From assembly GCF_013912375.1 (NCBI RefSeq), contig NZ_JACETV010000007.1:186001-250000 (forward strand): DNA of 64,000 nt, in the 5' to 3' direction. Below the pieces are notes generated by a model. The model did not search any database, was not told where the DNA came from, and worked only from the letters and a program-made list of their open reading frames with translations. The DNA is from Emticicia sp. BO119. GTDB lineage: Bacteria > Bacteroidota > Bacteroidia > Cytophagales > Spirosomataceae. Positions 1-64,000 of this stretch are shown here, in pieces. The position numbers were made by a program, and so were the translations under genes. Numbering within the stretch: the stretch's first letter is position 1; every line of letters begins with the position of its first letter.

Positions 1-704
1 CGGAGGAAGTATATAATATTGCACAAGGTTTTTTGGCAGATGTGCAGGCGGCTGATATGCGTGTAAAGGCCGCCGAGAAAGGAATAGATATTGCTAAGGG
101 GCTGAAATATCCAACTATAACAGCATTTGCCAATGCGAACAGTTCTTCTTCTACAGCAGCAGAAAAAGTGTTAGTGTCACAAAAAATTGTTGAGACCGAG
201 GCTGGTTATGTAGATATAGCGGGTGTACGATATCCGGTTATTGCCTTACTTCCAACTTCATCTACCACTACCGAAAAAATCGGTTATTTCAGACAGTTAG
301 GGGGTAATGTAAATCTTTCTTTAGGATTAAGTGCACGAATTCCGATTTTTAATGGATATAACGCTAAGTATCGGACAACAGGGGCAATTATCCAAAAAAA
401 GCAGGCAGAAGTACAGGCCGAGAATGTCCGTTTGCGTTTGCGTCAGGATATTGAGACGGCTTATGTGAATATGAGCAACTCAGCTAAGAGATATTCTGCT
501 TTGGGTAATCAGGTACGGGCTTTGGAAGAGTCATTCAGAGCTTCTGAGTCAAAATTCAACGTAGGCTCCCTGAACTCGTTAGATTATAGCATTGCAAAAA
601 CAAATCTTGATAGAGCCAGAGCCAACCAGATTCAGGCAAAGTATGACTATATTTTCAGAATCAAGATTTTAGATTATTATCAAAATAAACCACTTAATTT
701 CTAA
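1..704 (+). CDS. TolC-family outer membrane efflux protein, C-terminal part
   Basis: The reading frame is open from the left edge (codons in frame from base 3), so the N-terminal half lies outside the window. About 234 residues are visible. They show the alternation of long amphipathic helices and beta strands of TolC-type channels: a helix rich in Ala, Lys and Glu, a strand segment around 'LGLSARIPIFNGY', then a second long helical hairpin ending in 'SLDYSIAKTNLDRARANQIQ', which is typical of the C-terminal repeat. TolC-type trimers form the outer-membrane duct of tripartite export pumps. The HlyD-type adaptor gene begins 72 bp downstream on the same strand, which supports an export operon. 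The inner-membrane pump is not in the window and may lie upstream. The family call is firm; the substrate is unknown. Confidence 0.88.
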   Translation, partial: EEVYNIAQGFLADVQAADMRVKAAEKGIDIAKGLKYPTITAFANANSSSSTAAEKVLVSQKIVETEAGYVDIAGVRYPVIALLPTSSTTTEKIGYFRQLGGNVNLSLGLSARIPIFNGYNAKYRTTGAIIQKKQAEVQAENVRLRLRQDIETAYVNMSNSAKRYSALGNQVRALEESFRASESKFNVGSLNSLDYSIAKTNLDRARANQIQAKYDYIFRIKILDYYQNKPLNF

Positions 705-776
705 GACTTTCTCACTGGGCTGGCTTAGATTTGAATACTTACCTTATTACTAATTGTTTACAAATTTATTTTCTCA

Positions 777-2177
777 ATGAAAAAATCAAATAGAATCTGG
801 TGGATTTTGGGCGGTGTAGTAGCCCTACTTGTAATATTTCTATTCGTTGCAAAATCGGCAGGTTGGATAGGTAAAGAAAAACCTACCGAAGTAGAGTTTG
901 TAAAAGTAGGAAAAACAGATATTATTGAAACAGTTTCAGCATCGGGTAAAATCCAGCCTGAGGTTGAAGTGAAAATTACCCCTGATGTTCCCGGTGAGAT
1001 TATCGGTTTGTACATAAAAGAGGGTGATTCTGTAAAAAAAGGACAACTTCTATTGAAAGTTCAACCTGAAAACTATATTTCAATTACTCAACGCGCAGAG
1101 GCTGTTGTGAATCAGTCAAAAGCCAGTGCTGAACAGGCAAAGTCAACGATTGCACAAGCAGAAGCTCGCCAGATACGTGCACAGGCAGAATATAACCGTC
1201 AGAAAAAACTATTTGATGATAAAGTAATTTCGGCTTCTGATTTAGAGATTGCTGAAACCAACCTTAAGGTAGCTAAACAAGATGTAGCCGCTGCAAAAGC
1301 TAACCTGGAGGCTTCAACTTTTAATATCAGAAGTGCTGAAGCTGGGTTGAAAGATGCTTCTGAAAACCTACGTAAAACAAGTATCTATGCCCCTATGAAT
1401 GGCATAGTGTCAAAATTGGCTGTAGAATTAGGAGAAAGAGTGGTGGGTACCTCACAAATGGCAGGTACTGAAATGCTTCGTATTGCCAACCTGAATAATA
1501 TGGAGGTGAGAATCAATGTAAACGAAAATGACATTGTAAGAGTAAGCTTAGGTGACACTGCCAATATTGATGTGGATTCGTACTCATTAACAGGCAAGAA
1601 ATTTAAAGGTATTGTAACTCAGATTGCTAACACAGCCAATGGTTCTGGAGGAACCTTAGCCGCCTCATCGGCTGCTACTGACGCCGTAACAGAATTTGAG
1701 GTGAGAATCAGAATCCTGCCTGAATCATATCGTGACCTGATAGATAGACAAGCCAGGAAAGTATATCCTTTTAAACCGGGTATGACTGCAACGGTAGATA
1801 TTATTACTGAGAAAAAAGAAAAAGTTTTGAGTGTGCCGATTGCCGCAGTAACTACCCGTGATGGTAGTGATGGAGAAAAGAAAGAGCAACAGGGCCCACC
1901 AAATGAAGGTCAAGCCTCAAATGAGCCAGTAAAACCTAAGAAAAAAGAATTACCAAAAGAGGTAGTATTTGTAGCAGATAAAGACAGTAAGGTGAAATTA
2001 CGGGAAGTAAAAACAGGTATTACTGATACTGCTGCCGGAACCATTGAAATTAAAGGTGGATTGAAAGAGGGCGAAGAAATTGTGTCAGGGCCATTCATTG
2101 CAGTATCTAAAAAACTGAAAGATGGTGATGTAGTTACCAAAAAAGTAGAACAGAAAGATAAAGACAAGAAGAAATAG
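777..2177 (+). CDS. HlyD/MacA-type periplasmic adaptor (membrane fusion protein)
   Basis: This 466-residue protein links an inner-membrane transporter to a TolC-type channel. The N-terminus has a short Lys-rich stretch followed by one membrane helix (about residues 8-25). Next come a lipoyl-like half ('KITPDVPGEIIGLYIKEGD'), an Ala/Gln-rich coiled-coil hairpin (about 98-190), the second lipoyl half ('IYAPMNGIVSKLAVELGERV'), a beta-barrel domain and a membrane-proximal domain. The Ala-Pro-x-x-Gly motif of the second lipoyl half is characteristic. An insert rich in Pro, Lys and Glu near residues 365-395 and a Lys/Asp-rich tail look disordered. It follows the TolC-type gene and ends at a hairpin terminator. 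No MacB-like ABC protein follows it, so the pump partner must be upstream or elsewhere. Confidence 0.9.
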   Translation: MKKSNRIWWILGGVVALLVIFLFVAKSAGWIGKEKPTEVEFVKVGKTDIIETVSASGKIQPEVEVKITPDVPGEIIGLYIKEGDSVKKGQLLLKVQPENYISITQRAEAVVNQSKASAEQAKSTIAQAEARQIRAQAEYNRQKKLFDDKVISASDLEIAETNLKVAKQDVAAAKANLEASTFNIRSAEAGLKDASENLRKTSIYAPMNGIVSKLAVELGERVVGTSQMAGTEMLRIANLNNMEVRINVNENDIVRVSLGDTANIDVDSYSLTGKKFKGIVTQIANTANGSGGTLAASSAATDAVTEFEVRIRILPESYRDLIDRQARKVYPFKPGMTATVDIITEKKEKVLSVPIAAVTTRDGSDGEKKEQQGPPNEGQASNEPVKPKKKELPKEVVFVADKDSKVKLREVKTGITDTAAGTIEIKGGLKEGEEIVSGPFIAVSKKLKDGDVVTKKVEQKDKDKKK

Positions 2178-2209
2178 TAATTTGAAAACGCCAACCAAAC
2201 ATACCCTAC

Positions 2210-2242
2210 AAAAGACTGCTGGAAAGCGGTCTTTTGTTTTTT
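2210..2242 (+). terminator. Rho-independent terminator after the efflux adaptor
   Basis: A 10-bp stem (AAAAGACTGC with GCGGTCTTTT, one T-G wobble) and a six-base loop are followed by GTTTTTT. It sits 33 bp after the adaptor stop codon and separates the efflux operon from gpsA. Confidence 0.8.
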
Positions 2243-2294
2243 CAAGGCTTTTGGTTTATTTAGCATCATAAACTAAATCCTTTAGGATAAAAAT

Positions 2295-3281
2295 ATGAAA
2301 ATAACGATTATAGGAGGGGGCAGTTGGGCAACAGCTATTATTAAAATTTTGAGTGAAGGTAATGTGCAGATTAAATGGTGGATGCGTAATAGTGAAGACG
2401 CAGAGTATATAAAAAAATTACACCATAATAGAAACTATCTGAGCAGTGTAGAGATTCATCCTTCAAAAGTAAGACCCTACACCAACCTGAAAGAAGCCCT
2501 ACGTGACACCGAATGGGTGGTGTTGGCTGTACCGGCGGCTTTTTTGGCTGATGCTCTTACGACTATTAACAAAAACCACCTTCAAGACAAAAAGATTATA
2601 TCTGCTATCAAAGGTATGATTCCTGCTACCAACCAGTTAGTAACCGACTGGATAGAGCAAACCTATGATGTGCCTGCTGATAATATAGGAGTTATTGCAG
2701 GCCCTTGCCATGCCGAAGAAGTGGCTTTAGAGAAGCACTCATATCTGACCATTGCTTCTCCTAACCTGATATTAGCTAATGATTTTGCTGATTTGTTGCG
2801 CTGTCGTTTTGTGAGTACTTCGGCTTTAGATGATTTGTATGGAGTAGAATATGCTGCCGTAATAAAAAATATTGTAGCATTAGCTTGTGGTATTACGCAT
2901 GGATTGGGTGGGGGAGACAATTTTCAGGCTGTAATGGTGTCAAATGCTATGCAGGAGATATGCCGTGTGGTAGATGTAATAGACCCTATGAAACGGGATT
3001 TAAGTGCATCGGCATATTTGGGCGATTTACTGGTAACTGCTTACTCACAGTTCAGTCGTAACCGTACTTTCGGTAATATGGTAGGGCGGGGTTATAGTGT
3101 AAAAGCTGCTCAACTGGAAATGAATATGATAGCCGAGGGTTATTACGCTGTAAAGTGTATATACGAAATGCTGAAAGGCTATGATATAGATATGCCTATT
3201 ACTAATTTTGCTTATCAGATACTCTATCAGAATGCGCCTTTGAAGAAAGAATTTGAATATTTGAAAGAGAAATTGAAGTAA
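2295..3281 (+). CDS. gpsA: NAD(P)H-dependent glycerol-3-phosphate dehydrogenase
   Basis: This enzyme reduces dihydroxyacetone phosphate to sn-glycerol-3-phosphate, the backbone of phospholipids, in the cytoplasm. The N-terminal Rossmann motif reads 'IIGGGSWATAI' (GxGxxA type). Further family signatures are 'VPAAFLADAL', 'ISAIKGMIP', 'VIAGPCHAEEVA' and 'YAAVIKNIVALACGITHGL', the last carrying the catalytic lysine. The length of 328 residues is normal for GpsA. The ATG start gives the GGGSW motif at the expected distance from the N-terminus. The gene stands alone between two hairpins. In this lineage the sequence is somewhat divergent (GGGSWATA, not GAGSWGTA), but the set of motifs is complete. 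Confidence 0.93.
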   Translation: MKITIIGGGSWATAIIKILSEGNVQIKWWMRNSEDAEYIKKLHHNRNYLSSVEIHPSKVRPYTNLKEALRDTEWVVLAVPAAFLADALTTINKNHLQDKKIISAIKGMIPATNQLVTDWIEQTYDVPADNIGVIAGPCHAEEVALEKHSYLTIASPNLILANDFADLLRCRFVSTSALDDLYGVEYAAVIKNIVALACGITHGLGGGDNFQAVMVSNAMQEICRVVDVIDPMKRDLSASAYLGDLLVTAYSQFSRNRTFGNMVGRGYSVKAAQLEMNMIAEGYYAVKCIYEMLKGYDIDMPITNFAYQILYQNAPLKKEFEYLKEKLK

Positions 3282-3375
3282 AAGAAGCCATGTTATATGG
3301 CAAGAACGACCTGTTGGCGATATATTATTAAATAGTAAATTATATTAGTATTTTTAACTTTTGAATTTCACACTT

Positions 3376-4011
3376 ATGCCTACTTACGAACAAGTATTTG
3401 AAAACAACCAGGTCTGGTTGAATGAAAAAAAGAGAACGAATAAAGAGTTTTTTGAAAATCTGGCCAAAGAGCAACGTCCCGACTACCTGTATATAGGGTG
3501 CAGTGATAGCCGTGTTACTGCTGAAGACCTGATGGGTGCTGGGCCTGGTGAAGTTTTTGTACACCGGAATATTGCTAATCTGGTGAATGCTACTGATTTA
3601 AACGTGATGTCCGTGATTAATTACGCCGTGCGCTATTTAGGTGTAAAGCATGTAGTTGTTTGCGGCCATTACAATTGCGGTGGTGTAAAAGCGGCTATGC
3701 AACCTGTTGATATGGGAATTCTGAATCCTTGGTTAAGAAATATCAGAGACGTGTATAGATTGCACAAAGACGAACTGAATGCTATTACTGATGAAGGGGA
3801 ACGTTATGATCGCCTGGTTGAATTAAATGTGCAGGAGCAATGTATCAATGTAATTAAACTCGCAAGCGTTCAGCAGGAATATTCGAAAAAAGGATTTCCC
3901 ACTGTACATGGGTGGGTTTTTGATATAAAAACCGGAACGCTCATAGATCTGAAACTTGATTTCAATAAACTTCTGAAAGATATACAGGAGATTTATTATT
4001 TAGGAGAATAA
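3376..4011 (+). CDS. Beta-class carbonic anhydrase
   Basis: This protein catalyses reversible hydration of CO2 to bicarbonate. The zinc-site motifs of the beta class are complete: 'GCSDSRV' supplies the first Cys and the Asp-Arg pair, and 'CGHYNCGGV' supplies His and the second Cys. 'FVHRNIANLV' is also characteristic. The frame is open from a TTG at 3361, but the ATG at 3376 gives the family-typical start MPTYEQVFENN and a 211-residue product, so it is preferred. The enzyme supplies bicarbonate to carboxylases and helps pH control. It ends just before a hairpin shared with the convergent gene cluster. Confidence 0.93.
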   Translation: MPTYEQVFENNQVWLNEKKRTNKEFFENLAKEQRPDYLYIGCSDSRVTAEDLMGAGPGEVFVHRNIANLVNATDLNVMSVINYAVRYLGVKHVVVCGHYNCGGVKAAMQPVDMGILNPWLRNIRDVYRLHKDELNAITDEGERYDRLVELNVQEQCINVIKLASVQQEYSKKGFPTVHGWVFDIKTGTLIDLKLDFNKLLKDIQEIYYLGE

Positions 4012-4018
4012 AATGTAA

Positions 4019-4052
4019 TCAGAGAGGGTTTTCAGTCGAAAAGCCTCTCTGA
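4019..4052. terminator. Hairpin between convergent genes
   Basis: A 9-bp stem (TCAGAGAGG/CCTCTCTGA) encloses a second 5-bp stem (TTTTC/GAAAA). It lies between the carbonic anhydrase stop and the stop of the convergent membrane protein. There is no strong T tract on either side, so it may act as a weak bidirectional terminator or protect mRNA 3' ends. Confidence 0.5.
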
Positions 4053-4056
4053 ATTA

Positions 4057-4341
4057 CTATAGCTTACCTAAAAACCTTGTTACCAAAAAAACTACACCTG
4101 ACATAATACCTTGCACGGTAGTAAGCACGCCTAAACTCATATTTGCTTTATTGTCGATACCATCTGTCATAAAATGATGAATGCTGACACTAATTGAGAC
4201 GATAATAATACCGCATAGAATGGCTGTTATGATACTCTTCATAAACCCTGAAATCTTCGGGTTTTTTCTCAACAAATATATACACCTGCATGATAAAAAC
4301 AGTGGTAAAAGGCAGATAATTACTGCGTAGACTACTTCCAT
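4057..4341 (-). CDS. Small membrane protein of unknown function
   Basis: I do not recognise this 94-residue protein. It has three hydrophobic segments: residues about 3-20, 35-55 and 70-92, with Lys/Arg between the first two. This predicts a small inner-membrane protein. Its ATG lies 3 bp after the stop of the HIT gene on the same strand, so the two are very probably co-transcribed. Nothing in the sequence points to a specific role. Confidence 0.6.
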   Translation of the reverse strand: MEVVYAVIICLLPLFLSCRCIYLLRKNPKISGFMKSIITAILCGIIIVSISVSIHHFMTDGIDNKANMSLGVLTTVQGIMSGVVFLVTRFLGKL

Positions 4342-4344
4342 ATT

Positions 4345-4734
4345 TTATAAAAAACTCCTGATTTTGGCCGCGGTTTCAGCCAGTTGCTCCTGCGAAAACT
4401 TTAATTTATTGTTGAAATTCATATCGTTCATGCTGTTCATTGGTATCAGATGCACGTGTGCATGAGGTACTTCCAGACCAATGACAGCTATTCCGATGCG
4501 CTTGCAGGGTATAGCTTTTCTGATGGCAGGCTCTATTTGTTTAGCAAACTGCATTAAGCCAGTATAGAGTTTATCATCTAAATCGAACAGGTAGTCAACT
4601 TCCTTTTTGGGAATAACTAAGGTATGTCCTGTAGCACAAGGAAAAACATCAAGAAAGGCAAGAAAATCTTCTGTTTCAGCAATTTTATGTGATGAAATTT
4701 CACCGGCTACTATTTTTGAAAAGATAGAAGGCAT
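4345..4734 (-). CDS. HIT-family nucleotide hydrolase/transferase
   Basis: Histidine-triad proteins hydrolyse or transfer nucleoside monophosphates from adenylated or phosphoramidate substrates. The diagnostic motif 'HAHVHLIP' (H-x-H-x-H) is present near residue 95, preceded by the family block 'FSKIVAGEISSHKIAETEDFLAFLDVFPCATGHTLVIPK'-like sequence of the HINT branch. The length of 129 residues is standard. It is the first gene of a two-gene unit with the small membrane protein downstream. The exact substrate is not known; housekeeping Hint-type activity is most likely. Confidence 0.92.
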   Translation of the reverse strand: MPSIFSKIVAGEISSHKIAETEDFLAFLDVFPCATGHTLVIPKKEVDYLFDLDDKLYTGLMQFAKQIEPAIRKAIPCKRIGIAVIGLEVPHAHVHLIPMNSMNDMNFNNKLKFSQEQLAETAAKIRSFL

Positions 4735-4794
4735 AGGATAAATAATAAATTTGGGCGTAAGGTAATAAATTTTGGTTTTGGTTAGGTCTGAAAA

Positions 4795-5697
4795 TTACTT
4801 TAATAGATTTTTTAAAGCGGTTTCAACCGAAGTGAATTTATAAGAAAAGGATAATTCTTCCGAAACCCTTTTATTTTTGACATAATTGCCTCCCAGCACT
4901 ACAACAGACAATTCTCCAAAAAGCATTTTTAATAAAAAAGCCGGAACGTTCGGTGTCCATAGTGGACGTTTCAGTATCTCGGCTGCTATTTTGGTCATTT
5001 CTTCGTTCCGTACAGGAGCAGGAGCAACAGCATTGTAAAACCCATTCATTTTAAAATCTTCAATGGCTTGTAAATATAATTGGCACATATCATCAATATG
5101 TATCCAAGACATCCACTGCTTACCACTACCTAAAGGTGAACCTATACCTAATTTAATTGGCTGTAGCAGCTTAGGTAAAGCACCACCATCATCACTTAAT
5201 ACAATTCCCGTACGAAGGCTCACCGTTCTTTCAGCTTGTGTGAATTTTTCTGTCTCTTCTTCCCATATTTTTGTACAGGTAGCTATAAAATCATCACCCG
5301 CCGGGCTATTTTCATCTAATCGTGTTTCACCTGTGTCACCTCCGTAAAAACCGATACCTGAAGCAGATATAAAAGCTTTGACTCTGGTTTTTTGCTCTTT
5401 TAAATGCTGATTTAACATTTTAATAGGCTTGATTCGAGAATCTATAATTTCCTGCTTACGCTTATCTGTCCAGCGTTTATCAGCAATTCCGGCACCCGCA
5501 AGATGAATAATATAATCAATATTTTTCAGTGCATCAGTGTCTATTATACCTTTTTCAATATCCCATTGATAAATCTTTACATTAGGAGTAGCCTCTTTTT
5601 TGCGGCTTAATAAGGAAACATGATGGCCCTTGCTTAATAAAAGTTGTGTCAGATGCTTACCGATAAGCCCTGTACCACCGGTAATTAAAATATTCAC
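4795..5697 (-). CDS. TIGR01777-family NAD(P)-binding epimerase-like protein
   Basis: This 300-residue protein begins with the Rossmann motif 'ILITGGTGLIGKHL' and carries 'YIIHLAGAGIADKRW', 'ISASGIGFYGG' and 'WMSWIHIDDM', all hallmarks of the TIGR01777 (YfcH-like) branch of extended short-chain dehydrogenases. The C-terminal 'PLWTPNVPAFLLKMLFGE' block matches the DUF1731 tail of this family. The start is GTG at 5697; no in-frame ATG fits the N-terminal strand. The family is widespread but has no firmly assigned substrate. It is transcribed divergently from the EamA transporter gene. Confidence 0.9.
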   Translation of the reverse strand: MNILITGGTGLIGKHLTQLLLSKGHHVSLLSRKKEATPNVKIYQWDIEKGIIDTDALKNIDYIIHLAGAGIADKRWTDKRKQEIIDSRIKPIKMLNQHLKEQKTRVKAFISASGIGFYGGDTGETRLDENSPAGDDFIATCTKIWEEETEKFTQAERTVSLRTGIVLSDDGGALPKLLQPIKLGIGSPLGSGKQWMSWIHIDDMCQLYLQAIEDFKMNGFYNAVAPAPVRNEEMTKIAAEILKRPLWTPNVPAFLLKMLFGELSVVVLGGNYVKNKRVSEELSFSYKFTSVETALKNLLK

Positions 5698-5908
5698 TTT
5701 GTGTTAGTAATTAGTTGTAGCCATACAACATAGAAATGCCTGGAAATGTTTCTCTTAAGATTTTTCAAAATCTGATAAATGCACAATTGAAGCTGGTTCT
5801 TTAAAATAAGCCAAGCATATAGCCATCAATATTTTTCAAAATCTCACTAACTTTGGCGATTCTTGTAGAGAGCTTCTATAGAAAAGCCCTAAGCACTTTA
5901 AAAAAATC

Positions 5909-6790
5909 ATGACCAGAACATTACCGCAGGATTACCTCAAACTCCATCTGATTGTTATCATCCTGGGCTTTACAGCTATTCTTGGCCGCCTGACTGATGT
6001 ATCCGCTTTAGGTGTGGTTTTTTACCGTACTCTTCTGGCCTCATTGGGTATGTATGGAGTTGCAAGAATTCAGAAAAAAAATATACTTATTCCTTTTAAA
6101 GAAAGTCTGCCTTTATTAGGCGTAGGAGCCATTATTTCTTTGCATTGGATGTGCTTTTTTGGCTCTGCAAGGGCTTCTACTATTGCTATCAGTCTTGTAA
6201 CTTTTTCGGTGACCTCCTTTTTTACGAGTATCCTTGAACCCCTCATAAAAAAAACGAAAATCAGTTGGATAGAGGTACTATTAGGTGTTCTTGTAGTAGC
6301 AGGAATGTACTTTGTATTCAAATTTGAGTACCAATACATCACCGGAATTGTCATTGGTATTCTGGCAGCTTTTTTAGCGACTGTATTTTCGGTAATCAAT
6401 GCCCAACTTACCAAAAAATATCAGGCACAGACTATTACCTTTTACGAAATGGTAGGCGCATTTGTAGCCTCGTGGGTGTTTATACCAATTATTGTTTATG
6501 CTTCTCCTGATACACATTTTCAATTGATACCAAGCCCAAAAGACTGGATTTGGATAGCTATTTTGGGCCTGATATGCACTGTGTACCCTTACAATGAAAT
6601 GGTAAAACTATTGAAGAAAATTTCTGCTTTTACGCTTAATCTTTCTATCAATATGGAGCCTATTTATGGTATCCTGTTAGCCTATTTCATCTTTGGTGAA
6701 AAAGAACGCATGACTACTGGTTTTTATATTGGGGGTATATTGATATTATTATCTGTGATACTGCATCCGTTTTTAAAGCCAGCGAAATAA
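5909..6790 (+). CDS. EamA/DMT-family transporter
   Basis: The 293-residue protein has about ten hydrophobic helices in two repeated halves, the layout of EamA drug/metabolite transporters. Typical sequences are 'AISLVTFSVTSFFTSILEPLI' at the end of the first half and 'ALILNLSINMEPIYGILLAYFIFGE'-like sequence in the second, here 'LNLSINMEPIYGI'. It acts in the inner membrane; the substrate is unknown. A TAACTTTG -7-like element lies at 5848-5855, about 53 bp before the ATG. The gene ends 6 bp before the convergent receptor gene. Confidence 0.88.
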   Translation: MTRTLPQDYLKLHLIVIILGFTAILGRLTDVSALGVVFYRTLLASLGMYGVARIQKKNILIPFKESLPLLGVGAIISLHWMCFFGSARASTIAISLVTFSVTSFFTSILEPLIKKTKISWIEVLLGVLVVAGMYFVFKFEYQYITGIVIGILAAFLATVFSVINAQLTKKYQAQTITFYEMVGAFVASWVFIPIIVYASPDTHFQLIPSPKDWIWIAILGLICTVYPYNEMVKLLKKISAFTLNLSINMEPIYGILLAYFIFGEKERMTTGFYIGGILILLSVILHPFLKPAK

Positions 6791-6795
6791 AATTA

Positions 6796-9189
6796 CTAAT
6801 TACTCACCCGACTTTCCTCTTCATTTCTGGTATTTTGTCTAAGCTTATAACCTGATTTACCAAAATTATAGGTTAATGAAAATACTAGACGCTGGTTTCC
6901 ATACCAATGTGAAAACTCATTGTTGATAATACTTTTTTCTCTGAAAACCAGACGGAAGTAATAGGTATTGGTAATATCATAAAAGGTAAATTTGGTATTC
7001 AGTTTGCCTTTCAACCACGTTTTCTGCAAACCTAAATCTATATAATACACAGGCTTCATAATATATAAACTGTTTCCTCTGGAAGAGACATACAAATAAT
7101 AAATATCGAACGTCAAATCTTTAGCCAATGTAAAAACCTGACTGCCATTTATCATATAATTCTTAATCGGAATCTGATAAACTACTCCATGATAAGGCAT
7201 TTGCTCTTTTTTGTAGTATAAACCAAGATTATGATTCATGCGCCACCATTTTTTTACCACGATAGACCAGTTGGCTTCAAGTGTGGCAAAATCATTATAA
7301 GGTAAATTCTTACCCAGATACTCCAATACGTTAGTCGCACGGTTATATTCCGGATAACGTGTCATAGGATCTACTTCGCGACCTGCATTCAGCAAAATAT
7401 AGAAGTTTTTTTTTGTATAAGTTAGGCTTAATTGCTTGGTGACAGAAGGCAATAGATAAGGATTCCCAATCCAATAATTCAGAGGGCTCAGATAGAACTT
7501 GAAAGGGTTCAATGCTTCAAAACCAGGACGCGTCATTCGATGCGTATAAGCAACGGTCATTTTCTGCTCATTCGCTAACTGATAAGAGAGATTAATACTT
7601 GGCAGCCATTTTAAGTAATTACGTTCAGTGATTTGATTACTCGTGATTGCATTGGCAAAGCTATGTGTGTTTTCTGCACGCATACCTATTTTATAATCCA
7701 GTTTGCTCCATTTTTGCCCATATATCAGATATGTGGCTGATATGTATTCGTCATAATGGAAATTATTGGTTCTGCTTGGATCAGGTACAAAAATATTGTC
7801 TTTGGCAAGTGTGTCATATCTAAGATGATTCTTAGTACTAATAGCAGCAAATTTTGCCCCTATTTCTAATTTACCTTTCCCTATATTACTGACAAAATCT
7901 GATTGAATAGAACGGATAGAAATATCATTAAGTAGATTTGTTTTCCAGTAATTGAATAAATCTCCGGTAAGGGTTTGTGTATTCTGAATATCTTCTTTCC
8001 GACGATTATTTATCTGAGAGAATATTCCTAATATGTGTAAATCATTTTTACTGATACGGGTGTCATAGCTCAAATTGATGCCATAATTTCTTTGTGATGG
8101 TATATAATTATTCATACTATGAAGGTTTGATAATACATACTCACCTGTCGAGTTAGTAAAATGCAGAGTATTATCGGCCCAGGCCTTTCGATTGACTTGA
8201 TTAGTACGCAATATCAGCCCGAGATTATGATTCTTTTTTATATGGTAGTCTGCCTCAAACTGTAAATTAAGGTTGGTGTTATTGGTTTTCTGCCAGGTAT
8301 CTGTGCGCATAATATTGGTATTTGCCTGATGTTGTAGTGCCCGATAGCGATAGACCGTAGCACCTGTCTGATAGCCCAATCTTGCTGTATATGCCACTTT
8401 TGGCGTGTTATAGGTTAGGGTAAGGTTATTATTGTTAAGTGTATAAACCCCTTGTTGCAAAGTACCCACATAATTACCAATCCAGCCCAAAGTTTTATCA
8501 CGTTGTAGCTTAATATCAATAATAGCTTTGTATTCGGCATCATACCTGCCCGATGGATTGGCGATGATTTCAATAGAGGCAATCATTTCAGGTGTAAGGC
8601 TATTCAGATAGTTTTGTAGTTGCTCTACACTCATAGGCATTGGCTTGCCATCAATGAAAATAGCTGGTATAACTCCTCCGGCCATTGAAAGGCTACCGTC
8701 ATTATTGATTTGTACACCTGGCATTTTTTTCAGTATATCAAAGCCATTGGTCGCCGTGGTAAATAGTTTATTATCAGCTATATTCACAATTAGTTTTTCA
8801 TCAGTCTGTTGTATCTGTATTTTATCTGCCTTCACATTCACTTCGTTCAGTACTTGACTGGTGGGGGTCAATACAATATCATTCAATTGCAAAGCCGATA
8901 GTGTACCATTCTCTACTGAGAAAGCCTGATAATATTTTTGGTGTTCAATAGATGAAAAGAAAAGAATAAAGCTACCTTTAGGCACAGAGGATAATTGAAA
9001 AATACCTGAGGAATCGGTAATGCTCCCTTTCACTAAAACAGAATCTTTTGAAGCAAGCAAAGAAACATTTACAAAGGGAACGCCCTGCTTAGATACATAA
9101 TCAATGACTTTTCCTGAGATATTAATCTGAGAAAATGCTACAGAATAAGCAAGAAAAAATAGAACAGTTGCAAATAATAATTTCGACAT
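6796..9189 (-). CDS. TonB-receptor-like outer membrane beta-barrel protein with carboxypeptidase-like domain
   Basis: The chosen start, ATG at 9189, gives a 797-residue protein with a clean signal peptide (MSKLLFATVLFFLAYSVAFS). A TTG at 9219 also opens the frame, but it overlaps a TACATTTG promoter -7 element at 9217-9224, so it is unlikely. After the signal comes an about 85-residue CarboxypepD_reg-like domain ('GKVIDYVSKQGVPFVNVSL'). A plug-like region follows ('LKKMPGVQINNDGSLSMAGG...PAIFIDGKPM'), then a long barrel rich in aromatic residues that ends in 'LVFSLTYNFGKSGYK'. This is the 'outer membrane beta-barrel family' type often called with TonB receptors, although I see no TonB box. 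The substrate is unknown. The adjacent AraC-type regulator lies upstream on the same strand. Confidence 0.85.
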   Translation of the reverse strand: MSKLLFATVLFFLAYSVAFSQINISGKVIDYVSKQGVPFVNVSLLASKDSVLVKGSITDSSGIFQLSSVPKGSFILFFSSIEHQKYYQAFSVENGTLSALQLNDIVLTPTSQVLNEVNVKADKIQIQQTDEKLIVNIADNKLFTTATNGFDILKKMPGVQINNDGSLSMAGGVIPAIFIDGKPMPMSVEQLQNYLNSLTPEMIASIEIIANPSGRYDAEYKAIIDIKLQRDKTLGWIGNYVGTLQQGVYTLNNNNLTLTYNTPKVAYTARLGYQTGATVYRYRALQHQANTNIMRTDTWQKTNNTNLNLQFEADYHIKKNHNLGLILRTNQVNRKAWADNTLHFTNSTGEYVLSNLHSMNNYIPSQRNYGINLSYDTRISKNDLHILGIFSQINNRRKEDIQNTQTLTGDLFNYWKTNLLNDISIRSIQSDFVSNIGKGKLEIGAKFAAISTKNHLRYDTLAKDNIFVPDPSRTNNFHYDEYISATYLIYGQKWSKLDYKIGMRAENTHSFANAITSNQITERNYLKWLPSINLSYQLANEQKMTVAYTHRMTRPGFEALNPFKFYLSPLNYWIGNPYLLPSVTKQLSLTYTKKNFYILLNAGREVDPMTRYPEYNRATNVLEYLGKNLPYNDFATLEANWSIVVKKWWRMNHNLGLYYKKEQMPYHGVVYQIPIKNYMINGSQVFTLAKDLTFDIYYLYVSSRGNSLYIMKPVYYIDLGLQKTWLKGKLNTKFTFYDITNTYYFRLVFREKSIINNEFSHWYGNQRLVFSLTYNFGKSGYKLRQNTRNEEESRVSN

Positions 9190-9335
9190 AAGATATACAT
9201 TTAAACAAAAACTTGTCAAATGTAATTTTTGAAGGAGAAATCGTAGTTCGGAGTTTGAAATTCAGGAGTACGAAATTATAAAGCAGAACTTCAGTGTATG
9301 TCAAGCCTGGTTGTAATATATTGATAAGTACTGGT

Positions 9336-10403
9336 TTATGAATTAACACTTTTTCCTGCATTCTCTTTGTAGAGCATTGGAGTGGTATGTCTGAGTTTTT
9401 TGAAAGTTGTATAAAAAGTAGATTTAGCATTAAAGCCTACTTCGTATCCGATAGCCTCAAGCGTAAGATTTGGTTGCTCAATAATCATTCGGCAGGCTTC
9501 ATTAATCCGGTATTCGTTGATATAAGTAGAGAAACTTTTGCCTAAATTATCATTCAATAATTGTGATAGCTGATGTCCCGGTATATTGATTTTCTTCGAC
9601 AAATCATTCAATTTTAGATTGGGGTCTTTGTATAACTCCTGATCTTGTAAGATTTGTTCTAATTTTTGCACTAATGTAGCTGCCTGTTTATCTCCTATTT
9701 TCTTATTCAGATATTTATCCTGTACAGCAAATACATTTATCTCCATTTTCTCTTTTTTCAATAAGAACAAAATGCTGATATACAGAATAAAAGTAAACGA
9801 AAGTGGGCCAGTGATATAAAAACCTTGCTGAATATTGAGAAGTGAAAAAAGATAGCTAAGAAAAATGATGGTATTACCTGTGAATAGCAGCAACTGAAAC
9901 TGTTCTGACAGATTTAACATTTCTTCTTTATTAAAGAGTTTTGTAAATACCTCTTTCATTTTTACTCCTGCGGCTAAAGTATATAGAAACCATTGCAGAT
10001 AAATGAACCTTATCAATTGACCCCATAAGTCTGGGTGCTGCTCATAGGTAAACAATACACCGATCGGAACAATGATGGCGAGATGAAGGGCAAAATTTAA
10101 TTTCCAGTACTTAGGTATTTCAACGATACGCTCACGGATTGACTTTATTAAATAGAAGAGTGTAGGTCCAATGAAGAAACAGGTAGATAAGCCGATTTGC
10201 AGGTAAATCTTAGCTAAACCAGGCTTAAAAATTAAGAAGACTGATTTTCCGACTCTGATACTCAAGCATAATAATAAAACACCTAATAAAAATCCTGTAA
10301 AAGTCCGGACTTTTTTGAAGACTAAAAAATAAGCAGATAAAAGCAGGCCGTTGAAGACACCTAACCCACTAAAGAAAAATAGTATGCCCTGCCTGATGTT
10401 CAT
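9336..10403 (-). CDS. Membrane-anchored AraC-family transcriptional regulator
   Basis: Residues 1 to about 225 form seven hydrophobic helices. After a short linker, residues about 250-350 make an AraC-type double helix-turn-helix: 'LNDLSKKINIPGHQLSQLLND' for the first and 'LTLEAIGYEVGFNAKSTFYTTFKK' for the second, ending in the usual 'TPMLYKE'. This membrane-sensor arrangement is common in Bacteroidota, where it couples an envelope signal to transcription. The gene lies 147 bp upstream of the barrel receptor on the same strand and may control it. A TATTTTTG -7-like element is at 10436-10443. Confidence 0.88.
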   Translation of the reverse strand: MNIRQGILFFFSGLGVFNGLLLSAYFLVFKKVRTFTGFLLGVLLLCLSIRVGKSVFLIFKPGLAKIYLQIGLSTCFFIGPTLFYLIKSIRERIVEIPKYWKLNFALHLAIIVPIGVLFTYEQHPDLWGQLIRFIYLQWFLYTLAAGVKMKEVFTKLFNKEEMLNLSEQFQLLLFTGNTIIFLSYLFSLLNIQQGFYITGPLSFTFILYISILFLLKKEKMEINVFAVQDKYLNKKIGDKQAATLVQKLEQILQDQELYKDPNLKLNDLSKKINIPGHQLSQLLNDNLGKSFSTYINEYRINEACRMIIEQPNLTLEAIGYEVGFNAKSTFYTTFKKLRHTTPMLYKENAGKSVNS

Positions 10404-10517
10404 GATTCAAGAAATTTTAGCATAGGTTCTTGCTACAAAAATATCTAAAATATGCTAAGCAAATCAGGAATTAGGATATACTTTTCAGGAGAAATTGTAA
10501 ACGGATGGCTAATAAAC

Positions 10518-10555
10518 AAAAAAGGTCTTTCAGAATTTTCCAAAAGACCTTTTTT
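10518..10555 (-). terminator. Rho-independent terminator after rpmE2
   Basis: A perfect 13-bp stem (AAAAAAGGTCTTT with AAAGACCTTTTTT) has a 12-base loop. Because the stem ends are A and T runs, it can work on both strands. It follows the rpmE2 stop by 17 bp. Confidence 0.85.
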
Positions 10556-10572
10556 GCACGTAAATCTGATAA

Positions 10573-10818
10573 TTATTTTTTACCATAACGTTTGTTGAAT
10601 TTATCAACACGTCCGGCTGTATCAAGCAATACATTTTTACCAGTATAGAATGGGTGAGAGTTTGAACTAACCTCCACTTTGTAAACAGGGTATTCGTTAC
10701 CATCTTCCCAAACAATACTCTCTTTTGTGTTAACACAAGAGCGCGTTAAAAATTTGTAGTCCGATGATAAATCCCAGAAAACAACTGGTCTATAATTTGG
10801 ATGAATATCTTTTTTCAT
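10573..10818 (-). CDS. rpmE2: Large ribosomal subunit protein bL31, type B (zinc-free)
   Basis: This 81-residue protein starts '[16 protein letters not shown]' and contains '[28 protein letters not shown]', which is the type B form of ribosomal protein L31. It lacks the CxxC zinc-binding pairs of type A and has a single Cys. In many bacteria the type B form replaces the zinc form under zinc limitation; in Bacteroidota it is often the only copy. It is a single-gene unit with its own promoter (10863-10893) and terminator (10518-10555). Confidence 0.96.
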
Positions 10819-10862
10819 TGCTGTATTTGTATTGAACTTCTTAAAATCGCTAAAACGGGTTG

Positions 10863-10893
10863 CAAAATTAGAAATATTTAAACAAAAAACAAA
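10863..10893 (-). promoter_or_regulatory. Bacteroidota-type promoter of rpmE2
   Basis: On the minus strand, TTTG, a 19-bp spacer and TAATTTTG match the Bacteroidota housekeeping consensus (TTTG, 19-21 bp, TAnnTTTG) exactly. The predicted transcript start is near 10856, giving a leader of about 38 nt before the ATG. It is the best promoter match in the window. Confidence 0.8.
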
Positions 10894-10936
10894 GCGTATT
10901 CCATAAAATAATGGAAGAAATTCAATATTTTATTCC

Positions 10937-13900
10937 TTAGTTATAACAACCCTTTATTTCAGCCCTGAAAACTGCGTTATTATCTACCTGAAAACCTGCG
11001 CCCAAAATAACAGCATTGCCGGCCTCGTAGCTGATATTAGATGGTGTGAATATCTTATTGGTTGCATTGATGGTTTGTCCGGCTGTTTTAATAAGTGTCG
11101 CTCCTGTATAATTATCGTTCGGACTTACTAAAGTTAAGACACTTGAAGTAATACTGATAGTTGTACCATTAGAATTACTATTGATAGTAGGATTAGTAGA
11201 AACTACCCGAATTTTATACTGATTTCCTGCTACTACATTGGCAGGAATTGTACAGGCTACATTTCCTGCTGTACTTGAAGTACCAATCACTACAGGGTTA
11301 TCAAACGAGCTATACAAATCTGATAATTGTACTTCAAACTGATTACCAATGGCAAAAGTGCCCGTAGTGCCGAAGTTGACATTAAAAGTATTAGAACCAC
11401 CCGCACAAAGCGAATTAATATTAAAAGTGGGTGTTTCGATAGTGGCATTGCTGGCAATAATGTTGAAATTCATAACCGCAGGGCCATAGGTAATGCTTCC
11501 CTGTGCATTATCCTGATTGTAGCCTGTTACCGTCAAGGTATAATTACCCACAGGCAAATGACGCCCTAAGACGTTGTTACTTGTGTTATTGAAAAGAGCA
11601 TAAATAGGTACACTTTCTATGGTTTCATGATTCTGGAATGGAGCAGGGCCCTGTAATAACATTCTGAAACTCTCAATGGTTACCGTTGGGCATATAGGAT
11701 TTAATATAATAGATGTTTCTTCCGGCACTTGTGCAATCACCATATTATTAACTAAAGGAAACTTATAGTCGAAAGGATAACCTGCCAGTACATAGTCAAA
11801 GTCTACTACTTTGCTACAAGGATTATTATCACTCACTGATACGAAGGTAGTAGCTGTGGCAGTACAGGTGTTTTGCGTAACAGTAACTGTATAAGTGCCA
11901 GCCATAGTAATAGTAGCGCCATTAATAGTAGCTGGATTATCGTTACTGTTAAAGGCATTTGGGCCTGTCCAGCTATAACTACTTCCTCCTGAAGCTGTCA
12001 ACTGAATCGTTTGACCTACATTATAAGGTCCTGTATTACTGGCTATAGCATTAATAAGAGTAACTGTAATTGTAGCAGGATTAGCATTGGCTTCAACACA
12101 AGCCCCATTCTTTACTACTGCTCTGAATTGAGTATTTTGTGTCAGTCCCGAATAATTCTGAGTAGTTGTAGTATTATTAATTGTGGTAATGGTAGCAAAA
12201 TTGTCAACAGATGACTCCCATCTGAGAACTGTACCGATATGTCCTGAAAGCGTGAGTGTACCGCTATTGCTACCTGCACAAACGTTAGTATTGCCATTTA
12301 CAGTTCCGGCTTGGGTTACACAGCCGGGGATAATAGTAAGAGAAGCTGGTACACGGATGCTTGTCTGGCAACTTAAGCCACTGCCGGCACAAGCAGCTTC
12401 GGCATAATAAGTATAAGTTCCTGGAGAAGTATTGCCCGGGATATATTCATTACCTGTTCCAAGCTGACTACCCCCTGACTGGCTATCCCACCAGGTAATA
12501 GTGCTTGCTACTCCAGAACCGTTGGTATAAACTGTAATTGAAAAACCTTCTACGCAAAGTGGGTCAGCGGCAGCATCGTCATTGGCTATGAGCTTCCATG
12601 TTCCATTAGGGTTTTTACCATTTAACAGTTCCAGACTCTGGGCTGGATTGAAAGTGCCTGAGGCAGGTATAGTACCAACTGCCGCGCCTCCATCTTCAAA
12701 TATGGTTGTTACAGTACCCACATAACTGCCATAAAAAGAATAAGTATTGGCGTTCAGCAGATTAATAGTTGTATTGTCGGGAGCTATTATTTTAAACGAT
12801 ACTTCATCGTTAAACGGATTGCTGTTCCCCCCTGTTGTTCCGCAGTCGTTAATGGTGCCCCCACTTCTTTTTCTCCACCTGACTGAAATCCTTATTAAAG
12901 TAATATTACCATTCACACCCGCTATTGTTGCAGTTGGATCAGGGCCGTTTTTGGTGCCATTATCGTAGCCAACGGTAGGGCCTGTATAAGTAGCTGTTTG
13001 TTGTGGATGGCAGTTGCTATTAGCTTGTAGTCCGTTTCCGGTAGTGATTACAGTACCTTGACTAATGGTTCTGCTTACGGTAACTGGTGCAGGCACCCCT
13101 AATTTTGAAGTAACCCTGATGGCGGTAGAAGACAGTGTACAATTCAGATTGGTAATGGCCACTGTGTACAAGCCAGATTCTTTTACTATTAATCTTGCCT
13201 GAGTTTGTTGGGGTAAGTCAGTATTATTTCTTTTCCATTGAAAACTATAACCGGAAGCAGTGTTGGCATCAAGAATTACCGAATCTCCTTCACAAAAAGT
13301 GGTGGGTCGGGTAATGGTAACATTCACAGTCGGACAATTCGGGTTCAATGTACTTAAAACAGCTGCATCAGCTCTGATTAATCCATTACCTGTGGCGTAG
13401 TCAAAACCTGTATCAAAGCCGGGTGTCGAAGGGTCGTCCATATCTACGCAAGAATTAATCAGGGCTGTTTTGATTGCGCCTGGTGTCAAGCCCGGATTCC
13501 CTTGTAGCATCAGACCTGCTACTGCCGCTGCATGAGGTGCTGCTGCAGATGTGCCATTGAAATTGGGCTTACCATCGCTCTCATAGTCATACCCTGCAAT
13601 GAAAAAAGAGGTGTTGGCATTATCAGGGGCTACAATTTCAGGTTTTGCCCGCACAACAGGTGTAGGTAATAAATCGCCTGAAATAGATCTGTAAATAGGG
13701 GTACCGCCTCGAGAGGTATAAGATTCAGGCAGAGGTGGATTAACACCATATGCAGGCGTCTGGTCATAACTGGCAGCACCAACCGCTATAGTATTGGTGG
13801 CATTATGATGCCCGATAATGGTAGAGGCTTTAATGCCTGCAATAGTAGTAGGTGTAATAGACCAGCTTAAGCCACGAAATCCCACAAATTTAATGTTCCG

Positions 13901-15148
13901 GGGGTTTGTACCGGCTTTTTTAGTAATTAAGATATAGGCTGTGCCGGAACCATTTACCCCAAATAACTCAGCGGGGTCAGCACCGATATTACTTTCGTTA
14001 CTGGAAGCTACTACCTGATAGTTCCCTCCGCTTTGTATTAAAAGATAAATTTCGAGGTCAGAAGTAGCTCCTGCTGAACCGTTTCCGGTACTGAAATAGG
14101 GGTCGTCCCATTCTAAAGTCATAGTCATACTACCTATTACCTGAATGGGCAGGAGATAAACGGGGCTTCCGGCTGTTCCAAAATTATGTGCAGTTTCAGT
14201 ACTATTAATAAAAGGCTGAAAAGTTGATGACTGATAGGGGGCTTCGTACGAGCTATTGATGGAGTTTCCTGCTGATGAATAATAAGACACACCATAATTG
14301 GCGGCTACTTCATCAACCGCTTGTGCTATGAGGCCGTCCTGAAAAAAAGGTTCGAGCAGATATGTAATGTCATCTACAATAATTTTACAACCTGCTGCGG
14401 CCAGGGCTCTGATACCATTGGCAAAATCGGCTTCGCCATTGTACGCAGAATAATAATATAATTGTGCACCTGGAGCCACATCATGTATTATTTCTATCAT
14501 GGCTCTTCCTTCATCGGCTCCACCGCTCAAAGATTCACTCAATACAGTTACGGGTGTAGTAAAACCATTAGGGTTGTCTGTGCCTGGCAACTCCCCTGCA
14601 CTTACTCCTGCATTTGCACCACCTAATAAGTTATAACTATCAGATAAAACCCCTATTTTGACACCTGTTCCGTTGAGACCGGTCATTTGTCGGGCTATAC
14701 CTGAACGTTGGGCAGAGTCACCCTGCGACATCACAGGGCCTGAATTATTCAAAGGTTTTATAACAGGCTGTATCCAGGAGATATTTCTTGAAGCATTAAC
14801 CAGACTATTAATTTTATCTGTTTCTATCCAACAGGTAATCCTTTTTTTTGAGAATCCTATCATTTCGATAGTTGAGGCACTGAGTTCTTTCTGCAGATTA
14901 GCTACTTCTCCTTTAGCTATTACATCAACCAATATCTTTTTATTAACTTCCTTAAATTGGAATAACTCATAGTTGCGGACATTGCCTGCGTCAATCACCT
15001 GATTATTGTTTGCCAAAGTGGCTACTTGTGCTAACCCCAGCTTTAGTTTTGGTTGGGCCATAGGGGGTGTATAGCTGATTTGTTGTGCCTGTATTGAAAA
15101 TGTAATGAGGCTTAAAATAAGTGAGTGAAATAGTAGAGATTTTTTCAT
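10937..15148 (-). CDS. Secreted S8-like serine peptidase with P-domain, Ig-like domains and shared C-terminal domain
   Basis: ATG at 15148 gives 1403 residues and a signal peptide (about 1-21); an upstream TTG would add four residues. A peptidase domain spans about 150-600. Asp170 lies in 'GVLSDSYN', Asn295 in 'SSAGNS' and Ser534 in 'NGTSAAAPHAA'. The position of the usual His box instead reads 'ADEGRAMIEIIHDVAPGA', with Glu213. Ig-like segments follow, then a P/proprotein-convertase domain (about 735-875; 'NPNGTWKLIANDDAAADPL'), and more Ig-like modules. The last about 64 residues ('YEAGNAVILGAGFQVDNNAV', ending GCYN) match the end of the giant protein at 52696-59487. It is predicted to be exported and surface-exposed or released. 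A promoter candidate lies at 15174-15204. Peptidase family membership is firm; activity is unproven. Confidence 0.9.
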   Translation of the reverse strand: MKKSLLFHSLILSLITFSIQAQQISYTPPMAQPKLKLGLAQVATLANNNQVIDAGNVRNYELFQFKEVNKKILVDVIAKGEVANLQKELSASTIEMIGFSKKRITCWIETDKINSLVNASRNISWIQPVIKPLNNSGPVMSQGDSAQRSGIARQMTGLNGTGVKIGVLSDSYNLLGGANAGVSAGELPGTDNPNGFTTPVTVLSESLSGGADEGRAMIEIIHDVAPGAQLYYYSAYNGEADFANGIRALAAAGCKIIVDDITYLLEPFFQDGLIAQAVDEVAANYGVSYYSSAGNSINSSYEAPYQSSTFQPFINSTETAHNFGTAGSPVYLLPIQVIGSMTMTLEWDDPYFSTGNGSAGATSDLEIYLLIQSGGNYQVVASSNESNIGADPAELFGVNGSGTAYILITKKAGTNPRNIKFVGFRGLSWSITPTTIAGIKASTIIGHHNATNTIAVGAASYDQTPAYGVNPPLPESYTSRGGTPIYRSISGDLLPTPVVRAKPEIVAPDNANTSFFIAGYDYESDGKPNFNGTSAAAPHAAAVAGLMLQGNPGLTPGAIKTALINSCVDMDDPSTPGFDTGFDYATGNGLIRADAAVLSTLNPNCPTVNVTITRPTTFCEGDSVILDANTASGYSFQWKRNNTDLPQQTQARLIVKESGLYTVAITNLNCTLSSTAIRVTSKLGVPAPVTVSRTISQGTVITTGNGLQANSNCHPQQTATYTGPTVGYDNGTKNGPDPTATIAGVNGNITLIRISVRWRKRSGGTINDCGTTGGNSNPFNDEVSFKIIAPDNTTINLLNANTYSFYGSYVGTVTTIFEDGGAAVGTIPASGTFNPAQSLELLNGKNPNGTWKLIANDDAAADPLCVEGFSITVYTNGSGVASTITWWDSQSGGSQLGTGNEYIPGNTSPGTYTYYAEAACAGSGLSCQTSIRVPASLTIIPGCVTQAGTVNGNTNVCAGSNSGTLTLSGHIGTVLRWESSVDNFATITTINNTTTTQNYSGLTQNTQFRAVVKNGACVEANANPATITVTLINAIASNTGPYNVGQTIQLTASGGSSYSWTGPNAFNSNDNPATINGATITMAGTYTVTVTQNTCTATATTFVSVSDNNPCSKVVDFDYVLAGYPFDYKFPLVNNMVIAQVPEETSIILNPICPTVTIESFRMLLQGPAPFQNHETIESVPIYALFNNTSNNVLGRHLPVGNYTLTVTGYNQDNAQGSITYGPAVMNFNIIASNATIETPTFNINSLCAGGSNTFNVNFGTTGTFAIGNQFEVQLSDLYSSFDNPVVIGTSSTAGNVACTIPANVVAGNQYKIRVVSTNPTINSNSNGTTISITSSVLTLVSPNDNYTGATLIKTAGQTINATNKIFTPSNISYEAGNAVILGAGFQVDNNAVFRAEIKGCYN

Positions 15149-15173
15149 AGGAACCGACAAACTGATAGGAAGA

Positions 15174-15204
15174 CAAAATTGGAGATTTAATAATTAGAAA
15201 ACAA
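15174..15204 (-). promoter_or_regulatory. Candidate promoter of the S8-like peptidase
   Basis: On the minus strand, TTG, a 20-bp spacer and CAATTTTG (one mismatch to TAnnTTTG) are followed about 25 bp later by the ATG. It also shows that the TTG at 15160 would leave almost no leader, which favours the ATG at 15148. Confidence 0.45.
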
Positions 15205-15966
15205 TACGGGTTTTCCTGTATTTATCAGACGGTAAAAGAATATTTATCCTGAACCTTATTAACCTCTTTGAGCCGGAATATCTGCGCCATCATTCAAAAA
15301 GGTTTCCACCATATTGGTAACCTTTTTAGGTTCTGTCTTGGTGGCTGGTAGCCTGAAACTATTACCGCTTTGCTTCGCTGCTGTTGTGGTTCAAAGGGGG
15401 ATCCACCCTATTGGCTATCTTTTTCGATTCGGTTTTCATAGTTTATATTATTACATACTGTGAAACTACCTGTTGGTAAATATTGCTAACTTCTCTTTAA
15501 CACGCTTTCGCTGCTTACCCCTGCCTTCATATAACAAGTACTTGTGTTGATTATCTTTTTTCTTTATCTATGTCAGTAGTTGTTATATGGATTGCAGGGT
15601 CTCTAAATTTCGGGGTTTATGAGGGAATTGAGAAGGATTTCCGGGGTTTTTTGATGGAATCAGACTGTTGACAGAGTGATTTAGTGATTAGGCTGACGAA
15701 GCCTAAACAATATATTTTTAAAGGAAAGAAATAATCCTGAACAACTTTAACCTGTTGTGCATTATCAGCTGGTATAAATTTGGGCAAAGCCAATATGGTG
15801 ATTGCTGAGATTAAATTAATTCTGACGTGGGTATCAGTTAAAAATTCCGTTAAATTATAACTGGCTATAATTCTACACTAAAATGGACAACTTAGAATGT
15901 ACCTCCAAGTCCGATATAAGTTGCTAAGGTTGTTTTTATAGATTTTATCTGTGTCGAATTCATTTC
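15205..15966. other. Gene-free stretch with decayed fragments and short palindromes
   Basis: No credible gene is present in these 760 bases. I see two related short minus-strand fragments (15259-15339 and 15362-15439), a perfect 12-bp palindrome ACAAGTACTTGT (15534-15545), a small hairpin TTAGGCT-GACGA-AGCCTAA (15688-15706), and a 21-codon minus-strand frame (15896-15961) ending in GLGGTF that resembles an outer-membrane strand. It looks like a scar of gene loss. Confidence 0.5.
15259..15439 (-). pseudogene. Two imperfect copies of a short unknown coding fragment
   Basis: On the minus strand, 15362-15439 reads MKTESKKIANRVDPPL and stops after 25 codons. 15259-15339 reads KTEPKKVTNMVETFLNDG and stops at PAQRG. 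The shared core KTExKKxxNxV starts about 97 bp apart, so the copies are in different frames. The second copy has no start codon. I do not recognise the parent protein. A duplicated and decayed small gene is the simplest explanation. Confidence 0.3.
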
Positions 15967-16698
15967 TCACACTTTGGCATATTGTCTTCCCACATATCTG
16001 ATTTTCACTGTTTTAGCTTTTGCTAAAGCTCCGATTATTGCTACATTTGAACTACTTGCTGAATCATCAAACCATTCCCATATATAGCCCCCTCCATTAT
16101 CAGTTTCCATTTTGTTTGGGTAATAATCGTAATTTACTCCATCAATCAAAAACTGTGCATATTGGATAAATAACCAATCCTCTGCGGCGTACTGTCCCAC
16201 AAATCTTAAATTGCCAACTATATTTTCTTTCTTTTCAAAATATAAATAAACGGCATTTGAATTTCTGTAAGTAGGGGCTGTTTTAGGTATGCACCATGAT
16301 GTTCCTTTAAACTCATCCTTTTTTATGGAAAAGTATTTTTTTAGATTTCCAGTAGCTTCTTTTTGAAGTTTTTCGCCCTCGATAGTAAGTGCAGAATCTA
16401 TTATATTATTCTTGGTAGTACCGGTCTTTGCAGATAAAGACGAATCTACTGCCTTTTCTTTTGGCGAGAGTAGTTTTCCTAAAATTGCAATAATAACAAT
16501 TAAACCTATCAGATATCCCCATACATTCCTATTTTTACCTGATTTTTGCGAAATAACCTTGCCATCACGCCCAACAAATACCGGGCTGGCATCTCCAACG
16601 ATATCTCGTTTTAGTTTTTCAAATTCAGCCTGTGAGATTACCCCATCTTTACGAAGATTATTTATTCTCTCGAGTTTAAGTAGTTGTTCTTCTGTCAT
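15967..16698 (-). CDS. SHOCT-domain membrane-anchored protein
   Basis: The N-terminal 35 residues ('EEQLLKLERINNLRKDGVIS', then 'QAEFEKLKRDIV') form a SHOCT domain, a short helical oligomerisation module. A linker with 'FVGRDGKVISQKSGK' follows, then one membrane helix (about 58-75, 'WGYLIGLIVIIAILGKL'). The remaining 165 residues form a predicted extracytoplasmic domain with 'GTSWCIPKTAPTYRNSNAVY' and 'KTVKIRYVGRQY'. I do not recognise the outer domain. The gene is monocistronic, with gene-free DNA downstream. The start ATG at 16698 places SHOCT at the extreme N-terminus as expected. Confidence 0.75.
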   Translation of the reverse strand: MTEEQLLKLERINNLRKDGVISQAEFEKLKRDIVGDASPVFVGRDGKVISQKSGKNRNVWGYLIGLIVIIAILGKLLSPKEKAVDSSLSAKTGTTKNNIIDSALTIEGEKLQKEATGNLKKYFSIKKDEFKGTSWCIPKTAPTYRNSNAVYLYFEKKENIVGNLRFVGQYAAEDWLFIQYAQFLIDGVNYDYYPNKMETDNGGGYIWEWFDDSASSSNVAIIGALAKAKTVKIRYVGRQYAKV

Positions 16699-16832
16699 AC
16701 CAGGTAGATATTAAGGTTTTAGATTAGCAGAAATTAAACAGCAAAGCAAATATTAAAAAAAGGGCAGATTAAAACAATAAGAATTTTAATGCTATTTTTG
16801 ATTTCATATTGGCACTAACCTATCTTAATCCT

Positions 16833-17135
16833 ATGAAACTCATCGCTTTAATTGTGAATATTCTATGCATACTTGCCCTGATACCAACGGCTGTAATGGC
16901 AATGATGTCGCCAATGATGTTTGATGCGCCGGGTTCTGACAAAAACAGAATGCTGTGGATACTGGCAGCGGCAGTATTTTTCTTGCCTGTGGTTATTCTT
17001 ATTACACAGATTTTTGCATGGATTAAGTTTTCTTCGGGTAATTATTCCTTATCATTGAAGATAGCTCTTATCCCACTCATTGATGTAGCTTTTATAGTTT
17101 TTTTGTTTATTGTTGATCCGTTTGCAAATAAGTAA
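16833..17135 (+). CDS. Small membrane protein of unknown function
   Basis: From the ATG at 16833 the product has 100 residues with three hydrophobic helices (about 2-25, 40-62 and 75-97). A TTG at 16809 would add eight residues without a reason to prefer it. The middle loop 'SPMMFDAPGSDKNRM' is the only polar region of note. I do not recognise the family. It converges on recO with a 36-bp gap. Confidence 0.6.
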   Translation: MKLIALIVNILCILALIPTAVMAMMSPMMFDAPGSDKNRMLWILAAAVFFLPVVILITQIFAWIKFSSGNYSLSLKIALIPLIDVAFIVFLFIVDPFANK

Positions 17136-17171
17136 ACAAAAGATAGAATGCTTACTTTTACCAGTGTGGTA

Positions 17172-17861
17172 CTAACTCAATACCTCGCGTAATACCTGCA
17201 ACGATTTAACATCGCCAAAATCTTCGACATGTAGTTGATAGAAAAGAATAATTACCTCGAGTAAATGGTTTCTTGCTCCCCTGCTCATGTTAATAGGGGT
17301 CTGATAATCTGCCAAAATCAGCCTATTCATTATTGCTTTATAGTCTGAATCAAAAGGGATATTGATATTGGCTTCACGAAATTGTGTAAGAATCTCGTTG
17401 GAGTCGTTCGGAGAAAAGCCTAAGAAGAAAGTGTATTTTAACAGGAAAATAAGGTGGAAATTTTCGAAATGCTGGTCGGTTTCGTCTAAAAATATAAAAG
17501 AGTGATAAAGAAACTCGAATAAGACGTGGTTTTCGTTACTCTCTTTCAGGGTTTTGTTCAGCACCTCATCTAAAAACATGGCAATACTCGACTTATAGAC
17601 ATCATATGGCAAAGTTTTAAACGGATAAGCTGATTTTATTTCAGAGATACGATGAATCTCTTTTTTGTCGTCGTGATACAAAACCAGATCTACAAGCGAA
17701 AGTGGCTGAAAAAGTGCAATTCTGTTTTTACCTTTGCTACTTCTTACACCGTTTTCTATATAGGATTGTACACCAAACTTTTCGGTATAAATTTTGGCAA
17801 TAATAGACGTTTCTCGATAACGAATATAATTAATGACTATTCCCCTGGTTTTGTGAAGCAT
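17172..17861 (-). CDS. recO: DNA repair protein RecO
   Basis: RecO anneals complementary strands and, with RecR, loads RecA in the RecFOR pathway. The start ATG at 17861 gives the family N-terminus MLHKTRGIVINYIRYRETS, with OB-fold features 'SIIAKIYTEKFGVQSYIENGVR' split over residues 18-40, and a 229-residue product of normal length. The longer open frame up to 17903 adds 14 residues that do not fit. The start lies inside the end of the oxidase subunit III gene (32-bp overlap), which suggests coupled translation. There is no CxxC zinc motif, as in other Bacteroidota RecO. Confidence 0.9.
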   Translation of the reverse strand: MLHKTRGIVINYIRYRETSIIAKIYTEKFGVQSYIENGVRSSKGKNRIALFQPLSLVDLVLYHDDKKEIHRISEIKSAYPFKTLPYDVYKSSIAMFLDEVLNKTLKESNENHVLFEFLYHSFIFLDETDQHFENFHLIFLLKYTFFLGFSPNDSNEILTQFREANINIPFDSDYKAIMNRLILADYQTPINMSRGARNHLLEVIILFYQLHVEDFGDVKSLQVLREVLS

Positions 17862-18438
17862 GGTATAGTAGGAAAAGGAATAAAAGTAACCATAGCGCAT
17901 CAATAAAATGCCAATAGATGCTAATCAGCCTGAGTTTTAGCTGATTAGGTGGATTTACACTATATACATAAGATTCTACATATTCCATACGCTTGAACGC
18001 ATCTCTGTTGGCTACGCCTAAAGCAACAATACCTACTAAAGCATGAATCAGGTGCAGGCCCGATAAAATATAAATAAACATGCCTCCTGTATTGTTACTC
18101 ATTGTGATACCCCCAAGAATCATTTGTCGCCAACCTAAAGCCTGTAATACCATAAATAGAATACCACAGATTAATGTAAGACTTATATTGAGACGATAGC
18201 TGCGGAATCGTTCTTCTCTGAAAGCCTTATTTGCCCACTGCAAGGTTGAACTACTTGTAATAATTATACAGGTACTTGCCCAGAACACGCCCGGTATTTT
18301 TATGGTAATCTGCTGGTTATTAATTTCTTTGGCAACGAAGACAAGAATGATGAAAAAAAACAATAAACTACTCCCCATAATGCCCAGGTAAAGCATAAAT
18401 GAAAGTGGTTCACGGCGTTTTGTTAATTGTTTCAGCAT
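17830..18438 (-). CDS. Cytochrome c oxidase subunit III-like protein
   Basis: The 202-residue protein has five hydrophobic helices and the COX3 signatures 'ASTCIIITSSSTLQWANKAF', 'GGMFIYILSGLHLIHALVG' and 'RLISIYWHFIDALWLLLFLF'. The His-rich last helix and the HLxH motif are typical of heme-copper oxidase subunit III, which stabilises the catalytic subunit in the inner membrane. It stands apart from subunits I and II: its neighbours are ispE (20 bp upstream) and recO (32-bp overlap). Orphan copies of subunit III like this occur in Cytophagales, but I cannot tell which oxidase it serves. Confidence 0.88.
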   Translation of the reverse strand: MLKQLTKRREPLSFMLYLGIMGSSLLFFFIILVFVAKEINNQQITIKIPGVFWASTCIIITSSSTLQWANKAFREERFRSYRLNISLTLICGILFMVLQALGWRQMILGGITMSNNTGGMFIYILSGLHLIHALVGIVALGVANRDAFKRMEYVESYVYSVNPPNQLKLRLISIYWHFIDALWLLLFLFLLYHASQNQGNSH

Positions 18439-18458
18439 TCTCTTTAGTTAGTATAACG

Positions 18459-19277
18459 TTAGTTCAAATATCCTTGCCAAAGGGCAAAATCAGGAAATTG
18501 TGCTTTTAAGTCTTTTTCAGTCTCAAAAATACCATATACAGTCGAACCGGAGCCGGTCATAGATGCATAAAGTGCGCCTTGTTCATACAGGGTTTTCTTT
18601 GTGGCGCCAATGGTTGGATATTTCCATAACAAATTTTCTTCAAAATCGTTTTTAATAACCCCACCCCATTTATCCAATGGTAATTTTAATGCTTCTTTCA
18701 ATGGAATTTCAGCCTTTTTGGGGTACACTCCGGCATAGGCTTCTGCCGTTGATATATGAATAGCAGGATTGACTAATATGATGAATTTACCTGTTAAATT
18801 TAGTGAAAATTCTTCAAATTCGTCGCCTTTATGAAAACAAAATACAGGGCGGTTTTCAATGAAAAAAGCACAGTCAGAGCCTAACTGGCGGGCATATTTC
18901 TGTAAGTCTGTGTTACTTAATTCCAACTCAAAAATTTCGTTCAATATTTTTAGTGCAAAGGCACCATCGGCTGAGCCGCCACCTAAGCCTGCACCCATAG
19001 GTATTACTTTATGTAAATGAAAATGAGCACCATTATGAGCCATTCTGGGTTGGCTGTTGCGCAATAAATGATAGGCCTTAATACATAGATTGCTGTGTTG
19101 ATCACCCGGGATAGATAGACCGGAACTCTGGAAATGAAACTGTTTGGCAGGTACAATTTCTAAAGCATCACACCAGTTAACGGGGTAGAAAACTGACTCA
19201 ATATTATGGAATCCGTCAGGGCGTTTTTCTATGATATTCAGCCCGATATTTATTTTAGCGTTTGGGAATGTAAGCAT
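18459..19277 (-). CDS. ispE: 4-diphosphocytidyl-2-C-methyl-D-erythritol kinase
   Basis: IspE phosphorylates CDP-methylerythritol in the MEP pathway of isoprenoid synthesis. This 272-residue protein has 'FPNAKINIGLNIIEKRPDGFHNIESVF' features at its start (substrate-binding Lys and His), the GHMP ATP-binding loop 'IPMGAGLGGGSADGAFAL', and the third motif 'SMTGSGSTVYGIF'. Length and motif order are normal. It is the first gene of an ispE-coxIII-recO cluster and is preceded by a promoter candidate at 19297-19330. Confidence 0.95.
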   Translation of the reverse strand: MLTFPNAKINIGLNIIEKRPDGFHNIESVFYPVNWCDALEIVPAKQFHFQSSGLSIPGDQHSNLCIKAYHLLRNSQPRMAHNGAHFHLHKVIPMGAGLGGGSADGAFALKILNEIFELELSNTDLQKYARQLGSDCAFFIENRPVFCFHKGDEFEEFSLNLTGKFIILVNPAIHISTAEAYAGVYPKKAEIPLKEALKLPLDKWGGVIKNDFEENLLWKYPTIGATKKTLYEQGALYASMTGSGSTVYGIFETEKDLKAQFPDFALWQGYLN

Positions 19278-19296
19278 TGGTTAAGCAATAAAAACT

Positions 19297-19330
19297 CAAA
19301 GTTAGCAGCAGGGAATAAAATTATAGCAAA
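19297..19330 (-). promoter_or_regulatory. Candidate promoter of the ispE-coxIII-recO cluster
   Basis: On the minus strand, TTTG, a 22-bp spacer and TAACTTTG precede the ispE ATG. The -7 element is perfect; the spacer is slightly longer than the 19-21 bp norm. The leader would be short, near 15 nt. Confidence 0.45.
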
Positions 19331-19395
19331 TCATTTTTTGTTTTTGAAAAACTACTTATATTTCTTGAAATTTTACCCTTAAACTAATCTAAAAC

Positions 19396-19995
19396 ATGAA
19401 AGCTACAAAGATATTTTTACTACTGCTGGCCGCAACTTTTTTACTGTCGAATTGTGGAGGTAAAAAAGAAGAGGAAAAAAAAGAAGAACCTAAAACCGGG
19501 TTAGAAGCCTTGCAAAGTGTTGCAGAAGAGGCAGAGAAGCTCTCAAAGGAAGGCCCGAAGGAGGTGGTAGATGCCAAGGTATTAAAAGAGCTACTCCCAG
19601 CTGATGCTGACGGAATGCCTCGTACTGAAGCATCAAGTGAAAAGACAGGTGCAATGGGTTTTAAGGTATCAACGGCTAATGGCAGGTACCGCGAAGGAGA
19701 CAGTTCAATAGAGGTGAGCATTGTTGATGTAGCAGGCACAGGCGCCATTATGGGTATGGCTGCATGGGCCATGATAGATGTAGATAAAGAGAATGAGTCA
19801 GGATACGAAAAAACGACTACCTATAAAGACCATAAGTCATTCGAAAAATACAATACTAAAAACAATGATGGCGAGGTAGCTGTGCTTCTTGCTAACCGTT
19901 TTGTAGTGAGTGTCAAAGGCAATAATGTTTCTATGGATAAAATTAAGGCTACCTTGGATGATATTGATTTGAATAAACTGGCTGATATGAAATAA
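19396..19995 (+). CDS. Lipoprotein of unknown function
   Basis: A type II signal peptide ends in the lipobox LLSNC (Cys at about residue 20), so the protein is lipid-anchored. The next 15 residues are Lys/Glu-rich, as in many linkers. The mature domain (about 60-199) contains 'LKELLPADADGMPRTEASSEKTG', 'IEVSIVDVAGTGAIMGMAAW' and 'VLLANRFVVSVKGNNVSMDKIKATLDDI'. This pattern (leucine-rich start, VSI-DYG core, a 'RF-V-VKG' strand) recurs in Bacteroidota lipoproteins, but I know no assigned function. It is monocistronic and divergent from ispE. Confidence 0.7.
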   Translation: MKATKIFLLLLAATFLLSNCGGKKEEEKKEEPKTGLEALQSVAEEAEKLSKEGPKEVVDAKVLKELLPADADGMPRTEASSEKTGAMGFKVSTANGRYREGDSSIEVSIVDVAGTGAIMGMAAWAMIDVDKENESGYEKTTTYKDHKSFEKYNTKNNDGEVAVLLANRFVVSVKGNNVSMDKIKATLDDIDLNKLADMK

Positions 19996-20126
19996 TCATA
20001 TCTGCTGCTAATTAGCAGATTATAATTGTGCTGCCAAGAATTGAAAAATTATTCTCTATTATTAAGAACTTCTGACGCTGTTCTAAGGTTTACTATTTAC
20101 CTTAGTTTGAAACTTAGTTTTTTTTA

Positions 20127-20798
20127 ATGTCGTCTCATCATATCGTAAGAGAAAAACAAGAACCTGCATTAATTATTGCCAATGGTGAAGCGTGCAGTTT
20201 CGAATTGTTGGGACAATTGCTGGAGTGGAGTCCTTTCGTTGTGGTCTTGGACCAGGCTATTTATCGGGTAATCGAACTGGGGATTAAAGTTGATGTACTT
20301 TTGGGCGATTTTGATGTTAACATTGACTTAACAGAAATCGGGAAAAGTCAATATCCAATCGAAATTATTCATACGCCTGATCAGGAAAAGACAGATTTAG
20401 AGAAAGCGTTCGATATGTTGATAAGTCGGGGTTTTCCCGCGGTCAATGTGGTGTGGGCAACAGGTCGTAGAGCTGACCATTCCATTACGAATATGACCAA
20501 TATTGTGCGTTACAAAAGTAAACTTCATATCGTTTTAATCGACGATTATTCAGTAATATACCCCTTACTACCTACCCCAAACGTATTTGAGAAGTGGTTT
20601 TCCAAAGGCTCACCTATCTCTTTGGTGCCAGTTGGCACGACAACAGGCATACGCACAGAGAATTTGAGGTATAGCCTTGATAATGAATCACTTATGCTCG
20701 GATATAGAGCTGGAAACAGCAATGAAGCCGCCGAGGACGGAATTGTGAGAATTTCGTATGTGGAAGGAGACTTATTATTGATGGAATGCCATGATTAA
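20127..20798 (+). CDS. thiN: Thiamine pyrophosphokinase
   Basis: This enzyme transfers pyrophosphate from ATP to thiamine to make the cofactor thiamine diphosphate. Its N-terminal half has 'ALIIANGEACSFELL' and the metal-binding 'VDVLLGDFDV' (GD-x-D). These are followed by 'HTPDQEKTDLEKAFDMLISR' with the conserved Asp/Lys-Thr-Asp-x-Glu block and 'WATGRRADHSITNM' (usually GGR-x-DH). The C-terminal beta domain includes 'SLVPVGTTTGIRTENLRYSL', normally 'GLKYPL' type. Length 223 is standard. The thiazole and pyrimidine pathway genes are not nearby, so it may serve thiamine salvage. Confidence 0.9.
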   Translation: MSSHHIVREKQEPALIIANGEACSFELLGQLLEWSPFVVVLDQAIYRVIELGIKVDVLLGDFDVNIDLTEIGKSQYPIEIIHTPDQEKTDLEKAFDMLISRGFPAVNVVWATGRRADHSITNMTNIVRYKSKLHIVLIDDYSVIYPLLPTPNVFEKWFSKGSPISLVPVGTTTGIRTENLRYSLDNESLMLGYRAGNSNEAAEDGIVRISYVEGDLLLMECHD

Positions 20799-20813
20799 TA
20801 AACGAATTTTCAA

Positions 20814-21140
20814 TGTGGATAACTTTTTCAGAATTTTTCTTTTTTTCTGAAAATTATACATTTACATTTGTTAACCAAACAACCTTCCTAACCACTACGT
20901 AAATTTTTACTGGAAAAAACCATTAAAAAGTGTGCATAACTTTTGTGGATAACTTTTTAGTTTGATTTTTTCTACCTTCGCAGAAACTAACTGACTGATT
21001 ATTAGGTCTTAACATTTTCTTAATATTAGACTTTTTTACTGTTGCTAAAATGGTATAGAAGTACGGTTTTTTCAAGCCTTAAGATTTTGTTAATTTTACA
21101 TACTCGTTCTGAATATGAGCGTATGTTCGGGTGTGTATAA
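20814..21140 (+). promoter_or_regulatory. Cluster of four DnaA-box-like sites upstream of nrdA
   Basis: Two perfect DnaA boxes in the TGTGGATAA orientation lie at 20814-20822 and 20944-20952, both followed by CTTTTT. Two more fit TTATNCACA: TGTGCATAA at 20931-20939 and TGTGTATAA at 21132-21140. All four point the same way, in an AT-rich stretch of 518 bp without genes. A TACCTTCG -7-like element (20973-20980) places the third box near the -33 region of a possible nrdA promoter. The cluster is either a replication origin or a DnaA-controlled nrd promoter, as known in Escherichia coli. No dnaA gene is in the window. Confidence 0.6.
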
Positions 21141-21258
21141 AAACGATAAAAGAACGAAAGTAGACTGCTTATATAACCCAAAAAATTAAACCCAGAAAGT
21201 GACTGGCGGTCACCATAACTATAAAATTTTATGCTGTACATTGAAAGTGTATCCCGAC
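21058..21258 (+). other. Structured leader-like region before nrdA
   Basis: If transcription starts near 20987, nrdA has a 5' leader of about 330 nt. It holds three inverted repeats: CATACTC...GAGCGTATG (21099-21125 region, one bulge), GTGAC-TGGCG-GTCAC (21198-21212) and GACCA-8 nt-TGGTC (21256-21273 region). I do not recognise a known riboswitch class or an NrdR box. Confidence 0.35.
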
Positions 21259-21316
21259 CATACGTGCGTGGTCATGAAAATATTTTTTCGAATCCAAACC
21301 CCTTACTGACTGCCTT

Positions 21317-23788
21317 ATGTATGTAATCAAACGAGACGGACGCCGCGAGTCGGTGAAGTTCGACAAAATTACTGCTCGCATTGAGCGTTTATGCTATGGC
21401 CTTGAGCCGGCATTTGTCCAACCCGTTGAAGTAGCCATGAAAGTTGTAGCAGGAATTTATGATGGAGTTAGTACTTCGGAATTAGATAATCTTGCTGCGG
21501 AAACCGCCGCTTCGATGACAACAAAGCACCCGGATTATGCTATTTTGGCTGCCCGGATTGCTATTTCTAACCTTCACAAAAACACTTTGAAGTCTTTTTC
21601 AGGGACAATGAAAATGCTGTATCAGTACGTTGACCCTAAAACTGCTCAAAATGCTTCATTAATTGCTAAAGAAACCTGGAAAGTGATTCAGAAACACGCG
21701 GCTACGCTTGATTCTGCTATTATCTATGACAGAGACTTTGGCTATGATTATTTTGGTTATAAAACTTTAGAAAAATCGTACTTGCTTAAGCTAAACAGCA
21801 AAATTGTTGAACGCCCACAACACATGCTGATGCGTGTGGCGGTAGGTATTCATGGCGATGACATTGACCGTGTGCTTGAAACCTACGAATTGCTTTCTGA
21901 ACGCTGGTTTACACATGCCACACCTACATTATTTAATGCAGGTACACCAAAACCACAGCTTTCGTCGTGCTTCTTATTGACGATGAAAGATGACAGTATC
22001 ACAGGTATTTATGATACCTTACGCCAGACTGCCCAGATTTCACAATCAGCCGGCGGTATCGGATTGGCAATCCATAATGTGCGTGCAACGGGCTCTTATA
22101 TTAAAGGTACTAATGGTACTTCTAATGGTATTGTGCCGATGCTTCGTGTTTTCAATGATACTGCCCGTTATGTGGATCAGGGCGGTGGAAAACGCAAAGG
22201 CTCGTTTGCTATCTATATCGAACCCTGGCATGCCGATATTTTTGAATTTTTAGAGTTAAAGAAAAATCACGGAAAGGAAGAACTACGTGCTCGCGATTTG
22301 TTCTACGCTCTCTGGATTTCTGATTTGTTCATGAAGCGCGTTGAGGCCAACGACACCTGGTCGTTGTTCTGCCCTAACGAAGCCCCTGGTCTGTCAGAAT
22401 GTTACGGAGAGGAATTTGAAAGATTGTATCAGAAATACGAGACCGAAGGTAAGGCTCGTAAAACAATCAAAGCTCAGGATCTATGGTTTGCTATCATGGA
22501 GTCGCAGGTAGAAACAGGTACACCATACATGTTATACAAAGATGCGGCTAACCAGAAATCAAATCAAAAGAACTTAGGTACAATCAAATCTTCAAACCTG
22601 TGTACAGAAATCATCGAATACACAGCACCAGACGAAGTGGCTGTTTGTAACCTCGCATCAATTGCATTACCTAAGTATATTGTAAAAGATGCAAAGTCGG
22701 GCTTTTTGAAATTTGATCATCAGAAATTGTATGAAGTTACGAAGGTTATCACCCGTAACTTAAATAAAGTAATTGATGTCAATTACTATCCTGTTCCCGA
22801 AGCAGAAAAAAGTAATCTTCGTCACCGCCCGATTGGCTTAGGTGTACAAGGATTAGCCGATGCGTTGATCGTACTAAGAATGCCTTTTGAATCTGACGAA
22901 GCCCGTCGATTGAACAAAGACATTTTCGAGACTATCTACTATGCTGCAATGGAAGCATCGATGGAAATGGCAGTAAAAGACGGACCTTATGCTACATGGG
23001 AGGGCTCTCCGATTTCGCAAGGTATCTTCCAGTTCGACATGTGGGGTGTTTCACCTGATTCAGGTCGTTGGAACTGGGAAGACCTTCGTGAGAAAGTGAA
23101 GCAGAATGGTGTGCGTAACTCGCTTTTAGTAGCTCCGATGCCAACGGCATCGACCAGCCAGATATTAGGCAATAACGAATGTTTCGAACCCTATACTTCA
23201 AACATCTATACCCGTCGTGTATTATCGGGTGAGTTTGTAGTAGTAAACAAACATTTGTTGAAAGACTTGGTAAAAATTGGTCTCTGGAACGATACCATGA
23301 AAAACAAGCTGATTGCTGCCAATGGCTCGGTACAGGCTATTGTTGAAATCCCGCAGAATCTGAAAGATATTTACAAAACTGCATGGGAAATCAAGCAAAA
23401 AACTATTATTGATATGGCTGCTGACCGTGGTGCTTACATCTGCCAGAGTCAGTCTTTGAATATCTTCATGGAAAACGCTAATTTCGGTAAACTTACTTCT
23501 ATGCACTTCTACGCATGGAAAGCAGGTTTGAAAACCGGTATGTATTACCTGAGAACCAAAGCCGCTACAGATGCTGTGAAATTCACAGTAGACAGACAAG
23601 CGATTGCAGAGGTAGTGCCGGCGGTTACAACCGTAGAGGAAAAACCATTGGATTATGCTAAATATGCCGAAGAACAAACGGCAAAAGCAACAGCCGCAGC
23701 GACTTTTAATAGTGATGACGAGTATCAATACGCCGCTATGCAATGCTCACTCGACGACCCTGAGGGTTGCGAGATGTGTGGCTCATAG
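21317..23788 (+). CDS. nrdA: Ribonucleoside-diphosphate reductase, class I alpha subunit
   Basis: NrdA reduces ribonucleoside diphosphates to deoxyribonucleotides with a radical supplied by NrdB. The 823-residue protein begins with an ATP-cone allosteric domain (about 1-95; '[20 protein letters not shown]'). Catalytic features are all visible: '[10 protein letters not shown]' (first redox Cys), '[11 protein letters not shown]' (Asn, thiyl Cys and Glu), '[12 protein letters not shown]' (second redox Cys), '[17 protein letters not shown]', and the radical-transfer Tyr pair in '[11 protein letters not shown]'. The C-terminus 'PEGCEMCGS' carries the thioredoxin-accessible CxxC. No nrdB gene follows; it must be elsewhere. 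The gene ends at a strong terminator. The upstream region carries the DnaA-box cluster. Confidence 0.97.
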
Positions 23789-23823
23789 GGATTCCGACTT
23801 CTTTCTTTCTTAATCTTTCACGA

Positions 23824-23849
23824 AAAAACCACCCAAAAGGGTGGTTTTT
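23824..23849 (+). terminator. Rho-independent terminator after nrdA
   Basis: A perfect 11-bp stem (AAAAACCACCC/GGGTGGTTTTT) with an AAAA loop lies 36 bp after the nrdA stop. The A and T flanks let it serve the convergent DUF4385 gene as well. Confidence 0.88.
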
Positions 23850-23861
23850 GCTTTGTATGAG

Positions 23862-24380
23862 TTATTCATAATACCTCTCCCTAAACCACTTCTTCAAAGC
23901 TTTATATTCATTATGGTCCTTAGCCTTAAACCAGACCTCCTTAAATACCTGCGCCGCCTGCGCTTTTTCATTGGTCAAGGCATCAGCTTCCTGGGGCAAT
24001 ATCTCGTTATCCTTAAATTTACTTCCACTTGAATACGGATATTCAACAGGTTCTTTTCTCTTGCTATCCTGTGAGTATTTTTGTCCGCTGGCATGGTTAG
24101 CGTAGCGGCGGGCGCGGGTGAAACCCATCTGCAGATATTTACGGGCCATATCTGCCCCTACAAAATCTTTCTCTTTCAGATATTTTTCAAATAACTCATA
24201 AATAGCTTTGCTTGATTCTCGGGCCAGCTCTACTGTTTTAAACCGCCATAGCGGAAGTATTTCTGATTTATAGGGTTCTACCAGCAATACACCTTGTTCT
24301 CCCACACCAATACGATACAATTCCGGGTTTTTCCGGAAATCGGTGGTTTTGAAATCTAAGTTGTAGTTGAATTTATTCAT
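23862..24380 (-). CDS. DUF4385 family protein
   Basis: The ATG at 24380 gives 172 residues beginning MNKFNYNLDFKTTDFRKNPE. The frame is open further up to a TTG at 24449, but that extension is not conserved-looking. The sequence 'LYRIGVGEQGVLLVEPYKSE', 'ILPLWRFKTVELA' and 'DMARKYLQMGFTRARRYANH' is the signature I associate with DUF4385, a soluble protein found across bacteria and in some phages. Its function is unknown. The Arg-rich 'FTRARRYANH' helix suggests nucleic-acid or phosphate binding, which is inference only. Confidence 0.8.
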   Translation of the reverse strand: MNKFNYNLDFKTTDFRKNPELYRIGVGEQGVLLVEPYKSEILPLWRFKTVELARESSKAIYELFEKYLKEKDFVGADMARKYLQMGFTRARRYANHASGQKYSQDSKRKEPVEYPYSSGSKFKDNEILPQEADALTNEKAQAAQVFKEVWFKAKDHNEYKALKKWFRERYYE

Positions 24381-24445
24381 AGCCTGGATATACTCTTGAC
24401 TATGATAACTATGAGTGACGTTGAATGTTTTAGAAGAAGTTTTTA

Positions 24446-24604
24446 TCAATCCTCTTTATAGATATCATACTTGCTAAAGGGAATGATACCGATGGGTATA
24501 TATCGGGCTAATTGAGCAGAATCCATTGGTATGATCGTTGACTTTTTAGCTGTATTATTTATGGAATGGCCTTTTATAGGATACGCATTATATAGAGAAC
24601 CTGT
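24446..24604 (-). pseudogene. Possible C-terminal fragment of a lost gene
   Basis: On the minus strand, about 52 codons are open from 24604 to a TGA at 24446-24448, with no start codon at the beginning. The translation includes GSLYNAYPIKGHSI and MDSAQLARYIPIGIIPFSK, which reads like real protein. It ends 65 bp before the DUF4385 start. I do not recognise it. It could also be a 26-residue ORF starting at the internal ATG. Confidence 0.3.
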
Positions 24605-24680
24605 TTAAACTTATTTCTTTTGCCTGCGAATGGCAATTTTATTACTGCTTCACCGCCTCAATATCAAGTAGAAAATTGGG

Positions 24681-26762
24681 TTACTCAATCCAAATCTGCT
24701 GCGAAAAAGCCCCGTTGGTGGCTACATCCCAAAGCTCAACTCTTATCCATTTCTTTCCTTTTAAGTTTGTTTTTAGTTTAAAGGTTTCGCTGCCGAAGGC
24801 TGAGGTATAATTCAAATTTATTTTTTCTCTGAACACGCTTTTCCCGTCTCCCGTTACGATTTCTAAAAGATTTAAAGGGAAAGTCCAATCTCCCTTTACA
24901 ATAATTTCTGCATTTGCATTTTTATCATTCAGGGTAATTGTTTCGCCACTGTGTTTTCCATTTACAGTAAATTCGGGCATCAATACTTCTCCAGTTGAAA
25001 CAAAGAATTTTCCGTTTTGCATGGCATCTAAAACGGGTTGCCAACCATCTTTATACTGCGGTAGCGTTTCCATTTGCAGGTAATTCACGTTTAAATGCGC
25101 ATACATTTCATTTTCCGGACGAATGGTAAAAATATCAGATTCGGCAATTACGTGCTTCCGTAAGCCCCAATTAGCCATATCATCCATTAAGTCTAATACT
25201 CGTTTACCAATTTTTGGAGTGGATAAATCGGCAGGAATGTTTTTCCAGGCTGCTCCCATAAAGCGGTCTGATTTATAAAAATCTTCTTCTTTGTATTTAT
25301 CAGGATAGCCCGTTGAGCCTTTTGTACGGGCGTGGGCTGTCCAGGCCAAGCCATTCTCCAATTCGAGGAGTTTGAGCATTTCTGCCTTGTTAGCAATACG
25401 ATATACTTTTCCATAAACAGGGTCTTGTGTAACAAAGGGTTTTTCCGGGCTTCTTGCCATAATCCAATTGACTGGTTTTGGAAAAAAACTCAACCAATGC
25501 CCTCCATAAAACTCATTTGGTTCTTCACCTGGCAGCAAAAGGAATTTTGTGTCAGAAAATCTGCTGCACATATCATGCAAAGCTTTTAATTCTTTCAAAC
25601 GTAAGCTGTCAGGTCCTTTGGGGTGTGCTGTATAGTGAAACTCTCCCAAATGCACAATGTTTATTCCCGTATTTTTGAACACATCTACAAAAACGGGCGT
25701 TCCTTTTTCTTCCTTTTTGGGAATAATATTATTCATCACATATTCATTATGGAAGTGGCTCGACATCGTTTTATAATGTGCCAGAGGTTTGTACCTATCG
25801 TTGTGAGTGAATTTTTTAACTTCTTCAATTGCCTTTTCTGCGGTTTCGGTACTCAATAAGCAGTAAAAATTAAGTCTCTGTTGTGTTTTTGGCGGTGCAT
25901 TAAACCAGGGTACATAACGATTATCACCATTCAGATCCTGGCGAATCCCTAAACCATAATCTGCAAATAAATTAGCATAATTCTGACCAAACCATGTAAA
26001 GCTTAGATTGAATGCTTCGTCTAAGGGATAAAAATATTGATGTGGTGCCGGGAAAACAGCCACACTGCCAGCCTCATTATTGCCAACAATTGTTCGGTAC
26101 TTGACAGCCAAAGGTGTAACGGTGTCTTTGCGTGCAGGTGATGTAGCTTGTAACTGGTCGGCAGGGTTTCGCCACGAAATATTTTTCCAAAGTTTCCCTT
26201 TATTCAATAATCCTGCATCATATAAAATAGCCGTAGAATCTATTTCAGTGGACACTACAGCCGCAAAGTTCATCAATGGGCTATTGTTATAAAGCGTTAT
26301 TTCAAGGTTTCCCGTAAAATTGCCTGCCTTTAATTTCCCGATTTTTACAATAGTCCTGTTACCATCTGAAATAACGGTTGCTTCATTTTTAATCATTTCT
26401 ACTGCAAATCTCTGAAATGGCTTTTTATTTGTTTTATCAAAAAAAATGTTCCATCCATTTTGTGATACTAAATCTCTTTTGCCAACGGTCAAAAGAAAAG
26501 CCGGGTTCAGGTCTGCCATGAGTTCCTTAACCACATTTGATTTTATAAGTTGAAGGCTTTTTATAAGCGGTTTATCTTTTGCAAAATCAATCACAATCTT
26601 TGCTTTTTCATCCTTGCCCGAAGTCCACGACACAGACAATACCTCTTGTTCAATTTCAGCCTTTACATCTTTCGATTGCTTAAAATCAGATAAATTAATT
26701 TCAGTTTGAGCATAAGCCAATGAGCTTAAAAACGTCAGAAAAAGCACTAAATATTTTGGCAT
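24681..26762 (-). CDS. Secreted PHP-like metal-dependent hydrolase of unknown function
   Basis: ATG at 26762 gives 693 residues and a signal peptide (MPKYLVLFLTFLSSLAYA). The first about 330 residues are beta-rich ('WTSGKDEKAKIVIDF', 'SVAVFPAPHQYFYPLDE'). The second half has metal-ligand-like motifs in PHP-domain order: 'HLGEFHYTAHPKGPD', 'LLPGEEPNEFYGGHWL', 'LAWTAHARTKGSTGYPD' and 'HVIAESDIFTI'. PHP domains hold a trinuclear metal site and hydrolyse phosphoesters, and export to the periplasm or surface is predicted. A C-terminal beta domain (about 600-693, 'WIRVELWDVATNGAFSQQIW') matches the CehA/McbA-like architecture. There are no pathway neighbours. The PHP assignment rests on motif spacing and is not certain. 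Confidence 0.65.
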   Translation of the reverse strand: MPKYLVLFLTFLSSLAYAQTEINLSDFKQSKDVKAEIEQEVLSVSWTSGKDEKAKIVIDFAKDKPLIKSLQLIKSNVVKELMADLNPAFLLTVGKRDLVSQNGWNIFFDKTNKKPFQRFAVEMIKNEATVISDGNRTIVKIGKLKAGNFTGNLEITLYNNSPLMNFAAVVSTEIDSTAILYDAGLLNKGKLWKNISWRNPADQLQATSPARKDTVTPLAVKYRTIVGNNEAGSVAVFPAPHQYFYPLDEAFNLSFTWFGQNYANLFADYGLGIRQDLNGDNRYVPWFNAPPKTQQRLNFYCLLSTETAEKAIEEVKKFTHNDRYKPLAHYKTMSSHFHNEYVMNNIIPKKEEKGTPVFVDVFKNTGINIVHLGEFHYTAHPKGPDSLRLKELKALHDMCSRFSDTKFLLLPGEEPNEFYGGHWLSFFPKPVNWIMARSPEKPFVTQDPVYGKVYRIANKAEMLKLLELENGLAWTAHARTKGSTGYPDKYKEEDFYKSDRFMGAAWKNIPADLSTPKIGKRVLDLMDDMANWGLRKHVIAESDIFTIRPENEMYAHLNVNYLQMETLPQYKDGWQPVLDAMQNGKFFVSTGEVLMPEFTVNGKHSGETITLNDKNANAEIIVKGDWTFPLNLLEIVTGDGKSVFREKINLNYTSAFGSETFKLKTNLKGKKWIRVELWDVATNGAFSQQIWIE

Positions 26763-26973
26763 CTTATCAATAGTTAAAATGGTAAATTTACAGCATAATT
26801 CCATAAAGTTGTTGAACTCTCTTTAAGAATATGTTTTAAAATTATATTTGGTATATAATATAATCAATATCCTTCTGGCTTAATATTTGCCTATTAGGTT
26901 TTTTATAAATCATATTCATACTTATTATTGAAACCCGCTGTTGACTAACAGTTTTAATCTCTAAAAACGCTCT

Positions 26974-28227
26974 ATGAAACTCCTGAAAGCACTGCTTTTT
27001 GTTTGCATCTCTTTCTCTACCTTTTCTCAAAAAAACTACGTTAAAGGCTACATTATTTTAAAAAACCAAACTGATACACTCAAAGGTTTGATTGATGACC
27101 AGAACTGGTCTGTCAATCCAACAAAAATCAATTTCATAGATGCCAGTAATAGTGAACAATCCTATAGCATCAAAGAACTGACCTCGTTTGGCATAACAGA
27201 AAAAGAGAACTATCTGATAGCAAAAACAGATCTGGACATTACCCCATATTTAAAGAATCAACTCCGGTACAGCCGCAATTTATTGATTCAGAAAGATACC
27301 TTGCTGGCATTTTTGATTCTGCTTAAAGCAGACTATAGTCTGTTATATGTGAAAGATAATAAAGGTAAAGAGCATTTCTTTTATAAGGATGGGGAGAAAA
27401 TTACCGAGCTAATCAATCATTTCTTTTTAGAACAACGAAATGGGAAAACATTTGAATTGAACGATAAAAAATATCTGAAGCAGTTAGAGTCACTTTTTAG
27501 TCAATGTGCCACAAAAATAGAAACAAGCGATATAGGCTATGGAATTAATGCACTGACTAATAAGTTTATCGAATTCAGTGAATGTATCGGGTGTACTTAT
27601 ACCTGCTATGTGCAAAAGAAAAAAGATGAAGCAATTTTTACTCTCGGAGTAATGGCTGGCGTCAGCAGTGATAAAATTTCTTTCGTCCACAGCGAGAACG
27701 GTTTGGATTTTCAAGCAGAAAACAGGCTTCCAAATATACTTGTCGGTATTAATACTTCATTTTCTTCTGCCAGAAATCGCCAGAAGAATAGCGTTGTATT
27801 TGAGAGCTATATTAGCCGTGAAAGCATAGAGGTAAAACAGAATAACTTTTCAGCCAACATTTATTATCTGACCCTTTCTTTACGACTCAGGCATCAGTTT
27901 ATTAGCCGGCGTACATTGAAGTTTTTTGTCGGAGGAGGAGGCAATGCAAAACTCTTTGTTTCACGTTCAGGGAGGACAGCAAAGCCCGGTGTTAAGCTCA
28001 ACATGTTTTATGCCCTTGAAGCAGGAGTAAAATGGAACAATTTCCTGCTTTCAGCTAACGCAAGAGTAAGAACGAATGGCTTACCAAACCCCTTAGAGAT
28101 TCATTATATAGATAACTACAAGTTGATGGTGAATACAATAAGCCCTGACAAAATCAATTTTCAGGTAAGTCTTACCTATTTGCTCTATAACAGCGCTAAC
28201 AAGCGCAAAACAAAAAAAGAGAGTTGA
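26974..28227 (+). CDS. Secreted or outer-membrane protein of unknown function
   Basis: The 417-residue protein has a signal peptide (MKLLKALLFVCISFSTFSQ). The first half contains 'YVKGYIILKNQTDTLKGLID' and a Cys-rich segment 'LESLFSQCATKIETS...FSECIGCTYTC'. The second half reads like a small outer-membrane barrel with alternating strands: 'FTLGVMAGVSSDKISF', 'YLTLSLRLRHQFISR', 'FFVGGGGNAKLFV' and 'NFQVSLTYLLY'. Proteins with this plan (GYI-NG-DT-G start, then a barrel) are common in Bacteroidota but have no assigned role. It ends 2 bp from the convergent DinB gene. Confidence 0.65.
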   Translation: MKLLKALLFVCISFSTFSQKNYVKGYIILKNQTDTLKGLIDDQNWSVNPTKINFIDASNSEQSYSIKELTSFGITEKENYLIAKTDLDITPYLKNQLRYSRNLLIQKDTLLAFLILLKADYSLLYVKDNKGKEHFFYKDGEKITELINHFFLEQRNGKTFELNDKKYLKQLESLFSQCATKIETSDIGYGINALTNKFIEFSECIGCTYTCYVQKKKDEAIFTLGVMAGVSSDKISFVHSENGLDFQAENRLPNILVGINTSFSSARNRQKNSVVFESYISRESIEVKQNNFSANIYYLTLSLRLRHQFISRRTLKFFVGGGGNAKLFVSRSGRTAKPGVKLNMFYALEAGVKWNNFLLSANARVRTNGLPNPLEIHYIDNYKLMVNTISPDKINFQVSLTYLLYNSANKRKTKKES

Positions 28228-28229
28228 GT

Positions 28230-28745
28230 CTATTTCAACCCAAAATCATACCGCTCATGCACAATCCGTTTCACGATTCCCAACTGTCCACAATGCCACA
28301 TGGTATGCTTGATATTCCAGTCGATAGCTTCAAATCTGGTTTTGGCAATAGGGTGAGGCATAGGGGTTGGTACCAAAGGCTTTTCAAGTTCGTCGAGGCT
28401 TAAAGATTGTATAATACTGATTGATTTTTGTTCCATCAGCTTCAAATGCTTTTTTAAATCTTCCGGTTTTGTTTTGCCGACAGATTGATGCGAGGAGGTA
28501 TTATGAAATAGCTGGGAATAGTCCTTTATCGGAATCTGCTGCAGAATATCCATCTGATGCCCCACTGTCACCATAATAGTATGGTAATAATAACTGATAA
28601 TCAGATGCCCTACCTGCCAGGTTATGCTTGATTCTATCACTTCCGGAATCGTATCCCATTGTTCATCCGGTATAGTCTCAATAAGCTTATCAGCCCATTC
28701 ATAGGCACTTTCGGTTTGTCTGGTCAATAATTCAATCTGATTCAT
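28230..28745 (-). CDS. DinB-family protein
   Basis: The 171-residue protein starts with 'LLTRQTESAYEWADKLIETI' and has His residues at the expected positions of the DinB metal site: one in 'TWQVGHLIISYYYH' and two in 'NIKHTMWHCGQLGIVKR'. DinB/YfiT-type four-helix proteins bind a divalent metal, and several act as thiol transferases with bacillithiol or mycothiol. The substrate here is unknown. A Crp/Fnr-type regulator lies 62 bp upstream on the same strand and may be co-transcribed. Confidence 0.85.
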   Translation of the reverse strand: MNQIELLTRQTESAYEWADKLIETIPDEQWDTIPEVIESSITWQVGHLIISYYYHTIMVTVGHQMDILQQIPIKDYSQLFHNTSSHQSVGKTKPEDLKKHLKLMEQKSISIIQSLSLDELEKPLVPTPMPHPIAKTRFEAIDWNIKHTMWHCGQLGIVKRIVHERYDFGLK

Positions 28746-28806
28746 TGGTAGTAGGTTTATGGTTTCTTATGCAAACCTATTAAATCATTTTAGCTTATTC
28801 GTTGAC

Positions 28807-29391
28807 TTAGGTCAATAAAGTAGTATTGCTGATTTTCTTTCTGATTCGGCTAATGGTCTCAGGCTTTACGTGCAAATAAGAAGCCAGCATATACTGAGGA
28901 ATTCGTTGACCAAGGTCTGGCCTTTGCGCAATCATTTTTTCGTAGCGTTCCTGCGCCGATTCAAGCAATAAAGATTGGATTCGGTTATGTGCCCGTAGGA
29001 ATAATTTCTCATTTATAATCCGGCTCATTTTCTCAATAAACGGGTATTGATTACTTAATTTCTCTAAGCTCTGGCGCGTGATTATATAAACCACAGAAGG
29101 TTCAAGTGTTCGGATTTCTTTTAATGAGGGTGATTGAGTCAGGAAGCTATAATAATTAGTAATAAAGTTATTTTCAAAGCCAAACTCATCAATTATTTCT
29201 TCTCCGTCTTTATTGTATATACAAACCAGCAAGCCTTTTTGTATCAACCCTACTATATGGCATACTTCTCCTTCAGCAATAAAAACTTCATTTTTCTGCA
29301 ATTCTTTCTTCTTGAATTCAGCTAAAAAAATGCTTGCGTCTTCTTCACTAATATCGAAGAGTAACTTTAGTTGCTGTTTAAGCTTTTCCAC
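28807..29391 (-). CDS. Crp/Fnr-family transcriptional regulator
   Basis: The frame is open up to a GTG at 29502, but that version begins with a hydrophobic segment that overlaps the upstream gene. The GTG at 29391 gives MEKLKQQLKLLFDISEEDA and a 194-residue product, the normal size in this family, so it is preferred. The cyclic-nucleotide-binding fold covers about residues 20-120 ('FIAEGEVCHIVGLIQKGLLV', 'SLKEIRTLEPSVVYIITRQ'). The C-terminal helix-turn-helix is 'IPQYMLASYLHVKPETISRI'. The PRL-type cAMP-phosphate pocket is not conserved, as in most Bacteroidota members, so the signal is unknown. Start confidence is moderate. Confidence 0.83.
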   Translation of the reverse strand: MEKLKQQLKLLFDISEEDASIFLAEFKKKELQKNEVFIAEGEVCHIVGLIQKGLLVCIYNKDGEEIIDEFGFENNFITNYYSFLTQSPSLKEIRTLEPSVVYIITRQSLEKLSNQYPFIEKMSRIINEKLFLRAHNRIQSLLLESAQERYEKMIAQRPDLGQRIPQYMLASYLHVKPETISRIRKKISNTTLLT

Positions 29392-29476
29392 AAAAGATAG
29401 TTTAGGTGGTTTAATCTTTTCAAAGCTAAGTAATCTGTATAGGATATGCAAAAGAATAATAACTAATAGAAATAGA

Positions 29477-31192
29477 TTAGTCTTTGACCGTACCTGTAGC
29501 ACATTGAAAAAGAGACTGGCCTAAACCTCCCCATATGGTTCCCCAGAAAGATTTATGCGGGTCACGCATAAGATTAATAGTACCTGATTTAAGATTACCA
29601 TTTTTACGGGGATTAGAGTCTTTCAGTATCAGATTATTGACGATAAAAGTAGGAATAGGTTTTCGTTTGAATATGCCGAATAGTCTTTTTCGGGGTTTCT
29701 CTTTTTTCTCTTCTAATTTCTGGTCTTTTACTTTCAGAATCGTTGCTTTCAGATTTTCATAATATAATGTACCTGTACCTGTTATGCGGTTATCATCACC
29801 TTTGAGTTTAAAAACATATTTATTCACCTGAAGCGACTGAACACTAACTTTGGCAAGAGCAATAGTAATATTATTGATAGAGGTACCCTCAAAATAGCCT
29901 AACTGCCCCTCACAGGTGAAATCTCCTTTTTTTGATGTAGTATTAAAAGTAAAATATACATTCAGGCTACCCTTGTTCATAAAATAAGTATGAAACTGCG
30001 CCTTACATACAGGATTTTTCAGGAGTGGTAAACTATCGTTAGTGGCATTAAAGATTTTGCCATTAATTCTGTCAAAACTAATAAAGCCTGTCAACTTTGC
30101 TTCGGGGTCAAATTCTGAGTAAGTTACCTGCACATTATGAATATTTATTGTATCAATGTTAAGCTTCAAATCAATTTTTTTTAATATCTGATGAGGATAT
30201 TCTCCTATCTTATTACGTTTCAGTCTTGGATACCGCTTATCATTGAATACTTTTACTGAGCCACCATCGATACTCAGGGTATGAGCGTAAAGTTTATTAT
30301 CAGGGAAAAGCATCTCCGGTTGAATATCTTTAATAACAATATTTTTAAATATTACTTCGGCCCGGTCTCGTCCACCTGATATTTTAGCAAAGTTCATTTC
30401 TCCTGCCCTTGGTCTCAGATGATACTCACTCATTTTTAATTGCTTGTTTTTTAAAGAAAAAACGATATTCTTCAATAAGTTGTCATTCAATTGGTTCTTA
30501 TCAGGCAATCTGATTTCTCTGATACTAAACGTGTAGTCGTCGGCATAGTAGACTTTCTGTGTCGAACTATCAGATAGAGAATCAACTAAAATATTGGTAA
30601 TTTCTACATTTACCTTTTTGATGGTACTCTTTTTAGGTTTTTTAAATTCCTGATTTTCATAAGTAAAATCAACCTCATCAAGCAAAACTCTATCAATTTG
30701 CAATGACTTTACAAACTTCGATATGAGTTGATAAGGGGTTTTTCTTTCTACAGAATCAATGGTTTTATTATAAGGTTGGCTTTTATGAAAAACCGTAATG
30801 GTAGGTTTTTGAATACTCACGGTACTCATGTCTAAAATTCTGGTAAAAATGACAGATAAAGGAAATACTCCAGTAAATTTTACCTTTGGTACATGAATTG
30901 TCAGTAAATCATCAGGCGCTTTTTTTATAGCATGAAGTCTTTTGAAAATAAGAGTATCATGTGTAAAATGCACATCAGAAATTACAATATCTCCAATTGC
31001 AGGATTGTAGGTAATATCTGAAAAAGAAATATGATAGAGTCTGTCTGTAGCGTTTTGTACTCCTTTTTCAATACGACTGGTTACGATGGGTTTTAAAAAG
31101 AAGAAACCAACGATGGTCAGGATAATCAGCAGGATTAAAATACTACTTACAATACCAATTGTAATTTTCTGCCATCGGTGTTTTATTTTCAT
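29477..31192 (-). CDS. AsmA/DUF748-like envelope protein
   Basis: The ATG at 31192 gives 571 residues (MKIKHRWQKITIGIVSS), one N-terminal membrane helix (about 10-32), then a long beta-rich periplasmic domain. It has 'GVQNATDRLYHISFSDITYN' near the start and repeated 'VHIPKVKFTG'/'VQITYSEFDPEAKLTG'-type strands. This resembles the AsmA/TAM superfamily, which shapes lipid transport between membranes. A C-terminal 'SGTINLMRDPHKSFWGTIWG' block recurs in this subfamily. Upstream lies the GH13 enzyme gene (66 bp). The role is inferred from fold similarity only. Confidence 0.6.
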   Translation of the reverse strand: MKIKHRWQKITIGIVSSILILLIILTIVGFFFLKPIVTSRIEKGVQNATDRLYHISFSDITYNPAIGDIVISDVHFTHDTLIFKRLHAIKKAPDDLLTIHVPKVKFTGVFPLSVIFTRILDMSTVSIQKPTITVFHKSQPYNKTIDSVERKTPYQLISKFVKSLQIDRVLLDEVDFTYENQEFKKPKKSTIKKVNVEITNILVDSLSDSSTQKVYYADDYTFSIREIRLPDKNQLNDNLLKNIVFSLKNKQLKMSEYHLRPRAGEMNFAKISGGRDRAEVIFKNIVIKDIQPEMLFPDNKLYAHTLSIDGGSVKVFNDKRYPRLKRNKIGEYPHQILKKIDLKLNIDTINIHNVQVTYSEFDPEAKLTGFISFDRINGKIFNATNDSLPLLKNPVCKAQFHTYFMNKGSLNVYFTFNTTSKKGDFTCEGQLGYFEGTSINNITIALAKVSVQSLQVNKYVFKLKGDDNRITGTGTLYYENLKATILKVKDQKLEEKKEKPRKRLFGIFKRKPIPTFIVNNLILKDSNPRKNGNLKSGTINLMRDPHKSFWGTIWGGLGQSLFQCATGTVKD

Positions 31193-31258
31193 AGTGGTTG
31201 TAAAATTTATAGAAATGTGCCACACACCATCTGTATGACACATTTTATGAGAAGATTC

Positions 31259-33061
31259 TTAGTCTTGCGAAAGTACCAAAGCACTATAGGGCCCTACAGA
31301 TACCTGGCCGGTAATAGCCTCGTTTTCTTTGGTTGTATCAACTTCTGTACATTCAGTATGAGTAAAATCTGATTCATATGATTGAGAGTCTCCATTGAAA
31401 CGAACCAGCCATTTACCTTCTGATGGAAATTTGATCGGATAATCGAGGATTGCTTCATGTGAGAAATTCATCACTACTATGGTTGTGTCTCTACTGCCTC
31501 CTTGATGCCACCTTTGAAAGGCTATCAACTTCCTATCATTATCTAAGGCCAATAATTCGGTATTTTGCCCCATTAACCCGGCCGAAACACCAGTAAGGTT
31601 TCGACGCAGATGAATCATATCTTTGTACATATTTGAGATACCAGAAACTTCTTTCAAACGTGCCCAATCTAAAGGCTCAGTATCCTGAAACCAGCTATCC
31701 TGTTGAATGGTCTGACCTTGAAAAATCATCGGTATGCCAGGCGATGTCAGCACCATTACAGCACCTAAAGTTGCTTTCTTACGTGCATACCAGCCTGTAG
31801 CATTACCTGGTTCTACTTCTTCGGCAACCCTTGCTTTGCCATTGGCTACTTCATCATGCGATTCTGTGAATACCACTCGTCTCATGACATCATCACTATA
31901 TTTTTTAAATAGGGCTCCACAAATCAGGTTCATATCTACATATTCGTCAGAAGCTTGTGTAAGTACATTACGGAGTGGGTGTACGAAATCAGCATCCCAT
32001 TGAGACCCATACCCCAAGCCACCAACCTGCACCGAATCAGTGATGAAGTTGTGCCCGTGCATATCTTCTGCCACTACTAAGGCGTTGGGGAATCGTTCTC
32101 TTATTTCACTATTTATCCACCTGATCATGTTCAGGCCCTCCTGCAAATCATGTGCTGGATTACCGTCTGCATGTACATTTCTGATGTAAGGAACCATATC
32201 CATACGTAGCCCGTCTACTTTATAGTCTTCAAGCCACATAATGGCGTTGTCTTTAATATATCGACCTACTTCCGGCCGTTCGTAATCCGGGCGGGTATCT
32301 CCCCAAGGGGTTGTCGAACGCCAGTCGTTATAGAAGTAAATGCCACCTTTGCCGTTTTCGCTCCAGCCATCAAACTGCCACAAATCAAGGTCTGATGGGC
32401 CAAAATGGTTATAAACAACATCTAATATAACAGCTATGCCCAATTTGTGCGCTTCTTTAATAAAGTCTTTAAACGCTCTTGGCCCACCATATTCGGTTTC
32501 AATAGCGTAAGGATGTGCAGGATTATAACCCCATGAAACTCCTCCGGCAAACTCAAAAGGAGGCATGATTTCAACTGCATTAATACCCAGACTCTTCAGA
32601 TAAGGTAATTTCTTGATTGCATCATGAAATGTACCTACTTTATCAGGTTTTGAGCGATTAAAAGTACCAATGTGAAGCTCATATATTACTATTTCATTCC
32701 ATGATGGCATCTGGAAAGTAACATTTTCCCAGTCATATGTTTTGGGATTATATACAATAGAATTACCAACTGAATTGGTTACCTGACGAGCGTAAGGATC
32801 GTTTTTGTAAAGATTTAATTCACCATTCTTAATAAAAAATTTGTATTGGTCACCTTCTTTTGCGTTTTCAATATTTACACCCCAGCAGCCATTTTCTCCG
32901 GCAATCAATGGGTTCGCTCCTTCATTCCAATCATTAAAATCACCTATTACCGATACGTAATCGGCGTGTGGTGCCCATACTCTAAAAAAAACTCCGTGTT
33001 GGTGGGGGGTAGCTCCCATTCCATTAATGTAAATTTCGGTTTGATTTTCTACGTTTTTCAT
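31259..33061 (-). CDS. GH13 alpha-amylase family enzyme with CBM48 (branching enzyme/TreZ-like)
   Basis: The 600-residue cytoplasmic protein has an N-terminal CBM48-type beta domain (about 20-105; 'GVFFRVWAPHADYVSVIGDF') and a GH13 barrel. The catalytic motifs are 'ILDVVYNHFGP' (region I), 'VDGLRMDMV' (nucleophile Asp), 'ALVVAEDM' (acid-base Glu) and 'FTESHDEV' (transition-state Asp). A small C-terminal beta domain follows. The layout is that of glycogen branching enzymes and malto-oligosyltrehalose trehalohydrolases. It is shorter than classical GlgB (about 630-730), so the exact reaction stays open. No glycogen or trehalose genes are nearby. It is divergent from the HhH-barrel gene. Confidence 0.85.
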   Translation of the reverse strand: MKNVENQTEIYINGMGATPHQHGVFFRVWAPHADYVSVIGDFNDWNEGANPLIAGENGCWGVNIENAKEGDQYKFFIKNGELNLYKNDPYARQVTNSVGNSIVYNPKTYDWENVTFQMPSWNEIVIYELHIGTFNRSKPDKVGTFHDAIKKLPYLKSLGINAVEIMPPFEFAGGVSWGYNPAHPYAIETEYGGPRAFKDFIKEAHKLGIAVILDVVYNHFGPSDLDLWQFDGWSENGKGGIYFYNDWRSTTPWGDTRPDYERPEVGRYIKDNAIMWLEDYKVDGLRMDMVPYIRNVHADGNPAHDLQEGLNMIRWINSEIRERFPNALVVAEDMHGHNFITDSVQVGGLGYGSQWDADFVHPLRNVLTQASDEYVDMNLICGALFKKYSDDVMRRVVFTESHDEVANGKARVAEEVEPGNATGWYARKKATLGAVMVLTSPGIPMIFQGQTIQQDSWFQDTEPLDWARLKEVSGISNMYKDMIHLRRNLTGVSAGLMGQNTELLALDNDRKLIAFQRWHQGGSRDTTIVVMNFSHEAILDYPIKFPSEGKWLVRFNGDSQSYESDFTHTECTEVDTTKENEAITGQVSVGPYSALVLSQD

Positions 33062-33159
33062 ATAAAAGCAGATTTTTGTACTTACTTTATATTAAAAATC
33101 TGTGCCATTACTAAATAAAGATTCTTGGGAAAAAAAGTCTACATCAATCCATTCAATCA

Positions 33160-33189
33160 TTGTTTGTTTTTAAGAATTATTTAATTTTG
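33160..33189 (+). promoter_or_regulatory. Candidate promoter of the helix-hairpin-helix envelope gene
   Basis: TTG, a 19-bp spacer and TAATTTTG fit the Bacteroidota housekeeping promoter. The transcript would start near 33196, upstream of both possible start codons of the next gene. Confidence 0.5.
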
Positions 33190-33254
33190 GATGTAGGATT
33201 TTTCCACACTTATCTGATAGTCTAATACAATCAAAGCAACTAATTCTGACAAGC

Positions 33255-35336
33255 GTGTCTAAAAGAGAGCCATTTTTTATCGTTTTTTCAGTTAATAGGC
33301 TATTGACTCTTGCCGTATTGGTAAGAAGAGAGCTTTGCCTGTTAGTTGTCTTGTTTTTGCTAACGTATCAGGCACTCGCTCAAACCAGACCAAGACCAGA
33401 AATCAACCTTGATGAATTTATACAAAGGATTTTTCCGTTACAACAGGAGAATATTAATTACGAAGACTTATACGAAAGCCTCTTTCAACTCTATCAGAAT
33501 CCGGTTGACTTGAACGTTGCCACTTATGAAGAACTTTCTGCTTTATACGTCCTGTCGGTTTCACAAATGAGAAATCTGTTGGCACATCGTACACAATTTG
33601 GCGATTTGCTGAGTATTTATGAATTACAGGCAGTTTCAGGTTTTGATTTAAGCACTATCGAACAGTTATTGCCATTTGTGGAGGTCAGACAAAAATTTAA
33701 TACAAAGACCCTAACCAATAGTTTCTCTAAGGTAACTGATCATTATCTGATTCTGCGAAGTAGCCAGACTTTAGAGAAAAGCAAAGGATTTATCGAGAAT
33801 AAGTATTTAGGGTCACCTCAACAATTATACGCTCGTTATCGATTAAGCAATTCAGGCAATTTCCAGATAGGCTTAGTTGCTGAAAAAGATGCAGGCGAAA
33901 AAAAATATTCTGATTTTTACAGTTTTCATATTCAATTAAAAAATAAAGGCAACCTTAAAAACTTGGTTATAGGCGATTATCAGGTACAATTCGGACAGGG
34001 TCTGGTATTGGGTTCTGGGTTCTTTTTAGGCAAGGGCAGCGAAGCAGTTACAACAATCCGACGAAGCAATATGGGTATCCGCCCCTATAGTTCCTTATTA
34101 GAAGGCGGCTATTTCAGAGGATTAGCAGCTACCTATCGGCTAAAGAAAACCGACCTGACTACCTTTTATTCTTATGCCAGACGAGATGCGAATATTGATG
34201 AAACTGATGGAGAAAGAGAGGAGTATTTCAGTTCAATTCTGACAGCCGGCTACCATCGCACCGAAACAGAGATGGCTCGCAAAAATCAATTGTCAGAACA
34301 GAATATAGGAGCCAATGCTACTTTTCACTTCAATAATGGGTATGTAGGGGCTACATTACTGCATACTCAATTTGATGCATTATTGATGCACCAACCCAGA
34401 CTTTATAACAAGTTTGAATTTAAAGGTAAACAAAACACAATAGGAAGTACCAATTTTACCTATACCTGGCAAAATTTCAATTTTTTTGGCGAAGCCGCTC
34501 GAAGCAGTAGTGGCGGGATCGGATTGGCTGGTGGTTGGGTAGCTGCTCTAACTAAACAGATAGAGTGGGCGATGCACCTAAGATACTACGATAAAAATTT
34601 CCATAGTTTTTACGGGAATGCTTTGGCTGAAGGAAGTAGAAATATAAATGAGCGGGGCGTTTACTGGGGCTTAAAATACTCTCCTAAAAAGAATCTTACA
34701 CTAAGTGGATTTTATGATCGATTCAGTTTTCCATGGTTGAAGTATCTGGTTGATGCGCCCTCTCGTGGATTTGATTATTTACTGCGGGCGTCTTGTCAGA
34801 TTAATAAAAAAGCATTACTATATGCGCAGTATCATGCTGAGTACAAAGGTAAAAACCTACCGGATAATATTACCCCAACTGATATAGTAGTAAATACTAT
34901 TCGGAATAATATATTAGGTAACTTTGATTATACAGTGAACCGGACTCTCAAAATTCAGAGTCGGGTACAGATAAATACTTTTCAATATGAAGAGCGAGCT
35001 AAATCGGTTGGATATGCCATTATGCAGGATGTGGAGGGGTCAATAAAAAAACTCTATCTTAAAGGACGAATAGCTTGGTTTGCTACCGATAATTATGATT
35101 CGAGGATTTATGCTTTTGAGAATACCGTATTATATGCAGTTTCTTTCCCGGCTTATTATGGAAAGGGAATAAGGGTGTATCTGACGAGCAGATACGCTCT
35201 TAACCAGCACCTTGATTTATGGTTACGCTATGCGCGTACACAACTGACCAATCAGGATAGCATAGGTAGTGGCAATGATATGATTGATGGCAATCATAAA
35301 TCGGATATTAATTTGCAGGTAAGATATAGATTTTAA
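33255..35336 (+). CDS. Exported helix-hairpin-helix protein with predicted outer-membrane barrel
   Basis: The open frame starts at a GTG (33255; 693 residues). A TTG at 33318 would give the cleaner signal peptide start MVRRELCLLVVLFLLTYQAL, so the true start is uncertain. After cleavage near 'ALA' come two ComEA-type helix-hairpin-helix motifs (about 75-135; 'NPVDLNVATYEELSALYVLS', 'YELQAVSGFDLSTIEQLLPF'). The remaining about 540 residues are rich in aromatic-ended beta strands, e.g. 'LVIGDYQVQFGQGLVLGSGF' and the ending 'KSDINLQVRYRF', whose terminal Phe is typical of outer-membrane proteins. HhH motifs usually bind DNA, so a surface role in DNA binding or uptake is conceivable, but this is inference. 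Confidence 0.75.
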   Translation: MSKREPFFIVFSVNRLLTLAVLVRRELCLLVVLFLLTYQALAQTRPRPEINLDEFIQRIFPLQQENINYEDLYESLFQLYQNPVDLNVATYEELSALYVLSVSQMRNLLAHRTQFGDLLSIYELQAVSGFDLSTIEQLLPFVEVRQKFNTKTLTNSFSKVTDHYLILRSSQTLEKSKGFIENKYLGSPQQLYARYRLSNSGNFQIGLVAEKDAGEKKYSDFYSFHIQLKNKGNLKNLVIGDYQVQFGQGLVLGSGFFLGKGSEAVTTIRRSNMGIRPYSSLLEGGYFRGLAATYRLKKTDLTTFYSYARRDANIDETDGEREEYFSSILTAGYHRTETEMARKNQLSEQNIGANATFHFNNGYVGATLLHTQFDALLMHQPRLYNKFEFKGKQNTIGSTNFTYTWQNFNFFGEAARSSSGGIGLAGGWVAALTKQIEWAMHLRYYDKNFHSFYGNALAEGSRNINERGVYWGLKYSPKKNLTLSGFYDRFSFPWLKYLVDAPSRGFDYLLRASCQINKKALLYAQYHAEYKGKNLPDNITPTDIVVNTIRNNILGNFDYTVNRTLKIQSRVQINTFQYEERAKSVGYAIMQDVEGSIKKLYLKGRIAWFATDNYDSRIYAFENTVLYAVSFPAYYGKGIRVYLTSRYALNQHLDLWLRYARTQLTNQDSIGSGNDMIDGNHKSDINLQVRYRF

Positions 35337-35431
35337 GGGTTTGTATAATTGTTTCAGGTGCAGCCTGAGCTACTTAATTTAAACTATCGGATTGCTTGTA
35401 AAACTTCTGACTGATTGGCAATAATTATTTT

Positions 35432-35480
35432 TCCATCTAATAAAGGTTGTGTCCATAATAGACACAACCTTTATTAGATG
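35432..35480 (+). terminator. Perfect 21-bp inverted repeat, probable terminator
   Basis: Two arms of 21 bases (35432-35452 and 35460-35480) are exact reverse complements around a 7-base loop. The inner part GGTTGTGTC/GACACAACC is followed by TTTATT, as in a terminator. The outer part extends beyond the T tract. It lies 96 bp after the HhH gene stop. Confidence 0.65.
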
Positions 35481-35550
35481 GGAATGCTGGCCTCAAGGGT
35501 AGATTTCTTATATTTAGGCAAAATATAAAGAAGATTAAAAAAAACTAAAA

Positions 35551-35928
35551 ATGTACCAACGAGAGCAACTAATACAACATTACATTGAATCCTATAATAA
35601 CTTTGATGTAGAGGGCATGCTGAAAGATTTAGATGAAGATGTTCAGTTTGAGAATAGATCCGGCGGAGAGGTGAATTTGAGTATCAAAGGCTTATCTGCA
35701 TTTAAAGAGCAAGCTGAGAAAGCCAAAGGTTTTTTCTCTGAGAGACAACAAACCATCAAGCGTTTTCAGCATAATAGTACTCAGACTGAAATTGAAATAG
35801 ATTATCAAGCCATCTTAGCTATTGACTTATCTAATAACTTGAAAAAAGGCGATGCGCTCGACCTGAAAGGTAAATCTATCTTTACTTTCGAGGACTCAAA
35901 AATTATAGCAATTACTGATATTAGTTAA
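35551..35928 (+). CDS. SnoaL-like (NTF2 fold) protein
   Basis: This 125-residue protein begins 'EQLIQHYIESYNNFDVEGML', then 'LDEDVQFENRSGGEVNLSIKG', the usual helix-then-strand start of SnoaL-like NTF2-fold proteins. It ends with a strand pair 'GKSIFTFEDSKIIAITDIS'. Members are small single-domain enzymes or ligand binders; the activity here is unknown. Its stop lies 4 bp before the PEP mutase-like gene, so the pair forms an operon and may act in one pathway. Confidence 0.8.
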   Translation: MYQREQLIQHYIESYNNFDVEGMLKDLDEDVQFENRSGGEVNLSIKGLSAFKEQAEKAKGFFSERQQTIKRFQHNSTQTEIEIDYQAILAIDLSNNLKKGDALDLKGKSIFTFEDSKIIAITDIS

Positions 35929-35932
35929 AGCC

Positions 35933-36778
35933 ATGACAACAAAGCCTACACAAAAAGAAAAAGCATTGAAACTCTATGCCCTGCATCATACAGGTAAACT
36001 TCTGATTTTGCCTAATATCTGGGATACTATAGGCGCTCTTTTATTAGAGAGTCTGCAATTTCCTGCCATTGCAACTGCCAGTGCTTCAATAGCCTATTCA
36101 AATGGATATAATGATGGAGAGCAAATTCCCTTTAGTGAGGTTTTGATACGTCTGAAGCAGATTACCAAAAGTGTAGATGTACCTGTAACAGCTGATGTTG
36201 AAAGCGCCTATGCCACGACAGATGCACAGTTGCGTGAGAACATTGGATTATTGTTAGATACCGGAATCGCAGGCATTAATATTGAAGATACAAATACCAA
36301 TACTCATAGCATTTACACCATTGATGAACAATGCAATAGAATCAGGATTATAAAGGAAGTGGCAAAAGAAAAAGATGTTCCGCTTTTTATCAATGCCCGC
36401 ACCGATATATTGATTCACGGAAATTTTTTTTCAAGTGAGGATACGAGATTCGAAGAAATAGTGAAAAGGAGCCTGGCATACAAAGATGCAGGGGCTAATT
36501 GTTTTTATCCGATTCTGATGAAGGAAGAGAAAGATTTAAAAAGATTGGTAGAGTTCGTTGATTTTCCGATTAATGTGCTGACATCCCCCGGTATTCCATC
36601 ATTAAAAACACTTGAAGAAATTGGCATAGCCAGAGTGAGCTTAGGACCGAATTATTTGAAATTAGCCCTGAAAACTATGAAAGATATAGCTTTGAAATTG
36701 AAAGATTATGATGGGATTACCGAGATTATCAATAATGATTTAACAAGTGATTATGTGAAAGGATTGGTGAATAAATAA
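35933..36778 (+). CDS. Isocitrate lyase/PEP mutase family protein
   Basis: The 281-residue protein has the family layout: 'LLILPNIWDTIGALLLESLQ', 'AIATASASIAYSNGYNDGE', the metal-binding 'VPVTADVESAYA', 'AGINIEDTNTN', 'LFINARTDIL' and 'YKDAGANCFYPILM'. The 2-methylisocitrate lyase signature KKCGH with its catalytic Cys is absent ('EDTNTNTHSIY' lies at that site), so it is not a classical lyase. It may instead be a carbon-phosphorus mutase or hydrolase of the wider family. The gene is the second of a tight pair with the SnoaL-like gene. Confidence 0.86.
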   Translation: MTTKPTQKEKALKLYALHHTGKLLILPNIWDTIGALLLESLQFPAIATASASIAYSNGYNDGEQIPFSEVLIRLKQITKSVDVPVTADVESAYATTDAQLRENIGLLLDTGIAGINIEDTNTNTHSIYTIDEQCNRIRIIKEVAKEKDVPLFINARTDILIHGNFFSSEDTRFEEIVKRSLAYKDAGANCFYPILMKEEKDLKRLVEFVDFPINVLTSPGIPSLKTLEEIGIARVSLGPNYLKLALKTMKDIALKLKDYDGITEIINNDLTSDYVKGLVNK

Positions 36779-36833
36779 AAGAATAGTTATGAATCTGATT
36801 TAAAGGCAATTAAATACACTACTGTAAAGTCTG

Positions 36834-37316
36834 ATGGATATTGAAACTGCAAAAGATTTGGATGATAGGGATAGTCCACTATCAATAAAATTCAGAAAAG
36901 ATGGTTATAATTTTATTTTTATAATTGCCTGTTGTGTTTGTATGTATTTCGGAGATGATTTCTTTTCAACTACTAAGTATAATAAAAATGAATTATTGAA
37001 GATAAAGGCAATTGTAGAAAAAGCACCAGAATTACGAATTACGTCCGGCAGAAATAAAAGATATTATGTGACATTTAAAATCAGAGGTTCTGATGAAATA
37101 GAAATGAACAGACAGGCTGCTTTTAGTATGCAGGAATTTGTAGATGAGGTGAAATCTGGAGACACTATTCAGATTCAAACTCCATATCATTCTGTTATAC
37201 AGGAGAATAAGAAGTTAATATTACTGTCATCATTTGAGGTAATAGGTATCGCTAAAGGTTCAAAAGAATACATTAATTACGAAATATATGTGAGAGGAGA
37301 ACGCACAAAACAATAA
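36834..37316 (+). CDS. Membrane protein of unknown function, probably cut short by a frame change
   Basis: This frame encodes 160 residues: a polar N-terminus, one membrane helix (about 26-46, 'NFIFIIACCVCMYFG') and an extracytoplasmic beta domain ('YYVTFKIRGSDEIEMNRQAA', 'VDEVKSGDTIQIQTPYHSVI'), ending 'RGERTKQ'. The overall plan recalls DUF3592-like proteins, which normally end in a second membrane helix. That helix is found in the -1 frame at 37298-37468. I therefore suspect a frameshift near the AAAACAATAA at the stop codon. It may be a real mutation, a sequencing error or programmed. Confidence 0.6.
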   Translation: MDIETAKDLDDRDSPLSIKFRKDGYNFIFIIACCVCMYFGDDFFSTTKYNKNELLKIKAIVEKAPELRITSGRNKRYYVTFKIRGSDEIEMNRQAAFSMQEFVDEVKSGDTIQIQTPYHSVIQENKKLILLSSFEVIGIAKGSKEYINYEIYVRGERTKQ

Positions 37317-37468
37317 TCTGGCTTGTGTGTGCTATATGGGCAATTTTCTGCTCATTATACTTTAGGGAAGCGCAAGAGACACCAACGATATTAGGTAGAA
37401 AGCTGAAATTTTTTGATACTCTGATTGCCGGGATATTTATTATTTATCTGATAACCATTTTTTGGTAG
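37298..37468 (+). pseudogene. Out-of-frame C-terminal membrane segment of the preceding gene
   Basis: In the -1 frame relative to the gene ending at 37316, 56 codons are open to a TAG at 37466-37468. They encode two hydrophobic helices: 'TIIWLVCAIWAIFCSLYF' and 'LIAGIFIIYLITIFW', with polar 'REAQETPTILGRKLKF' between. No good start codon exists upstream in this frame before a stop. It ends 1 bp from the convergent gene's stop, where a normal gene end would be expected. Confidence 0.5.
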
Positions 37469-37469
37469 C

Positions 37470-38240
37470 CTAAAGTTTTTGCGTAAATAAATGGTTTTTG
37501 TCTTTTTTCGCCATTTGCATATAATGTTCTTTCATCGTTGCATCAAAATGCTCAATTGAATACCTTAATAAAGTTCGGGGCATAGAGGCAGCATATTTAT
37601 CTAAAAGAGCTTTGAGCATTTCGGGATTTTTATCTCCTGCAAAACGTAGCATCCAGCCTGTGGCTTTATTTACTAAATCTTCTTTGTCATGAATCAGTAT
37701 TTCGGCAATAGTAAAGGTATCTTCTATCTCGCCTTTCTTAATGAAATAGCAGGTACCTAAAATAGCTGTTCTTCGCTCCCATCTATTAAAAGAATGAGCT
37801 AAGTCATATAGAGTCTTATGAGATTTATCAAACAAATATCTCCCGACCATATTCAGACAACCCAAATCCACCAGATCCCAGTTATTTACCCTATCATGTC
37901 TTCTTATGTATAAATCGAAAAACTCTTTCAGTCTTTCTTCTTTAATCTTTTTCTCCCTGCTGGCCTTATCCATAATGCTTATTGCTCCTGCCCGAACTTC
38001 ATGAATCGGGCTCTCTAAGAGCTTCTCTATCTCTGCTACAGGCATATTAACATAGCTTTGAGCCAAGCTAAATAGCTGCCCCATTTTTACACCTATAAAT
38101 TCATCTTTTTCATCTGTATCAGTCTTAAAATACCTTTGAATCTTCAAGCGTTCTTCGTCTGACTGTAAAGCATAGAGGGCCTGGATAAAATGTTCTGCAT
38201 TAATATCAGTATTCTGTTGTATTCTTGCTTTTTTCTGCAT
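37470..38240 (-). CDS. AlkD-like DNA alkylation repair protein
   Basis: The ATG at 38240 gives 256 residues (MQKKARIQQNTDINAEHFIQ). A TAAATTTG -7 element at 38262-38269 lies just upstream and excludes the longer start at 38291. The protein is all-helical HEAT-like, with 'YIRRHDRVNNWDLVDLGCLN' (Trp and Asp of the AlkD site), 'FNRWERRTAILGTCYFIKKG' and 'TGWMLRFAGDKNPEML'. AlkD removes positively charged alkylated bases (N3- and N7-alkylpurines). Key aromatic and acidic residues are present, so activity is plausible. It is a single-gene unit. Confidence 0.9.
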   Translation of the reverse strand: MQKKARIQQNTDINAEHFIQALYALQSDEERLKIQRYFKTDTDEKDEFIGVKMGQLFSLAQSYVNMPVAEIEKLLESPIHEVRAGAISIMDKASREKKIKEERLKEFFDLYIRRHDRVNNWDLVDLGCLNMVGRYLFDKSHKTLYDLAHSFNRWERRTAILGTCYFIKKGEIEDTFTIAEILIHDKEDLVNKATGWMLRFAGDKNPEMLKALLDKYAASMPRTLLRYSIEHFDATMKEHYMQMAKKDKNHLFTQKL

Positions 38241-38370
38241 TTTTATTGCGCATATTATTACCAAATTTAATAAATCCAGTGAAATTCTCAACGATGAATA
38301 ACCGTCTGTGGCATAGAATTTTTGGCAATTGCCGCAAGAAAATTATTTATTAACTCAATTGACTAAGATT

Positions 38371-38595
38371 ATGGAAGCAACACACAAAAAAACAAAGAAG
38401 GATACCAAGGACACGAAAGACAGGTATTCTAATGCCACAAAAGATGACTTTTCGGGAACACAAAGCAAAGAATATGCTGGTAACAGAGTATCAGAAGCGA
38501 CTATTAATAATCCTGGAAGTGTAAGTCGTTTAAGAGGCTTGAAATCAGATAGTAATGCTAAAACTACGGGTGCTCGTTCAGACAACAGGCTTTAG
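38371..38595 (+). CDS. Small hydrophilic Lys/Thr/Asp-rich protein
   Basis: The ATG at 38371 gives 74 residues, MEATHKKTKKDTKDTKDRYS followed by a Ser/Asn/Gly-rich stretch to 'GARSDNRL'. It has no hydrophobic segment and no Cys, and is very probably disordered. Codon usage and ATG context look normal. I do not recognise it. A strong terminator at 38735-38764, 140 bp downstream, could end its transcript. The position next to hsp20 hints at a stress role, which is inference. Confidence 0.5.
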   Translation: MEATHKKTKKDTKDTKDRYSNATKDDFSGTQSKEYAGNRVSEATINNPGSVSRLRGLKSDSNAKTTGARSDNRL

Positions 38596-38734
38596 CAATT
38601 GATACCAACAAAAACGCGATTCAGGACTTACCATGATTGAATAATAGAACACGTGATGGTCGGTTCTTAAAATATAGAATTTATGTTCGATATGATTTTC
38701 AGCAATTGACTCCATGGCTTTATTTGTTTAATTA

Positions 38735-38764
38735 CGCGATATTCTTTATCGCGTTTTTGTTTTT
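38735..38764 (+). terminator. Rho-independent terminator
   Basis: A 7-bp stem CGCGATA/TATCGCG with a TTCTT loop is followed by TTTTTGTTTTT. It ends transcription on the plus strand, probably of the small gene at 38371-38595. The remaining sequence 38596-39036 holds no other gene I can support. Confidence 0.82.
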
Positions 38765-39036
38765 AAAAATCTTAATTTCTTGTATATCTTATACTTTGTT
38801 TATAACGAATAAAAAATTATACCAAAGCAATCCAGAAATAATTTATCGGTGGTCTCTGACCTGAAATACACAAACTAATCTATCATATTCGTATGTTCAG
38901 ACTTTCAAAATACTTACTGTTATACGTGTGTTGGTTCTTCCCCATCCCCCGTTTATCTGTTGAGATTCTGCTACAAAAAAGGGTTTTTCTTTACTAATTT
39001 TTATACAGGTATAATTTTTCAGCTTTATATTCAGAA

Positions 39037-39104
39037 GTTTCATAGAAATGTGATTATCAGTTCTATGAAACAAATTGTATGAGGGGGAGTTTAGTCTATA
39101 GACT
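39037..39104 (+). promoter_or_regulatory. Inverted repeats upstream of hsp20
   Basis: A perfect 11-bp inverted repeat (GTTTCATAGAA, 13-base gap, TTCTATGAAAC; 39037-39071) and a perfect 12-bp palindrome AGTCTATAGACT (39093-39104) lie 60-130 bp before the hsp20 ATG. The first has the geometry of a repressor operator such as CIRCE, but a different sequence. Both are candidates for heat- or stress-responsive control. Confidence 0.4.
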
Positions 39105-39163
39105 GCGACTGACAGAGAAGCTGAAAACTGGATAGAGTAGGCATTCATTTAATCTTTAAAATT

Positions 39164-39604
39164 ATGTCTTTAATTAAATGGAAAAAGGATGATTTGTTTC
39201 CTACATTCGATTCTTTGTGGGATGATTTTTTCAACAAGGATTTTTATAATCGAGGAGTAAACTTAGGAACGAGGATTCCGGCGGTAAACGTTTCAGAAAC
39301 GGATACAAGTTATCATGTAGAAGTAGCGATTCCAGGCTTTAAAAAAGAAGATTTTAATATCGATATTGAAAACAATGTGCTGACAATTTCTTCAGAACAG
39401 AAAAACGAAAAAGAAGAATTTGAAGGTAAAAAAGCTACAAGAAAAGAATTTAGCTATTCGTCATTTCAACGTAGTTTTCAGATACCTGAGAGTGTTAAAG
39501 AAGATGCTATAGCGGCATCATACAAAGATGGTATTCTGAAACTTGATTTGCCAAAGACTGAACCAGCCAAGGCAAAAGACAAAAAGAAAATAGCAATTCA
39601 GTAG
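39164..39604 (+). CDS. Small heat shock protein, Hsp20/alpha-crystallin family
   Basis: Hsp20 proteins are ATP-independent chaperones that hold unfolding proteins. The 146-residue sequence has an alpha-crystallin domain (about 38-130): 'VNVSETDTSYHVEVAIPGFK', 'NVLTISSEQKNEKEE', and the conserved end 'ASYKDGILKLDLPK' (A-x-x-x-x-GIL). The C-terminal 'KKIAIQ' is the I-x-I-type tail used to build oligomers. Inverted repeats lie upstream, and a strong terminator follows 11 bp after the stop. It is monocistronic. Confidence 0.95.
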   Translation: MSLIKWKKDDLFPTFDSLWDDFFNKDFYNRGVNLGTRIPAVNVSETDTSYHVEVAIPGFKKEDFNIDIENNVLTISSEQKNEKEEFEGKKATRKEFSYSSFQRSFQIPESVKEDAIAASYKDGILKLDLPKTEPAKAKDKKKIAIQ

Positions 39605-39615
39605 GGAAATTTCAG

Positions 39616-39646
39616 GAGTTGGTGTCTACCGGACACCAACTCTTTT
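39616..39646 (+). terminator. Rho-independent terminator after hsp20
   Basis: A perfect 11-bp stem (GAGTTGGTGTC/GACACCAACTC) with a TACCG loop is followed by TTTT. Confidence 0.88.
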
Positions 39647-39665
39647 AATAAATATATGTAAACCT

Positions 39666-40115
39666 ATGAAAACTAAAGCTGTAATTTTATTGGTAAGCAG
39701 TGCTTTTCTTTTAAATGCCTGTATTGGTCCAAAAACGTGCTTGTATTATGTGAGTTTTACCAATAAATCGAGCCACCCAGTTCAATTTGGTTGGGGCAGC
39801 CGCTCTGGTGGTAAGGTAAAAATGGTGGAAGTAAAAGGTCAGAATACGATTGATTTTAGTTTCTGGACTGATGAACTGCCTTTAGGGAGTTTTCCACAGG
39901 ATAGTGATTCTGTTGTGGTAGTATTAGCTAATGGCAAAAGGATTATTGATGTAAAACAGTGTGAAATACTAAACGGGGAAATTAATTGCAAACAAGATGC
40001 CCGAAGTTTCTTTAACCCTAAAGCTTATTCGAGATACCAGAATAGTATGCTTAATAAAAGTTGTGGTGGGGTTGAGTATGTATTTACAGATATTGATGCA
40101 AAAAGGGCGAGGTAA
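39666..40115 (+). CDS. Lipoprotein of unknown function
   Basis: The 149-residue protein starts with a type II signal peptide, MKTKAVILLVSSAFLLNAC, with lipobox LLNAC. The mature part reads 'IGPKTCLYYVSFTNKSSHPV', then alternating strands 'TIDFSFWTDELPLG' and 'SVVVVLANGKRIIDVKQC', and a C-terminal region 'NKSCGGVEYVFTDIDAKRAR'. Four Cys besides the lipobox may form disulfides. I do not recognise the family. A decayed receptor gene follows. Confidence 0.65.
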   Translation: MKTKAVILLVSSAFLLNACIGPKTCLYYVSFTNKSSHPVQFGWGSRSGGKVKMVEVKGQNTIDFSFWTDELPLGSFPQDSDSVVVVLANGKRIIDVKQCEILNGEINCKQDARSFFNPKAYSRYQNSMLNKSCGGVEYVFTDIDAKRAR

Positions 40116-40229
40116 AAGTGAGGTTGTTTATGAGAAAGAAATTCAAAATAGTGTGTTTGATAGATCTACTAATGATGAGATTATTGAGCCTATTCACAAT
40201 ATAGAGCACAGTGCTTTATAGGCAGATAA

Positions 40230-40787
40230 GGAATGGGCTACTTTATCAGAAAGAATGAAGTGGGAACGTCTGACCTATTGCATGATAGATTCTATCTGAA
40301 AACAGGCTAAATTGGTAGTAGGGGTTTTGATTTTGATGTGATGGGTAAAATCAACAAAAATATCAGTATTACCGCCAACTATTCGTATTGCGATTCGCGT
40401 ATCACCAACGATATTGACTCTACCGTAGTCGGGTTGATGAATGGCGGAACAGCCAGAAATTTAGCTAACGTATGATTGAAATATCATTTTGCAAAGGGGT
40501 CGCTGAAAGGGTTTTCGCTTAAAGGTAGTTTACAATATACAGGCGAACGCAATGGTGTACAACCCGGATGGAATGCGATGGAAGGAAACAAATTTCTAAC
40601 AGCCTACTCCCTTTATGATGCGGCTATATCTTACCAGACTGAAAAATTCAGTATTGGTTTCAATATTTACAATATAGCTAATATTAAGTATGCTACCAAT
40701 GGCTGGTGGTGTCCAGAATATAGAGAATGGATGTTTGAAACAGGGACTCCCTGCAATTTCAGATTACAGACATTAATTAAATTCTAA
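40230..40787 (+). pseudogene. Remnant of a TonB-dependent siderophore receptor (C-terminal part)
   Basis: One frame (codons from 40230) reads GMGYFIRKNEVGTSDLLHDR, then FYLKTG, a TAA (40308-40310), then 'IGSRGFDFDVMGKINKNISI', another stop TGA (40473-40475, where a Trp would be expected), then 'LKYHFAKGSLKG' and 'NIYNIANIKYATNGWWCPEY' to the natural C-terminus 'NFRLQTLIKF'. 'RSRGFDFDV-GKI' and 'GLSVNNIFN-KYAT' patterns are hallmarks of FhuA-type siderophore receptors. Only the last about 185 of some 700-800 residues remain, with two in-frame stops, so the gene is dead. The 40116-40229 stretch before it is unassigned. Confidence 0.85.
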
Positions 40788-41040
40788 AACTTTATAGGTC
40801 TTTCGTATAATTACGGATTTTGCATAATGTACACAAAAGTCATTATGCTTCTTTATATATGTTGTGTAACATAGACAGCGCATCCCTGGCTTTTAGCGTA
40901 CATTGTGGCTATTTTTATTTTTAATCACTTTTGTAAGCGATTTTCATTTACAGAAAATCTGCATTAAGCAATAGCTTTTTTGTATAATTGTAAGGATTTA
41001 TAGTCACAGCTTAAATCTTCCTATTCAGCCAGATATAATT

Positions 41041-42177
41041 ATGAAAAAAACTATTGCATTCATTCTTCTCATTGGGCTTATTAACACTGCATGGGCTCAT
41101 CAACTTCCACTCAATCCGAAACTCAGAATTCAGATAAATAAGAATGTTGAACTATTAGGGTTAGCTTATTTCGTTGGTTTTGAGGGGGTAGACATTGAAA
41201 CCAAAACTATTGATATAAAAGGCAAAAAGATGCCTAAAAAAGACTGGCACAACTACGGTTACTTTATCTACGAAAAGTATAAGCAATTTGCTACTAACGA
41301 AAGCCTGCTTAATAGTTTTACAGTAGCCGACCACCTATGGTTAGATTACCTCATTGCGCTTTTAGTCCAGGTAGAAGATTTCCCGAATGCAAGCCTGACA
41401 GAAGCAATTCCGGAGCAGTATTACATCAATTTCTCCAAAACAAAGAACCTGAAAGAAGCAAAGGAGAATGCAACAATCTTTTTAGGAGGGCTCAATAGCT
41501 TTTATACACAGATAAACTTCAATCAATACCTGTTGGATTCAAAAAAATACTATGACCAGGCTCTTGAAGAAGTAAAGCAAGGGTTACCCAAAACAGATTT
41601 CATTAGTACAATGGAAGGTTTCTATAAAAAGAGTTTTGATACCTATACCTTATTACCGAGCCTTACCATCCCCAAAGGCATGGGCTTTGGCGTACAATAT
41701 ACTTCAGGAGGGAATACCCATATATTCAATGTATTTGGTGCGCTTGATTTTCAGCAGTTTTTAAATGTCAATCAATTACAAATGGGCTTTACTGATAAAC
41801 AACGACTGAGAGAGTTAAGCGTGCATGAATTCGGCCATTCGTTTGTAAACCCAAGTGTAGACAAGTTGCCTGAGAAAATGATAACAGATACCGAACATTT
41901 GTTAGAACCCATGAGATTAGCCATGGCTAATCAAGGCTACAATACCTGGCGAGCGAGTTTGTATGAGCATTTTGTGAGGGCGGGTGAAATTATTATTGCA
42001 GAAAAAATAGGAGATAAGGCTGGGTCCGAAAATCTATTTAAGTACTATCTGGAAGAAAGGCAATTTAAGTATATTCCGTCTATTCTTATCGAACTAAGGA
42101 AATATGACAGCGGGCAGTATAAAACTTATGATAAAACAGTATTGGCAGCGATGAAAGAGATTGAGAAGAATAAATAG
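41041..42177 (+). CDS. Secreted zinc-metallopeptidase-like DUF4932 protein
   Basis: The 378-residue protein has a signal peptide (MKKTIAFILLIGLINTAWA) and, near residue 264, the zinc-binding motif 'SVHEFGHSFVNP' (HExxH) with possible downstream ligands in 'ITDTEHLLEPM'. The N-terminal part 'LNPKLRIQINKNVELLGLAY' and the central 'FGVQYTSGGNTHIFNVFGAL' match the DUF4932 family as I know it. It is predicted to act in the periplasm or outside. The CPBP intramembrane protease gene follows after 59 bp on the same strand. Substrate unknown. Confidence 0.82.
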   Translation: MKKTIAFILLIGLINTAWAHQLPLNPKLRIQINKNVELLGLAYFVGFEGVDIETKTIDIKGKKMPKKDWHNYGYFIYEKYKQFATNESLLNSFTVADHLWLDYLIALLVQVEDFPNASLTEAIPEQYYINFSKTKNLKEAKENATIFLGGLNSFYTQINFNQYLLDSKKYYDQALEEVKQGLPKTDFISTMEGFYKKSFDTYTLLPSLTIPKGMGFGVQYTSGGNTHIFNVFGALDFQQFLNVNQLQMGFTDKQRLRELSVHEFGHSFVNPSVDKLPEKMITDTEHLLEPMRLAMANQGYNTWRASLYEHFVRAGEIIIAEKIGDKAGSENLFKYYLEERQFKYIPSILIELRKYDSGQYKTYDKTVLAAMKEIEKNK

Positions 42178-42236
42178 GGGTAGCTTAAAGGCAGAACCGA
42201 AATAAAAGCATTTCTTTATTTGAACCTCTCCAATCT

Positions 42237-43085
42237 ATGAAAACCACCAAAGCCATTGGTTTATATAGCCTTATTGTCTATGCTTTAGCTATTCTGCTTT
42301 CTGTTTTTATCTATCTTACCGGAGGGCATGCAAGCCCTTATATAGGTTTAGGGTTTTTTGCTATGCTTATTCCGGCTATTGGGGTTTTGATTATGCAATA
42401 CGGGTTTAGGGAACCTGTTGCACCAATTAACCCAGGGAAATTCTCTATCAAATGGCTGCCAATAGCCTTGTTTTTAATGCCTTTGGTGATTCACCTGCTT
42501 GCGCTTCCTGTAGCAGCTTATCTGAATGGCTCAATCCTCTGGCAATCATGGCTGACTCCTGATGCAAACGGGCAATACCATTCACCCCAAAGCCGGGGTT
42601 GGGGTGTATTGACATTTGATGGATTGACAGGAAAGATTCTCATAAATGCTTTGGTAGGGCTTATGGCCGTTTCAATCTTAGCCTTTTTTGAAGAAATTGG
42701 CTGGCGAGTATGGTTATTGCCGAGATTAGTAAAGGTGTTTAATGTCAAAGCCGGTGTTCTGATTGGGGCCGTTATCTGGGCCATCTGGCATATTCCGTAT
42801 GTATCAGGAGGTATAAATGAAATACAGGGTGTTTCAACAATAATGGTATTAATATTCTATCCGCTTGGCACTATTGGTGCAGGTAGTATTATTAGTTGGA
42901 TCTGGTTAAGAACCAAAAGTATCTGGCTTATCTGTTTAGCTCATGGGGCCTTGAATAACTGGGGGCAATATGCTTTCAAGTACATGGACGATAGCGCAGG
43001 CGAACAATATTTATTTATGGCTGTGAATTTAGCTTTATTGATTACAGGCTTGATAGTTTTATTGACCTTAAGAAGTGAAAAATGA
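42237..43085 (+). CDS. CPBP-family intramembrane glutamic protease
   Basis: The 282-residue protein has about eight membrane helices and the three motifs of the CPBP (Abi/CAAX-protease) family: 'FFEEIGWRVWLLPRL' (EExxxR), 'IWAIWHIPY' (His) and 'LAHGALNNWGQ' (His/Asn). These glutamic proteases cleave membrane-bound substrates; some process prenylated peptides or confer bacteriocin immunity. It probably forms a unit with the secreted DUF4932 gene upstream. No bacteriocin-like gene is visible nearby. Confidence 0.92.
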   Translation: MKTTKAIGLYSLIVYALAILLSVFIYLTGGHASPYIGLGFFAMLIPAIGVLIMQYGFREPVAPINPGKFSIKWLPIALFLMPLVIHLLALPVAAYLNGSILWQSWLTPDANGQYHSPQSRGWGVLTFDGLTGKILINALVGLMAVSILAFFEEIGWRVWLLPRLVKVFNVKAGVLIGAVIWAIWHIPYVSGGINEIQGVSTIMVLIFYPLGTIGAGSIISWIWLRTKSIWLICLAHGALNNWGQYAFKYMDDSAGEQYLFMAVNLALLITGLIVLLTLRSEK

Positions 43086-43206
43086 TGACTGCCTTTCAAA
43101 AGAATTAGTCTTTTTTCCACAAATTACTCAATTTTCGTATATCTCTTACTGGTACGGGTTTTTTATGGGGATTATTAAATCCATTTAACTTTTAAATAAG
43201 TTAGCC

Positions 43207-43734
43207 ATGAAAAATTACATCACACAGCATGTTAAGCATAATGGAGCGAAACTAAGAAAACTATTTATAAATGGCTTAAGAGATATGCTTTGGGCAGAAA
43301 AAAACCTCATAAAAGCATTGCCCAAATTGGCCAGAGCTGCTACATCAGATGATCTAAAAGTAGTTTTTGAAATCCATTTAACAGAAACGCAGCAGCATAT
43401 AAACAGGCTTGAGAGAGTATTCAGGAATATTGGTGAGCCTGCTAAAACCAAAAAGTGTACGGCTATGATAGGTTTGATAAATGAATGTAGTGAAATCATT
43501 GAATCGACTGAAGAATATAGCTCTGTGCGCGACTGGGGACTGATTTTTGCTTCTCAGAAAGTAGAGCATTATGAAATTGCTTCATATGGTACTCTTAGAA
43601 CGATTGCCAATATTTTGAGGTATTCGGAAGTTGCAGAACTCTTGCAGCAAACCTTAGATGAAGAAATACAAGCCAATACCAAACTGAGTGATCTGGCTGA
43701 TGCCTATATCTATATGGAGGCTGTATTAGATTAA
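43207..43734 (+). CDS. YciE/YciF-type ferritin-like protein (DUF892)
   Basis: The 175-residue protein is all-helical with 'LFINGLRDMLWAEKNLIKAL', 'LKVVFEIHLTETQQHINRLE' and 'SQKVEHYEIASYGTLRTIA'. These supply Glu and His ligands of a ferritin-like di-iron site. YciF-type proteins are induced in stationary phase and osmotic stress in enterobacteria, and a ferroxidase role has been proposed. The gene is monocistronic here, near hsp20, in a stress-flavoured neighbourhood. A hairpin follows the stop. Confidence 0.9.
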   Translation: MKNYITQHVKHNGAKLRKLFINGLRDMLWAEKNLIKALPKLARAATSDDLKVVFEIHLTETQQHINRLERVFRNIGEPAKTKKCTAMIGLINECSEIIESTEEYSSVRDWGLIFASQKVEHYEIASYGTLRTIANILRYSEVAELLQQTLDEEIQANTKLSDLADAYIYMEAVLD

Positions 43735-43744
43735 TGCTTTCAGA

Positions 43745-43783
43745 TCTCAGCTTCTCTCCTTTTTTCAAATAGAGGAGCTGAGA
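43745..43783. terminator. Hairpin between convergent genes
   Basis: A 13-bp stem (TCTCAGCTTCTCT with AGAGGAGCTGAGA, one wobble) has a loop containing TTTTTT. No T tract follows, so the mechanism is uncertain, but it lies between two convergent stops. Confidence 0.5.
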
Positions 43784-43801
43784 CCATTCTCCCGCGCTAT
43801 T

Positions 43802-44209
43802 TCAAGGAGATTTAGGAGATGAGGTGATTTCATCTAACTCTTTTTCCTTTACTTTTGCTTCTAATCCTTCTTTTTTAATGCCAATTCTGATATTAAAAAA
43901 TAAACTCATATATATATTGGCTATCCATACCAGAGAGAAAACCGCAATAAGGTAACCCCTCCAGTCTGTAAATAACAAATGATAGTCTGTAATAATAAGG
44001 AAGAGAATACTTACATAAAAGCTAAAGCAGTACTCGCAGGTAAAAATATAGAAGAATTTGCGTTTGAATAACCTTTTGGATTTCTGACTTTGTTTTTGGC
44101 AGTACTCTCTTGGTTCTCTGAAAATCTCTTCGTGAGTAACCGTCCATGCAACACAAGCAACAGGAATTGCCAGTACAAAAAGCCAGATGATTTGTGTGTA
44201 GAGTGTCAT
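43802..44209 (-). CDS. Small membrane protein with CxxC motif
   Basis: The 135-residue protein has three hydrophobic segments: about 2-22 ('QIIWLFVLAIPVACVAW'), 55-75 ('YCFSFYVSILFLIITDYH') and 80-108. 'FTCEYCFSFYVS' carries a Cys pair at a membrane edge, as in DUF1360-like proteins. The Arg/Lys-rich cytoplasmic loop 'QKSQKSKRLFKRKFFY' and a Lys/Glu-rich tail are notable. Function unknown. Confidence 0.62.
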   Translation of the reverse strand: MTLYTQIIWLFVLAIPVACVAWTVTHEEIFREPREYCQKQSQKSKRLFKRKFFYIFTCEYCFSFYVSILFLIITDYHLLFTDWRGYLIAVFSLVWIANIYMSLFFNIRIGIKKEGLEAKVKEKELDEITSSPKSP

Positions 44210-44268
44210 AACATAAGTAGATTAAGAGATAAATTTCATGGAATGAATTAGAAAACTACATTCCAATG

Positions 44269-44296
44269 TTTTTTGGGGAAATACTTCCCCAAAAAA
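44269..44296. repeat. Perfect 12-bp inverted repeat with outward-reversed T/A runs
   Basis: TTTTTTGGGGAA, a 4-base loop ATAC, then TTCCCCAAAAAA. The T run is on the 5' side and the A run on the 3' side, the opposite of a terminator. It lies between two divergent genes, upstream of both, as does GGAATG/CATTCC (44240-44264 region). Confidence 0.5.
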
Positions 44297-44409
44297 CTAA
44301 TTCTTTTACGCTTTACTATTTATATAGTTTGAAAAATGAGTCTTTTGCTTTGTATATTTAGTATATAGTTTGAAATGTAGTGTTTTTACCTTATGAAATG
44401 GGGGTTTTT

Positions 44410-44454
44410 CCTCTATTTTGGTTGAACCAATCCCTCTATTTTTGTTAACCAAAC
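44410..44454 (+). promoter_or_regulatory. Two tandem operator-like repeats before the lipoprotein gene
   Basis: Two 22-base units start 23 bp apart (44410 and 44433). Each has CCTCTATTTT followed by a palindrome: TTGGTTGAACCAA in the first and TTTGTTAACCAAA in the second. The spacing of about two helical turns puts both palindromes on one face of the DNA. They lie 38-82 bp before the ATG at 44492, so a transcription factor operator is likely. Confidence 0.45.
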
Positions 44455-44491
44455 TGCTATTGATAAAACTTCAAGTATAAATTTCTTGGTC

Positions 44492-45610
44492 ATGAAAAAA
44501 TTAATTGCCGCTTCTGTTTTTGTATTTTTTATAGTGGGGTGTGGGCTGAAACGAACTATTCAGGATACAGCCCAAGACCTTACTAATAATACCGCTGCTT
44601 TGATAGATGATGCGATAGATGAAATAACGCATGAGTCAGAATCATGGCAGGCTACTTTGCAGGAATTAAGCGATAAACTGACAGACGAAGCCCAGAGCAC
44701 GATACGTACAGAAGTAGAGAACCTTGCTACAAGAACTATAGCTGCTGCAGGGTCGGAGATTCGTTGTAATGTTGATTTTTTGGGAGCGAGAGTCATACAG
44801 GCATTGCAGAGAATTAAAGCCGAATTACTAAAGAAGCCGGTTCCGGAGCGAAACCCTGCTATTTGCCAGGTAATACCAACAGCTATTGATATGAACCTGA
44901 CTCCCAATAGAAGAAATAAAGTGGATATTTCGGGATATGATTTTGATAATCAGCCATTGAAACTATATATGATAAGCAGCACAAATCAGATAACTGATGT
45001 TACATATGCCATTAACAGATTATCGCATTATCATTTAGTATTAAACTTAGGTAGTAATGGTGTGATGCTTAATGAAACCAGTAGCCGGCTTGTATTGGAG
45101 TATAAAAATAGCCAGTTATCGTCTATTGCTGTTACACAACCTGTTATACCAGATTGCAAAGAAGAAGAAATTTCATTTTCTCCGGATGTAATTACATTTG
45201 TGCCTCCACACACCAGAGGCGACAGAGAGTACGACGGGCATGGGCCTAACGTAACTGCAAGAGTAAATGTGTATGTCGATAATAACACCATTAAGGCAAA
45301 GATTTATATGCGAGCCAGAGAGACCAAAAGTGATTGGTCAACTGCAGAGGGTTCTGGCGTTTTTACTATTTACACGGCCCCTTCAAAAAAGCGGATTCTA
45401 AGTATAGTTAGCGATAAAGAAACGAATACTAATTATATAGATAGTGGTCATTCTGAAGATTTTTTTGAAAAAGGAAGCGGAGAGTTGGTTAAAAGGTTTG
45501 CTTTTGTAGGTGATACCGATGGTGATGAAGCCGGAACGAGAACGAGAGTAAAGGTTAGCTTTAACAGAGTGGTGGTAAAACTAAAAGAAATAGGAAATTG
45601 TAAAGAGTAG
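44492..45610 (+). CDS. Lipoprotein of unknown function with helical N-terminal region
   Basis: The ATG at 44492 gives 372 residues and a lipobox FIVGC (MKKLIAASVFVFFIVGCGLK); a TTG two codons upstream is less likely. Residues about 22-110 are amphipathic helix ('ALIDDAIDEITHESESWQAT', 'LATRTIAAAGSEIRCNVDFL'), possibly coiled coil. Residues about 125-220 and 220-374 are two beta-rich domains; the first contains 'NRRNKVDISGYDFDNQPLKL' and the second 'YDGHGPNVTARVNVYVDNNT'. I do not recognise the family. Palindromic repeats upstream suggest specific regulation. A terminator follows. Confidence 0.65.
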   Translation: MKKLIAASVFVFFIVGCGLKRTIQDTAQDLTNNTAALIDDAIDEITHESESWQATLQELSDKLTDEAQSTIRTEVENLATRTIAAAGSEIRCNVDFLGARVIQALQRIKAELLKKPVPERNPAICQVIPTAIDMNLTPNRRNKVDISGYDFDNQPLKLYMISSTNQITDVTYAINRLSHYHLVLNLGSNGVMLNETSSRLVLEYKNSQLSSIAVTQPVIPDCKEEEISFSPDVITFVPPHTRGDREYDGHGPNVTARVNVYVDNNTIKAKIYMRARETKSDWSTAEGSGVFTIYTAPSKKRILSIVSDKETNTNYIDSGHSEDFFEKGSGELVKRFAFVGDTDGDEAGTRTRVKVSFNRVVVKLKEIGNCKE

Positions 45611-45679
45611 TTGAATTGAAACGCGACATACCTACTTGCCTTAAAAGTATCAAATGAAACAAGTGTCTTAGATTTAGAT

Positions 45680-45721
45680 ACCCTGGAATGATTTGTTAAG
45701 AACATTTCAGGGTTTTCTTTT
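45680..45721 (+). terminator. Rho-independent terminator after the lipoprotein gene
   Basis: An 11-bp stem (ACCCTGGAATG with CATTTCAGGGT, one G-T pair) is followed by TTTCTTTT. Confidence 0.72.
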
Positions 45722-45831
45722 AACCATTCAGTACAATTATTGGGTCATTGACCAGATTAATTTATTTTTTAAGGCATATTTCTGCCAAATTTATCTGGCG
45801 TATATCTTTATTATTTTAATTATTATCTGAT

Positions 45832-46116
45832 ATGATACTATTCTGGGTCTTCTGGGGTATTGATGCCATTGTGGCTTTAATAGCTGTGTGTTTTTTCTTT
45901 ACAGGCTTAGCCGATGGGTCAGTTTCATCTTTTAATATTGGATTATGGCTTATCATGTTAATAGTAATTGCAGCCGTATTGTCAGGCACTCTGGCTTTGA
46001 GGTCCGCGGGTAATCTAACCTTAGCAAAAATTCTGGCAGGGTTATTAGCAGTACCTGCTTTCCTATTTTTTCTATTCTTTATTATAATAATATGCTCTGG
46101 GGCAAAATGGAATTGA
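45832..46116 (+). CDS. Small membrane protein of unknown function
   Basis: The 94-residue protein has three strongly hydrophobic helices (about 5-27, 36-58 and 68-90) and few charged residues. The central 'LRSAGNLTLAKILAGLLAV' segment is typical of small Bacteroidota membrane proteins of unknown role. Start ATG and ordinary composition support a real gene. No neighbours inform its function. Confidence 0.6.
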   Translation: MILFWVFWGIDAIVALIAVCFFFTGLADGSVSSFNIGLWLIMLIVIAAVLSGTLALRSAGNLTLAKILAGLLAVPAFLFFLFFIIIICSGAKWN

Positions 46117-46242
46117 GCCGATAATTAATCTGTTTTTTTGCTTTAGTCCAGATAAGGATATTCGGTTGTTAAGACAAGATGTTTTAGGGTGATGGTTATC
46201 TGAACGATAAGTGCCTACCACAACCCTTGCAAGAATGGATTT

Positions 46243-46279
46243 TTGCTATTGGTTTTTGCAGCAGAATAACCAATAGCAA
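46243..46279. repeat. Perfect 12-bp inverted repeat between convergent genes
   Basis: TTGCTATTGGTT, a 13-base loop, then AACCAATAGCAA. It lies in the 287-bp gap between the small membrane protein and the large sensor kinase. It lacks a T tract on either strand; a transcript-end or regulatory role is possible. Confidence 0.45.
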
Positions 46280-46403
46280 CTATCAGCTTAGGCCAAAGAA
46301 AAAATTCAGATTCAGCAGGAAATATATGTATAGTAAAAAGTCTGATGACCATACCTGCCAGTGCGGCATATAAATAATGCTTAAATATGGATAAGTCTTA
46401 TAT

Positions 46404-49400
46404 CTACTTTGTATCGCCGTCTCTTTCGGGTATATATACATTAAAAGTAGCTCCAACACCGGGTTTCCCAAATGCTTCAATGAGACCCTCGTGGTTCTGA
46501 ACAACTTTACGACAGATGGTAAGCCCTATTCCGGTACCAGAATACTCAGTCTTTCCGTGCAGACGCTGAAAAAGCTCAAATATCTTGTGTTCATATTGTT
46601 GTTCAAATCCTATACCGTTATCAATAAAGCTGAGTTTCCAGTATTTTTTTATATTAATAGCCCTTGCATCATTAATATCTTCACCTGACATCAATGATGC
46701 TTTAATCACAATGTGTGGGGGTACATCTTTCTTGCTATACTTGATTGAATTAGAGATAAGGTTAGCAAATAACTGATAAAACTGGGTGGGTATGATAGGT
46801 AAAGTAGGTAAAGTATTGGTCTCAATAACAGCTTTTTTCTCTTCAATTCTTTCGCTTAAACTTTGTTTGGCTTCCTCTAACAAAACATTCATATCAGTTT
46901 TGGCAAAGATGGCTTCATCGGTTGTCATACGTGAAAAATTCAATAAATCGGCCAATAAGCTCTTCATTCTTTGCGTTGACCTGATAATGCGATTGAAATA
47001 ATCCCTGGCATTATCTGTGAGCTCCTCCTTTAGTAGGATACGCTCTGTGAATGCTTCAATTTTGTAGAGAGGGTCACCTAAATCATGGGAAGCGATATAG
47101 CTGAATGAAGCCAATTCGGCATTACTATGCTCTAATTCTATATTCTTACTTTCGAGTTGCTGATAAGTTTCTAATAGTTTCTGTTCTTTCACTCTTAGTT
47201 CTGTAAGATCAATGCTAATACAAAGCATTCCGATAACTATACCTTTTTTGTCTTTACGTACATCGCCTTTTGAGTAAATGTAGTGAATATCGCCATGTTT
47301 GTCGTATCTGCGATATTCAGCCTCAAAAGCTTTTCCGGTTTGTCTTGACTTTTCCAAGGCATCTCTCAGTTTCTCAATGTCTTCCTGATGAACGTTTCCA
47401 AAGGTTGCGAAGTCTATTATAATTTCACCTGGTTTATAGCCATACAAACGATAGGTTTCATCCGACCACTGAATGGTATTTGTGGTAAAATCGAGCTCCC
47501 AACTTCCAATTTTTCCTATACGTTGTGACTCTGATAGCTGTGCTTCACGTAGTTGTAGATTTCTATTCAAAAGAATATCTTCTGTTACATCCTGTAAGCT
47601 GGCGACTAACATATTTTCTGTACCCAAGTTCAGGATACTGCCTGTGCCTTTGATATATTTAAGTGAGCCATCTTTGGTAAAGGCCCGGAAAGAGAGTTCG
47701 CTGATTTTTTTCTTGACCAGAAGTTTTTTGCTGATTTTCTCAATTTCGGGAAGGTCATCAGGGTGTACAAAACTCTTCAGTTTTTTTACAGTAGGTATAA
47801 ACTCTTTGGACTTATAACCAAAAATACGATATAGGTTATCAGAGTAGGTAAATTCATCGGTATGTAAGTTCCAGGTCATACTACCCATTTTCGAACTTAC
47901 CTGGGCCCCCTCAAATGCTCTGTTCTGAATAATCAGCTTTTTATTCAGTTCTTCTAATTGTGCTTGCGTACGACTGAGATGTTCCTGGCGGTTAATCAAT
48001 TCCTGATTCATACTAATCAGTTCTTCATTACCCGATTGTAACTCTTCTTTAGAAGTCTCTAACTCTTCGTTAAGGGTTTGTAATTCTTCACTGCTGCTCA
48101 ATAATTCTTCATTTGCATTCTGTAATTCCTCATTGGCAGCCTCCTGACTTTCTGTAATATTCAGAATGTCCTGACGAATCTGGGCTAATTCTTTCTCTAA
48201 TTGCTCAATATGTAATTCGGCTAAACTTTTTTTGGCCTTTTTGCCTCCGCTTTTGTATGATTCCTGCTCTGTAGGTAAAATAGCTCTTTTGTTAAAAACA
48301 ATCAGAAAGTGTAATGCTACAGATTGTAGTAGAGGAATAACCTCGACAGATACTAAATACGAATCGGTGCCATGTTTAACTAAAATGTTTTCTTTTGTTA
48401 CAGTTTCTTTTTCTATATGAGCCTTGTGCAATAGATTACGTAAATCAAAAGCTAATTCTTTGCGCACCATTTTAAGCACATTCAGGCTGGCTTTGCCAGG
48501 CGATGGCACAAAAAATAAGGAAGTATCTCCTCTGAAATGAATGATATCATTCTGATCGCTGACAATTACACAAGGAGGGGTGTAATGATTCAGTAATATA
48601 TCATCAGCATTCTTCTGAAAATCAGTCTGACTTATCATAGGTGTATGGATGGTATCATTTTTATGGTTTTTAGTTTCTTCCATACTATCGTGAGAGTCTT
48701 GTGTAAAGCGGCTGGTTGTATATTTCCGGCTAAAGAATTTATCATGATTACTAATAAGGGTAAACAGGTCTGATACGACATTGGCCGTTTCGGATTTCCC
48801 TAACCACAATATGCCCTTTTCTTTGAGTGCGTAGTGAAAAGTAGTTAATGCTTTTTTCTGTAAAAATGTGGTCATATATATGAGTACATTCCGACACGAA
48901 ACCAAGTCAATTTTCGAAAATGGTGGGTCTTTCAGAAAATTGTGCACGGCAAAAACGCAACTATTTCGGATAGACTTATTTATTTGATATATACTATTGT
49001 CAATTTTTGTAAAATAGGTTTCTAATAGATGTGGTGGAATAGCCTGTACATCTAATGCATTATATAGACCTGAACGGGCTTTGGCAATATTACTTTCTGA
49101 AATATCGGTTGCAAAAACCTGAATTTTAATTTCCGGTGCTCTATGTGATAGAAACTCATGCAGACTAATTGCAATAGAATAGGCTTCTTCGCCAGATGAA
49201 CATCCTGCCACCCATATTCGTATAGTGCTCTGGCTTAGTTTGCTTTCCAGTAAATGAGGAAAAACCCGCTCGGTTAATGCCTGAAAAGTTTTAGAGTCAC
49301 GAAAGAAAGAGGTTACCGGAATCAGAAAATCTTTTAGCAAAAGTTCGAGTTCTTCTTTGTTTGATTTCAGATATTCATGATATTCACCAATATCTTCACA

Positions 49401-50168
49401 ACGGCATAGACCCATTCGACGGGCGATACGCCTGCGTAAAGTAGATTCTTTATAATAGCTAAAATCAATGCCTTTGTGTTGGCGAATAAGAAAGATAATT
49501 TGCTTTAGCACATCTTCATAACTACGTGGAATGGCCTTTTCGTCTTCGTCAGGATAATTTTTATTTACTACCTGTTGAAGTTTCATTAATTGTTCAGGCA
49601 TTTTTTCGGCAGGGAGCACGAAGTCAACTGTATTGGCATCAATCGCATTTTGGGGCATATCTGAAAAATCAGTTGACCCAGGGTCCTGGACAAAAGTAAT
49701 ACCCCCGTACTTTTTTATTGCCTGTAAGCCTAAGGTACCATCTGTTCCCGCACCTGAAAGTAATACTCCAACTACATTATTCTGGTGTACTTCTCCTAAT
49801 GAATGGAAGAAAATATCAATTGAATAAGCTATCGGATTTACATCATCACCGGGTTGCAGCTTTAAGATTCCATCAACCGAAATAAGCCTTTTACTTTTAG
49901 AAATAGTGTAAACATGGTCAGGTTTAAAATCAACCTCGGTGCTTATTTCTAATACAGGAAGTTCAGTACTTTTAGCCAATATTTTTGGTAAATCGCTTTG
50001 TTGGTCATGTGGTAAATGTTGAACCAGCACGTAAGCCATGCCAGAATTTTTTGGTATTGAAGCAATAAATTTTTGAAAAGCCTCGACCCCTCCTGCAGAA
50101 GCCCCCAAACCTACTATTGTAAAATCCTGTGGGGCATTCGGAAGAGGCGTAGAATATTTTTTACGCAT
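46404..50168 (-). CDS. CheB-CheR-PAS-histidine kinase fusion protein
   Basis: ATG at 50168 gives 1254 residues; a TTG five codons upstream is less likely. Order: CheB methylesterase domain (about 15-200; 'GLGASAGGVEAF', 'VQHLPH', 'LLSGAGTDGTLG'); CheR methyltransferase domain (about 210-480; 'RRRIARRMGL', 'AGCSSGEEAYSIA', 'CRNVLIYM'); a linker; a long Glu/Leu/Asn coiled coil ('ELQNANEELLSSSEELQTLN'); two PAS domains with PAC segments; and a histidine kinase ('ASHDLGDPLYKIEAF' H box, 'NLISNSIKYSKKD' N box, 'GTGIGLTICRKVV' G box). There is no receiver domain on CheB. No chemoreceptor or che genes are nearby. Such fusions are thought to be sensory two-component proteins that also modify receptors. 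A TAACTTTG -7 element lies at 50256-50263. Confidence 0.95.
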   Translation of the reverse strand: MRKKYSTPLPNAPQDFTIVGLGASAGGVEAFQKFIASIPKNSGMAYVLVQHLPHDQQSDLPKILAKSTELPVLEISTEVDFKPDHVYTISKSKRLISVDGILKLQPGDDVNPIAYSIDIFFHSLGEVHQNNVVGVLLSGAGTDGTLGLQAIKKYGGITFVQDPGSTDFSDMPQNAIDANTVDFVLPAEKMPEQLMKLQQVVNKNYPDEDEKAIPRSYEDVLKQIIFLIRQHKGIDFSYYKESTLRRRIARRMGLCRCEDIGEYHEYLKSNKEELELLLKDFLIPVTSFFRDSKTFQALTERVFPHLLESKLSQSTIRIWVAGCSSGEEAYSIAISLHEFLSHRAPEIKIQVFATDISESNIAKARSGLYNALDVQAIPPHLLETYFTKIDNSIYQINKSIRNSCVFAVHNFLKDPPFSKIDLVSCRNVLIYMTTFLQKKALTTFHYALKEKGILWLGKSETANVVSDLFTLISNHDKFFSRKYTTSRFTQDSHDSMEETKNHKNDTIHTPMISQTDFQKNADDILLNHYTPPCVIVSDQNDIIHFRGDTSLFFVPSPGKASLNVLKMVRKELAFDLRNLLHKAHIEKETVTKENILVKHGTDSYLVSVEVIPLLQSVALHFLIVFNKRAILPTEQESYKSGGKKAKKSLAELHIEQLEKELAQIRQDILNITESQEAANEELQNANEELLSSSEELQTLNEELETSKEELQSGNEELISMNQELINRQEHLSRTQAQLEELNKKLIIQNRAFEGAQVSSKMGSMTWNLHTDEFTYSDNLYRIFGYKSKEFIPTVKKLKSFVHPDDLPEIEKISKKLLVKKKISELSFRAFTKDGSLKYIKGTGSILNLGTENMLVASLQDVTEDILLNRNLQLREAQLSESQRIGKIGSWELDFTTNTIQWSDETYRLYGYKPGEIIIDFATFGNVHQEDIEKLRDALEKSRQTGKAFEAEYRRYDKHGDIHYIYSKGDVRKDKKGIVIGMLCISIDLTELRVKEQKLLETYQQLESKNIELEHSNAELASFSYIASHDLGDPLYKIEAFTERILLKEELTDNARDYFNRIIRSTQRMKSLLADLLNFSRMTTDEAIFAKTDMNVLLEEAKQSLSERIEEKKAVIETNTLPTLPIIPTQFYQLFANLISNSIKYSKKDVPPHIVIKASLMSGEDINDARAINIKKYWKLSFIDNGIGFEQQYEHKIFELFQRLHGKTEYSGTGIGLTICRKVVQNHEGLIEAFGKPGVGATFNVYIPERDGDTK

Positions 50169-50457
50169 GATGATATTGGACAAGGGTTAGTCAAGTCTAA
50201 TGGGTAAGGTTATGTGCTGAAATTTTCAGCTAAAACTTCAATGTTTAGGAGAAACCAAAGTTATAGATTTTTTTATTAATTTTATATTTAAATTTCTACA
50301 ATTGTGGAGAGACTAAAACTTATGGTTGAGTTGCACACAACAAAGAGTTTGCTAAGCTTTCCTGATAAAATGATCTTTCTTATTTAATCATATTACGTGA
50401 TAATCTTTTTCCTTTATAATTTTAACTTTAATTAAAAGCATTATTAAAGATAAAAGT

Positions 50458-51222
50458 ATGGCATGGAACCCTGATATTTATAATAAATTCAAGTCAGAGA
50501 GATTTGCTCCGTTTTATGATTGTCTGAATCTGGTTGCAATCAGACCTGGAATTGATGTGATAGACTTAGGCTGTGGTACTGGTGAGTTAACAAGGAAGTT
50601 AGCAGATGCCTTGCCAGGCTCAAAAGTATTGGGCATTGATTCTTCGCAGGAAATGCTCAATGATTCAAAAGCCTTTGCCAATGAACAGGTACAATTTAAG
50701 TTAAGGGGTATTGAAGAACAAATAAATCTGGATGAAAAATGGGATTTGGTTTTTTCAAATGCCGCCATTCAATGGGTGTATAATCATGAAGAACTCATGC
50801 CAGAAATTATTTCAATGATAAAGCCAGGGGGACAATTGGTGATACAGTTACCCAATCAGAACCAGAATCTATCCAATCTTATTTTAGATGATTTGGCAAC
50901 ACAAGAACCCTTTTGTACAGCCTTACAAAACTGGACACGAAACTCACCTGTGTTGGATATTGAAAGGTATGCTCAGATACTTTTTGAGAATGGCAGCAAG
51001 CAAATGAGTGTTTTCGAGAAAATTTACCCCTTGGTATTAAAAGATGGTGATGCATTGTTCGATTGGGTTTCGGGCACAGCTTTGATTCCTTATACTGAAA
51101 GATTGAGTGGTGATACGAAAGAACAATTTAATACTGCGTATAAAGAACGTTTGAAAAGCAGATTCCCGAAATCTCCCGCATTTTACCCATTCAAAAGAAT
51201 AATTATGGAGGCAAAATTTTAA
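50458..51222 (+). CDS. SAM-dependent methyltransferase, trans-aconitate methyltransferase-like
   Basis: The 254-residue protein begins MAWNPDIYNKFKSERFAPFY, the typical start of Tam-type enzymes. It carries SAM motif I 'VIDLGCGTGELTRKL', the acidic 'LGIDSSQEML', motif post-I and 'FSNAAIQWVYNHEELM', as well as 'MIKPGGQLVIQLP'. Tam methylates trans-aconitate, an inhibitor of aconitase. Length and motifs agree with that family. The substrate has not been shown here, and other small acids are possible. An AraC-type regulator gene follows after 73 bp. Confidence 0.88.
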   Translation: MAWNPDIYNKFKSERFAPFYDCLNLVAIRPGIDVIDLGCGTGELTRKLADALPGSKVLGIDSSQEMLNDSKAFANEQVQFKLRGIEEQINLDEKWDLVFSNAAIQWVYNHEELMPEIISMIKPGGQLVIQLPNQNQNLSNLILDDLATQEPFCTALQNWTRNSPVLDIERYAQILFENGSKQMSVFEKIYPLVLKDGDALFDWVSGTALIPYTERLSGDTKEQFNTAYKERLKSRFPKSPAFYPFKRIIMEAKF

Positions 51223-51295
51223 CCTCTGCCGACCGGCTTTTATAGATTCGTATCGTATCTTTGTTGAAAAAATATTTGAATTTTACAACAGGGGT

Positions 51296-52228
51296 ATGGA
51301 AATTGTTTCAATTGAAGATTTTTATAAGCAGACAAGTTACAAAAATGATGATGGCGATGTGATTTCGCTTTTGCCCAAAGATTTTAGCAGGGAAATCGGG
51401 CATTTTAATGTATTTAGTATAGAAGAAATCACAAAGCAATTTATGGAAAAACCTGTAATGCCTTACAATCGGCGGGCTTATTATAAAATAAGCTTAATCA
51501 GAGGTAGAAATAAGGCTGAGTATGCCGATAAAGTGATAGATATTGAGAAAAATGCGCTGCTGTTTGCCTCTCCTAAAATTCCTTACCACTATGTGCCGAA
51601 GGACACAAACCAATCTGGTCATTTTTGTGTATTTACCGATGAGTTTTTGATTAAGAATAAAAGTGGTGTAGTGCTGGACGACCTCCCGATTTTCAAATCA
51701 GGGGGCTATCCGGTTTTTCAATTATCGGAAGGAGAAGTAGAAGATATTAATTATATCTTCAAAAAAATGCATAAAGAACTATCCTCTGACTATGCCTATA
51801 AATATGATTTAATACGTAACTATGTATTGGAATTGATCCATTACGGGCAAAAACTTCAACCTGTTACAGCACTTTATACAAGTCATAATGCTTCTGCCCG
51901 GGTGTCGTCTTTATTCATTGAATTATTAGAACGGCAGTTTCCTATTGAATCACCGCAACAAAAACTGAACCTGCGCACTGCCAAAGATTATGCTGACAGA
52001 TTGGCTGTACACGTGAATCATTTGAATAAAGTCTTAAAGGAAAATACAGGTAAAACCACTACTGACCTGATTAGTGGCAGGATTATCAGAGAAGCCAAGA
52101 TATTGCTTAAACAAACAGATTGGAATGTGTCGGAGATTGCCTACTCATTGGGCTTTGAAGAAGTAGCTCATTTTTCTAACTTTTTCAAAAAACAAACCTC
52201 TGTTACACCTTTAGGATTTCGAACCTGA
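51296..52228 (+). CDS. AraC-family transcriptional regulator
   Basis: The 310-residue soluble protein has an N-terminal cupin-like sensing half ('AEYADKVIDIEKNALLFASP', 'SGHFCVFTDEFLI') and a C-terminal double helix-turn-helix: 'TAKDYADRLAVHVNHLNKVL' and 'WNVSEIAYSLGFEEVAHFSN', ending 'FKKQTSVTPLGFR'. TATCTTTG (51256-51263) is a good -7 element 33 bp before the ATG. The next gene encodes a small DoxX-like membrane protein on the same strand, a plausible target. The ligand is unknown. Confidence 0.93.
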   Translation: MEIVSIEDFYKQTSYKNDDGDVISLLPKDFSREIGHFNVFSIEEITKQFMEKPVMPYNRRAYYKISLIRGRNKAEYADKVIDIEKNALLFASPKIPYHYVPKDTNQSGHFCVFTDEFLIKNKSGVVLDDLPIFKSGGYPVFQLSEGEVEDINYIFKKMHKELSSDYAYKYDLIRNYVLELIHYGQKLQPVTALYTSHNASARVSSLFIELLERQFPIESPQQKLNLRTAKDYADRLAVHVNHLNKVLKENTGKTTTDLISGRIIREAKILLKQTDWNVSEIAYSLGFEEVAHFSNFFKKQTSVTPLGFRT

Positions 52229-52323
52229 TTTGATTCTTGCAAATAATAGATTGATGTTCGTAAACAGTAAGATGATTTTCTGTATGACCTTTGCCTAATC
52301 GAAAATTTAATAAAATTGACAAC

Positions 52324-52674
52324 ATGACACTCTTAAAAATCATTAGCGGCGTACTTATCCTGATTACAGCCTTCTTGAGCTTTAAACATGGTTGGGACGG
52401 ACTTTCCATGAAATCAGAAACCAACGAAATGGTCAATGCCCTCGGCATTAGCAAATCTGTTATTATTGGCATTAGTATTCTTAGTCTGGCGGTTGGGGCT
52501 TTGGTACTTTTTCCTCAAACTTTTTTCATAGGCAATGTCCTGAATGCCATGCTGATTGTCCTGATTATGGCTTTATCATTAAAAACAGGTAATCTCAAAA
52601 CAGCTTTGATAGAAATCCCATTTTTATTAATGCCTTTATTGATGATTTATCTTGGCCATCCTTTGAAAAAATAA
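52324..52674 (+). CDS. Small DoxX-like membrane protein
   Basis: The ATG at 52324 gives 116 residues; a TTG at 52291 would add eleven unlikely ones. The protein has four hydrophobic helices with 'LKIISGVLILITAFLSFKHG', 'SVIIGISILSLAVGALVLFP', 'LNAMLIVLIMALSLKT' and 'IEIPFLLMPLLMIYLGHP'. This is the plan of DoxX-like proteins in Bacteroidota, whose role is unclear. Position after the AraC gene suggests joint or dependent expression. Confidence 0.72.
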   Translation: MTLLKIISGVLILITAFLSFKHGWDGLSMKSETNEMVNALGISKSVIIGISILSLAVGALVLFPQTFFIGNVLNAMLIVLIMALSLKTGNLKTALIEIPFLLMPLLMIYLGHPLKK

Positions 52675-52695
52675 GGCTACCTGAAAACCATTTGA

Positions 52696-55600
52696 TTAGT
52701 TGCATCCTCCGACTTCAGCTCTAAATACTGTTCCATTATCGGCTTTGAATCCTGCGTTCAGTAAAATACTTTTTGCCTGATAGGTAACATTGGCATTGCC
52801 TGTGACAAAGTTGGTAGCGGTGATATTTCCATTGTCTGTTTTTGCTCTTTTTAAAACTGTACCTGTGTTATAGTTCTGATCAGGATTTACCAGTATAAAT
52901 TGTTGTGGGCAACTATCAAGGGTAATGTTTATACGATTAGAACCAACACTCAAACAATTAGGAGACTGGCAGACTGCCCAATAACTGGTAGTAACCGGAG
53001 GTTTATCAACTAAAGGATTGGCTGAAGAAGAATTAAACCATTTTAAAGTATTATTTCCTTCGCAGGCACTGGCTGTCAGGGTAGTTGTTTCTCCTTGTTC
53101 AATGGCTGTACTATTACTCGTAATAACAGGTGCAGCAGGACGCGGATTGATGACTACATTAAGCGAGGCACTTTGCTGATAAATGCTATCACTGCAAGCC
53201 TTCTGAAAAGTGGCATTAACCGTGTAGATACCACTCATATTGGTAGTAAGATTAGTAATCTGGTCATATCCGCCCCCAAACCCATAAGACAGGGTTCCGT
53301 AAAATGCGTAGTTATTCGGGCCTGTAAATGAATAAGAAAGTATAGAGCCATTTGTAGCTTGAATTAAAAATAACGCTCCACCTCCCTCACATAAATTATT
53401 ACCTACAGAGAAATTCATTACTGGAGTGGCTGTATTAGTATTGATACCAACAAAGGTAGTCGCTGTAAGTGTGCCGCTGCATAAGCTTGATGTAACAGTT
53501 ACGGTATATACACCGGCCATAGATTCACTTAAATCAGTTATTGTAACATTTTGGTTAGTACTGGTAAATCCGTTAGGGCCTGTCCAGCTAAATGAATAAT
53601 TACCTCCAATCTGACTTAACCTGGAACTTAAGAATACGCTACCACCAGGACAAATATAATAAGAAGAACTACTGCTGGAAGCAGTTAAAGTACATTCCGA
53701 AGTACAATCATTAAGTACTATTCGCTGAGTCGCCACAAAGGGTTCCTGGCATTCGCCATTTAAATCGGTTATTGTGAGGGTATAAATCCCTGCCATATCT
53801 GCAGTGGTAGAATAGGAAACTAATGCATAGCTCGATTCATTTCTGAAATGATTAGGACCAGTCCAGACGTATTTAAGATTACTATTGCTCGCTGCATTAT
53901 TGGGAGAGAGTGTAAGATCCTGCCCAAGGCAAGCGGTCTTAATAGAATCTAATTGAACTATGGGCTTTCGGATATTGAAAATGGGAACTACAGAAGTATA
54001 AGTTCCTGCGCAGCCACCTGTAAAAGTAGCAGTTAAAGTATAAAGCCCACCCGAACCAAGATTTGGCACAGTAGGTCGGGGTTCAGTGCTGGAGAACCCA
54101 TCAGGACCAGTCCATAAATAACTGACGGAAGTGTTTCCTAAGGGGTTTGTATTATACAGGAGTATGGCAGGACTACCTGCACATGTAAAAGCAGCGGAAT
54201 AAGCAGTAGTTAATTCAGGGTTTTTAGTCACATTAATGCCTATCTGAGATGTATAAACACCTTTGCAACCATTAGCTAAATTGACAGTTACAGTATAAAA
54301 ACCTGCTTTGGCAGTTGTCAGATTATTGATAGTCGGATTTCTTTCATGGCTTACAAAATTATCTGGCCCATTCCATGTATAGTTAGTTATAGTTGTACCT
54401 GCAATTGTTTCAGTAGAAGAGCCATTTAATAGTGTAAATAAATTTACTGAATTACTTTCACAAAGCACCTTATTGGGAAAAAGATCAGGGCTACTTGCAG
54501 TAAATAAAGGTGGATACATATCAATGGTAGTAGTAGCAGTAGAGATACCGCAGCTGCCAAAATTGGCTGTAACTGTATAAGTACCTGCTGAATTTTCTGT
54601 AAGAGCAAAAGCCGGATTCTGTTTAGTACTTGTAAATCCATTGGGGCCGGTCCATGTATAAGAAGCTGTTAAATTCCTTGGTGAATACCATGCTACATTA
54701 AACTCTACCTCTCTACCAGGGCAACTGTATGAAGCAGCGTTATGTGAGACACTTAACGTGATGGGATTGACAGTTAGTCTCGTAGTAGATGTTTTAATAT
54801 CACCACATCCAAAATTGACAGTCACGGTATAAATACCTGCATGGGTATTGCTGACATCGTTGATAATAGGGTTGTAGGATGTACTAATGAAACCATTAGG
54901 GCCTGACCATACATAAGATGCATTATTATTACTGGTATAAGCACTCAAACTGGCTGTTCCACAAAGACTTGCCGAAATAGTAGGATTAGGGGACACTACA
55001 TTTGGCTTAATTGTCACTTGTGTAGTTTCTGTTTTAATATCACCACATCCAAAATTGACAGTTAATGTATAAATCCCGGCTTTAGCCTCAGTGGCTGTCG
55101 GAATAACAGGTTCACTTTGTGAACTGCTAAAACCATTAGGCCCTGTCCATGAATAGGCGCGGGCAGAGGTATAAGTTGCATAGCTACTTAAATTGATATT
55201 ACCACAAGCATAAGCTGAAACAGACGGATTTATGCCTGTAGTATTAGCTGTAATATTTACATAAGTGGTAGCCGTAAGGATTTCACCACAACCAAAGTTG
55301 ACAGTTACCGAATAAACTCCGGCATTCGCATTTGTCACGTTATTAATTAATAGACTGCCTGAATTACTAGTAAAACCATTTGGGCCTGTCCACCTGAACG
55401 ATCTGGTAGGTGTTTCAGAAGCAATGGCGTATCCACTTAAATAGCCACATAAATTAGTGGTTATAGGCGAATTGAGAGTTAAAGTATTAGAACTGACGGT
55501 CAATTGGGTAGTTGCCGTCTGCACATCGCCACACCCAAAATTAATGGTTACTGTATATATACCCGCATGCGCATTGGTAACACTCGGAATATACGGGTTG

Positions 55601-58600
55601 CTTACGGCACTTGTAAAGTTATTTGGCCCTGTCCAGGCATAAGTCGCATTTGCATTTGTATAGACATTGAAACTAACACCGCTACAAAGCCTTGCTGAGT
55701 AATTAGAGGTTAATGTTACTGAATTTGGATTTACAGTTACATATTTAGTTGCAGTCTTAAGTTGCCCGCATCCAAAATTAACTGTTAATGTATAAAAGCC
55801 TTCATTGGCTTCGGTAACATTTGTAATAGAAGGGCTAAATGCAGTACTGCTGAAACCATTTGGTCCTGTCCATAAATAAGTTCTTTCAGAGGTATAAGTA
55901 CTTGTAGCGTATAAGTTTATTGTTTTACAGATATTGACAGAAGCCGCGGACTCAAGCCATATATTATTGGTGGTAAGTGTTAAATTAGTAGTGGCGGTTT
56001 GAATATCTCCACAACCAAAATTGACAGTAACCGTATAAATGCCCGCATCTCCACTATCGGCATTATTGATAGATGGATTACTCAAAGTACTACTGAAACC
56101 ATTGGGGCCTGCCCAGGCATAGGTTGTTGAAGAGGTATAACTGGTGCTGACAGACAGACTTGTTGACCCACAATGATTCACTGAAAATGATGGGTTAATA
56201 GACAACGTGTTAGGATTAACAGATAAATGAGTGGTAGCTGACTGTATATCTCCGCACCCGAAATTAACAGTAAGTGTATAAATACCGATGTCAGCATTTG
56301 TAACATTATAAATAAAAGTAGCATTTAAAGTACTATTAAAGCCATTTGGCCCAACCCATGAATAAGTTCGGGAGGAAGTTGGTGTAGTAGTAGCGCCTAA
56401 GCTTACCAGACCACAAAGGTTTGTTGAAAAAGAAGGGCTTAAGGTGATGGTATTCGGATTAACCGTCAGGTTAATGGTGGCTGTTTTAATATCATTACAG
56501 CCGAAATTAGCCGTAACAGTATAAACTCCGGCATTATTGATGGTTGTATTATTAATGGTAGGATTCTGTAATGCACTGCTAAAACCATTAGGCCCTGCCC
56601 ATGAAAAAGTGCTTGGAGGACCAATACTGGCAACAGCATATAAATTAGTGGTACCACAAATAGTGATAGGGCTCAATGTAGTGGCAGTTAAGACATTAGC
56701 ATTGATTGTAAGATTGGTGGTAGTCGTTTTAATATCCCCACACCCAAAATTAACCGTAATCGTATAAATTCCGGCGCTTGCCGTAGTGGCGTTTGTAATG
56801 CTCGGGCTTAATTGTGTACTGGTAAAATTATTTGGTCCTGTCCATAAATAAGAAACAGTAGGTGTAGAATTGGCATTAGCTGTTAAATTTACTGTCGAAC
56901 AATTACTCCCGACAAAAGCCGGATTTACTGTGAGTGTATTAGAAGAAACAGTAAGACTTGTAGTAGCGGTTTGAATATCTCCACACCCAAAATTAACAGT
57001 AACCGTATAGATTCCGGCATTGGCAGAAGTAACATTCGTGACACTCGCATTCCTGGCTGTACTGCTGAAACCATTAGGCCCTGTCCAGAGGTATGTCATG
57101 GAAGATGTTGGGCTATTATCGATATATAAATTAGCAGTACCGCAAAGATTAGTCGAAAAAGAAGAATTTATTGAAATGTTATTGGTATTAATGGCAAGAT
57201 TAGTAGTCACAGTTTGTATATCTCCACAGCCGAAATTTACTGTGGCAGTGTAAATTCCAGCTGCCGCTGCAGTAACATTATTAATATCCGGACTACTCGA
57301 AGAACTACTAAAACCATTTGGGCCTGCCCATGAAAAAGTACGGTTATTGGTATAATCAGCACTAACATATAATCTTGCAGTATTGCAAAGAGTAGCCAAG
57401 AAAGAAGGATTAACCGATAAATTATTGGGGCTAACGGTTATATTGGTAGTAGCAGTTTTGCTGTCACCACAGCCAAAATTAACGGTAACCGTATAGATAC
57501 CGGCATGGGCCGCTGTAGCATTAGTGATGGCGAGGTTATTGGTTGTGCTAGTGAATCCATTAGGACCACTCCACAAGTAAGTACGTGATTGAGTATAGGT
57601 AGCCTCAGGAAAAATATTAACCGTATTGCAATAGCTTAATGAATACGAGGGATTTAAAGATAAACTGGTAGGGGTAACAGTCAGATTAGTAGTGGCAGTC
57701 CTTGAGTCTCCACAGCCAAAATTGACTGTAACTGTATAAATTCCGGCTGCTGCCGCAGGAACATTATTAATAGTTACGCCACCTGAAGAACTACTAAAAC
57801 CATTAGGGCCTGTCCATGAAAAAGTACGGGAACTTGTATGGTCTGCATCAAGATACAAATTGGCTGTGCTGCATAGATTAGCCGAAAAAGAGGGACTAAT
57901 AAATAAGTAATTAGGATTAACAGTCAGGTTGGTAGTAGCGGTTTGTATATCACCACAGCCAAAATTGACGGTTACTGTATAGATACCGGCACTTGTAGAC
58001 GCAGTATTATTAATGGTTGCATTACGCTCAGTACTACTGAAACTATTCGGCCCCTGCCATGAATAGGTAGCAGGAGAAGAAGAACTGGTGTTGAGATTAA
58101 AGTTTGTTGTACCACATATTTTGGCCGAAAAAGATTTATTCAGAGAAATAGTATTAGGACTCACCGTTACATTAGTAGTAGCAGTTTGTATATCACCACA
58201 GCCAAAATTGACCGTAACTGTATAAACACCGGCATTGGCTGCTGTAGCATTAGTAATAAACGGATTGCTTATTGTACTACTAAAATTGTTGGGGCCAGTC
58301 CAAAGGTATGTTCTGCCTTGTGGCTGGCTGGAAAGGTTTGCACTCAGATTGATAGTATTACAAAGGGTAGTATTCACATTTTGAGTTTCCACTCTGTTAG
58401 AAGAGACATTGATACTATTGCTGGATTCTGAGCAGTTTCCTGAAATTACCTCAGCTTTATAGGTGCCGGATGCCTGAGGGATAATAGAAGCAGAAGTTTG
58501 CCCCCCAATGATGGTATTATCCTTTAACCATCGGTAAGTATAGCTACCTGCTAAACCTGTGTTAACAGCAATGGCATTACATACATAAGCGGAATTAACA

Positions 58601-59487
58601 TTGAGTGTAGGGGCAACAGAAGAAACAATTTCGATAGCATCACTTTGAACGATACAGTTATTTTGTCCTGTAACCCGCACAAAATAAGTCCCTAAACTGG
58701 TTGCTTCATAGGTACTATTCGTAGCTCCTGTAATAGCAACAGAATTTTTATACCACTGGTAAGTATCAGTGGCAGCAGGAAAAACATTAGCTGTTATTGT
58801 TGATGAACCATGACATAAAAGGTGTGAAGAGGTTGTAACAGAAACAGTATTGCTACAGGGGATAAATCTTTCAAAGCGGATAGCTTCATTGTTGAGGGCT
58901 AAGTCAGATTTATTATTCAAATCTTTATTGGTCACACCGACATTCCCTGTATTGTTTTCTATCCCGATAGTTGCTCTCGAATAGGGGCTTGTAGTAAATG
59001 AGCTATAATGTATTTCTATTTTGCCACTGGTTTCATATAATTGAATTTGCAAAGATCCCGGCTCATTGCTAAAGGAATGCTTAACATTTTTGAAATTAAC
59101 AACTAATACTCTGTTCGGGGCTACACCGGTAGTAAAATAGTTGAGCGAAGGAGTTCCTTGTGCACCATCCCAGCTAATAGCTGCAAAAGCAAGAATATTA
59201 TTTGGTGTCGAAACGGATGGAATAGAATTTACCAGATTAGCATTATTATTCCCAAAAGAAATATGTCCGTTAGCGGCCAGATAGAATTGGGTATAGTTGT
59301 TTTCGAAAAAAGGGAAACTAAAGCCAATATTAAATGGGCCAACAGAATTATTATAACCTAAACCAGTGATGGCAGTACCTGTGCCTGATATTTCTGCCAC
59401 AGGTAGTCCACGAGTAAGCGTATAAGACTGGGCACATAAAATATTGCATAATAACGTCAGCAGCAAAATGAATAAATTCTTTTTCAT
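52696..59487 (-). CDS. Giant secreted Ig-repeat protein (adhesin-like) with shared C-terminal domain
   Basis: This 2263-residue protein starts with a signal peptide (MKKNLFILLLTLLCNILCAQ). Residues about 21-210 are a beta-sandwich-like head ('FSFPFFENNYTQFYLAANGH', 'IGIENNTGNVGV'). Two Ig-like modules follow, then fifteen repeats of about 81 residues built on 'YLWTGPNGFSST', 'AGIYTVTVNFGCGDIQTATT', each with two Cys. Several more divergent modules come after them. The end, 'NVTYQAKSILLNAGFKADNG' to 'FRAEVGGCN', matches that of the S8-like peptidase. It probably forms a long rod on the cell surface or outside; adhesion is inferred. It is monocistronic. Codon patterns repeat with the domains, so expansion by duplication is evident. 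Confidence 0.92.
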   Translation of the reverse strand: MKKNLFILLLTLLCNILCAQSYTLTRGLPVAEISGTGTAITGLGYNNSVGPFNIGFSFPFFENNYTQFYLAANGHISFGNNNANLVNSIPSVSTPNNILAFAAISWDGAQGTPSLNYFTTGVAPNRVLVVNFKNVKHSFSNEPGSLQIQLYETSGKIEIHYSSFTTSPYSRATIGIENNTGNVGVTNKDLNNKSDLALNNEAIRFERFIPCSNTVSVTTSSHLLCHGSSTITANVFPAATDTYQWYKNSVAITGATNSTYEATSLGTYFVRVTGQNNCIVQSDAIEIVSSVAPTLNVNSAYVCNAIAVNTGLAGSYTYRWLKDNTIIGGQTSASIIPQASGTYKAEVISGNCSESSNSINVSSNRVETQNVNTTLCNTINLSANLSSQPQGRTYLWTGPNNFSSTISNPFITNATAANAGVYTVTVNFGCGDIQTATTNVTVSPNTISLNKSFSAKICGTTNFNLNTSSSSPATYSWQGPNSFSSTERNATINNTASTSAGIYTVTVNFGCGDIQTATTNLTVNPNYLFISPSFSANLCSTANLYLDADHTSSRTFSWTGPNGFSSSSGGVTINNVPAAAAGIYTVTVNFGCGDSRTATTNLTVTPTSLSLNPSYSLSYCNTVNIFPEATYTQSRTYLWSGPNGFTSTTNNLAITNATAAHAGIYTVTVNFGCGDSKTATTNITVSPNNLSVNPSFLATLCNTARLYVSADYTNNRTFSWAGPNGFSSSSSSPDINNVTAAAAGIYTATVNFGCGDIQTVTTNLAINTNNISINSSFSTNLCGTANLYIDNSPTSSMTYLWTGPNGFSSTARNASVTNVTSANAGIYTVTVNFGCGDIQTATTSLTVSSNTLTVNPAFVGSNCSTVNLTANANSTPTVSYLWTGPNNFTSTQLSPSITNATTASAGIYTITVNFGCGDIKTTTTNLTINANVLTATTLSPITICGTTNLYAVASIGPPSTFSWAGPNGFSSALQNPTINNTTINNAGVYTVTANFGCNDIKTATINLTVNPNTITLSPSFSTNLCGLVSLGATTTPTSSRTYSWVGPNGFNSTLNATFIYNVTNADIGIYTLTVNFGCGDIQSATTHLSVNPNTLSINPSFSVNHCGSTSLSVSTSYTSSTTYAWAGPNGFSSTLSNPSINNADSGDAGIYTVTVNFGCGDIQTATTNLTLTTNNIWLESAASVNICKTINLYATSTYTSERTYLWTGPNGFSSTAFSPSITNVTEANEGFYTLTVNFGCGQLKTATKYVTVNPNSVTLTSNYSARLCSGVSFNVYTNANATYAWTGPNNFTSAVSNPYIPSVTNAHAGIYTVTINFGCGDVQTATTQLTVSSNTLTLNSPITTNLCGYLSGYAIASETPTRSFRWTGPNGFTSNSGSLLINNVTNANAGVYSVTVNFGCGEILTATTYVNITANTTGINPSVSAYACGNINLSSYATYTSARAYSWTGPNGFSSSQSEPVIPTATEAKAGIYTLTVNFGCGDIKTETTQVTIKPNVVSPNPTISASLCGTASLSAYTSNNNASYVWSGPNGFISTSYNPIINDVSNTHAGIYTVTVNFGCGDIKTSTTRLTVNPITLSVSHNAASYSCPGREVEFNVAWYSPRNLTASYTWTGPNGFTSTKQNPAFALTENSAGTYTVTANFGSCGISTATTTIDMYPPLFTASSPDLFPNKVLCESNSVNLFTLLNGSSTETIAGTTITNYTWNGPDNFVSHERNPTINNLTTAKAGFYTVTVNLANGCKGVYTSQIGINVTKNPELTTAYSAAFTCAGSPAILLYNTNPLGNTSVSYLWTGPDGFSSTEPRPTVPNLGSGGLYTLTATFTGGCAGTYTSVVPIFNIRKPIVQLDSIKTACLGQDLTLSPNNAASNSNLKYVWTGPNHFRNESSYALVSYSTTADMAGIYTLTITDLNGECQEPFVATQRIVLNDCTSECTLTASSSSSSYYICPGGSVFLSSRLSQIGGNYSFSWTGPNGFTSTNQNVTITDLSESMAGVYTVTVTSSLCSGTLTATTFVGINTNTATPVMNFSVGNNLCEGGGALFLIQATNGSILSYSFTGPNNYAFYGTLSYGFGGGYDQITNLTTNMSGIYTVNATFQKACSDSIYQQSASLNVVINPRPAAPVITSNSTAIEQGETTTLTASACEGNNTLKWFNSSSANPLVDKPPVTTSYWAVCQSPNCLSVGSNRINITLDSCPQQFILVNPDQNYNTGTVLKRAKTDNGNITATNFVTGNANVTYQAKSILLNAGFKADNGTVFRAEVGGCN
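54760..58400 (-). repeat. Fifteen tandem coding repeats of about 243 bp
   Basis: The conserved core (coding VNFGCGD; plus-strand CCACANCCAAAATT) recurs near 54809, 55044, 55290, 55528, 55766, 56009, 56251, 56497, 56740, 56982, 57222, 57468, 57711, 57951 and 58194. Intervals run from about 235 to 246 bp. Cores are nearly identical while loops differ, which suggests selection or gene conversion on the core. Confidence 0.9.
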
Positions 59488-59677
59488 AGAGTTATGTATT
59501 AATAGGAAGATTCTGACTGAAATCTTTTTCCAACACCTTAAGAAAGTCTGCCAGCATTTACAGAAAATTCAAGATAAAACTCAGTCAAAAATTAATTTTA
59601 GTCACCATTATTTTACTTTTCAGACAACAAATATTAAAGGCGAATTTAAACATATTTTACATAGTTGTAAAAAATAT

Positions 59678-60160
59678 CTAACTTTTTCGCACTATCGGCA
59701 CCCATATCTCTTCTTCCGAATCAGCGTCAGCGTTTTTGTATTTATCTCCCAACAATTCAAAATGCGGTCGGTCGTCAAGCACATATTCCGAATTTGGTAA
59801 CCATGTGCTGAATATATACTGGAACGTGCTGTTATCAGTACTTGACCCTTTATGTAGAAAAACAGCATATAAGCCACTATTCAGCGTAAAAGCCTCCATT
59901 CCATCAGGAATATGATCAAAATCAGCCACCTCAACGGCAGCCCATTTTTCAAAAGCAGCATGAGGGTTGAAAGGATTAAAAAAGTCAAGTGCATATAGTT
60001 GTAAAGAATAGAGGTCTATGCTTGCAGTATTTATTATCGCTTTGCGATTTAGCATAAAACTTCTCCATAATTCCCCAGTCTTGTTATCAGCAAAAGACAT
60101 CTTCAGCCGCTTGCCTATAAGTTTTTTCTCTTGTAGTGTTTCAATTCTTGGTTGTAGCAT
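59678..60160 (-). CDS. GyrI-like small-molecule-binding domain protein
   Basis: The ATG at 60160 gives 160 residues beginning MLQPRIETLQEKKLIGKRLK, the typical first strand of stand-alone GyrI-like proteins. The longer frame to 60232 adds unlikely residues. 'AFEKWAAVEVADFDHIPDGM', 'LNSGLYAVFLHKGSSTD' and 'YVLDDRPHFELLGDKYKNAD' with 'EEEIWVPI' at the end form the SHS2-repeat ligand-binding fold with its conserved Glu. Such proteins bind hydrophobic cationic compounds, and some hydrolyse cyclopropanoids. No HTH is attached here. It is divergent from padR. Confidence 0.88.
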   Translation of the reverse strand: MLQPRIETLQEKKLIGKRLKMSFADNKTGELWRSFMLNRKAIINTASIDLYSLQLYALDFFNPFNPHAAFEKWAAVEVADFDHIPDGMEAFTLNSGLYAVFLHKGSSTDNSTFQYIFSTWLPNSEYVLDDRPHFELLGDKYKNADADSEEEIWVPIVRKS

Positions 60161-60276
60161 AAAGACTTCGTCGGATTTATTAAACAAATAAAACCATTTT
60201 CTCTTGAATGTAAAAATCGTGGAAGACTGCATTTATTGGACAATTACTATTTTTTCTTTATATAAAATCCAAGAAC

Positions 60277-60319
60277 GTCCGTCCGCAAGCGGACAAAATC
60301 TGTCCGCTTGCGGACGGAC
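60277..60319. repeat. GC-rich perfect 19-bp inverted repeat
   Basis: Two 19-base arms (60277-60295, 60301-60319) pair perfectly around a 5-base loop. Each arm itself contains the palindrome GTCCGCAAGCGGAC. Its high GC stands out in an AT-rich region, in the manner of a REP-like element or a stable RNA hairpin. Confidence 0.65.
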
Positions 60320-60329
60320 ACTTTTAGAG

Positions 60330-60364
60330 AAAACGGCCTTGGAATGTCCTCCAAGGCCGTTTTT
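60330..60364 (+). terminator. Terminator-like hairpin just before padR
   Basis: A perfect 14-bp stem (AAAACGGCCTTGGA/TCCAAGGCCGTTTT) with an ATGTCC loop ends in TTTTT. It lies upstream of the padR promoter and downstream of a divergent gene, so it must end an unannotated plus-strand transcript or act on the minus strand. Confidence 0.7.
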
Positions 60365-60384
60365 GCCATATGGCATTATATTTG
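60365..60384 (+). promoter_or_regulatory. padR promoter -7 element with overlapping palindrome
   Basis: TATATTTG (60377-60384) fits the TAnnTTTG element 33 bp before the padR ATG. Directly upstream is the perfect 10-bp palindrome GCCATATGGC (60365-60374). A clear -33 TTTG at the right distance is lacking. The palindrome sits where a PadR dimer could block RNA polymerase, so autoregulation is plausible. Confidence 0.5.
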
Positions 60385-60416
60385 TACGACAAAATAGAAA
60401 CTAATCATCTAAACCT

Positions 60417-60755
60417 ATGCATAGAGCAAATTTGGGCGAATTTGAAGAGATGGTCTTACTCATGGTAGCCATTTTAGATAAGGAAGCTTATGGTGTATCA
60501 GTCAATCAGGCCTTAGAAGAGCATACAGGGCGTGTGGTTGCCTTTGGTACCGTACACAATACCCTGATAAGGTTAGAAGAGAAGGGTTTTGTAAGCTCAG
60601 AGTTAGGGGGGGCTACTACCGAAAGAGGCGGGCGCCGGAAACGCCTGTTTAAAGTAACAGCTTTGGGTAGCAGAACCTTACAGGAAGTTAATGAATTGCG
60701 CCAGGGACTCTGGCAAATGATACCACCTCATACACTTCGTTTAAGCGGATTATGA
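60417..60755 (+). CDS. PadR-family transcriptional regulator
   Basis: The 112-residue protein is a PadR-type winged helix: 'LGEFEEMVLLMVAILDKEAY', then 'VAFGTVHNTLIRLEEKGFVS', 'ERGGRRKRLFKVTALGSRTL' and a C-terminal dimerisation helix. In Bacteroidota such small PadR proteins sit directly before FtsX-type permease genes with a prefix domain. Here its stop overlaps the permease start by 4 bases (ATGA), so the two are coupled. It probably represses its own operon through the palindrome at 60365-60374. Confidence 0.93.
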   Translation: MHRANLGEFEEMVLLMVAILDKEAYGVSVNQALEEHTGRVVAFGTVHNTLIRLEEKGFVSSELGGATTERGGRRKRLFKVTALGSRTLQEVNELRQGLWQMIPPHTLRLSGL

Positions 60756-63448
60756 AAAAGCCCGGTTTAGATGATATAGATTCAATCAACAAAGATTTGC
60801 CGGGTGGCAGCTCACCCCCTCAATGGATACATAAGTTGTTATTGTGGTTTCATCCGGAAGAAACCCTCGAAGAAGTAACAGGAGATTTAGCAGAGTTGTA
60901 TGCTGACAGGATTCAGCACTCAGGAAAATTCCGGGCTAATCTATTATACTTAGTGAATGTACTATCGGTTTTACCACCTTTTGTACGTAGAAGAACAAAA
61001 AGAAAAAGCTATTATAAACCTTCAATCCTGCACCGAGCTATGTTACAAAACTATTTCAAAATTGCTTTTCGGACTATAGCCCACAACAAGGTCTATTCGG
61101 GTATCAATGTTTTGGGCCTAAGCATTGGGCTGGCGGCTGCCATGCTAATTATGCTTTATACTAAAGATGAGGTGAGCTATGACCAGTTTCATACTAATAA
61201 TCCGAATATTTATCGGGTAGGCTATGACTCTTTTACTGCAAAGGGAATACTGGAAGAACACGTTGGCAATACCGGATTTTTGCAAGGACCTATCTTTTCA
61301 GCAAGTGTACCCGAAATAAAGGAGTTTGTGCGCTTCCGTCAGATTCAGACTGACATTAAAGAAAATAACAATATCGTCAGCCAGTTTATGTTTGATGCTG
61401 ATTCTAATTTTTTCTCTGTTTTTTCTTTTCCAATGTTAAGCGGAAACCCTGCCACAGCATTGAAAAATCCACAATCAATTGTCATTTCAGAAGAATTGGC
61501 CGAGCGGCACTTTGGCACTACTGATGTATTGGGTAAAAGTATTCAGCTGAAAAATACACATGGAAACGGAGAAGATTTTGTTCCTCATATAGTTACAGGT
61601 GTGACAAAAAAATGTCCCGAAAATTCTTCAATCAAGTTTGAAGCACTGATACCCCTCGTGGTAGAAAAGGAGATCTATCAAAACAAGCAGAAATGGTTCA
61701 GTGCCTTCCTGAATACCTTTGTGGTGCTCGCTCCCAATGCTAATATTAAGGCTGTTGAAAACAAAATGAATAAGGTTTACATGGCGGATGCAGGAGAAAC
61801 GATTAAGGAGATGGCTACGAAATATGACTTCCATAATACAAGGACATACAAGATACAGCAGTTTACCGATATGCACCTGAGCAAGGAACGTCCGGCGGAT
61901 AATGGGTTAAAAGACAGAAGCAATCCGATGTTTTCGTATATACTATCAGGTATAGCTGTTTTTATCCTGCTGATTGCATGCATCAACTTTGTTAACCTTA
62001 CTGTAGCACGTTCGCTCAAGCGAGCCAAAGAGATAGGCGTAAGAAAAGTAGTAGGTGGTGGAAGAAAGCAATTGATCCTGCAGTTTTTAGGAGAATCTTA
62101 CCTACTTTGTTTCATCGCTTTTGTAATGGCCTTGCTATTGGTTCAGTTAGTTTTACCTACTTTCAATCAACTCTCCAATAAGGCATTAGCCCTATCATAT
62201 CTGTTCGATTTCGAGCTGATTGCTGCTTATATTGCGCTATTACTTGCCACAGGCTTATTAGCCGGGTTTTATCCGGCATTGGTTTTATCTAACTATAGTC
62301 CGGTTAAAACACTCTATAATCGTTTCAATTTATCGGGTAAGAATTACCTACAAAAAGGTCTGGTAATATTACAGTTTTCCATTGCTTCGTTTCTGATTAT
62401 CGGAACCATGACTATCTATTCTCAGTTTAACTACCTCTTAAATAAAGACTTAGGATATGATGATGCCAATGTTATCAGTATCAATAAGTCAAATCTGAGT
62501 CGAGCAGAAGTACAGGTCTGGAAAGAAGCCTTGATGCAGAGCCCAAATATTGTGATGGTTGCTCCGAAAAACGGAGGTAATTGGGGAGATGGCGCAAGAG
62601 TAAATGGCGAAACCGAAATAGACTTTAATTATGAAACAGTGGATGGCAACTTCCTGTCTTTACTGAAAATCCCGATTATAAAAGGCCGCAACTTTTCGTC
62701 TGCTTTCCCTTCTGACTCCACCAAAGCAGTATTGGTCAATGAAAGTTTTGTGAAAAAGGCAGGCTGGAAAAACCCCTTAGGTCAAATAGTTGATTTCTGG
62801 TATAATGAAAATGATAAGTATCAGGTAGTAGGGGTGGTGAAAGATTATCATTTCAGAGATTTAAACCGGGAAATCGGCCCGCAATTATTTACAATGAAGC
62901 CGAAAAATCCATACGGCCGAATGTACATTAAGATAAAACCCGGTACAGAAACCACCAGCCTGGCACATATTGAAGAGACCTTTAAAGAGTTATTTCCTTT
63001 CACTCCTTATGCCTACGGATTCATAAAAGAGCAAAACCAGAAAACATACGAATCAGAGGCAAAATGGAAACAAATTATGTTTTTTGGGGCTGTTCTCACC
63101 ATTTTCATTTCTTGTATTGGCTTGTTTGGCTTAGTGACTCTTTCGGCAGAGCGTCGTATGAAAGAAATTGGTATCCGCAAAGTATTGGGGGCATCAGTCA
63201 GTAGTATTGTTCAGTTACTATCTTCCGACTTCCTGAAATTAGTAGCCTTTTCGTTTGTATTTGCTTTTCCGGCGGCTTATTACGCCATCAGTCAATGGTT
63301 AATGAATTACCCGTATCGCGTTGAGATTAATGCCTGGCTATTTATTGGGGCGGCTGTATTGGCTATAGCTATTGCTTTGTTTACTGTGAGTTTTCAATCA
63401 GTAAGAGCAGCATTGGTGAACCCAGTGAAGTCACTTAAGAACGAATAA
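60752..63448 (+). CDS. ABC transporter permease (FtsX/MacB type) with permease prefix domain
   Basis: The 898-residue protein begins with a cytoplasmic prefix domain (about 22-90; 'WIHKLLLWFHPEETLEEVTG', 'LYADRIQHSGKFRANLLYLV'). A first membrane helix and a large MacB-like periplasmic domain follow, then an FtsX block of three helices ('GIAVFILLIACINFVNLTVA'), a second periplasmic domain and a second FtsX block ('GAVLTIFISCIGLFGLVTL', 'KEIGIRKVLGASVSSIVQLL'). The C-terminus 'VRAALVNPVKSLKNE' is typical. FtsX/MacB permeases couple ATP hydrolysis to mechanical work or export, but no ATPase gene is in view. It is co-transcribed with padR and followed by a paralogue. Confidence 0.93.
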   Translation: MKKPGLDDIDSINKDLPGGSSPPQWIHKLLLWFHPEETLEEVTGDLAELYADRIQHSGKFRANLLYLVNVLSVLPPFVRRRTKRKSYYKPSILHRAMLQNYFKIAFRTIAHNKVYSGINVLGLSIGLAAAMLIMLYTKDEVSYDQFHTNNPNIYRVGYDSFTAKGILEEHVGNTGFLQGPIFSASVPEIKEFVRFRQIQTDIKENNNIVSQFMFDADSNFFSVFSFPMLSGNPATALKNPQSIVISEELAERHFGTTDVLGKSIQLKNTHGNGEDFVPHIVTGVTKKCPENSSIKFEALIPLVVEKEIYQNKQKWFSAFLNTFVVLAPNANIKAVENKMNKVYMADAGETIKEMATKYDFHNTRTYKIQQFTDMHLSKERPADNGLKDRSNPMFSYILSGIAVFILLIACINFVNLTVARSLKRAKEIGVRKVVGGGRKQLILQFLGESYLLCFIAFVMALLLVQLVLPTFNQLSNKALALSYLFDFELIAAYIALLLATGLLAGFYPALVLSNYSPVKTLYNRFNLSGKNYLQKGLVILQFSIASFLIIGTMTIYSQFNYLLNKDLGYDDANVISINKSNLSRAEVQVWKEALMQSPNIVMVAPKNGGNWGDGARVNGETEIDFNYETVDGNFLSLLKIPIIKGRNFSSAFPSDSTKAVLVNESFVKKAGWKNPLGQIVDFWYNENDKYQVVGVVKDYHFRDLNREIGPQLFTMKPKNPYGRMYIKIKPGTETTSLAHIEETFKELFPFTPYAYGFIKEQNQKTYESEAKWKQIMFFGAVLTIFISCIGLFGLVTLSAERRMKEIGIRKVLGASVSSIVQLLSSDFLKLVAFSFVFAFPAAYYAISQWLMNYPYRVEINAWLFIGAAVLAIAIALFTVSFQSVRAALVNPVKSLKNE

Positions 63449-63452
63449 GCGT

Positions 63453-63501
63453 GGGCATGGAGCAAAGGGCATAGCATATAAGCTCCCTCTGCTCCATGCC
63501 C
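63453..63501 (+). repeat. Intercistronic hairpin between the two permease genes
   Basis: A perfect 12-bp stem (GGGCATGGAGCA, 63453-63464; TGCTCCATGCCC, 63490-63501) has a 25-base loop with an inner GGG/CCC pairing. No T tract follows, so it is more likely an mRNA stability or partial attenuation element than a terminator. Confidence 0.55.
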
Positions 63502-63513
63502 TAAGCAAAAAAC

Positions 63514-64000
63514 ATGAAAAACACTCCACCCAAATGGGCAAAATACTTGCTCACCCGTTTTCACCCCGAAGATACTTTGGAGGAGGTGGAGGGTGATCTG
63601 GAGGAGTTTTATGCCTATTGGTGTAAAAAATATGGGGAGTTTTGGGCAGATATACGATATAGCTTAAACCTGCTGACTGTACTGCCTCCTTTTGTGAGAA
63701 GACGAAAAAGAAAAGAAAGCTATTATCAACCATCAATCCTTCATCCAGCTATGTTACGAAACTATTTTAAAATTGCCTTTCGGACTATTGCCCATAACAA
63801 GGCATACTCGGGAATTAATATTCTGGGTTTAAGTATTGGCTTAGCTGCCGCTATGCTGATTATGCTTTATACCAAAGACGAAGTAAGCTATGACCAGTAT
63901 CACACAAACAGTAATCAGATTTTCAGAATCGTAAGGAAAGATATAAAGCCTGATGGTCAGGTTGAAAATGGCTCAGACCATACAGGCTATTTAGAAGGCC
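63514..64000 (+). CDS. Second FtsX/MacB-type permease with prefix domain, N-terminal part
   Basis: An ATG at 63514 opens a frame that runs off the window after 162 codons. It reads MKNTPPKWAKYLLTRFHPED, then 'TLEEVEGDLEEFYAYWCKKY' and 'LLTVLPPFVRRRKRKESYYQ', which parallels the prefix domain of the upstream permease. From 'MLRNYFKIAFRTIAHNKAYS' through 'LSIGLAAAMLIMLYTKDEVS' the two proteins are nearly identical, and the DNA is also very similar. It is a tandem paralogue in the same operon, 65 bp downstream. More copies may follow beyond the window. Function as for its neighbour. Confidence 0.93.
   Translation, partial: MKNTPPKWAKYLLTRFHPEDTLEEVEGDLEEFYAYWCKKYGEFWADIRYSLNLLTVLPPFVRRRKRKESYYQPSILHPAMLRNYFKIAFRTIAHNKAYSGINILGLSIGLAAAMLIMLYTKDEVSYDQYHTNSNQIFRIVRKDIKPDGQVENGSDHTGYLEG

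Follow-up and report, generated by a model that had tools for sequence, protein, structure and literature searches.

The draft genome of Emticicia sp. BO119 (Bacteroidota) is assembled as 6.57 Mb in 28 contigs, and its nearest named relatives are other Emticicia species. Our analysis centers on one locus of a 64-kb stretch of this DNA, referred to as the window. Here, a 518-bp gap separates two plus-strand genes. The upstream gene, thiN (20127–20798), encodes a thiamine diphosphokinase (TIGR01378 above its cut-off, Pfam TPK domains). The downstream gene, nrdA (21317–23788), encodes the catalytic subunit of a class I ribonucleotide reductase (RNR) with an N-terminal ATP-cone (TIGR02506, 740 bits; PF02867, PF00317 and PF03477). 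An earlier note on this DNA had described the gap as AT-rich and gene-free; this is the case, and profile searches recognised no genes in it. A search for structured RNA returned a single match to a microRNA family, which was rejected (22.6 bits, gathering score 249 bits). No phage relatives of the region were found at the sensitivity of the search used.

The gap contains four matches to the DnaA-box pattern TTATNCACA, all on the minus strand and exactly at the positions 20814, 20931, 20944 and 21132 given in the earlier note. The distal (20814–20822) and proximal (20944–20952) boxes are perfect copies of TTATCCACA, the consensus given in the available text of a review (PMC8203912), and read TGTGGATAA on the plus strand. 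They share the longer word TGTGGATAACTTTTT, as had been noted. The remaining boxes, TTATGCACA at 20931–20939 and TTATACACA at 21132–21140, match TTATNCACA only and read TGTGCATAA and TGTGTATAA on the plus strand. A fifth match in the window lies at 41502, and five is an ordinary count for 64 kb (3.8 expected). The grouping is what stands out: none of 300 dinucleotide shuffles of the window gave at least four same-strand matches within 327 bp, the maximum being two, in line with the note's view that a chance cluster is very unlikely. The four boxes are real and not a product of chance, and they place several DnaA-box matches upstream of a class I RNR gene, as in a DnaA-regulated nrd promoter. 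The nrdB gene is found on a different contig (C12), and nrdA and nrdB do not form one operon behind the boxes.

The genome contains one Bac_DnaA match. Domain IV of this protein aligns to 1j1v, which we take to be E. coli DnaA, with an E-value of 4e-22, and the GGRDHsTV motif is kept. Judged from this alignment, the host DnaA has an E. coli-type box-binding domain.

We compared the nrdA upstream regions of relatives, dropping three incomplete loci (L014, L039, L071) and five duplicates, which left 102 distinct sequences. In 19 of them, including our own, thiN lies directly before nrdA. This group spans at least six genera and includes Emticicia, Lacihabitans, Emticicia sp. CRIBPO and the genus labels g15, g20, g22, g23 and g26. 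All 19 sequences keep the proximal box as TGTGGAWAACTTYT with at most one mismatch (three have one), and the best matches on the reverse strand of the same sequences carry 2 to 5 mismatches. The other 83 nrdA upstreams contain TGTGGAWAACTTYT at this threshold in six cases, all from Hymenobacter (six of the eight in the set). A TGTGGAAAACTTCT-like word precedes nrdA in six of the eight Hymenobacter. TTATNCACA is absent from all 14 nrdA upstreams of the same family that lack the thiN arrangement (L022–L035).

Conservation is limited to two of the four boxes, those at 20814 and 20944. The proximal box reads TGTGGAAAA in Lacihabitans and in G002, a complete Emticicia chromosome of 5,177,490 bp. 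The distal box has the opposite orientation in L018, L020 and L021, and L043 has a degenerate version of it. The spacing between the two boxes is 125–130 bp in 11 of 12 Emticicia-like rows. The box at 20931 is exact in Emticicia sp. BO119 only; degenerate counterparts are present in three relatives (TGTGCACAA in L007, TGTGTACAA in L008 and TGTGCAAAA in L009), and it is unrecognisable in more distant relatives. The box at 21132 is unique to Emticicia sp. BO119 among the thiN-nrdA upstreams. Conservation before nrdA in relatives was a refuting check set in advance by the earlier note. It leaves the nrd-promoter reading standing on the 20814 and 20944 boxes, and the 20931 and 21132 boxes drop out.

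The proximal box also keeps a fixed distance to a promoter-like element. The main sigma factor of Bacteroidota is described as having a −7 element, TAnnTTTG, that covers positions −12 to −5 (available text of PMC7366714 and PMC9723704). In 17 of the 19 thiN-nrdA upstreams, a sequence TAnnTTT(G/A) is located 147–150 bp, or about 14 helical turns, from where the proximal box starts. The departures are L043, with the element at 160 bp, and L021, with only TTATTTTG at 148 bp. The distance from the proximal box to nrdA is variable in these sequences, ranging from 224 to 396 bp. When one representative per group is considered, four of six share the box-to-element offset within 2 bp. Out of 500 shuffles, none reached four groups at a common offset and two reached three. 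In Emticicia sp. BO119 the element is TAATTTTA (21091–21098, plus strand), 147 bp after the start of the proximal box. This short, degenerate motif is a candidate for the nrdA −7 element; if it is one, the transcript would start near 21103 and the proximal box would be centered near −155.

Other promoter-like features were considered. A sigma-70 scan of the region gave one weak site, under the shuffle mean. Letters 11–12 bp after the proximal box led us to consider a promoter closer by, in which the box would occupy the −33 position; we prefer the element at 147–150 bp because it keeps this spacing in different genera. A minor −7-like element, TACATTTG (TAnnTTTG; 20863–20870, plus strand), lies between the two conserved boxes, and 9 of the 12 Emticicia-like rows have the identical sequence there. 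Next to the distal box, the A+T-rich inverted repeat TTTTCAGAA / TTCTGAAAA (20825–20853) may be the thiN terminator; a similar repeat is visible in L018, L020 and L021. The stretch that begins at the proximal box and ends slightly beyond the −7 element has a second copy in G002, at 3266145–3266309 (L132:9846–10010). This copy is 165 bp long, 73% identical and contains a perfect box; it is far from nrdA, with no obvious large gene after it. Its presence suggests that the stretch constitutes one functional module.

When nrdB precedes nrdA, it is often nrdB that has boxes in front of it, as seen in several lineages. All seven Hymenobacter loci scored (L086, L100, L101, L106, L109, L110, L112) carry TTATCCACA or its reverse complement before nrdB. 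Five of them (L100, L101, L106, L109, L110) contain an inverted pair, TTATCCACA-N7-TGTGGATAA, 16 bp apart. Close box pairs are present before nrdB in Xanthocytophaga and Rhodocytophaga, two boxes in L242, and single or scattered boxes in Adhaeribacter, Rufibacter, Pontibacter and Marivirga. In family f25, TTATNCACA is found at −54 to −70 in 12 of 17 nrdB upstreams; in 10 of them, nnTCTTTG follows 39 bp after the start of the box. The word GTTAAAAACT occurs just upstream of the box in most f25 nrdB upstreams (L261, L263–L278) and is also present in box-less members.

TTATCCACA is present in 20 of 93 nrdB upstreams (shuffle mean 0.6), compared with 7 of 413 control upstreams, which come from one locus set without family f25. 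Of 61 nrdA upstreams without nrdB ahead, 21 contain it: the 19 of the thiN-nrdA group and 2 of the 42 others. Upstreams of the class II gene nrdJ are near background, with TTATCCACA in 2 of the 30 loci listed, of 78 genomes with a match. For an open test, 154 sequences were grouped into 91 clusters, and every 9-mer found in six or more of these was considered. Before class I RNR genes, TTATCCACA was the top-ranked 9-mer (22 of 91 clusters versus 7 of 413), with a Fisher p of 2.5e-12 that is uncorrected for word number or relatedness, kinship making such p-values overstate independence. Of the 93 nrdB upstreams, 48, or about half, lack even the wider DnaA-box consensus TTWTNCACA, and TTATCCACA is missing from 40 of the 42 nrdA upstreams outside the thiN group. 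The association of DnaA boxes with class I RNR genes is thus common, not universal. At Emticicia nrdB no conserved box is present, a degenerate one being seen in 3 of 11 sequences at differing places or with differing letters. A second DnaA target at the organism's own nrdB was rejected because the TGTGGAAAA there is not conserved in the genus. TGTGAAAAA before Algoriphagus nrdA was likewise set aside as support, as it was read as the 3' end of the nrdB coding sequence.

The repressor NrdR is a widespread regulator of RNR that adjusts nrd transcription. NrdR (TIGR00244) was not found in the genome of Emticicia sp. BO119 and scored above its cut-off in none of 148 Bacteroidota genomes, with two weak partial matches. 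It was above the cut-off in 9 of 14 control genomes and present in the E. coli control genome. Two further words are enriched before RNR genes, TGATTATCA (12 of 91 clusters versus 1 of 413) and TGTTAAAAA (17 of 91 versus 4 of 413). TGATTATCA as an RNR-specific operator was rejected, because it is a global motif in this genome: the palindrome YTGATTATYAR, matched by CTGATTATTAG at 20995–21005, has 225 sites versus 36 for a reversed control. The protein that binds TGATTATCA may act at nrd as well.

The alternative offered by the earlier note, a replication origin, is not borne out. TTATCCACA is not over-represented in the genome, with 63 sites versus 89 for a reversed-pattern control in the genome-wide scan that the note had proposed as a check. 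The densest group lies on another contig, about 2 kb from mnmG (C23:141849–147178; L002:4850–10179). It contains 7 sites in 5.3 kb, compared with 2 at nrdA, and five more TTATNCACA matches in the same span. Three boxes of the group have nearly the same spacings (9 and 94–96 bp) in G002, where the counterpart of the group is found at 5162480–5164999 and nrdA at 4.58 Mb. One TTATCCACA trio of the group lies inside a gene with M48/MORN domains, its spacing nearly kept in G002. The cumulative GC skew of G002, sampled in 40 stretches of 20 kb (15% of the chromosome of this relative, used in place of our own draft genome), reaches its lowest point near 0 Mb and its highest near 2.9 Mb. The minimum is about 24 kb from the mnmG box group and 0.6 Mb from nrdA, where the note had proposed to look for it; the box group itself is 0.58 Mb from nrdA. 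No TTATNCACA was found within the 10 kb examined around dnaA. The nrdA region is neither at the sampled skew minimum nor the densest box cluster. The sampling is coarse, but the two places are far apart, and the origin is probably in the vicinity of the mnmG box group, at a distance of about 0.6 Mb from nrdA.

Some boxes elsewhere in the genome are also shared with the stretches of G002 that were compared. A pair of TTATCCACA 20 bp apart is located upstream of an argD-like aminotransferase gene (L003:4213–4241; C6:70212–70240), whose product scores under the TIGR00707 cut-off. The pair is conserved in G002 at 155675/155695 and is a possible second DnaA target. The other shared intergenic TTATCCACA in these stretches is that at L002:4850. 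The remaining shared copies are in coding sequence: L160 (DinB-like gene), L167 and L196 (inside ORFs), L200 (rpsT) and the L002 trio (M48/MORN gene).

Taken together, the boxes are probably DnaA operator sites in the nrdA promoter region. The note's other alternative, a DnaA-controlled nrd promoter, is well supported by the conservation, by the fixed spacing to a −7-like element and by the recurrence at nrdB elsewhere. An origin of the chromosome, or a second active one, would account for the clustering of boxes in an A+T-rich, gene-free stretch. The denser group near mnmG, with its spacings shared by G002 and the sampled skew minimum close by, together with the recurrence of boxes before nrdB in other genera, makes this highly improbable. 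DnaA sites of the datA or DARS kind are known outside promoters, and two strong boxes away from oriC would fit such a reservoir or reactivation site placed beside nrdA by coincidence. We regard this as quite unlikely, since the boxes accompany RNR genes in differing contexts (nrdA after thiN; nrdB in Hymenobacter and f25) and keep fixed spacing to −7-like elements in both the thiN group and f25.

It is also conceivable that TGTGGATAACTTTTT is bound by another regulator, or is a −33 or UP-like part of a promoter, and that it resembles the DnaA box by coincidence. The extended word of Emticicia reaches past the 9-mer, TACTTTTC-like letters follow the proximal box by 11–12 bp in many rows and could place it on a −33 position, and the enrichment before RNR genes extends to TGATTATCA and TGTTAAAAA. 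The core common across lineages is the 9-mer, however, found in both orientations and often in pairs, with the later letters varying. The inversion of the distal box in three upstreams and the clustering of the same 9-mer at the candidate oriC of this genome also argue against a different regulator, which leaves this explanation unlikely, if somewhat less so than a reservoir site.

For the preferred reading, DnaA operators at the nrdA promoter, we propose the following mechanism. DnaA would bind the proximal and distal boxes, 125–130 bp apart, and the bound protein would contact RNA polymerase at the −7 element (21091–21098) or loop to it. Transcription of nrdA would follow the amount and nucleotide state of DnaA, which would couple the supply of dNTPs to the initiation of replication, as is the case for E. 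coli nrdAB. We lean with modest confidence towards activation over repression, because the best −7 candidate lies downstream of the conserved boxes and is not overlapped by them, and because the f25 box sits just upstream of the expected −33 position. Repression at high ATP-DnaA is compatible with the arrangement.

More tentatively, and with the odds somewhat against it, DnaA may be the main transcription regulator of class I RNR in much of the NrdR-less Bacteroidota. The boxes would stay with the RNR gene that leads the unit, nrdA alone in Emticicia and its kin and nrdB in nrdB-nrdA units, at a lineage-specific fixed promoter spacing. If this is true, replication start and the supply of DNA building blocks are both set by a single protein. 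A link conserved in several families would place the two processes under a shared regulator across a large phylum. It would also point to either an ancient origin or repeated evolution of the E. coli arrangement. In the open-access literature searched, we found no paper on a tie between DnaA and RNR in Bacteroidota, and no answer as to how dNTP synthesis is adjusted in this phylum without NrdR.

DnaA control of nrdAB in E. coli, on which the earlier note drew, is documented in the available text of the review PMC8203912. Three DnaA boxes are described there, and DnaA both activates and represses: low ATP-DnaA or ADP-DnaA activates, high ATP-DnaA represses. What Emticicia has in common with this system is the presence of 9-mer DnaA boxes before a class I RNR gene. 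It differs in that nrdA is apart from nrdB, which has no conserved box, and in that its boxes precede a −7 candidate of the Bacteroidota promoter consensus by about 147 and 277 bp. It also differs in NrdR, which would fill the same role of adjusting nrd transcription; NrdR is present in the E. coli control genome and was not found in Emticicia sp. BO119. The nrd genes of Caulobacter have been proposed as DnaA targets (available text of PMC8203912), a similar case of proposed RNR control outside the enterobacteria, in another phylum. The principle is the same as in E. coli; the spread and the geometry are new, and the phylum differs, as does the setting without NrdR.
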